Shown: positions 1-26,391 of the stretch, piece by piece
How positions within the stretch are numbered: the first letter of the stretch is position 1
How the letters are laid out: each line of letters opens with the position of its first letter
DNA from: a virus
Reading direction: 5' to 3' (one strand)
DNA: 26,391 bases
IMG/VR virus record: IMGVR_UViG_3300042429_000172
Location: 1-26,391 of that record
The notes under the pieces: model-generated
What the model was told of the DNA's origin: nothing
Database searches by the model: none
What the model saw: only the letters and a program-made list of their open reading frames with translations
Translations under genes and position numbers: made by a program

Positions 1-99
1 TGCCAAGTCATTATAGACCGAATGCTTAAACTTGACCCAAGTTTGACTATCAAACGCAACGGAGAGAAGTATATTAGAATCAACGAAATTACAACGTAA
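1..99 (+). CDS. 3' end of an unidentified phage gene (partial)
   Basis: Frame 1 is open from the first base of the window to a TAA at 97-99, giving the last 32 residues of a protein. The tail is basic and polar and ends in NEITT. The stop overlaps the ATG of the next gene by one base (TAATG), the same coupling used throughout this window, which supports it being a real gene end. The fragment is too short to assign a family. Its place just before the small terminase fits a small regulatory or DNA-binding protein, but that is only a guess from position. Confidence 0.55.
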   Translation, partial: CQVIIDRMLKLDPSLTIKRNGEKYIRINEITT

Positions 100-461
100 T
101 GGGTGGCAGAGGACAAATAGAGCCAAGATGGCAAAAGGGCGAAAGCGGTAATCCAGCAGGGAAACCTAAAGGCACACGCAACCGAAGCACTATCGTCAGA
201 GAATGGCTGGAGGTGCAGCAGTCCGTTAAAAACCCCATTACGGGCGAGCAGGAGGTATTAGAGCAGCAGGACATAATGACCTTGGCTTTGATCAAGAAAG
301 CAAGGGAAGGCGATGTTAATGCGTATCGGGAACTGATGGACAGCGCACACGGCAAGCAGACAAATCAAATCGAAGGCTCAATGCACTTGACTGGTTTAAA
401 GGTTGAAGTGGTTGATAGCGGATTTAGTACCTCATCTTCCGAGAGTGAAATAATCGACTGA
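99..461 (+). CDS. Small terminase-like protein (DUF5681-type N-terminus)
   Basis: A 120-residue protein with a conserved N-terminal block at about residues 9-29: W-Q-K-G-E-S-G-N-P-A-G-K-P-K-G-T-R-N-R. This 'GQSGNPAGRPKG' type of motif is typical of the DUF5681 domain found in phage proteins encoded directly upstream of large terminases. The rest is helical and charged, with a low-complexity Ser/Glu tail. By position and motif it is likely the DNA-recognition (small) subunit of the packaging motor. The small-subunit role is inferred from the neighbour; the motif is seen directly. Its stop is one base before the GTG start of the large terminase, so the two are probably translated together. Confidence 0.7.
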   Translation: MGGRGQIEPRWQKGESGNPAGKPKGTRNRSTIVREWLEVQQSVKNPITGEQEVLEQQDIMTLALIKKAREGDVNAYRELMDSAHGKQTNQIEGSMHLTGLKVEVVDSGFSTSSSESEIID

Positions 462-462
462 T

Positions 463-1632
463 GTGTTTGAGGGTTCGGTTTTATTCAAAGACAACTACTC
501 TGCAACTGATAAGGTAGTAGTCAACCAGGGTGGATCATCTTCGGGCAAGACTTACTCCATCCTTCAGGTGCTATTCCTTCGGGCAATAGAACACCCTCGC
601 AGCGTTACGACTATCGTGGGTGAAACTATCCCAAACCTTAAAAGTGGTGCGCTTAGAGATGCCCAAACAATTGTGGCAAATTCGCCAATATTAACAAAGC
701 TGATTGCAAGCTACAACGCAACCGATAGGGTTTACACTTTGTACAATGGTTCGGTTTTGGAGTTTAAATCTTACGAAACCAGCCAGTCGGCAAAGTCGGG
801 TAAAAGGCAGTTTCTATTCGTAAACGAAGCCAACGGCATATCTTACGAGATTTGGAACGAGTTGTACTTACGGACAACCATTCAGGCGTTTATTGACTAC
901 AACCCTAATAGTGAGTTTTGGGTGCATGAAAAGCTAATCGGCAAAGAAGGGGTTAAGTTGTTTATCTCCGACCATCGGCACAACCCTTATGTTTTACCAG
1001 CTATTAGAGAAAAGATTGAAGCACTCAAAGACATAGATTTAGAATTGTGGAAGGTGTACGCAAGAGGGCGTACCGGTCGCATTGAAGGTTTGGTGTTTAG
1101 GAATTGGGATGTGTGCGATTCGATTGACAAGGTTAGGTGCAAGCTGGTAGGGCTGGGAATGGACTGGGGTTTCACGAACGATCCGACTGCGCTTTGTGCG
1201 GTGTGGAAGGATGGTGACCATTTGTACATTGAGGAACTCTTATACGAAAGAGGACTAACAAACCAAGACATCGGTGCGAGATTAAAGGATATGGCTATCG
1301 GCAGAACGATGGAGATAATAGCGGACAGCGCAGAGCCGAAGTCTATCGAAGAAGTGCATCGAATGGGGTTCAATATCCACGGAGCAAATAAAGGCAAGGA
1401 CTCGATTCAAAACTCTATTGACATTTTGAAGCGTTACAAGCTTCACGTTTTACGAGGCTCGGTCAATTTGATAAAGGAGTTAAATAGCTACAAATGGAAG
1501 CAGGATAAGAACGGCAACCCATTGAATGAGCCAGTAGATTTCCAAAACCACGCTATTGATGCGCTTAGATATGTGGCACTCAATAAATTAAAAGTTGCTA
1601 ACTCAGGAAAATATTTTATATTGCAGGCGTAA
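463..1632 (+). CDS. terL: Terminase large subunit
   Basis: ATP-driven DNA packaging motor with a C-terminal nuclease that cuts genomes from the concatemer; it docks on the portal. The protein has 389 residues. Walker A is G-G-S-S-S-G-K-T at residues 23-30. The Walker B-like strand is F-L-F-V-N-E-A-N at 117-124, with Glu122 as catalytic carboxylate and Asn in place of the usual Asp, as in PBSX-type terminases. D-Y-N-P at 145-148 is a coupling-like motif. RNase H-type nuclease acids are visible as Asp234 (M-D-W-G-F), Asp288 (I-A-D-S-A) and Asp366 (H-A-I-D-A-L-R). The start is GTG at 463, because an in-frame stop lies at 451-453 and the nearby ATG at 461 is in another frame. Length and motif order are complete, so the gene looks intact. 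Confidence 0.95.
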   Translation: MFEGSVLFKDNYSATDKVVVNQGGSSSGKTYSILQVLFLRAIEHPRSVTTIVGETIPNLKSGALRDAQTIVANSPILTKLIASYNATDRVYTLYNGSVLEFKSYETSQSAKSGKRQFLFVNEANGISYEIWNELYLRTTIQAFIDYNPNSEFWVHEKLIGKEGVKLFISDHRHNPYVLPAIREKIEALKDIDLELWKVYARGRTGRIEGLVFRNWDVCDSIDKVRCKLVGLGMDWGFTNDPTALCAVWKDGDHLYIEELLYERGLTNQDIGARLKDMAIGRTMEIIADSAEPKSIEEVHRMGFNIHGANKGKDSIQNSIDILKRYKLHVLRGSVNLIKELNSYKWKQDKNGNPLNEPVDFQNHAIDALRYVALNKLKVANSGKYFILQA

Positions 1633-1644
1633 AACGACAACGAG

Positions 1645-1800
1645 ATGACAAAATCACACGCACGACAAATTTTAGAAGAATATGTAAAATTGCATCCATT
1701 TCCGATTGTAGATGCAATAGTTTGGTCTTATACAGATGAGAAATACAACGTAATTCAATGGACATTTGTTGGATTGCTTAAAGTTGCATACGACTTATGA
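1645..1800 (+). CDS. Small unidentified protein, 51 aa
   Basis: A short open frame starting 12 bases after the terminase stop and ending in TGA at 1798-1800, which overlaps the next ATG as ATGA. It fills the only gap between two well-supported genes and is in the same strand and style, so it is likely real. The product begins M-T-K-S-H-A-R-Q-I-L and is mixed polar and aromatic, with no cysteines, no clear membrane segment and no motif I recognise. No function can be assigned. Confidence 0.6.
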   Translation: MTKSHARQILEEYVKLHPFPIVDAIVWSYTDEKYNVIQWTFVGLLKVAYDL

Positions 1801-2459
1801 AAGCGCAGACCTTTATTTTCGTACACGACCAGCAGATTGTCTTAGACTACATTGAGGCTGGCAAGTTTGACCAATTGCCCGATGTCCAATATGTGTTTTT
1901 AGGGCAGCGACCAGTTGACCTATTAGACCAGTTTGTCGGAGAAAAGAAAGTGATTGTAGCACGAAACCTACCTGATAATATTGAACACTACCCTAATTTA
2001 GTGGCTTGGGCTGGCTGGTATGCCATAGCACGAAACGGACTAATCACAGCCGACATCGTTAATCTATTTGAGTACGATGTAAACTTATTGGGATGGAAGC
2101 AGCCAATGGCTTCGGCTGGTTACTTTTGGCATCCGTACGCAGATTCTACTTGGTGGAACTACAACGGAATAAAGACCGAACTAAGAAAGCTGGAAATATC
2201 GGTCACGAACGATCCTTTACCGATGACCTCCAATTACACTTTGTTTGCAGAAAGAATTAACACATTTTTAAAGTCCTTAATGGAGAGCGACTTAGATCCA
2301 GAGCATCCGCAGGCTGGTCACATCGTTGAACGATATTGCAGCGCATACTTTCAGTTTAAGGTCACTGCTGCTGGAGGGCTTACCCACCTCTACGCTGATT
2401 CACACGGAACGCAAGGCAGGGGGGATAGATACCAAGACATTAAATACAAACTGCTATGA
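1797..2459 (+). CDS. Putative glycosyltransferase-like protein
   Basis: A 220-residue protein that opens with a short hydrophobic strand (F-I-F-V-H) and has an acidic motif F-E-Y-D-V at residues 91-95. In position and composition this resembles the acidic metal-binding site of GT-A fold sugar transferases (E-D-D or D-x-D). Many Trp and Tyr residues in the middle would suit sugar binding. It overlaps the next gene, a clearer glycosyltransferase, by four bases (ATGA) and is followed by a methyltransferase, so the three probably act together on a surface or virion glycan. The family call is inferred from the motif and neighbours and is not certain; it could be another nucleotide-sugar enzyme. 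Confidence 0.5.
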   Translation: MKAQTFIFVHDQQIVLDYIEAGKFDQLPDVQYVFLGQRPVDLLDQFVGEKKVIVARNLPDNIEHYPNLVAWAGWYAIARNGLITADIVNLFEYDVNLLGWKQPMASAGYFWHPYADSTWWNYNGIKTELRKLEISVTNDPLPMTSNYTLFAERINTFLKSLMESDLDPEHPQAGHIVERYCSAYFQFKVTAAGGLTHLYADSHGTQGRGDRYQDIKYKLL

Positions 2460-3049
2460 TTAAAGTGATAAACTACGGCAGCGGTAAATGGAAAGAGTTG
2501 GCAGCAACCCAATTCACTAACGGACTGCCTTTAAAAACTTACAGCAACGAATCCCCAAACGGAAGGGGTGACAACTATTGGAAGTGGAAGCCTGATATTA
2601 TCCTAAACACAATGAGGGAAAACAAAGGAGATTTTATCCTTTACATCGATGCTGGCGATTACCATACCGAGGATTTTTGGAAGTGGCTTAATGCCTACGT
2701 TGTTGTTTCGGATAATCTATTTGTCAGCCGTGGGTACTTACATAGAGAATGGACTAAAGCTGATTGTTTAGAAGCAATGGGGATGCTGCCTTGCATTGAG
2801 AGAATAGACCACCAATTAGAGGCTGGCTTGATAGGTCTAAGGGCAAACGATGAAAACATTGCACTTGTTGAGGAGTGGGCAAAGTGGATGCAAGACGATC
2901 ACTTAGTGAACGATGCGCCAAGCCAAATCCCTAATCATCCCGATTTTAAAGAGCATAGGCACGACCAATCTATTTTGACGAACTTAGTGCTTAGAGATAA
3001 ATACCCAATTCAAAGAATAAACCACGTAATATGGAACGCAAGATCTTAG
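2456..3049 (+). CDS. Glycosyltransferase-like protein (GT-A type)
   Basis: A 197-residue protein with three features of a family of small GT-A fold transferases. There is an N-terminal Y-W-K-W-K-P-D-I-I-L block (residues 41-50). A strand carries the acidic site L-Y-I-D-A-G-D at 62-68, the likely divalent metal and nucleotide-sugar site. A late H-R-H-D-Q-S-I-L motif lies at 167-174. It should transfer a sugar from a nucleotide donor; the acceptor cannot be read from sequence. It overlaps the upstream gene by ATGA and the downstream methyltransferase by 19 bases. No membrane segment or signal peptide is seen, so it acts in the cytoplasm. It could modify virion proteins, phage DNA or host surface precursors. 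Confidence 0.72.
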   Translation: MIKVINYGSGKWKELAATQFTNGLPLKTYSNESPNGRGDNYWKWKPDIILNTMRENKGDFILYIDAGDYHTEDFWKWLNAYVVVSDNLFVSRGYLHREWTKADCLEAMGMLPCIERIDHQLEAGLIGLRANDENIALVEEWAKWMQDDHLVNDAPSQIPNHPDFKEHRHDQSILTNLVLRDKYPIQRINHVIWNARS

Positions 3050-3537
3050 AAAAATTAGACTACTCCCATCCGTGGGTAACAGCAAAGGAACACATTTTGC
3101 AAGTGTATGACGAAGCAAAAAGGCTCAAAGGTCACGCATTAGACATCGGCTGCTTCCAAGGTCATTCTGCCTTGGCTATGGGCTTGGCTGGTATGGAAGT
3201 ATCTTTAGTTGATATTCATATAGATTACTTAGATAAAGTAACCGATTTGCTGGAAGGTCACGGCTGCAAAGTAAATACCGCAGCAATGTGCGAGAGCGCA
3301 AAGGTTCTAAATTGGATTGAGCCAGTTGAATTAATAATGCACGATGCAGAACACGGTCAAGCTATTGTGCCTGAATTGCTTTTGTTTTGGGATAAGGTAA
3401 AGTCAGGCGGTACGTATATAATTCATGACACCGACCAAATAGATTTAGCTGGCTTTATAAAAGCATTAGGATACCCCGAAAACAAAACCACAGCAGACGA
3501 GCGTGGAAGGTGCTTGTCTATATTTTACAAGCCATGA
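3031..3537 (+). CDS. Class I SAM-dependent methyltransferase
   Basis: A 168-residue Rossmann-type methyltransferase. Motif I is A-L-D-I-G-C-F-Q-G-H-S at about residues 36-46. The acidic end of the second strand is S-L-V-D-I-H (Asp61), expected to bind the SAM ribose. H-D-A-E-H near 104-108 and I-I-H-D-T near 130-134 match later strands of the Methyltransf_24 style, whose members often act on sugars or small molecules. It starts 19 bases inside the glycosyltransferase gene and overlaps the next gene by ATGA. A role in O-methylating a glycan made by its two neighbours is plausible but inferred. There is no DNA-methylase motif (D/N-P-P-Y), so a DNA methylase is unlikely. Confidence 0.8.
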   Translation: MERKILEKLDYSHPWVTAKEHILQVYDEAKRLKGHALDIGCFQGHSALAMGLAGMEVSLVDIHIDYLDKVTDLLEGHGCKVNTAAMCESAKVLNWIEPVELIMHDAEHGQAIVPELLLFWDKVKSGGTYIIHDTDQIDLAGFIKALGYPENKTTADERGRCLSIFYKP

Positions 3538-4112
3538 AATTCACATCCCTAACTATTGACCAATTCCAGCGCATCGCAGCCATTGAGGCTACTGGTGACG
3601 AGCAAATCAAGAAGGTGGCTATCGTTGCCGTTCTCAAAGGACTATCTTTAGACGAAGCGAAAAGCCTACCTATGACCGAGGTGGGCAAGGCGTACAAGGC
3701 AATCGAAGATGAGATGAAAGATTTGCCGAAGTTGCAGTATAAGGAAACTTTTACGCTCAATAAAAAGAAGTACAAGCTATCTCTATTCACCGATACCCTC
3801 ACGGCTGGTCAACTAATTGAGATGATGTCTTATGAAATGGCAGACGAGTACCAAGTGATTCAAAACCTCCATAAAATAATGGCTACCCTTGCGAGAGAAA
3901 GAAAGTGGTTTAGAACCTTACCTTACGATGGGGCGAAGCACGGAGAGCGTGCCGAGGAGTTCAAGCAGCTTACAATGAAGGAAGTGTGGGGTGCGGTATC
4001 TTTTTTCTTATTAGCCTCCGAAGGCTTTATAACGATTATGAAGGACTATTCGGAGGCGGTGCTGAGGACGATGGACAAGGAGTTAACCTTGCTGCGAAAT
4101 ACGGCTGGATAG
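3534..4112 (+). CDS. Tail assembly chaperone, short (zero-frame) form
   Basis: A 192-residue helical cytoplasmic protein encoded in the tail module, analogous to lambda gpG. It begins M-K-F-T-S-L-T-I with an ATGA overlap on the methyltransferase stop; an upstream in-frame ATG at 3510 lies inside the methyltransferase and is less likely. A Y-D-G ... R-A-E pattern near residues 127-137 and the late hydrophobic F-F-L-L stretch are of the kind I associate with this family. Near its end lies a slippery heptamer (4001-4007) with an RNA stem behind it, and the -1 frame stays open to 4246. Two products, as in lambda gpG and gpGT, are therefore expected. Sequence alone gives the chaperone call; gene context and the frameshift support it strongly. 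Confidence 0.78.
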   Translation: MKFTSLTIDQFQRIAAIEATGDEQIKKVAIVAVLKGLSLDEAKSLPMTEVGKAYKAIEDEMKDLPKLQYKETFTLNKKKYKLSLFTDTLTAGQLIEMMSYEMADEYQVIQNLHKIMATLARERKWFRTLPYDGAKHGERAEEFKQLTMKEVWGAVSFFLLASEGFITIMKDYSEAVLRTMDKELTLLRNTAG

Positions 4113-4246
4113 TAGTCGTGGACTCTTTGGCAATGGGCGACGTTCTTAAATGGGATGCCATCTTTAATTTGAACGCTCGCCAGTTTCTTAACTATGTTCA
4201 GTATTACTCGGACAAGAAAGAGGTCGAAGCAATGAAAAGCCAATAA
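3534..4246 (+). CDS. Tail assembly chaperone, long form by -1 frameshift
   Basis: Ribosomes that slip back one base on T-TTT-TTC (4001-4007) read codons 3534-4007 in the first frame and resume at 4007 in the -1 frame up to TAA at 4244-4246. The product has about 237 residues. The extra C-terminal 79 residues include K-Y-G-W-I-V-V-V-D-S-L-A-M-G-D and end N-Y-V-Q-Y-Y-S-D-K-K-E-V-E-A-M-K-S-Q. This 'GW..L..GD' type of tail is what I expect of the T extension in such chaperones, which binds the tape measure. The region 4113-4246 holds no other credible gene, so without the frameshift it would be an unexplained gap. Splice of frames: join 3534..4007 with 4007..4246. Confidence 0.75.
4001..4057 (+). 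promoter_or_regulatory. Programmed -1 ribosomal frameshift signal
   Basis: The heptamer T TTT TTC at 4001-4007 is in the right phase (codons TTT 4002-4004, TTC 4005-4007) for an X-XXY-YYZ slip. Six bases later, GCCTCCGAA (4014-4022) can pair perfectly with TTCGGAGGC (4049-4057), a 9-bp stem. A competing 5-bp hairpin AGCCT/AGGCT (4013-4017 with 4022-4026, loop CCGA) sits in the same place. Slippery site, spacer length and stem all match known -1 signals. Confidence 0.82.
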
Positions 4247-4257
4247 AAGCAAGTCCA

Positions 4258-4265
4258 TACATTTA
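4258..4265 (+). promoter_or_regulatory. TACATTTA box before the gp10-like gene
   Basis: TACATTTA ends six bases before the ATG at 4272. The same box occurs before other gene starts in this window (12879, 13953, 18319, and TACATTTT at 10119), and resembles the Bacteroidetes -7 element TAnnTTTG. I see no TTG or TTTG at the right upstream distance here, so promoter activity at this copy is weakly supported; it could instead be a translation-related leader motif. Confidence 0.35.
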
Positions 4266-4271
4266 GTGGTA

Positions 4272-4838
4272 ATGGACAAGCTGTTTCAAATCGAATCTAT
4301 TCAAGGTACTGACTTTGTCGGTCTTGATGTGGCGCAGCTTACTGGCGTTAAAAAGGTGCTTGGTGAGTTTGCCAAAAAGGTTGTTGAGGATGCACAAAAG
4401 AACTTAGACAAAGGCAGCAACGCTTCTATGTCTTTACGGCAGTCTATTACACCGCTACCAGTCAAAGAAGTAGGCGGTGGCTACATGGTAGAGATTGAGA
4501 TGAACGACTATTGGAAGTTTGTCAATGAGGGCGTAAGGGGAGCAAAGAGCGGAGCAAAGGCGCAAGGCAGTCCATTCCAATACAAGACTAAAATGCCACC
4601 TCGTCAATCAATTGAGGAGTGGATAACAAACAAAGGGATAAGCGTAGGCGGTGTAAGGGGTCAAAGAGAAAACCCAAGGGCATCCCTCGCAGCAGTTATT
4701 CAAAGGCGCATCTATAACTTTGGCACACCCCGAACCCTTTTCTTAGACAAGGCACTCCCCGAATCACTTATGAAAGCACTAACCGAAGATGTAGCCGAAG
4801 CCTTCGGCAAGTCCATTTCTATCTCTATAAAAATATGA
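4272..4838 (+). CDS. HK97 gp10-like neck/tail completion protein
   Basis: A 188-residue protein. In the middle it has the pattern Y-W-K-F-V-N-E-G-V-R-G, then a Gly/Ala/Lys-rich loop, then P-P-R-Q-S-I-E-E-W-I-T-N-K-G. This is the arrangement of the HK97 gp10 family of head-tail joining or tail-completion proteins. I chose ATG at 4272 rather than GTG at 4266 because ATG is far commoner here and gives a natural M-D-K-L-F start. The stop overlaps the next gene as ATGA. In many phages this gene sits next to the tail terminator and tube genes; here it is between the chaperone and baseplate genes. The frame is intact with the expected length. Confidence 0.68.
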   Translation: MDKLFQIESIQGTDFVGLDVAQLTGVKKVLGEFAKKVVEDAQKNLDKGSNASMSLRQSITPLPVKEVGGGYMVEIEMNDYWKFVNEGVRGAKSGAKAQGSPFQYKTKMPPRQSIEEWITNKGISVGGVRGQRENPRASLAAVIQRRIYNFGTPRTLFLDKALPESLMKALTEDVAEAFGKSISISIKI

Positions 4839-5995
4839 GCATATCTATTATCTCACAGCCGAGCGTTACTCTAAGCGCAGACAACGCTTTGTTCGTTGTT
4901 TCAGGCAGTAACTTTGCAAGCGGTAACTATCGCTATGTGGCAGATGTAAGCGGAACGACTTTACTAAGCCGACTGAAGTGCGACAAGCTACCCAACAACC
5001 AAGGCTTTTTCAACGTGGCGAGGGTTATCGAAACGCTTGTGCCTATTGCAAAGCCAGCGGTTACTTTCTTTCAAGACCCGTTAATTGCATCGACTTATCA
5101 GGTGGGTTTTAGAGAGGAGTACGGCACACCACCAGTAGTAGCCAGCGGTGTAACCACGGCAAGCGGTATCGTCTTTCAAGGCTACAAGAGGCAATGGGAA
5201 GACTTTGTCGCAAGCGGGTATTACACGTTAGGTTCAGCAGCCAAGATATTATCAAAGCAGCCAACAAAGAGAAAGACAAGAGTAGGAGAGAATGACTTTG
5301 CCAGCGTATTGTTTCACATAGTAACTGGTTCGACAAGCTATAAAGTAACAATCACAGCACCTACAAGGACTTTTTCAGTTTCAGGTACTATTGCAAGTGG
5401 TGCGCTGGATGGAATGTTTAATCTTGGTCTTGCAGGAATCTACTCTTTAACGAGCGGTCAAACATCCGATGGTCAGGTAGGCGGTTACTTGATGGCAGGG
5501 ATAAGCAGCTACACGGCTACAATTGAACATGTGCATTCGGGAGATACGCAATATTACAGCGAAGGCAGAACATCGCAAAACCACACGATAGAGTACGAAG
5601 TGGAAAGCTGCGAGCGGTTTGTACCGCAAAGGCTCTTTTTCAAGAACTCTTTGGGTGGCTTTGATGGCTATACCTTTACGATGAAAAACCGAAAGACTGG
5701 TAATATGACCAAGCAGACCTTCGGAAAGAATCAAAACATCTACGGCACAAAGGTAGCTGAAACGATTTACTCAGGGCAATTCGAGGAAACCTTAACGCTA
5801 AACAGCGATTGGCTTATAGATGCGAATTGGATGTCAGAGTTGATTTACTCACCGCAAGTCTATTTGCAAATCGGTTCGGAGTTGGTAGAGGGCATCGTTA
5901 ACACCTCATCATTCACTTTCCACACAAGACCGCAGGACAAACTTCAGCAGCTTCAAGTTGAGGTTAAGATAGCCTATAAAAACAACGTGATATGA
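4835..5995 (+). CDS. Putative tail/baseplate structural protein
   Basis: A 386-residue beta-rich protein with many Ser, Thr and Gly residues and no signal peptide. The N-terminal 110 residues look like an immunoglobulin or fibronectin-like sandwich (N-Y-R-Y-V-A-D-V-S-G then L-P-N-N-Q-G-F-F-N-V). The C-terminal third carries a conserved-looking F-F-K-N-S-L-G-G-F-D-G-Y block followed by more strands. It overlaps both neighbours by four bases (ATGA at each end) and lies just upstream of a hub-like protein and the tape measure, so it is probably part of the distal tail or baseplate. I do not recognise a named family; the structural role is inferred from composition and position. Confidence 0.58.
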   Translation: MSISIISQPSVTLSADNALFVVSGSNFASGNYRYVADVSGTTLLSRLKCDKLPNNQGFFNVARVIETLVPIAKPAVTFFQDPLIASTYQVGFREEYGTPPVVASGVTTASGIVFQGYKRQWEDFVASGYYTLGSAAKILSKQPTKRKTRVGENDFASVLFHIVTGSTSYKVTITAPTRTFSVSGTIASGALDGMFNLGLAGIYSLTSGQTSDGQVGGYLMAGISSYTATIEHVHSGDTQYYSEGRTSQNHTIEYEVESCERFVPQRLFFKNSLGGFDGYTFTMKNRKTGNMTKQTFGKNQNIYGTKVAETIYSGQFEETLTLNSDWLIDANWMSELIYSPQVYLQIGSELVEGIVNTSSFTFHTRPQDKLQQLQVEVKIAYKNNVI

Positions 5996-8220
5996 GTACG
6001 TTAATCATTTATCCGCTTGACGATGAGAACGCAGAAGTTCCGTATGTTTTGGATTGCGATGAGGTAGATATTAGCTTGACCTTTTCGGTGCAAGACATTC
6101 AAGATGTAACCAAAAGGAGGGGTTCATTTAGCAAGACTATAACCCTTCCCGGTACTGGCGCAAACAACCAAGCCTTCGGTCACGCTTATAACATTCAGTC
6201 TTTTGTCGGTGGCTTTACTCCGAACAAAAGGATTAGGTGTACGCTATGGAATGAAGGCATCCAAACCTTTACGGGTACTTTGCAGCTTTTGAGCATCACT
6301 AAAATGAATGAGCAAATCAACTACGAAGTCGGAATATACTCGGAGGAGATAGCTTTCTTTAGGCAGATAAACGAAACGAAGTTAGCAGCAACCGTTGGAG
6401 TGAGTGGGTTTAATCATAACTTGACAGCAGCAATCGCAAGCGGAACTTGGACTAACACGGCTGGTAGTGGATATGTTTACGGCTTTTTGGATGGCTACGG
6501 ATATACTGATGTTGTTCCTTCTGCTTTAAGTTTCTTTGGCATTTCTTTGCTTATCCCCTACATTCAGCTTGTGCCATCGTTTTACGTCAAGCAAATGGTA
6601 GATTTGATATTTGCTCAAAGCGGATATAGATACGAATCTGCTTTTTTTAACACAGCTAATTTTAAAAAACTGGTCATTCCTTACGCTGGCGGTACGATGT
6701 TGCAGAATGATTTAAGCGGTGAAAATAGCATAATGGAAGGCAGCGAATTGACTGGTGGAGAGCCCGGTGCTGCTAATTGGAATTATTTAGGCGACTTTTA
6801 TTACAGCGGTGTATTTCCATTTGACACGGTTATTACCGACCCACAAGGGTATTGGGATGATACTACTTATCAATTTACAAACGTAGCATTTTACAGCACT
6901 TGGACTGTAAACTATGAATTTACCTTAAAAAACTTAGCCAATAGAGTTGTTCAAATAGGCTTTGCCATTTGCGATTCGGTTACTGGGTTGCCTATAAATG
7001 AAACCCTGCAAGACACCGTGGTTGATTTTATACAGCCATTACAAACTAAAAAGTTTCAATTTCAGGGGGTAGTAAGGTTAGAGCCAAACCAAGTTATAGA
7101 TTTACGAGCGTTTTTCTTTAGCATTCCTAATGACTACCCAATACAAATAGAGGACAAGTCTAAAATCACAATGATTTGCACCGAGAATGCAGGGGCAAAC
7201 TTAGCTGCTGATATGGTTCGGGCATTACCGCCTGACATCACACAAGCCGATTTATTGAGCGACTTGCAAAAGATGTTTAATCTTTATTTCTATCAATCCC
7301 CAACCGACCCAGACCTTATTTACATTGAGCCGTTTAATACGTTCTATTCAAGCGGAAGCGTTGATTGGACAATGAAGATAGACAATACCGACAAGCACCT
7401 TTTGCAGATGGGTGATCCACAAGCAAGAAAGCAAATCACTTTTAAGTATAAAGATTCGGGCGATGCTTTGGGCAAGCTATATTCAGACACATTTAAAGAG
7501 GGATACGGAGCAAGGATATACCCGACCGACAACTACTACGCAAAAGGCGAGCAAGTGGTCGAAACCAAATGTGCTACGGTTATTCCAGCTTCTTTTCGTT
7601 CGGGATTGCCTATCGGCAGAACTTTCGATATAGACTCAAACAACAAGCCAAAAGAAAGAGCGACTGGCTATCGAATAGCGCAATTCAATTATGTAGCTAT
7701 TCCATCTTCGGCTGCGTGGTCAATGCTTTTAGATTATACACCTACCTTTGCACAATTTGCCTCACTACCTTTAATTGCTCATATTGACAACCCCTATGCA
7801 CCGACTTTCGACCTTGCTTTCGGGATGCCTAAGAATCTTTACTTTAAAGTGATTGATGGTGCTGGTTTTAAGGACTACGATAATAGAAACCTATTTAACA
7901 CCTTTTGGCTGAACTACATTAAGGAAACGACCTCAAAGGAATCCCTGCAAATTGAGATACCAGTAATACTTGACCCAGTTGATATTTATCAATTAGATTT
8001 TAGAAAGCCGATATACATTGAAGGCATTCTCTTTAGGTTGCTGGAGGTGAGAGACTACACCATTGGAGGTTCTCAAAAATGCACCGCAATCCTTCGCAGA
8101 ATCCTAAACCTTGCACAACCAGCCACGGGAGCAGTAGAGGTTAACACCTTCTTTGATTCATCTACTTTAGTGCTTGGCGAAATGAAACCACAAATTGTAA
8201 CACCTAATAACATTCAGTAA
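5992..8220 (+). CDS. Putative baseplate hub / tail tip protein
   Basis: A 742-residue protein with an N-terminal block S-L-T-F-S-V-Q-D-I-Q-D-V-T-K-R-R-G-S-F-S followed by K-T-I-T-L-P-G-T. I associate such a 'sF(S/T)KTI.LPGT..N' segment with large tail tip proteins of Bacteroidetes phages. The rest alternates beta-rich and aromatic stretches with no membrane segment. Its size, its place directly before the tape measure and the one-base TAATG overlap with that gene suggest a hub or tail-tip protein that helps open the cell envelope or starts tail assembly. No peptidase or glycosidase motif is visible. The hub role is inferred from position. Confidence 0.55.
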   Translation: MSTLIIYPLDDENAEVPYVLDCDEVDISLTFSVQDIQDVTKRRGSFSKTITLPGTGANNQAFGHAYNIQSFVGGFTPNKRIRCTLWNEGIQTFTGTLQLLSITKMNEQINYEVGIYSEEIAFFRQINETKLAATVGVSGFNHNLTAAIASGTWTNTAGSGYVYGFLDGYGYTDVVPSALSFFGISLLIPYIQLVPSFYVKQMVDLIFAQSGYRYESAFFNTANFKKLVIPYAGGTMLQNDLSGENSIMEGSELTGGEPGAANWNYLGDFYYSGVFPFDTVITDPQGYWDDTTYQFTNVAFYSTWTVNYEFTLKNLANRVVQIGFAICDSVTGLPINETLQDTVVDFIQPLQTKKFQFQGVVRLEPNQVIDLRAFFFSIPNDYPIQIEDKSKITMICTENAGANLAADMVRALPPDITQADLLSDLQKMFNLYFYQSPTDPDLIYIEPFNTFYSSGSVDWTMKIDNTDKHLLQMGDPQARKQITFKYKDSGDALGKLYSDTFKEGYGARIYPTDNYYAKGEQVVETKCATVIPASFRSGLPIGRTFDIDSNNKPKERATGYRIAQFNYVAIPSSAAWSMLLDYTPTFAQFASLPLIAHIDNPYAPTFDLAFGMPKNLYFKVIDGAGFKDYDNRNLFNTFWLNYIKETTSKESLQIEIPVILDPVDIYQLDFRKPIYIEGILFRLLEVRDYTIGGSQKCTAILRRILNLAQPATGAVEVNTFFDSSTLVLGEMKPQIVTPNNIQ

Positions 8221-10043
8221 TGGCAGACGTACAAAAGGAAATAGCACTAAAGGTCACGACCGATGTAGGTCAAACCACAACCGCTTTAAAGTCTGCGGAG
8301 GAAAGGCTGACCGAAGCGAAGAAGGCGATGCTCGATTTGGCTATGGCTGGAAAGCAAGGCTCAAAAGAATTTAGGGCGTTAGCTGTCGAAGCTGGTGCGT
8401 TAAAGGGTAAGATTGAATCGGTTGAGCAAACGGTTGATGGATTAGGCAAGAGCGCAAATAAGATTGAAGTCTTTACCGGTGCTGTTCAAGGCATCGCTGC
8501 TGGCTTTGCCATCGCACAAGGCACGGCTGCTTTATTTGCTGAAGGTAACGAGGAACTGCAAGAAGCACTCGTTAAGGTGCAGGCATCGCTGGCTTTATTA
8601 CAAGGAACTGAACAAGCCGTGCAGTTGCTAAGAAAAGAAAGCGCAGCAGGACAAGCCTTATTGACAGCAAGGACAGCAGCTTATAATGTAGTAGTAGGTG
8701 CATCAACTGGCGCACTAAAGCTGTTTAGAATTGCATTGGCTGCTACTGGAATAGGTTTAGCCGTAGTTGCGATTGGCGCACTGGTTGCTAATTGGGGTAA
8801 ACTAACAAAAGCTGTTACCGACTTTGTTAGCGGTTCTCCGATGCTTACAAAAGTCATTGGATATATCTCGGATGGCTTTACCAAGTTAGGCAGAGCGATC
8901 GGAGTAATACCAAGCGAATCAGAAGCAGCGACAAAGCAAATGATTGCTGATTTAGAAAAGCAGCAAAAGCTATTAGAGGCAGCAGGAGCAAATACTATAT
9001 TTATTGAAAGGCGTTTGGCTGAATTACGAGTTCAGTTAGCAAAAGAAACGGGCGAAGGATTAGCGGAAGCCGAAGAGGCATTGACTTTATTGACTGCCTC
9101 CGAAGAAGCAAAGAGAGTTGAAAGCGCAAAAGAAACAGCAAAAAAACGTGCTGAAATAGAAAAGGCAGCAATTGAGAAATCTAAAGCAGAACGATTAAAA
9201 GCAGCCGAAGATCAAAAGGCAGTTGACCAAATAGCCATAGATGCCGAGGACGAAAAGGTAACAAAAGCAAGAGAGGCAGCGCAAGAACTGGCAGCTATTC
9301 AAAACGACATTCGCAGAAGCAAGCTAACCGACTACCAAAGGGAGCGTGAAGATTTCCTTTTGCAGCGTGAAAAGATGCTGGAGTTAATGCGCACGTCAGG
9401 TGCTTCTCAAATCGAATTGCAGTTGTTTGCATCGAACACGGCACGGATGATGCAGATAATGGATTCCGATAGGGAGTTAGAAATACTCAACGCAACCGAA
9501 AAGACCAAGTTTGAAAACCGCCAGCAGTTTATGGTTAAGACTGCTGAAATGACGATGCAAGCATTAGGCGCATTGACGTCTTTATACACGGCAAGTTTAG
9601 GGCAAAGCGAAAAAGACCAAAAGAAAGCGTTTGAGGCAAACAAGAAATTCAGCATAGCACAAGCGTTAATATCCACCTTTCTTGCGGTAAACAACGCCTT
9701 AACTGCTGGTGGCAACCCAATCAAGTTAGCAACTGGTGCGCAGTTTGTAGAGGCTGGTATTGCTTTGACGGCAGGTTTGGCTAACGTAATAAAGATTAGG
9801 AAAACAACATTCCAAAGCACAAGTGCGCCAAGTAGTTCAGGCGTAAGCGCACCTGCTGCTGGAGGCGGAGGCGGTCAATTACCTCCTGCTGCTTTCAATC
9901 CGAACGTAACAGCTACCAACCCAACTGGACAGCCGAACCCAATGGGGTCAGGTCAGCAGCCTTTAAGAGCGTATGTATTAGATAGAGATATTGAAAATTC
10001 ATCAAGCAGAAGAAATATGTTAAGGGACTTTGCAGCAATTTAA
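8220..10043 (+). CDS. Tail tape measure protein
   Basis: A 607-residue protein that sets tail length and is likely ejected with the DNA. The N-terminal 90 residues are helical (E-K-K-A... heptad-like), and a hydrophobic helix lies at about residues 168-193 (L-F-R-I-A-L-A-A-T-G-I-G-L-A-V-V-A). It is followed by a long Lys/Glu/Ala coiled coil from about 240 to 430. A second hydrophobic segment lies at about 485-530, and then comes a flexible Ser/Pro/Gly tail. This layout is standard for tape measures, though it is short. By the rule of about 0.15 nm per residue the tail would be near 90 nm. No lysozyme or peptidase domain is seen. A strong terminator follows the gene. Confidence 0.88.
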   Translation: MADVQKEIALKVTTDVGQTTTALKSAEERLTEAKKAMLDLAMAGKQGSKEFRALAVEAGALKGKIESVEQTVDGLGKSANKIEVFTGAVQGIAAGFAIAQGTAALFAEGNEELQEALVKVQASLALLQGTEQAVQLLRKESAAGQALLTARTAAYNVVVGASTGALKLFRIALAATGIGLAVVAIGALVANWGKLTKAVTDFVSGSPMLTKVIGYISDGFTKLGRAIGVIPSESEAATKQMIADLEKQQKLLEAAGANTIFIERRLAELRVQLAKETGEGLAEAEEALTLLTASEEAKRVESAKETAKKRAEIEKAAIEKSKAERLKAAEDQKAVDQIAIDAEDEKVTKAREAAQELAAIQNDIRRSKLTDYQREREDFLLQREKMLELMRTSGASQIELQLFASNTARMMQIMDSDRELEILNATEKTKFENRQQFMVKTAEMTMQALGALTSLYTASLGQSEKDQKKAFEANKKFSIAQALISTFLAVNNALTAGGNPIKLATGAQFVEAGIALTAGLANVIKIRKTTFQSTSAPSSSGVSAPAAGGGGGQLPPAAFNPNVTATNPTGQPNPMGSGQQPLRAYVLDRDIENSSSRRNMLRDFAAI

Positions 10044-10072
10044 TTATATTAGCGTTTCATAATTTAGGTTTG

Positions 10073-10100
10073 ACCCTGTGCAGAGATGCACGGGGTTTTT
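10073..10100 (+). terminator. Rho-independent terminator after the tape measure gene
   Basis: A 9-bp stem (10073-10081 ACCCTGTGC with 10088-10096 GCACGGGGT, one T-G wobble), loop AGAGAT, then T at 10096-10100. It ends the tail transcript. The closing T run merges into a TTTTTG that may be the -33 box of the next promoter. Confidence 0.85.
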
Positions 10101-10126
10101 GCATACTTAGCCTTTCCGTACATTTT
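10098..10126 (+). promoter_or_regulatory. Putative promoter of the head gene block
   Basis: TTTG (10098-10101), 17 bases, then TACATTTT (10119-10126), close to the Bacteroidetes -33 TTTG / -7 TAnnTTTG pattern. The ATG of the protease gene is at 10132, only five bases after the box, so a transcript would have almost no leader. It directly follows a terminator, as a new unit should. Confidence 0.5.
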
Positions 10127-10131
10127 AAGGC

Positions 10132-10713
10132 ATGGAGTTACCCCTTTACAAACTGACAATAGACGAGGAAAGCGAGGGCGTTGATTACGTTGCGCTGACC
10201 GATATGCCAGCAATCGAAAGAAACTTTCAGGCATTCTCACAAAAACAAAGATTCAAAGAATCAGCCAAACGAGTTATTTCGGGTGCTTTGATGTTAGCCG
10301 ATGTGCCTATCTATCGGAACGATTCCAAGATGGGCGAGTACATGGTTGTTTTTGATAAGGACACGGTTTATAAAATCGTGCAGAAGTTCTTTAAGCAGAA
10401 CGCTACCCAAAACGTAAACGCTTACCACCAAACGCCAATCGAGGGCGTGTTTATGTTTGAGTCTTACATCATAGACCGAGAGCGTGGAATCAACCCACCT
10501 AAAGGCTTTGAGGATGTAACCGATGGCAGCTGGTTCGGTTCTTACAAGGTAGACAACAACGAGGTATGGGATGCCTTTGTCACTACTGGGAAATTCAAAG
10601 GCTTTTCGGTTGAGGGTATGTTTGGGATGGAGAAAGTAGAAGATGCCATCGAAGTAGAGATGCACCGCCTCGAAAAAGCCATTGACCTTTTTTGCAAACA
10701 ATTTAAACTTTAA
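10132..10713 (+). CDS. XkdF-like prohead protease
   Basis: A 193-residue protein resembling the XkdF phage serine protease family (Peptidase S78-type fold). The core reads S-G-A-L-M-L-A-D-V-P-I-Y-R from residue 50, then G-E-Y-M-V-V-F-D near 68-75. A candidate catalytic His is at 99 (N-A-Y-H), a candidate Ser at 111 (F-E-S-Y-I-I-D), and there is a late G-F-S-V-E-G motif at 157-162. Such proteases cleave scaffold and capsid N-termini during head maturation. It is followed at 13 bases by a scaffold-like gene and then the capsid gene, the classic order, which supports the call. The catalytic residues are proposed by pattern, not proven. Confidence 0.78.
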   Translation: MELPLYKLTIDEESEGVDYVALTDMPAIERNFQAFSQKQRFKESAKRVISGALMLADVPIYRNDSKMGEYMVVFDKDTVYKIVQKFFKQNATQNVNAYHQTPIEGVFMFESYIIDRERGINPPKGFEDVTDGSWFGSYKVDNNEVWDAFVTTGKFKGFSVEGMFGMEKVEDAIEVEMHRLEKAIDLFCKQFKL

Positions 10714-10725
10714 TATTTATAATCA

Positions 10726-11310
10726 ATGAACATCCTTGAAAAATTGCAAACACTAAGAGCAGCTTTCGAGCAAGCCTCTTTGAAATTTGCCGACTATATG
10801 CTCGGTGAATTGACCGTTCGGATTGAAGGAGAACCAGTAGTAGGTACTGCTGTAACTCTTTTAGATGCCGATGGAAACCCCCTCGATGCTACGGGCGAAC
10901 ACGTTATTCCTGAACTCGGAACAATCGTTGTTGCAAACGGAGTAATCGAATCAATTACCCCTATGGTAGTTGAGGCTGAAGAAGTACCAGCAGAAGCGGT
11001 TGAAGAAATCGTTTCCGTGGTAGAAGCAATTGCACCTGAAGCACCAGCCGAAGTGGTAGCTGCTATTTCAACCGAAGTAGTTGGCGAGATTATGGAGAAG
11101 CTGGATGAAATGGCGAGCGAACTTGTAGAGCTGAAAAAGAAAATGATGGCTGGACAAGAGCGTGAGAAGTCAATGTTTGCACTTATCGAAGCACTCGCAG
11201 CAGAACCAACCGTAAAAAACGAAAAAGTAATGTTTGGTCAGTTCAAAAAAGACGAAGTGAGCAACATGAACAAAGTAGCATCAATCCTTAAAAACTTAAA
11301 AACTAAATAA
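10726..11310 (+). CDS. Scaffold-like capsid assembly protein
   Basis: A 194-residue acidic protein between protease and major capsid genes, the usual place for a scaffold. The N-terminal 85 residues may form a small beta domain (V-R-I-E-G-E-P-V-V-G-T-A-V). The middle is very rich in Ala, Glu and Val (E-V-P-A-E-A-V-E-E-I-V), and residues about 120-160 form a likely coiled coil (E-I-M-E-K-L-D-E-M-A). The C-terminus is basic, as expected for the part that binds capsid. No sequence family is obvious, so the call rests on composition and gene order. It would be removed from the prohead by the upstream protease. The capsid gene starts two bases after its stop. Confidence 0.68.
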   Translation: MNILEKLQTLRAAFEQASLKFADYMLGELTVRIEGEPVVGTAVTLLDADGNPLDATGEHVIPELGTIVVANGVIESITPMVVEAEEVPAEAVEEIVSVVEAIAPEAPAEVVAAISTEVVGEIMEKLDEMASELVELKKKMMAGQEREKSMFALIEALAAEPTVKNEKVMFGQFKKDEVSNMNKVASILKNLKTK

Positions 11311-11312
11311 TC

Positions 11313-12245
11313 ATGGCATACAATTTTGGCAACTTAGCCGTTTACACCGAGCAGCAGTCGCTTCCGTTAATCGTGAAGTCATTGTTCAGCGCAAAGAGCG
11401 CATCTATTTTGACACCAATGACTGGTATCAAATCTTCTAAGTCAGTTAACCTTATGGACACCGATGCGGTTTTCCAAAGCGGTGACAACTGCGGTTTTAC
11501 AGCTTCAGGTACTACTACCTTTAGCAACCGTAGCTTGACCGTTGGTCGCATCAAAATCAACGAGGCTATCTGCCCTAAGAAACTTGAAGAGTATTGGATG
11601 CAAACCCAACTCCCTATCGGTAGCCGTTACACGTCAGTTCCTTTCGAGCAGCAGTACGCTGAGTTGAAGGCTGGCAAAACAGCCGAGCAACTTGAAACCG
11701 CTATTTGGCAGGGCGACACCGCTTCAGGTAACACCAACGCAAACACAAATAAATTTGATGGTTTCATCAAGTTAATCAACGCTGCTTCAGGTACTACCGT
11801 ATCAGGTAACACTGGTGCTGTATCAGGTATCACCAATACTAACGCTTTCGCAGTAATGCAGGGCGTTTACAACCAAATCCCTACGACCATTTTGGACAAG
11901 GAAGATTTGCGCATCGTATGCGGTTGGGACACATTCCGTCGTTTGGTTGCTAACTTGACTAACTTGAACTTGTTCCATTACAACCCAAGCGTTGATGCAG
12001 CAGGCGAGATCGTTCTTCCCGGTACTAACGTAACCGTTGTTGCTCTTAACGGCTTGAACGGAACAAACCGCATCTTTGCTATGCGTCTTAGCAATATGTT
12101 CTTCGGAACGGATTTGTTGAACGAAGAGGAGCGTTTTGAGCTGTTTTATGCCAAGGAGGCTGACGAAGTGCGTTGGGTTGCCGAGTTCAAAGCTGGCGTT
12201 CAGTTTGCCTATGCGACTGAAATCGTAAACTTCATCTTGGCTTAA
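11313..12245 (+). CDS. Major capsid protein (probably HK97 fold)
   Basis: A 310-residue protein directly after the scaffold-like gene. It has the composition of a capsid protein: many Asn, Thr, Ala and Gly, few Lys, and a flexible middle rich in Ser/Thr/Gly (S-G-N-T-N-A-N-T-N). Near the C-terminus it has a strand-rich domain with V-L-P-G-T-N-V-T-V-V-A-L-N-G-L and G-V-Q-F-A-Y-A-T-E-I, which fits the A-domain ending of HK97-fold capsids. Nearly all Ala, Asn and Thr codons are common ones, suggesting high expression. A GC-rich hairpin without a T run follows. The fold itself cannot be proven by eye; identity as the main capsid protein is well supported by context. Confidence 0.85.
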   Translation: MAYNFGNLAVYTEQQSLPLIVKSLFSAKSASILTPMTGIKSSKSVNLMDTDAVFQSGDNCGFTASGTTTFSNRSLTVGRIKINEAICPKKLEEYWMQTQLPIGSRYTSVPFEQQYAELKAGKTAEQLETAIWQGDTASGNTNANTNKFDGFIKLINAASGTTVSGNTGAVSGITNTNAFAVMQGVYNQIPTTILDKEDLRIVCGWDTFRRLVANLTNLNLFHYNPSVDAAGEIVLPGTNVTVVALNGLNGTNRIFAMRLSNMFFGTDLLNEEERFELFYAKEADEVRWVAEFKAGVQFAYATEIVNFILA

Positions 12246-12251
12246 TTCAAT

Positions 12252-12271
12252 GGGGAGGGTAACACCTCCCC
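12252..12271 (+). terminator. GC-rich hairpin between capsid and tail tube genes
   Basis: GGGGAGG (12252-12258) pairs with CCTCCCC (12265-12271) around GTAACA, 7 bp, all G-C or A-T. Only TTTA follows, so it is a weak terminator at best. It may instead stop exonucleases and raise capsid mRNA stability or set the capsid-to-tube ratio. Confidence 0.55.
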
Positions 12272-12297
12272 TTTACTAACCTCTAAAATATAAAAAT

Positions 12298-12816
12298 ATG
12301 AGTTGTGCATTAACCGCTGGTTATTCATTAGGCTGCCGAGATTCAGTCGGTGGCATCAAAGAGGTTCGTTTTATTGAATTTGCTAACGTAACTGGTATCA
12401 CCGCTACAAGTGGGTTTGTCGTTTCAGGCATCACTACTTCAGGTTCTACTAAGTTTTGGAAGTACGATTTAACCAAGCAAACCTCACAATTTACCGAAAC
12501 CATCACCCCTTCGATGGAGAACGGTACGATTTTCTACCAACAAGACCTGCAAATCGTCTTGAATAAAATGACCGCTGCCCTTCGCAATCAGTTGCGTTTG
12601 TTAGGTCAAAATAGACTGATGGCAATCGTTCTTGACCGCAATGGCGTGTACTGGTTGTTGGGTTCTTTAAACGGCTTAGAACTAAGCGCAGGTACTGGTC
12701 AAAGTGGTACTGCCTTTGGTGACCGTAACGGCTTTGACGTTACCTTCACAGGTATGGAAGAGCAGCCAATGCGTGAGGTGCAATCAAGCATCATTGCTGC
12801 ATTGACTAACGCATAG
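12298..12816 (+). CDS. Major tail tube protein (predicted)
   Basis: A 172-residue beta-rich protein. The N-terminus M-S-C-A-L-T-A-G-Y ... C-R-D-S-V-G-G-I-K-E-V and the late pattern L-G-S-L-N-G-L-E-L-S-A-G-T then D-V-T-F-T-G-M-E-E-Q-P are of the kind I associate with tail tube proteins of Bacteroidetes phages. Size (about 17-19 kDa), high-expression style of the sequence and a private strong terminator fit a protein made in many copies. The two Cys at the N-terminus (residues 3 and 13) are unusual for a cytoplasmic protein. It follows the capsid gene after a short A-rich leader. If not the tube, it would be another abundant virion protein. Confidence 0.68.
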   Translation: MSCALTAGYSLGCRDSVGGIKEVRFIEFANVTGITATSGFVVSGITTSGSTKFWKYDLTKQTSQFTETITPSMENGTIFYQQDLQIVLNKMTAALRNQLRLLGQNRLMAIVLDRNGVYWLLGSLNGLELSAGTGQSGTAFGDRNGFDVTFTGMEEQPMREVQSSIIAALTNA

Positions 12817-12842
12817 TGCTTCGTTGTCGTTAATCAAGCACG

Positions 12843-12871
12843 GGCGCATCCTACGGGGTGCGCCTTTTTTT
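12843..12871 (+). terminator. Strong terminator with UACG tetraloop after the tail tube gene
   Basis: GGCGCATCC (12843-12851) pairs with GGGTGCGCC (12856-12864), 9 bp with one T-G wobble, capped by TACG closed by C-G (the very stable UNCG class). Seven T follow (12865-12871). It ends the capsid and tube transcript. Confidence 0.92.
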
Positions 12872-12878
12872 GTGTTTA

Positions 12879-12886
12879 TACATTTA
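12879..12886 (+). promoter_or_regulatory. TACATTTA box before the GT4 gene
   Basis: TACATTTA lies 14 bases before the ATG at 12900 and seven bases after a terminator T run. A new transcript is expected here, but I see no TTTG at 17-19 bases upstream because the terminator stem occupies that place. It may use a different upstream element or activator. Confidence 0.38.
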
Positions 12887-12899
12887 CTACTAAACGACA

Positions 12900-13952
12900 A
12901 TGAAAATAGCATTAATCCACAACATTCAAAGTACGGGTTCGGCACTCTACCGACTTGAACTTCCGCACGCTCACTTAGATGCAGCGTACAAAGGTCTTAC
13001 GTTTTATTCAGCACCTGACCCATTTAGAATCTCCGATGAATCCTTCGAGCAGATGGACATCGTTTTAGTCAGTAGGATGTGGGGCGAAACGCCTGAACAA
13101 ATTAAATGGCTTCGGGATAAGTGTACCCAGTTCAAAGTCACTTTGATTTTAGACCTTGACGATTATTGGGTATTGGAATCAGGTCATCCGATGTTTTCTA
13201 TTTATAGAGAAAGGAATATCTCTAATATGATTCGTGACCACATTAGAGTAGTTGACCACGTTATCTGCACGAATGCCTATTTAAAGGAAAAGGTGTCAAT
13301 TTTAAACCCTCAAGTATCAATAATTCCGAATTGCACCTTTTCTGGTTACGAGCAGTACAAGTCTAAACCCGAACCGAGTGAGTTCGTAAGGTTCGGCTGG
13401 TTTGGTGGCGCACAGCATTTTGAGGACATTATTTTGATGGAATCGGGTATGGGCATCCTTGCAGACGATCGTTCTTTAAACGGCTTGTATCGGCTTTATT
13501 TAGGAGGGTGGAACGAGAACCCAATGTACGAAGCGTACGAGAGAGTTTTTACTGGTAACGGCAAGCAAGAGAACTACGGCAGAATCCAAGCAGCGGATAT
13601 TTACTCTTATGTCGGTGGCTACAACTTTGTAGATGTATGTCTTGCGCCTTTACGAGATACGACCTTCAATAGATGCAAAAGTGAGTTGAAATTAGTCGAA
13701 GCTGGCACGATGGGCAAGGCTATTATTGCTTCCGATGTTTACCCTTATAACACGATAATCGACCACGGCTTAAATGGCTTATTGGTTCGGGAGGCACGAA
13801 GTAAAGATTGGCACAAGCACATGAAAACCTTGATACACGAAAAGGACTTGCGCTTAACCTTGGCAGCCAATTTAAAAGAAACAATCGAAACGGAATTTAA
13901 CATCGATTATTGGGGCGCAAAAAGAATGGATTTGTATCATTCGCTTCGGTGA
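12900..13952 (+). CDS. Glycosyltransferase, GT4-like (GT-B fold)
   Basis: A 350-residue protein with two Rossmann-like halves. The N-terminal half starts M-K-I-A-L-I-H-N and has D-L-D-D-Y-W at 85-90. The C-terminal half opens R-F-G-W-F-G-G at 164-170 and holds the donor-binding region: L-A-P-L-R-D (248-253), K-S-E-L-K-L-V-E-A-G at 260-269 and N-G-L-L-V at 292-296. The K-S-E-x-K-x-x-E pattern is the usual GT4 retaining-transferase signature. It should transfer a hexose from a nucleotide sugar. It has no membrane segment. It is placed among virion genes, after a terminator and a TACATTTA box, apart from the cassette at 1797-3537, so it may have been gained separately. Substrate unknown. Confidence 0.82.
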   Translation: MKIALIHNIQSTGSALYRLELPHAHLDAAYKGLTFYSAPDPFRISDESFEQMDIVLVSRMWGETPEQIKWLRDKCTQFKVTLILDLDDYWVLESGHPMFSIYRERNISNMIRDHIRVVDHVICTNAYLKEKVSILNPQVSIIPNCTFSGYEQYKSKPEPSEFVRFGWFGGAQHFEDIILMESGMGILADDRSLNGLYRLYLGGWNENPMYEAYERVFTGNGKQENYGRIQAADIYSYVGGYNFVDVCLAPLRDTTFNRCKSELKLVEAGTMGKAIIASDVYPYNTIIDHGLNGLLVREARSKDWHKHMKTLIHEKDLRLTLAANLKETIETEFNIDYWGAKRMDLYHSLR

Positions 13953-13960
13953 TACATTTA
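13931..13960 (+). promoter_or_regulatory. Putative promoter within the 3' end of the GT4 gene
   Basis: TTTG (13931-13934), 18 bases, TACATTTA (13953-13960), eight bases before the ATG at 13969. The -33 part lies inside the GT4 coding end and its T-A-T-C-A follow-on resembles the copy at 18298. This would let portal and connector genes be expressed without the GT4 gene. Confidence 0.5.
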
Positions 13961-13968
13961 CCTTTAAG

Positions 13969-14367
13969 ATGCTGTATTTAATATCTAACCAGTCGAATGA
14001 AATCGTAGTCACTTGGACGGAAAGGATGACCAACCCCAATGCGCTGTATATCGTGCTGGAGTTAAGGTCAATGGCTACCAATGACATTTATACCTATCCG
14101 ATTTTAAAATCTTCCAACCTTTCGCTATTTCCCGAAAGGTACGACAACTATGAATTTTCGCTTGCGCCTGCTGTGCGTGGTCAATATACTTACATAGCCT
14201 ACGAATCTACTACTACATCTGCAACCAATAAAATTGGCGTGTTAGAAACTGGGCTGGCTTATATTGAAATGGGCGAGCAGGCTTTTGTAAGTGCAACCAA
14301 TTCTATTACTTACGCAGAGCCAGTTACGAATGTTTTTGATAACACCTTTGACCTTACCTTTAACTAA
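13969..14367 (+). CDS. Unidentified beta-rich structural protein
   Basis: A 132-residue protein, strand-rich, with several Tyr and Thr (T-Y-P-I-L-K-S-S-N, Y-E-F-S-L-A-P-A-V-R-G-Q-Y-T-Y). A segment such as W-T-E-R and the pattern of alternating polar and hydrophobic residues suggest a fibronectin-like or immunoglobulin-like sandwich. No Cys. It starts after a promoter-like box and overlaps the next gene by one base (TAATG), and lies upstream of the portal, so it is probably a minor head or decoration protein. I do not recognise a family and the function is open. Confidence 0.5.
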   Translation: MLYLISNQSNEIVVTWTERMTNPNALYIVLELRSMATNDIYTYPILKSSNLSLFPERYDNYEFSLAPAVRGQYTYIAYESTTTSATNKIGVLETGLAYIEMGEQAFVSATNSITYAEPVTNVFDNTFDLTFN

Positions 14368-14900
14368 TGGGACAACTTTTAACTGATGCTTTAGTCATCA
14401 AAAACGAAACGCAGACTAATGCAAACACCGCAACGAGAGTTGGAACGTGGATGCAAAATTGTGCGATACAAGTCGAGGAAACGCCGAGTGCGCTTAACTT
14501 TTTTGACTTTGCATCTTCAGGCACTACCACTTTAGCAGAGAATGTTTGGTCACCAATTAACGCTACCATCACTACTGGATTCAATAGAAACGGATTAAGC
14601 GTTAACGCTTCGGGTCTTGTTACTTATAGCGGTGACTTGAAGTATTTTAGAACGAGCGCAATTGTTGCTTTAATCGGGCAGTCAAGCAGGAAGATTCACG
14701 TTGCTATATTCAAAAATGCAGAGTTGTGGCCTTGCTCGGAGTTTGTATCGGTTACTCCTTCCTCAAACGAGGTGACTATTCCTTCCCAATGCGTTGTGCC
14801 TTTATCTTCAGGAGATACGATTCAAATGTATGTTAAATGCTCAACGCACGCTGTCACGCTTACCTTAGACAATTTAAACGTCATTATCAATGAGTTCTAA
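14367..14900 (+). CDS. Unidentified structural protein, possible C1q/TNF-like jelly roll
   Basis: A 177-residue protein. After a helical N-terminus it shows strands typical of a small jelly roll: A-I-V-A-L-I-G-Q-S-S-R-K-I-H-V-A-I-F-K-N, then S-G-D-T-I-Q-M-Y-V-K and L-D-N-L-N-V-I-I at the end. The 'sGDtiqmyvk' phrase is common in C1q-like and virion spike domains. It overlaps both the upstream gene (one base) and the portal gene (11 bases). It may be a head spike, a decoration protein or a receptor-binding domain. This fold call is from reading strand patterns only. Confidence 0.5.
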   Translation: MGQLLTDALVIKNETQTNANTATRVGTWMQNCAIQVEETPSALNFFDFASSGTTTLAENVWSPINATITTGFNRNGLSVNASGLVTYSGDLKYFRTSAIVALIGQSSRKIHVAIFKNAELWPCSEFVSVTPSSNEVTIPSQCVVPLSSGDTIQMYVKCSTHAVTLTLDNLNVIINEF

Positions 14901-17205
14901 AAAACCTTTCGCCTTTTCTTGGCAGGGCTACCAGCATAAAGTGCCTTTGTTTATCGAAAACAAAAGCCAACAATGGGTATCTTATGGAGTTGAAAACGAC
15001 TACCCTAACTACCTCTTAAATCTTTATAGAAGGAGCGCAAAGCATAACGCCATCGTGAATGGCAAAGTGGGATATATCGTAGGTAAAGGATGGACATCGG
15101 AGAACGAAACACCTGCTGCCAAAGCCTTTTTGGATTCGCCTACGTTCCCAAATGCTTACGACTCAATGAACGACCTTACCCAAAAGCTGACCTTGGATAT
15201 GGAAATATACAACGGCTTTGCTTTGGAGGTTACTTGGTCACGCGGTGGGGGGATTGCAGAAATATGTCACGTGGACTTTCATAGAGTTCGTGCGGACAAG
15301 GATGAAAAAATGTTTTACGTTTACGATTGGTATGATGAATATGAGGTAAGGCAATTCCCCCAGCTGAACCAAGTAAACCAAATCCCAGCTTTCGACCCCG
15401 ACAATAGAATCGGCAAGCAGCTGTTTTATTATAGAGCGTACAGCGCAGGGGTAAAGGTTTACCCTTTGCCTGAATATTTAGGCGGAACGGCTTACATTGA
15501 GTTAGATGTAGAGATAGCAAATTTCCACGTTAATAATATCAAAAATAACTTTTGGGGTTCGTACCTTATTAACTTTCCAAACGGAATCCCTACCCCCGAA
15601 GAATCGGATGCCATCGAACGGCAGATGAAGATGAAGTTTGGAGGCACGGACAACGCTGGTCGGTTCCTTGTGAACTTTTCGGATAGTCCCGAAACCAAAC
15701 CCGAACTGACTCCTTTAACTCCTTCGGACTTAGACAAGCAGTTTGACATCTTAAATAAGACCGTTCAGCAGGAGATTTTCGTTGCTCACCGAGTTACCTC
15801 ACCGATGTTATTTGGTGTGAAAACCGAAGGACAACTTGGAGGCAGATCCGAAATGGTTGAGTCATACGAAATCTTCAAAGCTACTTACATCGAAGATCGT
15901 GTTCAAAGAATCGAGCGGTCAGTAAATTACCTTGCCTCTTTCAACGGAGTGACTGGTTTGAAATTACAACCAACCGAGCCGATTAGCGAGCAGTTAACCG
16001 AAGGTGCATTGTTGCAAATTTTAAGCCGTGACGAACTTAGAGAAAAAGCTGGTTATGAGCCTGAACTCTTAAAGCCGAATGAAGCAGTAGCACCACAAGA
16101 GATGGGCAATAGCGTTCTCGCTGGTTTATCTGCCTCACAGCAAGACAAAATGTTGCGAGTGGTACGCAAGTACTCTAAAGGAGATTTGACGAAAGAGCAA
16201 GCGACTATAATGCTTCAAGGCTTTGGTTTACCAGCCGAGCAGGTTGATTTGTTTTTAGGCGAGCCTATGGAGTTTAATCAAGAGTTTGAAACGTTTGCCG
16301 ACTACGGAGAGGGCGTGAGAAACAACGCCAAAAGAGGAATCGAACTAAACGAAAAGAATGGAAATAAATGCGCTACCCAAACTGGTAAAGTAAGGGCGCA
16401 GCAGTTAGCCAACGGAGAGGGCGTATCCTTAGAAACAATTAAAAGGATGCACAGCTATTTGAGCCGTGCTGAAACGTACTACGACAACGCAGACAGCCAA
16501 AGCGACTGCGGTTATATTTCGTATCTCCTATGGGGCGGGAAAGCAGCTTTAGGCTGGTCACGAAACAAATTGAGAGAGTTAGGCGAGTTAGACGAAATGG
16601 AAGCGTTTGAAAGCGTTGCTATGGAGTTTGGTGTAAGTGCCGACAACTACCAAGTATTAAGGTCTAAGCCGGTAAGGTTTGAAGCCGACAACTCAGTAAT
16701 GGCAGAGTTTATGGAAGTAGAACCCGAAAACAAAGAACTCGACAAGAAGATTTTAGCTGAAATCAAAAGGACTAAAAAGGTCGATGCAGACCAAATCTCA
16801 CGAAGATTAGATGTGCCGTTGGAAAAAGTAAGCGAACGGATTGAGTACCTTATCTCAAAAGGTCGTGTTACTATCCAAGATAGAGTTGCGAGAATAGCTG
16901 ACACCCCCGATACCGAGGCAGAGGAAGCCTTCGAGATACGTTACCGCTACGACCTTCGCCCTGATGCAAGTGGTGCGAAAGTGATTGACACGACCCGTGA
17001 CTTTTGCAGAACGCTTATAAGGCTCAACAAGCTATACACCCGACAAGACATTGACCAAATGAGTTCAATCATGGGCTTTAGTGTTTGGGAGCGCAGAGGC
17101 GGTTGGTACACGCTTCCCGGTACGGACATCAGCCGACCATCTTGCAGACATATTTGGCAGCAGCAAATCGTTGTTCGTAAGGGCAATAAAATAGAATTAG
17201 TATGA
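14890..17205 (+). CDS. Portal protein with three extra C-terminal domains
   Basis: The DNA gate at the packaging vertex, binding terminase and neck proteins. At 771 residues it is well above the usual 400-550. Residues 1 to about 400 are portal-like: W-V-S-Y-G-V-E-N-D-Y-P-N-Y-L near the start, A-I-V-N-G-K-V-G-Y-I-V-G-K-G-W in the clip region, V-A-H-R-V-T-S-P-M-L-F-G and a helical tail. Residues about 469-567 form a Cys-containing block (K-C-A-T-Q-T-G-K-V-R-A-Q-Q-L near 491). About 616-665 reads as a winged helix (L-D-K-K-I-L-A-E-I-K and I-S-K-G-R-V). About 681-771 ends in R-R-G-G-W-Y and S-C-R-H-I-W (Cys752), resembling the end of MuF-like minor head proteins. The frame is continuous, so this is a natural fusion. 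It overlaps both neighbours. Confidence 0.82.
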   Translation: MSSKKPFAFSWQGYQHKVPLFIENKSQQWVSYGVENDYPNYLLNLYRRSAKHNAIVNGKVGYIVGKGWTSENETPAAKAFLDSPTFPNAYDSMNDLTQKLTLDMEIYNGFALEVTWSRGGGIAEICHVDFHRVRADKDEKMFYVYDWYDEYEVRQFPQLNQVNQIPAFDPDNRIGKQLFYYRAYSAGVKVYPLPEYLGGTAYIELDVEIANFHVNNIKNNFWGSYLINFPNGIPTPEESDAIERQMKMKFGGTDNAGRFLVNFSDSPETKPELTPLTPSDLDKQFDILNKTVQQEIFVAHRVTSPMLFGVKTEGQLGGRSEMVESYEIFKATYIEDRVQRIERSVNYLASFNGVTGLKLQPTEPISEQLTEGALLQILSRDELREKAGYEPELLKPNEAVAPQEMGNSVLAGLSASQQDKMLRVVRKYSKGDLTKEQATIMLQGFGLPAEQVDLFLGEPMEFNQEFETFADYGEGVRNNAKRGIELNEKNGNKCATQTGKVRAQQLANGEGVSLETIKRMHSYLSRAETYYDNADSQSDCGYISYLLWGGKAALGWSRNKLRELGELDEMEAFESVAMEFGVSADNYQVLRSKPVRFEADNSVMAEFMEVEPENKELDKKILAEIKRTKKVDADQISRRLDVPLEKVSERIEYLISKGRVTIQDRVARIADTPDTEAEEAFEIRYRYDLRPDASGAKVIDTTRDFCRTLIRLNKLYTRQDIDQMSSIMGFSVWERRGGWYTLPGTDISRPSCRHIWQQQIVVRKGNKIELV

Positions 17206-17783
17206 CGAAGGCACTATTCATAACGGAGCAAGACTTAATTGCGAACTCAATAATTAACGAGAACGTATCTTACACCCAACTACGACCGACAATCGTAAAG
17301 GTGCAAGAGATGCGCATTCAGTCTATTATCGGTTCGGACTTATACAAAGAGATTTCAACTCAAATCGTAAGCGGAAGCGTTAGTGCTTTGAATCAGACCT
17401 TGCTATACGACTACCTCCAGCCAGCCATCAGGGAGTGGATTTACTTTGAACTCCCACACGTTCTTGCGTTCAAATACATGAACAAAGGAATGGTGCGCAG
17501 AAGGTCAGAGGAATCGGATTCGATGTCAATGGAGGAAATCGAAAGGCTGATTAACAAAGCCAAGAACGATGCCGAGTGGTACAGCGAAAGAATCACAAGA
17601 TACTTAATTGAGTACCGCACGGATTATCCTTTATTTAACAACCCTTCCGTTAAAGTTGACACGATTAGACCTCGCAGGGATAATTACAATACTGGCTTGA
17701 ATTTGTCAAACCCTTACCGAATCCCTCGTTCATTTCAGGAAAGATACCAAGGTGACAACCCTTTTTGTAATGATTGTCTATGA
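17202..17783 (+). CDS. Head-tail connector protein (DUF6712-like)
   Basis: A 193-residue mostly helical protein beginning M-T-K-A-L-F-I-T-E-Q-D-L, with V-Q-E-M-R-I-Q-S-I-I-G-S-D-L-Y near residues 34-48 and Y-L-Q-P-A-I-R-E-W-I near 70-80. This pattern is what I know from DUF6712 proteins of Bacteroidetes phages, which are placed after the portal and thought to be head completion or adaptor proteins. It overlaps the portal gene by four bases (ATGA). The C-terminus (N-P-F-C-N-D-C-L) has a Cys pair close to the end, unusual for this cytoplasmic role and possibly structural. The assignment is from pattern and position. Confidence 0.65.
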   Translation: MTKALFITEQDLIANSIINENVSYTQLRPTIVKVQEMRIQSIIGSDLYKEISTQIVSGSVSALNQTLLYDYLQPAIREWIYFELPHVLAFKYMNKGMVRRRSEESDSMSMEEIERLINKAKNDAEWYSERITRYLIEYRTDYPLFNNPSVKVDTIRPRRDNYNTGLNLSNPYRIPRSFQERYQGDNPFCNDCL

Positions 17784-17890
17784 AGTTCCACAAGAAAAAC
17801 ATCGAAAAACTAAAGATATACTATGCCAAGTTGGAATCAGCTAAAGACGCAACTATTAAAGTTAAGCCAAGCACACGAGCAGGTAAATAG
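17780..17890 (+). CDS. Possible tiny basic protein, 36 aa
   Basis: ATGA overlap with the connector stop, then 36 codons ending in TAG at 17888-17890. The product starts M-K-F-H-K-K-N-I-E-K-L-K and is strongly basic with a helical pattern. The first half covers a gap of 39 bases between two good genes, but the second half overlaps the next gene by 68 bases in another frame. That long overlap makes it uncertain; it could be a translation-coupling leader that carries ribosomes to the ATG at 17823. Confidence 0.35.
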   Translation: MKFHKKNIEKLKIYYAKLESAKDATIKVKPSTRAGK

Positions 17891-18317
17891 CTTTGGTTGT
17901 GGTGACCCTTTGTCTATTGGCACGGATAACACCACCAACTTAAAGCAGCCTACTTTAGACCGCATCGCTTATCCTTTGGTGTACGTTGACTTGGAAAGCG
18001 CAAGCACCTCTAATACAAGCCGTACAATGAGCGTGGGCGTTTACTTTATGGATAGGGTTGAGGATATTAGAAACAAAGATGCAGACCCTTTGAAGTATTG
18101 GAAGGACAACGAAGATGAGGTAATAAGTGATATGCTGGAAATAGCTACCGACTTTATCTCTTTTTTCCAAGACGATCCAGAGTTCAATTATACCCTAAAC
18201 AGCAGCGTTACTCTCAATCGTTTCTTAGAGGCAAGGGATGACAAGGTTGCAGGCTGGAGAGCGGTGTTCAATTTCGAGATGCCTTTTAGTAGGAGCATTT
18301 GCATCATTCCCGATTAA
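17823..18317 (+). CDS. Putative tail terminator / tail completion protein
   Basis: A 164-residue protein with V-N-S-F-G-C-G-D-P-L-S-I-G-T-D near residue 20, R-I-A-Y-P-L-V-Y-V-D near 45, Y-F-M-D-R-V-E-D-I-R near 75 and M-P-F-S-R-S-I-C-I-I-P at the end. Length, alternating strands and helices, and place directly after portal and connector fit the small joining proteins (tail terminator or stopper) that cap the tail tube at the neck. I do not recall an exact Pfam name. The start at 17823 is the first ATG of the frame after the previous gene. A promoter-like box begins near its end. Confidence 0.58.
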   Translation: MPSWNQLKTQLLKLSQAHEQVNSFGCGDPLSIGTDNTTNLKQPTLDRIAYPLVYVDLESASTSNTSRTMSVGVYFMDRVEDIRNKDADPLKYWKDNEDEVISDMLEIATDFISFFQDDPEFNYTLNSSVTLNRFLEARDDKVAGWRAVFNFEMPFSRSICIIPD

Positions 18318-18326
18318 GTACATTTA
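18298..18326 (+). promoter_or_regulatory. Putative promoter of the fibre block
   Basis: TTTG (18298-18301) followed by C-A-T-C-A, 17 bases in total, then TACATTTA (18319-18326), and an A-rich leader to ATG at 18339. It matches the pattern of the copies at 10098 and 13931 and overlaps the end of the upstream gene. Confidence 0.52.
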
Positions 18327-18338
18327 AAAGAAAAAGAT

Positions 18339-18611
18339 ATGGCAACTATATTTCAGGAAATGATGGGCGGTTTGGGTACTATGGAGTACGTAAATGGCGC
18401 AGTCAGCGATAAATCATTCGACTTTTTAGTGGTAAACAACGCAGCTACTTTGACCGCCTTAACTGGCGAGGGTGGTATAAATTTACTTACTCTTTACAAC
18501 TTATCAGGCGCAAGCCTTGCAAGCGGTATAGTTATCCGTGGCGCAAAAGGTCAGCGAATTACCGCTGTCACCGTTAGTTCAGGAAGCGTTATCGGTTACG
18601 ACAATTTATAA
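18339..18611 (+). CDS. Small virion-associated protein, 90 aa
   Basis: A 90-residue Gly, Ser, Ala-rich beta protein starting M-A-T-I-F-Q-E-M-M-G-G-L. It has alternating strands (I-N-L-L-T-L-Y-N-L, A-V-T-V-S-S-G-S-V-I-G-Y) and no charged clusters, typical of a small decoration or fibre-attachment protein. It overlaps the next gene by one base (TAATG) and heads a block that leads to the two fibre paralogues. I know no named family. A capsid decoration role is possible. Confidence 0.5.
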   Translation: MATIFQEMMGGLGTMEYVNGAVSDKSFDFLVVNNAATLTALTGEGGINLLTLYNLSGASLASGIVIRGAKGQRITAVTVSSGSVIGYDNL

Positions 18612-18904
18612 TGGTTCGTTACGGCTACGGCTACCCGATTGGGATGCTGTTTCAGGGTAATGGATTTTACCTTGCATACTATAATGAATATCGGCAAAGA
18701 GGAATAGCTGATGGCGGGGCAATAGACAGCCCTACCGCTACAAGCTGTGCCGAGTCGAGGTTCGTTAGATTAATGCCTGTGCCTACAAACGGTTATATTT
18801 TAGCTTATAATACCCAAATGAGGTCTTTGGCTGATTCAGGAAATGGCTTTGATGCACGGACATTAGATTGTGCTGCTGGCAGAATAACACCTATAATAAT
18901 TTAA
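18611..18904 (+). CDS. Small protein with an internal two-fold repeat
   Basis: A 97-residue protein whose residues 18-50 and 61-91 repeat one pattern: G-aromatic-x-L-A-Y, a basic stretch with Arg, A-D-(G/S)-G, an acidic spot, Thr, then C-A and Arg. Each copy has one Cys (46 and 87), so the pair could form a bridge if exposed. The N-terminus is Gly/Tyr-rich (Y-G-Y-G-Y-P). I have a general memory of 'Y..R...DGG....C' units in proteins of Bacteroidetes phages but cannot name a function. It is directly upstream of the fibre genes and likely a virion surface protein. Confidence 0.5.
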   Translation: MVRYGYGYPIGMLFQGNGFYLAYYNEYRQRGIADGGAIDSPTATSCAESRFVRLMPVPTNGYILAYNTQMRSLADSGNGFDARTLDCAAGRITPIII

Positions 18905-18906
18905 AA

Positions 18907-20115
18907 ATGACGAACGCTTCCCTCTTAATTGTTCCCGACCGCTTTAAGGCGAGTAAGCTATACTCTCAGCTTCCACAAGACGGAAGTGGTGATTTTGTTG
19001 TTACGAGGGCAACTACTGCGTATAGAACTAACGAGAATGGCATTTTGGAATCAGTAGCTTCGGGCGTGCCAAGATTAGATTTTCCTATCGGCAGCGGTTG
19101 TCCTGCTCTTTTAGTTGAGCCTGCTGCTACTAATTTGTTTTTAAATTCAGTTTGGGCAGGGGGTGGAACTCCACCTACAAGCTGGGCAACGCCTTTTTTG
19201 ACAGGCACAGCGACAGTTGCAACGTCTACATTAAATCCATCCGTTGCTGCATATACATTTGCTACGGCTAACCAAAGGGCTGTTTTTAGCCAAAACATTT
19301 CGCAGACAAGCGGAGTTGTATATACGCACAGCATTTATGTTGAAGCGGTTACGAGTACTTTGACCGTTGAAAATTTACTCAATTACAACATTTCAATAGC
19401 TGGTATAAGCACTTTTAGAGAAGATGGCGTTGCTGTTTTGGCAACACACGTCGTGCAATCGGGAAAAAGGTATTCTTTAACAATTACTGCTCCAAGCACG
19501 GCTTCTAACCAAGTAAGAATCGGTAATGGTGTGTCTTCGAATACAACAGCAACAGTTCGATTAAGCTCGCCTCAAATCGAAACTGGCAGCGTAGCCACTT
19601 CTTTTATTAACACCACCGCTGCAACAGCTACTCGCAATGCAGATGTGATAAGCAAGACCGCTGTAAGTGGCTTGATAGGGCAGACGGAGGGAACGCTGTA
19701 TGCGGAGGTTAGCGCAAGCATATTTAATTCATCGTTAATTCATCGAATACTAACCATTAGCGATGGAACAACAAACAATAGGATAGGGATTACCCGTGTT
19801 GTTTTACAAAACAATAGGTTTCAAGGTATTGCGGCAAACAGCGGTTCTCTTACCGTACAAATACAGCAAACAGCAGATGTTACAGCAAATTCTGTTGTAA
19901 AACTTGCTTTAGCATATGCGCTAAATGACTATGCTTTTTATGTCAATGGAGTTTTAGTTGGCGTAAACACAAGCAGCGCAGTACCAGCTTGTAGCAGAAT
20001 TGATATAGGAAATCAATTAGGCTCAGACCAATTTGGCTCAGGATTAATCCGAGCAGCAGCCTTATACACCACCCGATTAAGCAACGCACAGCTGCAATTT
20101 TTAACCACGTTATAA
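18907..20115 (+). CDS. Fibre/adhesin protein A with lectin-like C-terminus
   Basis: A 402-residue protein; ATG at 18907, three bases after the upstream stop, is chosen over an in-frame ATG at 18868 that lies inside the upstream gene. The N-terminal domain (about 1-75) has R-A-T-T-A-Y-R-T-N-E-N-G and G-C-P-A-L-L-V-E-P-A-A-T-N-L, a motif I know from phage fibre and spike proteins. A beta-rich middle follows and ends G-S-V-A-T-S-F. Then G-L-I-G-Q-T-E-G-T-L-Y-A-E-V starts a LamG or concanavalin-like domain, which closes I-R-A-A-A-L-Y-T-T-R-L-S. It probably binds sugars on the host surface. A paralogue follows immediately with a different middle. Confidence 0.72.
   Translation: MTNASLLIVPDRFKASKLYSQLPQDGSGDFVVTRATTAYRTNENGILESVASGVPRLDFPIGSGCPALLVEPAATNLFLNSVWAGGGTPPTSWATPFLTGTATVATSTLNPSVAAYTFATANQRAVFSQNISQTSGVVYTHSIYVEAVTSTLTVENLLNYNISIAGISTFREDGVAVLATHVVQSGKRYSLTITAPSTASNQVRIGNGVSSNTTATVRLSSPQIETGSVATSFINTTAATATRNADVISKTAVSGLIGQTEGTLYAEVSASIFNSSLIHRILTISDGTTNNRIGITRVVLQNNRFQGIAANSGSLTVQIQQTADVTANSVVKLALAYALNDYAFYVNGVLVGVNTSSAVPACSRIDIGNQLGSDQFGSGLIRAAALYTTRLSNAQLQFLTTL
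19114..19136 (+). repeat. 23-bp direct repeat, copy 1 (in fibre gene A)
   Basis: A 23-base stretch beginning GTTGAGCCTGC and ending TACTAATTT is identical to 20324-20346 in the next gene, encoding V-E-P-A-A-T-N. It marks the border between the shared N-terminal domain and the divergent middle, a place where recombination could swap domains. Confidence 0.8.
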
Positions 20116-20116
20116 T

Positions 20117-21343
20117 ATGTCTACACCAAGCGTACTACTTATACCCGACCTCTTAAAAGCAGGGAAGCTATACTCGCAGATTCCTAATAGCGGTGCTGTA
20201 GACTTTGACGTTACCCGTGCTACTACTGCCTACCGAACCAACGCTTCAGGCGTATTAGAATCGGTCGCTTCGGGAGTTCCGAAATTAGACTACCCCATAG
20301 GTGGTGGCTGTCCGAGTTTGTTGGTTGAGCCTGCTGCTACTAATTTAGCGTTGAGGAGTGAAGAGTTTGATAATGCGAGTTGGGCTAAGACAAGGTCAAG
20401 CGTAACGCAAAATGCAACTACTGCGCCAAATGGTACAACAACCGCTGATAAGCTAATTGCATCAGTTGATAATAATACTCATTTTATTTTGCAATCCAGC
20501 ATAGTTGTCGTGGCACAAATATACTCCGCTTCTATTTTTGCAAAAAAAGGAGAGTATGATACTATCAGATTAAGAATGGTTAACCTATGGTCTCCAACTC
20601 CAACTGCGGTTTATAATTTAACATCAAAAACGATAGTTTCCACAGCTTCCTCCACCGCAAAAATAACAGAACTCTCTGATGGGTGGTTTAGGCTTGACCT
20701 TTCTGCTACTGCAAATGCTATTGCGGGAAGTAATGCGCAACTGGAAGTCTTAGTTGGCAACAATAGCGTGCTTTCTTTTGCTGGTGATGGCACATCAGGC
20801 ATTTTTATTTGGGGCGCACAACTCGAAGTTGGTTCAGTAGCCACCTCCTACATTCCAACCGTAGCAGCCACCGCCACCCGTAACGCTGACGTGATTACCA
20901 AAACGGGCGTGAGTGGGTTTATTGGGCAGACGCAGGGTACGCTTTATGCGGAGGTAAATTTGAGTCATATTACTACTAAAGGCTTTTTCGATATAAGTGC
21001 TGATTCAGGTAATTTTTACAGAATTAGAACAGCCAATAGTGGCACATGGATTTTTAGATACCGAACGGCAGCTGGTACTGAAACAACTATTTCAGACCTT
21101 AGTATTTCAAATACCTCAACTGGTATTTTTAAAATAGCGTTTGCTTACAAAGATGGAGATTATGCTTCGTGTGTGAATGGAGTGCTAAGAACTTCATCTA
21201 TATCGGGCATTTCTCCCATTGGAACGCTTTCTAATATCGAATTAGGACTTGGCCCAGTAAGTTTAAACGACCGCATCCGAGCCGCTGCCATCTACCCTAC
21301 TCGCCTTACAAATTCTCAGCTTGAATCTTTAACCACATTATAA
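20117..21343 (+). CDS. Fibre/adhesin protein B, paralogue of A
   Basis: A 408-residue protein with the same three-part layout as its upstream neighbour. The N-terminal domain is near-identical in pattern (R-A-T-T-A-Y-R-T-N-A-S-G, C-P-S-L-L-V-E-P-A-A-T-N-L). The middle is different and has the look of a carbohydrate-binding sandwich (S-A-S-I-F-A-K-K-G-E, D-G-W-F-R-L-D-L-S). A shared junction Q-L-E-V-G-S-V-A-T-S-Y and A-T-R-N-A-D-V follows, then a LamG-like domain from about 275 to the end (G-Q-T-Q-G-T-L-Y-A-E-V). It starts one base after gene A's stop. Two adhesins with different middles suggest either a mixed fibre or alternate binding specificity. Confidence 0.72.
   Translation: MSTPSVLLIPDLLKAGKLYSQIPNSGAVDFDVTRATTAYRTNASGVLESVASGVPKLDYPIGGGCPSLLVEPAATNLALRSEEFDNASWAKTRSSVTQNATTAPNGTTTADKLIASVDNNTHFILQSSIVVVAQIYSASIFAKKGEYDTIRLRMVNLWSPTPTAVYNLTSKTIVSTASSTAKITELSDGWFRLDLSATANAIAGSNAQLEVLVGNNSVLSFAGDGTSGIFIWGAQLEVGSVATSYIPTVAATATRNADVITKTGVSGFIGQTQGTLYAEVNLSHITTKGFFDISADSGNFYRIRTANSGTWIFRYRTAAGTETTISDLSISNTSTGIFKIAFAYKDGDYASCVNGVLRTSSISGISPIGTLSNIELGLGPVSLNDRIRAAAIYPTRLTNSQLESLTTL
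20324..20346 (+). repeat. 23-bp direct repeat, copy 2 (in fibre gene B)
   Basis: Identical to 19114-19136. The spacing between the copies is 1210 bases; recombination between them would fuse the N-terminus of A to the middle of B and delete one gene equivalent. Confidence 0.8.
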
Positions 21344-21344
21344 A

Positions 21345-21626
21345 ATGACTATCAAAAAATACGAATTTCCGACACAAGAGGCTGCACTTGCTGAACTAAA
21401 CGCAACAAGCGAGCAAGTAGGCTTCCTACAAGTAGAAGGCGCAGAGAACGCTGTGGATTTAGGGCATATCACTTTGATAGATGCCGTTATGGATGGCGAG
21501 CAAATAGTAACACCTGCGGTCTTATCTAAAGGCTACTGCGTGGATGTGATGTGGACTATTGCCCCTCCTGCTCATTTGAGCAAGTACGAGGTTTTCCCGA
21601 AAGCATCAAAGCACGAATTCGCATGA
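21345..21626 (+). CDS. Small unidentified protein after the fibre genes, 93 aa
   Basis: A 93-residue acidic protein starting M-T-I-K-K-Y-E-F-P-T-Q-E-A-A-L. It has short strands and no membrane segment. It begins one base after the fibre B stop and overlaps the holin-like gene by four bases (ATGA). Position just after fibre genes is typical of fibre chaperones or small fibre-tip parts, but nothing in the sequence proves that. The tail reads K-Y-E-V-F-P-K-A-S-K-H-E-F-A. Confidence 0.5.
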   Translation: MTIKKYEFPTQEAALAELNATSEQVGFLQVEGAENAVDLGHITLIDAVMDGEQIVTPAVLSKGYCVDVMWTIAPPAHLSKYEVFPKASKHEFA

Positions 21627-21922
21627 GCCAGTTCCCTATCTCGGAAACTATCACGGGTATTATAGCTGGTATCATTGCTTGGTTTAGCGGTGGAAAGTAC
21701 GCTGCCAAAGGTACTGAAATAGATAACACGGCTAAATTGATTGAGTTGTGGGAGAAAGCCAACCACAATTGTCAGTCGGAATTAGACGAGGTGCGCAAGG
21801 AAATCAAAGACCTTCGCAGCTTTTACGAGCAAGAAGTTTTGAAAAGAGATTCGGATATACTAAGTTTACAGCAGAAAGTCAAGGTTTTAGAAAACCACAT
21901 CAAGAAGCTGGAAGCTAAATGA
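21623..21922 (+). CDS. Holin-like membrane protein with coiled coil
   Basis: A 99-residue protein. One membrane helix lies at about residues 8-24 (T-I-T-G-I-I-A-G-I-I-A-W-F-S-G-G), followed by a long, charged coiled coil (E-L-D-E-V-R-K-E-I-K-D-L then V-K-V-L-E-N-H-I-K-K-L-E). The ATG at 21623 is used because it sits at the ATGA overlap and leaves the membrane helix at the start; an earlier in-frame ATG would begin inside the upstream gene. It opens the region that holds the M15 endolysin and a spanin-like gene, so a holin or holin-regulator role is likely. Single-helix holins with such coiled coils exist, but the role is inferred. Confidence 0.6.
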   Translation: MSQFPISETITGIIAGIIAWFSGGKYAAKGTEIDNTAKLIELWEKANHNCQSELDEVRKEIKDLRSFYEQEVLKRDSDILSLQQKVKVLENHIKKLEAK

Positions 21923-22167
21923 CCAACAAAGAACTTGCGATTATTCTATTAGACAAGCAATACAGCATTGTTGGATTGTCGTTTGATGAGGCGTGCAATA
22001 TGGATCGAGAGGAGTTTATAGCGTATAAAATGACCTTGGAGCAGCAGCAAGAATGGTCGGAGTGGGCGGTAGATTTCGCTGTTAAAAAGAAGCGGTGGAG
22101 TAAGAAGCTGGCTCGAAAAGAAGTAGCCATGCTGGATTTTCAGCACGGATTAAGCCTTATACTATGA
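21919..22167 (+). CDS. Small unidentified protein, 82 aa
   Basis: An 82-residue charged helical protein (M-T-N-K-E-L-A-I-I-L-L-D-K-Q, E-W-S-E-W-A-V-D-F-A-V-K-K-K-R-W), basic in its middle and without membrane segments. It overlaps the holin-like gene and the phosphoesterase gene by four bases each (ATGA), so it is translated as part of that unit. I do not recognise it. Its Lys and Arg content would suit nucleic acid or partner binding. Confidence 0.5.
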   Translation: MTNKELAIILLDKQYSIVGLSFDEACNMDREEFIAYKMTLEQQQEWSEWAVDFAVKKKRWSKKLARKEVAMLDFQHGLSLIL

Positions 22168-23990
22168 TTGAAAGAATTAGTAGAAACATTCACAAAGTTG
22201 CGGTTGATAAATCGCAGCTTTTTTTATTGCTTAGTGATTTGCATTGGGACAATCCTAAGTGCGAACGTGACCTCCTTAAACGGCATCTAAAGCAAGCAAG
22301 AGAACGAGGCGCAAAGATTGTCATTAACGGAGATTTCTTTTGTCTGATGCAAGGAAAGTACGACCCACGGAGAAGCAAGAAGGACATACTGCCCGAACAT
22401 AATAAGGCGAACTACATTGATGCAGTTGTCGAAGATGCGGTGAAGTGGTGGACACCTTATGCGGATATGATTCTTCTTATAGGATATGGCAACCACGAAT
22501 GCTACCATCCTGACACCAAGGTTTTAACCGACAAAGGCTGGGTAAACATTACCGAGGTAACGACCGAAGATATGGTGGCTACCTTTGACAACGAGCATAT
22601 CTATTTCGAGAAACCAAATGCGGTAGTATCAAAGCCAGCAGATAAGCTGTACACTATTGAGGGCGGATACACAAAGCAAGTAGTATCTTCTAAGCACGCA
22701 GTTATGTTAAACGACATGACCAAGATAAACGCTGAAGATTTTGCTACCTGGGCAGCACACGAAAGGGTAACGGAAATGGCTTTGCCACACGGCAGAAAAG
22801 TACAATCCAATTCAGAAGTAGATGCAAAGTGGGTAGAGATACTAACTGCTGTGGTAATGGATGCCACCATTGTTGACCACGCTAAATACGAGCCAGCAAG
22901 CAAAAAGATTAGAGTGCAGTTTAAGTTGAGCAAGCCTGAAAAGATTGCCTACATCCGCTCTATCTTAGATGCCTATGGTGTTGATTATACTTTTGCTGAA
23001 TGCAAAATGACTGGTGTAAATAAACTCCAGCCGTATTACATCCGCATTTATGGTGATTGGGCGAGAAAGATTAACCAAGACCTCAACGGAATTAAGCAGC
23101 TACCTGAAGCGTTTGCCTCTTTAACTGGTGATGGATTTGATGCCTTAATACAAACAATCCAAAAAACGGATGGCTCAATGGATGGCAATTTAACTGTGTG
23201 GTCATCAACTGACAGCGTTAACATTGACATCGTGCAGCGTGCTTGCATTCTCAATGGATGGTTGTTTAAGGTTAAAGTCAACAAAAGAAGAAGTGGATTC
23301 GCCAACGGCAAGCCTCAATACCTTGCTTCATTTATGCCAGCCTTGCACAAAGCGCAAAAGATAAACGTAAGCGAGCAGGACTACGATGGTTTGGTGCATT
23401 GTTTAAATATGCCTTCAGGCTGTTTCGTTACTCAAATAGATGGCAAGGTTGCATTTTCAGGAAACACTGCCATCATTAAGAACCTTGAAACCGATCCGCT
23501 CCAGCGTTTCGTTGACCTCTTAAATATGACCTGCGGAACAAACGTGCAAGTCGGTGGCTATGGTGGTGTTTTACACTATCAAATCGAAACAGCAAATAAC
23601 GAATTCACCAGCGCAATCATGAAATATTATCATGGTTTTGGAGGTGGTGGTGCGGTTACTAAAGGCGTTATTCAAGACCAAAGAATGATGGCACAATTGG
23701 ATGGCTATGATATTATTTGGATGGGTCACGTTCACGAAATGTACCACCACGTTAATATGGTTGATTGTTACGAGCCTATGTTTAAGCGAATAGTCCACAA
23801 AGAAGTGCACCAGCTAAGAACCGCAGCCTATAAGGAAGAATATGAGGATGGCTTCGGTGGTTATCATATTGAGAAGGGCAGACCTGTAAAACCTTTGGGC
23901 GGTTACTGGATGAACCTCGGAGGCACAAGAAGGCGAGAGAATGGTCGCAGAACTTTAAAGGCTGAAATATCTTTTACTAAAACTGACTAA
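22164..23990 (+). CDS. Calcineurin-like metallophosphoesterase precursor with intein
   Basis: A 608-residue precursor. The host protein is a metal-dependent phosphoesterase: S-D-L-H (Asp25, His27), N-G-D (Asp57), G-Y-G-N-H-E (108-112) and, after the insert, M-G-H-V-H (521-524). Between Glu112 and Thr435 lies a 322-residue intein, residues 113-434. Splicing would restore G-N-H-E-T and give an enzyme of 286 residues, a normal size for this family. Substrate unknown: possibly a nucleic acid end, a nucleotide or a phosphoprotein. It sits between the holin-like and endolysin genes and overlaps both neighbours (four bases at 22164-22167, one base at 23990). Before splicing the active-site loop is interrupted, so the enzyme should be off until the intein leaves. 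Confidence 0.9.
   Translation: MIERISRNIHKVAVDKSQLFLLLSDLHWDNPKCERDLLKRHLKQARERGAKIVINGDFFCLMQGKYDPRRSKKDILPEHNKANYIDAVVEDAVKWWTPYADMILLIGYGNHECYHPDTKVLTDKGWVNITEVTTEDMVATFDNEHIYFEKPNAVVSKPADKLYTIEGGYTKQVVSSKHAVMLNDMTKINAEDFATWAAHERVTEMALPHGRKVQSNSEVDAKWVEILTAVVMDATIVDHAKYEPASKKIRVQFKLSKPEKIAYIRSILDAYGVDYTFAECKMTGVNKLQPYYIRIYGDWARKINQDLNGIKQLPEAFASLTGDGFDALIQTIQKTDGSMDGNLTVWSSTDSVNIDIVQRACILNGWLFKVKVNKRRSGFANGKPQYLASFMPALHKAQKINVSEQDYDGLVHCLNMPSGCFVTQIDGKVAFSGNTAIIKNLETDPLQRFVDLLNMTCGTNVQVGGYGGVLHYQIETANNEFTSAIMKYYHGFGGGGAVTKGVIQDQRMMAQLDGYDIIWMGHVHEMYHHVNMVDCYEPMFKRIVHKEVHQLRTAAYKEEYEDGFGGYHIEKGRPVKPLGGYWMNLGGTRRRENGRRTLKAEISFTKTD
22500..23465 (+). other. Intein coding region inside the phosphoesterase gene
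   Basis: Codes for 322 residues from Cys113 to Asn434. Block A: C-Y-H-P-D-T-K-V-L-T-D-K-G-W. Block B: S-S-K-H-A-V-M (His178, intein residue 66). Two LAGLIDADG-type helices are visible, at residues 227-236 (L-T-A-V-V-M-D-A-T-I) and 328-338 (L-I-Q-T-I-Q-K-T-D-G-S). Block F/G: C-F-V-T-Q-I-D-G-K-V-A-F-S-G-N followed by Thr as the +1 extein residue. The penultimate residue is Gly rather than the usual His, a known variant. All parts needed for splicing are present, so it is probably active, with a homing endonuclease that may or may not be active. Confidence 0.92.
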
Positions 23991-24355
23991 TGACTAAAAA
24001 TTTTAAGTTAGAAGAATTTGCCTGCAGGTCAGGCGCACCGATGCCTTTGTCAGTTCGTACAAATGTAGAACGGCTCGCAAAGAACTTGCAGGTTTTGAGG
24101 GATGAACTCAAAGTCCCAATGACTATTACCAGCGGACATAGGTCTGCGGAGCATAATAAGAAGATAGGCGGTGCTACCTTTAGCCGACATTTAGTTGGTG
24201 ATGCTGCTGACTTTAAAGCGCAAGGAATTGCACCAAGTGCGGTCGCTGCTATTATCGAAAGATTGATAAGCGAAGGCAAGATGGAGCAAGGCGGTTTAAA
24301 GGCTTACGCTACGTGGTGTCATTATGATTGCTCCCTTAAGAAAAGAAGATGGTAA
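23990..24355 (+). CDS. Endolysin, M15 peptidase (D-Ala/L-Ala peptidase type)
   Basis: A 121-residue zinc peptidase that cuts peptidoglycan cross-bridges at lysis. It has I-T-S-G-H-R-S at 46-52 and S-R-H-L-V-G-D-A-A-D at 65-74, giving zinc ligands His67 and Asp74. A final W-C-H-Y-D (His111) supplies the third ligand. Length and order match the Peptidase_M15_3 family. No signal peptide, so it needs the holin to reach the wall. The start overlaps the phosphoesterase stop by one base (TAATG) and its own stop overlaps the spanin-like start. The usual 'F.H.D.R' ending is replaced by C-H-Y-D-C-S, with two extra Cys; otherwise typical. Confidence 0.88.
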   Translation: MTKNFKLEEFACRSGAPMPLSVRTNVERLAKNLQVLRDELKVPMTITSGHRSAEHNKKIGGATFSRHLVGDAADFKAQGIAPSAVAAIIERLISEGKMEQGGLKAYATWCHYDCSLKKRRW

Positions 24356-24891
24356 CCGAATTGAAAGCATATCGGATTATCTTCGCTGTAACGGCTTTTA
24401 TTCTTATAAGCATAGCGGTACACCAATGCAATAGAGATAATGCGCCACAGCCCACTAAAATAAGCGAGAGCGTTATCCTTTACGAAATGGCAGTCAGCGA
24501 AAGAAAGCAAGCCAAGTTATTATTAGATTCCGTTAGCCTATTAGAGAAAAAAAGAGATACGCTTTACATAATTAGAACAAGAGTGATAACCAAATGGGAT
24601 TCTCTTATTAGAACCTTTCCTGCGGATCAAGTGCTACCAGTTAGATTAGATTCTTGCTTAGAGGTCGGAGGCATTGTCTTGGCTGAATTAACATCTTGCG
24701 ATTCCGTTGTGGAATTTCAAGTGCAAATCATTAGCCATTTAGAGGCTGGCTTTCTTAAGATAGATAGCAGCCGTACTGAGTTAGCTGGCTATTTAGACGA
24801 AGTGAATAGAGAAGTAGCAAGACAAAGAAACCAAAAGAGATTAGCGTGGATAGCTGCTGGCGCATTTGCTTTGATGGGAATAATCTATTAA
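24349..24891 (+). CDS. Spanin-like membrane protein
   Basis: A 180-residue protein with an N-terminal membrane helix (about 8-25, R-I-I-F-A-V-T-A-F-I-L-I-S-I-A-V-H) and a second hydrophobic segment at the C-terminus (about 164-179, W-I-A-A-G-A-F-A-L-M-G-I-I). Between them are long helical, charged stretches (residues 45-75 and 125-160). Such a build, with a periplasmic coiled coil between two membranes, and its place right after the endolysin suggest a spanin that fuses inner and outer membranes in a Gram-negative host. No lipobox is seen, so it is not the classic o-spanin. It is the last gene before a strong terminator. Confidence 0.55.
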   Translation: MVTELKAYRIIFAVTAFILISIAVHQCNRDNAPQPTKISESVILYEMAVSERKQAKLLLDSVSLLEKKRDTLYIIRTRVITKWDSLIRTFPADQVLPVRLDSCLEVGGIVLAELTSCDSVVEFQVQIISHLEAGFLKIDSSRTELAGYLDEVNREVARQRNQKRLAWIAAGAFALMGIIY

Positions 24892-24903
24892 CTACCTTTA
24901 CGC

Positions 24904-24924
24904 ACCGCTTCATCTCGGTTTTTT
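24904..24924 (+). terminator. Weak upstream terminator
   Basis: ACCG (24904-24907) can pair with CGGT (24916-24919) around an 8-base loop, followed by six T (24919-24924). The stem is only 4 bp, so it is weak and likely serves as a helper just ahead of the stronger one. Confidence 0.35.
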
Positions 24925-24934
24925 GTTTATGTGT

Positions 24935-24967
24935 ATCCCTCGGCAGACGGCTGGGGGATTTTTTTTT
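24935..24967 (+). terminator. Strong terminator closing the lysis block
   Basis: ATCCCTCGGC (24935-24944) pairs with GCTGGGGGAT (24950-24959), 10 bp with two G-T wobbles, loop AGACG, and nine T (24959-24967). It separates the late region from the promoter of the next unit. Confidence 0.92.
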
Positions 24968-24988
24968 ATAAATATTTTTATAAAAGTG

Positions 24989-25018
24989 TTGCATATCCAA
25001 TAAAAGGTATTACATTTG
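24989..25018 (+). promoter_or_regulatory. Bacteroidetes-type promoter for the replication/recombination unit
   Basis: TTG (24989-24991, GTGTTGCAT), 19 bases, then TACATTTG (25011-25018), a full match to TAnnTTTG with the expected spacing. It lies after a strong terminator and 22 bases before the ATG at 25041. The A-rich leader (CGAAAACAAAATG) has no Shine-Dalgarno, normal for Bacteroidetes. Confidence 0.75.
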
Positions 25019-25040
25019 TAGACACTTAAACGAAAACAAA

Positions 25041-25268
25041 ATGACAACGCAAATCCAAATCACCGCAGACATCAAGGCAATCGCAAAAACAAAAGCAATG
25101 CAAATGCCAATTGGTACATTTTCACGCCTGAAAATAGGCAATGAAATTAGCGACATCGTAATTAATCCAAGCAGTTCAGGCATTTACTTTTACAATGTTC
25201 CCGGTACGATTACTGATAAAATCTTTGACCAGCTTATTTGCTTTGAGTACTACAACCAAATAAACTAA
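25041..25268 (+). CDS. Small unidentified protein, 75 aa (first gene of new unit)
   Basis: A 75-residue protein, M-T-T-Q-I-Q-I-T-A-D-I-K-A-I-A-K, mixed alpha and beta with a Ser-rich turn and an aromatic end (F-E-Y-Y-N-Q). It has no Cys-rich zinc motif, HTH or membrane segment that I can see. It is the first gene after the promoter at 24989-25018, so it is likely made early and in quantity. No function assigned. Confidence 0.55.
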   Translation: MTTQIQITADIKAIAKTKAMQMPIGTFSRLKIGNEISDIVINPSSSGIYFYNVPGTITDKIFDQLICFEYYNQIN

Positions 25269-25314
25269 CCAAACGAGGGGTGCGACTCGACAACGCACTT
25301 CAAACCAAAACAAG

Positions 25315-25470
25315 ATGAAAAAACTTACCTACACCACATCAATGATTCAAAAGCGAGTGCCTGATGAAATCAAAGCAGAGTTAATCGAAATGATTGACAT
25401 CAGAGTAGCATCGTACAAAAGACACCAAGCAGGCATTACAAAGATGAGAAAGGCTTTAGATAATGTCTGA
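25315..25470 (+). CDS. Small unidentified protein, 51 aa
   Basis: ATG after an A-rich leader (CAAAACAAG), TGA at 25468-25470, overlapping the next gene by 8 bases. The product is basic and helical (M-I-Q-K-R-V-P-D-E-I-K, then R-V-A-S-Y-K-R-H-Q-A-G). The leader matches that of the ERF gene (ACAAGATGAAAA), supporting it as a true start. Function unknown. Confidence 0.55.
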   Translation: MKKLTYTTSMIQKRVPDEIKAELIEMIDIRVASYKRHQAGITKMRKALDNV

Positions 25471-25681
25471 CCTTAACGACTACCTGAACGGATTAGACCG
25501 CTCAGAGGCGCACGCTTACGAGATAGCCGAGGACATCGAATATCTTTATAGAGGAATCGAAGCAGCGCACTTGTATCAGAATGGTGCTTATCGTGGCTGG
25601 TTTACCTTACAAGAAGCCATTGACTTTGCCACCAGCAATAGTATAAATGACGAATGGACAATAAACGAAGAAGAAGAATGA
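25463..25681 (+). CDS. Small acidic protein, 72 aa
   Basis: A 72-residue protein, strongly acidic (D-L-N-D-Y-L-N-G-L-D at the start, E-E-E-E at the end), with a Trp-containing middle. Acidic proteins of this size in early regions are often DNA mimics or inhibitors of host proteins, but nothing specific is visible. It overlaps both neighbours (8 bases upstream, four bases downstream). Confidence 0.5.
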   Translation: MSDLNDYLNGLDRSEAHAYEIAEDIEYLYRGIEAAHLYQNGAYRGWFTLQEAIDFATSNSINDEWTINEEEE

Positions 25682-25833
25682 AAACAACATATCCCAAAAC
25701 CGAGATGGCATTTAACGAGTGGGCGCAATACATCCACTCCGAAGCAGCTAAAGTTCATCCCTCCTTGCTGGATTACATTAAATATCCGCAAGTGTATCAA
25801 ACTCAACTTGAAAAAGTAATTGACGAAAAGTAA
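25678..25833 (+). CDS. Small unidentified protein, 51 aa
   Basis: ATGA overlap with the acidic gene and TAA at 25831-25833. The product reads M-K-T-T-Y-P-K-T-E-M-A-F-N-E-W and ends K-V-I-D-E-K, helical and mildly charged. It fits the gap before the ERF gene exactly and is on the same strand and style. Function unknown. Confidence 0.55.
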   Translation: MKTTYPKTEMAFNEWAQYIHSEAAKVHPSLLDYIKYPQVYQTQLEKVIDEK

Positions 25834-25867
25834 AATAATTATTGTAAATTTAATAAACAAAAACAAG

Positions 25868-26391
25868 ATGAAAACAATCCACACCGCACTACTAAGTGCA
25901 AAGCAAGAGTTAGGCAAAGTGCCTAAGAACTCCAGCAACCCTTTCTTTAAGTCCAAGTATTTTGACATTAACGGACTTTTAGAAGTGGTAGAACCTATCC
26001 TTCACGCTCACGGCTTATTCGTTCTCCAGCCTATTATTGATGGCAGCGTAGTGACTCAAATTTGGCACGCTGAATCACGAGAGAAGATAGAAAGTTCGAT
26101 GAAGCTATCTAACATCGTTGATCCGCAGAAGCAAGGCAGCGAGGTGACTTACTATCGTAGGTACACCCTCCAATCTTTATTGGCAATGCAGGCAGACGAT
26201 GACGATGGTAACGCAGCAAGCAAAGCACCGCAGAAGCTACCAGCCAAACCCGAACTAACGCCAACCCATAGCAAGTGGATAGGTGCTGTCAAGTCATTAG
26301 CAGAGGGAATGGTTACTATGGAAAAAATAGAAACAGCCTATTCTTTATCTCCTATAAATCGTGAACTATTAATCTCGGAGGCAGCCAATGC
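25868..26391 (+). CDS. ERF-type single-strand annealing protein (partial, 3' cut by window)
   Basis: The frame is open from ATG at 25868 to the window end, giving about 174 residues. It matches the ERF family used for phage recombination and genome circularisation: K-N-S-S-N-P-F-F-K-S-K-Y-F-D-I at 21-35, A-H-G-L-F-V-L-Q near 47-54, G-S-E-V-T-Y-Y-R-R-Y-T-L-Q-S-L-L at 90-105 and D-D-D-D-G at 110-114. It binds single-stranded DNA and promotes annealing, and would work with a nuclease and SSB encoded nearby. The leader (AAACAAAAACAAGATG) is A-rich with no Shine-Dalgarno. The beginning of a replication/recombination region is shown by this gene. Confidence 0.85.
   Translation, partial: MKTIHTALLSAKQELGKVPKNSSNPFFKSKYFDINGLLEVVEPILHAHGLFVLQPIIDGSVVTQIWHAESREKIESSMKLSNIVDPQKQGSEVTYYRRYTLQSLLAMQADDDDGNAASKAPQKLPAKPELTPTHSKWIGAVKSLAEGMVTMEKIETAYSLSPINRELLISEAAN

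Follow-up and report, generated by a model that had tools for sequence, protein, structure and literature searches.

A tail-chaperone-like phage gene whose ribosomal −1 frameshift signal may derive from programmed transcriptional slippage

Results

Organisation of the locus and the shift signal

The window analysed here is the whole 26,391-nucleotide stretch of the IMG/VR virus record IMGVR_UViG_3300042429_000172. Its cassette follows the order terminase, frameshifted gene, gp10-like gene, two large genes and tape measure gene (Table 1), and the frameshifted gene lies approximately 4 kb upstream of the tape measure gene, with three genes (4266-8220) between them. Glycosyltransferase-like and methyltransferase-like genes stand between the terminase and the frameshifted gene (1797-3537), and a further glycosyltransferase-like gene is found within the structural cassette (12900-13952). 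Two adjacent related proteins encoded at 18868-20115 (RATTAYRTN...) and 20117-21343 (LLVEPAATN...) represent a tandem duplication of a probable tail/fibre protein, and in a calcineurin-like phosphoesterase at 22164-23990 the sequence following GNHE is apparently an intein-like insertion (CYHPDTKVLTDKGWV ... VAFSGN).

Table 1. Features of the frameshifted gene and of its neighbours, in window coordinates.
Feature	Position	Strand	Remarks
0-frame gene, N-terminal domain of the tail-chaperone-like protein (short product)	3534..4112	+	ATG start, 192 aa; family of 264 sequences
Slippery heptamer T_TTT_TTC	4001..4007	+	X at codon position 3; P-site TTT, A-site TTC
T6-C-TT, where other family members have the T9/T10 run	4001..4009	+	Interrupted by C at 4007
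Spacer TTATTA	4008..4013	+	6 nt
5′ arm of the stimulatory stem, GCCTCCGAA	4014..4022	+	1/9 sites variable in the clade, retained as G-U
3′ arm of the stimulatory stem, TTCGGAGGC	4049..4057	+	0/9 sites variable in the clade
Inner 8-bp stem inside the loop	4025..4043	+	4025-4032 paired to 4036-4043; weaker in some clade members
−1 frame extension	4007..4246	+	79 aa, giving a 237-aa fusion; family-conserved G-W...D motif
HK97 gp10-like neck/tail gene adjoining the frameshifted gene	4266..4838	+	PF04883, E 0.0016, just below cut-off
Tape measure protein gene	8220..10043	+	phrog_1506, E 1.2e-9

The first-pass annotation of this DNA had described a −1 frameshift at a heptamer in the right phase, followed by a six-base spacer, a perfect 9-bp stem closing a loop of 26 nt and a −1 frame open to 4246, and all of these sequence elements were confirmed. 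The shift site reads TTTTTTCTT, that is, T9 in which C has replaced the seventh T, and a homopolymer of nine or more A or T is absent at the window junction, where the run is T6 and then C. The −1 frame, open from the heptamer to its stop, gives the product GWIVVVDSLAMGD. Folding of 3995-4075 yielded −25.8 kcal/mol (z = −2.92), a value that beats 199 of 200 dinucleotide shuffles and is equalled by one.

A chance check placed a perfect 9-bp stem at suitable spacing at approximately 0.09% of window positions. Among the 41 in-phase X_XXY_YYZ heptamers in the genes of the window, the one at 4001-4007 is alone in being followed by such a stem (spacer 4-9) and alone in having a −1 frame that outruns its gene. 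No complementarity of at least six bases, as for a pseudoknot between loop and downstream sequence, was detected between 4023-4048 and 4058-4130. A candidate Shine-Dalgarno stimulator upstream (AAGGAAG, 3978-3984) was rejected; it reads AAAGAAG or AAAGAGG in relatives and seems too distant from the heptamer.

Conservation and selection among near relatives

Fourteen IMG/VR contigs, with 0-frame proteins 93-98% identical to that of the window, served as near relatives. Alignment upheld the signal proposed by the first reading: in 14 of 14 the heptamer and the outer stem are retained, as are the −1 frame and its stop codon. Where the −1 frame alone is read, third positions are variable at 26 of 44 sites, against 6 of 87 for first and second positions, and this bias towards third positions indicates that the −1 frame is translated and selected in the window's clade. 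Conservation and selection on the −1 frame thus argue strongly for programmed −1 frameshifting at the window heptamer, and the junction itself is almost certainly real.

The window's clade, characterised by T6, has predicted structure downstream of the heptamer, with z from −1.9 to −4.6. The window also contains a small hairpin, GCCT/AGGC (4014-4017 with 4022-4025), which had been put forward as a competitor of the long stem, the two RNA shapes tuning the shift rate. The hairpin does exist in the window, but it is disrupted in relatives L002 (AAGC) and L004 (GGGA), in both of which the outer stem is intact, in L004 by means of a G-U pair. The idea of tuning by two shapes was therefore abandoned. 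Since two relatives lack an intact small hairpin and the inner stem is weakened in several, the outer stem alone appears as the steady feature. Across the clade its arms vary too little for covariation to be informative, with one wobble change and no compensatory pairs, and their conservation is partly explained by coding, because they sit in a dual-coding stretch.

A −1 junction throughout the wider family

A family of 264 sequences, many of which are repeat retrievals of contigs already included, was gathered by profile-guided scans with the fused protein and from two isolate genomes, the Nonlabens phages P12024L and P12024S. N- and C-parts were assigned by HMM, and both were present in 257 loci; the C-part lies in the −1 frame in 254 of these and in the frame of the N-part in three, L120 (T11), L199 (T11) and L210 (T10). 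The T run of L199 is one base longer than that of L223 (T11 vs T10), the two proteins being identical, and the three in-frame loci may be genuine variants or assembly errors. That three loci sit about one T off their kin and read in frame could suggest that the split as a whole comes from ordinary sequencing or assembly indels, or that the overlap is due to chance. However, 254 of the 257 loci, drawn from many metagenomes, have the same split, as do two isolate genomes, and the −1 frame is under purifying selection, so that the probability left to artefact or chance is negligible.

Each of the 153 distinct frameshifted members, which form 17 clusters at <45% identity, has its two parts connected by a −1 shift at one common place. 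Several lineages have a −1 frame that opens no more than 0-8 nt ahead of the run, and a start codon (ATG, GTG or TTG) near this opening is missing in 12 of 28 clusters; the junction must therefore sit at the run. The same evidence bears on whether the −1 frame could be a separate gene with its own start and no fusion, for which the window offers GTG at 3986, a codon from which the −1 frame is open ahead of the heptamer. This GTG is TTG in L002, and the residues flanking the junction on both sides are conserved as in a single protein. In view of the late opening and the missing starts, an independent start was rejected, and a separate gene is accordingly a very improbable explanation.

Both Nonlabens phages have a T9A site, unlike the window, with the C-part in the −1 frame. 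They were the only matches to a tblastn search of the isolate phage collection, and two scans of bacterial genome contigs yielded no relative. They are the isolates closest to the window phage, and their host is a member of the Bacteroidota (Persicivirga/Nonlabens). Their copies of the gene are deposited as two adjacent hypothetical proteins (gp40/gp41 and gp38/gp39) without a frameshift annotation, an entry that the present analysis would correct. A few bases past the run, TTTAGG is common in L057, L060, L070-L075 and other T9/T10 loci; frame 0 reads it as Leu-Gly and frame −1 as Phe-Arg, an instance of dual coding in the overlap.

Length of the T run at the junction

The longest T run at the junction of the 153 distinct members is T9 in 111, T10 in 30 and T6C in 12, and T7 or T8 occurs in none of the 153. 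All 12 T6C sequences belong to the window's clade, the other 141 members having T9 or T10, and the 16 clusters other than that of the window are uniformly T9 or T10. The first-pass annotation would have been contradicted by homologues without the heptamer; distant homologues carry T9 or T10 at this place, so that the shift is conserved across the family but the signal differs. The run occupies codon phase 1 or phase 2, with a single case in phase 0, and the use of all three phases implies that the length of the homopolymer, rather than one codon arrangement, is what has been kept.

In a codon-usage test that took each protein as given, together with an in-phase T6 heptamer, the joint probability of runs this long in every T9+ lineage was approximately 2e-5 (16 lineages) or 2e-8 (27 lineages). 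The test is conservative on heptamer position and assumes independence of the lineages. The flanks of the 153 loci (574 kb) contain only five runs of T9 or longer, and T7-T8 runs reach about half of the expected number. Runs of A9 or longer number 7 in the same flanks against 34 expected under a second-order Markov model, a depletion of about five-fold. Structure downstream of the T9/T10 sites has a mean z of −0.35 among cluster representatives, nearly all of which show nothing, and only the window's clade has the stem.

These data are relevant to an account in which the entire family relies on ribosomal −1 frameshifting, T9/T10 acting as a stronger slippery tract with no need of a stem and T6C as a weaker, stem-dependent one. 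An in-phase U_UUU_UUN is indeed contained in every T9/T10 run, and ribosomal slip alone or alongside the polymerase could act there; moreover, −1 ribosomal frameshifting of the lambda type is an established mechanism in phage tail chaperones (PMC5009743). Six T's and one further base would nevertheless suffice for a heptamer, yet T7 and T8 are absent and the minimum is nine in three phases. Runs of such length are also improbable from codon usage without selection on the run itself, and the T9/T10 sites nearly always do without stimulatory structure downstream. An all-ribosomal family is, in view of these observations, rather doubtful, and different mechanisms for T9/T10 and T6C are preferred here.

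Protein identity

The N-terminal domain of the window protein was modelled with AF2 (residues 1-158, pLDDT 89.7) as helices and a beta-hairpin, and the C-terminal domain as a helical structure (pLDDT 80.4), the two parts of the fusion having been folded separately. The window protein itself has no match to chaperone family models. Among 53 relatives, five match Phage_TAC_7 of Pfam weakly (best E 0.0038) and seven match phrog_166, 'tail protein' (best E 1e-4). A Foldseek search of solved structures returned nothing at E ≤ 0.001, and the viral structure matches are uncharacterised phage proteins, the Nonlabens protein of this family included. The HK97 chaperone 2ob9 was the top re-ranked PDB chain, with values below the level of trust (Z 2.5, rmsd 4.2, 79 residues), and neither HK97 gp13 nor Mu gp41 gave a match when profiles were compared.

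The designation as a textbook tail chaperone, proposed from the sequence alone, therefore holds only in part: the weak Phage_TAC_7 and PHROG matches of relatives and the weak HK97 structural match are suggestive of it, whereas the window protein matches no model and the tape measure gene is not adjacent. Because of this last point the product is described here as chaperone-like and not filed as a chaperone. The weak matches and the position in the tail cassette make a chaperone-like role likely. Some other neck or tail protein, made in two lengths for a different purpose, would fit the lack of a model match, the negative HK97 gp13 and Mu gp41 comparison and the distance from the tape measure gene. 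Against it stand the weak Phage_TAC_7 matches in five relatives, the PHROG 'tail protein' matches in seven, 2ob9 as top chain and a −1 shift that appends a helical domain within a tail cassette; we regard this reading as unlikely.

Discussion

U_UUU_UUC is a standard ribosomal heptamer, and published reporters show uninterrupted T6 to be a poor slippage substrate for the bacterial RNA polymerase. In the window phage and its near relatives, a minority of ribosomes would slip −1 on this heptamer, helped by the 9-bp stem six nt downstream, and the slip would yield the 237-aa fusion, adding the helical C-terminal domain to the short protein. Judging from heptamer and stem, the shift in the window's clade is very probably ribosomal.

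Slippage by the bacterial RNA polymerase has a known threshold of nine T's. In E. coli the polymerase slips only where about seven or more T's stand in a row (PMC6260861) and does so efficiently on nine (PMC5009743), and many bacterial genomes start to avoid A/T runs at length nine (PMC1088944). In the T9/T10 members, RNA polymerase would insert a U, placing part of the mRNA in frame, and one added U is exactly the change that unites the two frames. Transcriptional slippage is thus the probable mechanism in these members, the slippage lengths used for comparison being those known from bacteria other than the hosts of these phages.

In the tree, the T6 sequences form one clade (support 100/100), whose sister is the T9 group L054/L056 (96/87), nested among T9/T10 lineages. 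The tree is unrooted and drawn with a midpoint root, and T9 is the ancestral state by parsimony. The sister L054 has no such stem (z −0.51). The simplest history would be one of T9 slippage followed by one substitution: on the branch leading to the window's clade, a single T to C change would have broken T9 and left a ribosomal heptamer, and the stem would have been gained on the same branch. Slippage itself, its level, the ratio of products and the chaperone role are what we infer from the sequence signals, their conservation, selection on the −1 frame, the distribution of run lengths and the tree. Overall, it is fairly probable that the ribosomal −1 frameshifting of the window derives from programmed transcriptional slippage and produces a tail-chaperone-like protein in two lengths. 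The family may well set its short-to-long ratio by transcriptional slippage at T9/T10, the window's clade having swapped to the ribosome through one base and a new stem.

It is known that phages set the ratio of their tail chaperones by means of the ribosome, and the lambda heptamer is G_GGA_AAG. As in lambda gpG/gpGT and other −1 tail chaperones, the gene studied here would give a short protein and a −1 fusion, has its heptamer near the gene end and belongs to a tail cassette. It differs from lambda gpG/gpGT in having T_TTT_TTC with a strong 9-bp stem, no detectable sequence kinship and no adjacent tape measure gene, and most of this family has T9/T10 in place of heptamer and stem. By analogy with lambda, the short product would serve as a coat on the tape measure protein, and recruitment of the tail tube protein would fall to the long one. 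In lambda tail assembly, the ratio of short to long chaperone has been reported as crucial (reviewed in PMC5009743).

A parallel in decoding terms is dnaX, in which the nine-base A/T run of T. thermophilus supports productive slippage of the polymerase, while E. coli uses the ribosome (PMC5009743; PMC1088944). Homologues of dnaX make the same two products at different levels of decoding, as is proposed here. Unlike dnaX, the present gene is a phage structural gene, the slip would give the longer product, and the proposed switch consists of one base and a stem within one family. The T9 members also resemble mxiE of Shigella flexneri, where one base added by transcriptional insertion at a U9 run unites two overlapping frames into a long product (PMC1088944), although mxiE is neither a phage gene nor a homologue.

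Frameshifted tail chaperones and transcriptional slippage are both already known. In the openly available journal literature searched, no earlier report of transcriptional slippage in phage tail chaperones was found, nor one of a phage tail family with a strict T9/T10 site in which one clade appears to have moved from polymerase to ribosome. If the proposed history is true, a ratio set by RNA polymerase in the family and by the ribosome in one clade would be a rare case, like that of dnaX, in which nature itself has exchanged one level of recoding for another. The two levels of decoding would be interchangeable for one product pair in a virus, and a search by X_XXY_YYZ plus stem would misread the mechanism in most of the family.

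A remote relative, gp10 of Flavobacterium phage 6H (HMM E 8e-5; L264 10352-10927, minus strand), was excluded from the family counts. A C-domain-like ORF is situated just past it, at 10361-10047. The gp10 gene has T_TTT_TTC in phase, but its −1 frame is closed nearly immediately by TAG, which is why it was left out; a different route may be in use in this phage.

Follow-up and report, generated by a model that had tools for sequence, protein, structure and literature searches.

Does the long stretch that separates the two halves of a viral phosphoesterase gene encode an intein or a normal domain of the enzyme, and, if an intein, what is it doing in a metal-binding motif? The gene lies in a window of 26,391 nucleotides, the whole stretch of viral DNA analysed here (IMG/VR record IMGVR_UViG_3300042429_000172), as an open reading frame of 608 amino acids (22164–23990) that is open along its entire length. 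The original prediction, made from the sequence alone, described an insert that starts with Cys and ends in Ser-Gly-Asn before a Thr. This is what the frame contains: 322 codons running from C1 to SGN/T at 22500–23465 (Table 1; a slash marks a splice junction here and below).

Table 1. Features of the interrupted phosphoesterase gene, with positions in the window.
Feature	Position	Strand	Remarks
N-extein of metallophosphoesterase	22164..22499	+	112 aa; motifs SDLHWD, NGDFF and GNHE; Pfam Metallophos above cut-off
GNHE codons, GGC AAC CAC GAA	22488..22499	+	conserved motif just 5' of the N-terminal splice junction
Intein	22500..23465	+	322 aa; class 1; Cys1; C-terminal Gly-Asn; Hint domain and LAGLIDADG-type endonuclease
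Splicing block A, CYHPDTKVLTDKGW	22500..22541	+	C1 in 12/13 relatives; Ser in L051
Splicing block B, SSKH (TxxH variant)	22686..22697	+	intein H66 invariant in 13 members
First LAGLIDADG-type motif, EILTAVVMDATIV	22836..22874	+	acid D121 in 12/13 members; absent from L051
Second LAGLIDADG-type motif, LIQTIQKTDGSM	23145..23180	+	acid D224 in 12/13 members; Tyr in L051
C-terminal splicing blocks F and G	23385..23465	+	ends VAFSGN; penultimate Gly, not His; G321 and N322 in 13/13 members
C-extein	23466..23990	+	174 aa and stop; +1 Thr; metal-site motifs YYHGF and GHVHE; +1 Thr also in empty alleles

The insert begins CYHPDTKVLT, and removing everything from there to VAFSGN restores GYGNHE-TAIIKN. 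Its terminal residues are those expected for splicing (Cys or Ser at position 1, Asn at the end, and Cys, Ser or Thr at +1; here C1, N322 and Thr+1), block B conforms to the (T/S)xxH pattern, and both acids of a two-motif LAGLIDADG endonuclease are present, the first motif being divergent (MDAT). At the penultimate position, where class 1 inteins usually have His, the window intein has Gly321; a penultimate His is common in inteins but not obligatory. The junction had been predicted to lie inside a metal-ligand motif. The placement at GNHE was correct, but the junction falls directly after the Glu, at the edge of the motif; it is in some relatives that the junction truly lies within it (GNH/C).

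The outer parts of the frame encode a calcineurin-like metallophosphoesterase, as predicted. Pfam Metallophos matched above its cut-off, the motifs SDLH, NGD, GNHE, HG and GHVH correspond to the DxH, GD, GNH(D/E), H and GHxH of such enzymes, and the fold agrees. G109, N110, H111 and E112 were invariant in 35 extein relatives, as were H168, H200 and H202. The model of an empty allele (pLDDT 83.9) had a metallophosphoesterase fold; the solved structures nearest to it, with TM scores that were modest throughout, included an Ap4A hydrolase, LpxH and DNA polymerase D, and the nearest viral structures were phage calcineurin-like proteins. PHROG 7339 (named DNA repair exonuclease) matched the enzyme at 8.7e-10, and no PDB sequence was matched by the extein profile. 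Because the metal-site motifs are divided between the two exteins, it is plausible that the unspliced precursor is inactive. The phage itself likely has a Bacteroidota host, because its terminase most resembles that of a faecal phage record and then those of Flavobacterium phages.

A whole-ORF scan of viral contigs found three empty alleles (L004, L005 and L006), which encode an uninterrupted enzyme reading GNHE-TAIIKN at the exact insertion point. The N-extein DNA of occupied alleles is 88–93% identical to theirs, and each encodes exactly 286 amino acids, in line with the product of about 286 residues that had been expected. These are independent contigs carrying the uninterrupted family protein, which shows the stretch from 22500 to 23465 to be an insertion rather than a normal domain: it is in frame, missing from homologues and surrounded by a complete host protein. 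The same scan yielded two other intein-bearing alleles, L002 and L003, in addition to L001. Among the fetched loci of the enzyme family with a scorable motif, 97 had no insert and 9 had one; in this count L068 repeats the L002 contig, and L001 shares 9228 identical bases with the window.

Taken alone, the window intein gave only weak matches in Pfam, NCBIfam and PHROGs, and those to inteins were sub-threshold (TIGR01445 at E 0.024, short of its curated cut-off). An alignment of the 13-member family matched the structure of the AceL NrdHF intein (6zgq) at 1.3e-10, and single members matched Pfam Intein_splicing (4.7e-5) and LAGLIDADG_3 (6.7e-5), the latter family being matched in 6 of 13 relatives. 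The best PDB folds for an AF2 model of the intein (mean pLDDT 91) were the full, endonuclease-bearing inteins TliVMA, PI-SceI and PI-PfuI, and I-DmoI was also among the fold matches; model and 6zgq match both point to a Hint fold. Nearly all members retain Cys1, the block B His, both endonuclease acids and the C-terminal Gly-Asn. Empty alleles, intein profile, Pfam and fold matches agree with the prediction that the insert is an intein.

A relative at L051:3989-4942 has Ser1 and has lost both endonuclease acids (MGATF, HTYGS), and is likely a decaying member of the family. Inteins distantly related to the family occur in a PhoH-like gene of Acinetobacter phage AM24 (L159) and in the nicotinamide phosphoribosyltransferase gene of Staphylococcus phage phiSNIID (L160), the product name being silent on the intein in both cases. 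A PHROG match named 'PhoH-like' was rejected as a sign of relation to PhoH, because an intein inside a PhoH gene, like the one in AM24, probably accounts for it.

We consider it highly probable that the element is an active, mobile class 1 intein with a LAGLIDADG-type endonuclease, inserted between the Glu of GNHE and the following Thr; its splicing, cleavage and target sequence we infer. After translation, Cys1 would attack, the N-extein would be transferred to Thr+1, and Asn cyclisation, assisted by some other feature in place of the usual penultimate His, would complete an excision that leaves a normal 286-residue enzyme. In mixed infections the endonuclease would cut empty alleles at the codons of the conserved motif, and repair of the cut alleles would spread the intein.

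What is the evidence for mobility? Comparison of the window with L002 gave 27 silent changes at 203 sites for the intein, against 30.5 at 91 for the neighbouring extein (Fisher p = 1.8e-4). Silent divergence was similarly lower in the intein than in the extein for window and L003 (p = 1.8e-3) and for L002 and L003 (p = 1.4e-5), although the three comparisons overlap in the sequences used and cannot be counted as independent. The dN/dS of the intein among the three was 0.07–0.17. Because both measures are low, the common ancestor of the intein seems younger than that of the surrounding gene, and the intein, which is under purifying selection, seems to have been kept functional. A lower silent divergence of the intein between phages is as expected from recent homing, and the element behaves like a mobile parasite. 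Recent homing is not universal in the family, because the inteins of two closely related host genes (L043:3659-5491 and L044:3659-5491) have diverged more at silent sites (dS 0.71) than their exteins (0.18 and 0.35), which suggests replacement of the intein or a separate gain.

These data bear differently on the other explanations. The weak direct family matches of the window sequence would suit an ordinary inserted domain, or a Hint-type processing domain other than an intein, but with precise empty alleles, the terminal splice residues in place, full endonuclease-bearing inteins as the nearest solved folds and family members that reach Pfam Intein_splicing, we give this reading practically no credence. 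An element that still splices but has a dead endonuclease, and is now inherited vertically and slowly lost, is a more serious candidate, albeit an unlikely one. Given its divergent MDAT, the endonuclease of the window intein could be weak or dead, and the loss of both acids in L051 indicates that such decay occurs in the family. Against this, the window intein retains D121 and D224, its low dN/dS extends across the whole intein, and its silent divergence is below that of the extein.

The original prediction also raised a timing control near lysis. In its fullest form, the intein would act as a regulated switch that keeps the phosphoesterase inactive until a late-infection signal triggers splicing. 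An inactive precursor, with its metal-site motifs split over the exteins, is compatible with this idea, as is the position of the window gene, which overlaps the gene of an M15 peptidase, with a spanin-like gene next in line. However, the close relatives L004–L006 lack the intein at the same locus, L040 and L042–L044 carry it without recognisable lysis neighbours, and a published phosphoesterase intein, that of the Bethlehem RDF, which has a penultimate Gly, splices completely in E. coli with no signal needed (PMC5050341). Together with the parasite-like behaviour of the element, these observations make a timing role very improbable, and an active, mobile intein is the reading we retain.

At 23990–24891, the peptidase M15 gene overlaps the phosphoesterase stop codon, and the product of the gene after it has one N-terminal hydrophobic segment and the look of an inner spanin (judged by eye; Pfam finds nothing). 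Also by eye, neighbours of the empty relatives L008 and L010 were judged lysis-like. Elsewhere in the window, two adjacent, related tail-fibre-like genes (18868–20115, with a Laminin_G_3 domain, and 20117–21343) share about 71% DNA identity over parts and are apparently a tandem duplication.

The usual way to define an intein is by its host gene and its insertion site. In two profile scans of viral contigs this family was seen only in phosphoesterases, always at GNH: all 21 family-search loci, as well as Rheinheimera phage Barba and Klebsiella phage fENko-Kae01, have the intein in a metallophosphoesterase at this motif, in a search built on short peptide patterns that members in other host genes may have escaped. 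There are two insertion registers, one residue apart. The junctions read GNHE/C..GN/T in the window type, L040–L044 and L166; GNH/C..GN/C in L045, L047–L050, L167 and L177; GNHD/C..GN/C in L046; GNHE/C..GN/C in L182; GNHE/S..GN/S in L051; GNHE/S..GN/C in L183; and GNHE/C..GN/S in L184. A branch supported at 97/93 sets the 15 core members apart from the rest of the tree. Inteins of named phages outside phosphoesterases (in RNR, DNA polymerase, PhoH and methyltransferase) are 20–24% identical over most of their length, and the only match in a plasmid search, at 23% identity, was in a methyltransferase.

The window intein is 32–42% identical to inteins outside its own enzyme subfamily (z 58–137), whereas the host enzymes of those inteins have no detectable pairwise similarity to that of the window (z -0.2 to 3.2). 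Some of these other hosts are mutually related, with BLASTP giving four groups among 14 representatives. The simplest reading is horizontal movement between enzyme subfamilies at a common motif, the alternative being very unequal evolutionary rates. Empty relatives in the L050 subfamily natively read GNHC in 4 of 5 cases (GNHD in the other), so that a Cys already in place can serve the intein there as +1 residue; empty relatives of L045 were also looked for, and none was found. A broader proposal, for and against which we judge the case evenly balanced, is that this single lineage has specialised on one catalytic tetrapeptide. It would have jumped between metallophosphoesterases that share little but GNH(D/E/C), and its insertion point would have moved by one residue to gain a +1 nucleophile that it can use; in Barba phages, the spliced enzyme would then have Cys instead of Asp as the fourth residue of the motif.

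What seems new here is a distinct intein lineage found only in phage phosphoesterases at GNH(D/E/C), whose hosts often have no detectable mutual similarity. Within literature that covered few subscription journals, we found no paper on a lineage spanning phosphoesterase subfamilies, nor one on the Barba intein. As the lineage follows a short catalytic motif across dissimilar enzymes, it could be used to test how homing endonucleases move to new hosts.

How does the window intein compare with known systems? TliVMA, PI-PfuI and PI-SceI share its two-domain fold over the full length, but have only 7–12% sequence identity to it and unrelated host proteins. Closer in setting are the mycobacteriophages. 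Phosphoesterases had been thought an uncommon intein host in the original prediction, but inteins beside the same motif in mycobacteriophage A1 RDF/metallophosphoesterases were published in 2016 (Kelley et al., PMC5050341), and a 2025 announcement again reports phosphoesterase inteins in mycobacteriophages (PMC12613952). We read Adahisdi gp51 as an example of the Bethlehem gp51-type cluster A1 RDF intein; its position, GNHD/C...LTGN/S, is homologous to the window's site. Like the window intein, it is inserted in a phage calcineurin-like phosphoesterase directly after the homologous motif, and it has a penultimate Gly and a similar length (317 vs 322 amino acids). In contrast, its host is of another enzyme subfamily and acts as a recombination directionality factor, and the two inteins are only about 24% identical. 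On the family profile it had the lowest score of 13 outside inteins, a biased comparison since the outsiders were picked by similarity to the family, and the branch that has it and the window family on the same side is supported at only 88/58. The RDF intein may have come to occupy the site independently.

The intein of Klebsiella phage fENko-Kae01 (ENKO_296, annotated as a hypothetical protein) is about 31% identical to that of the window and also lies in a phosphoesterase, at GNH/C...GN/C, but in another host subfamily and in the register of Barba. The Barba intein (NC_048189.1), again in a phage phosphoesterase at GNH, is 33% identical over the full length; unlike the window's, its register is one residue earlier (GNH/C...GN/C), and its phosphoesterase subfamily has no detectable similarity to the window's. 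The gene is annotated merely as a phosphoesterase or serine/threonine phosphatase (L033:2764-4233, L163:1501-2049), and NC_048189.1 names no intein. The empty sibling 10-9F reads GNHD-AKS where 18A reads GNH/intein/CSKS, and the DNA of the two is 99.94% identical upstream and 80.8% downstream. Because empty siblings read GNHD and occupied ones GNH/C...GN/C, the spliced Barba enzyme would carry Cys where Asp was. Among 115 cultured Barba records, 83 match the intein and 32 align with at least 80% of the length of the empty gene. Barba phages that carry the intein and others that lack it, all on a single bacterial host strain, thus constitute a ready natural system.
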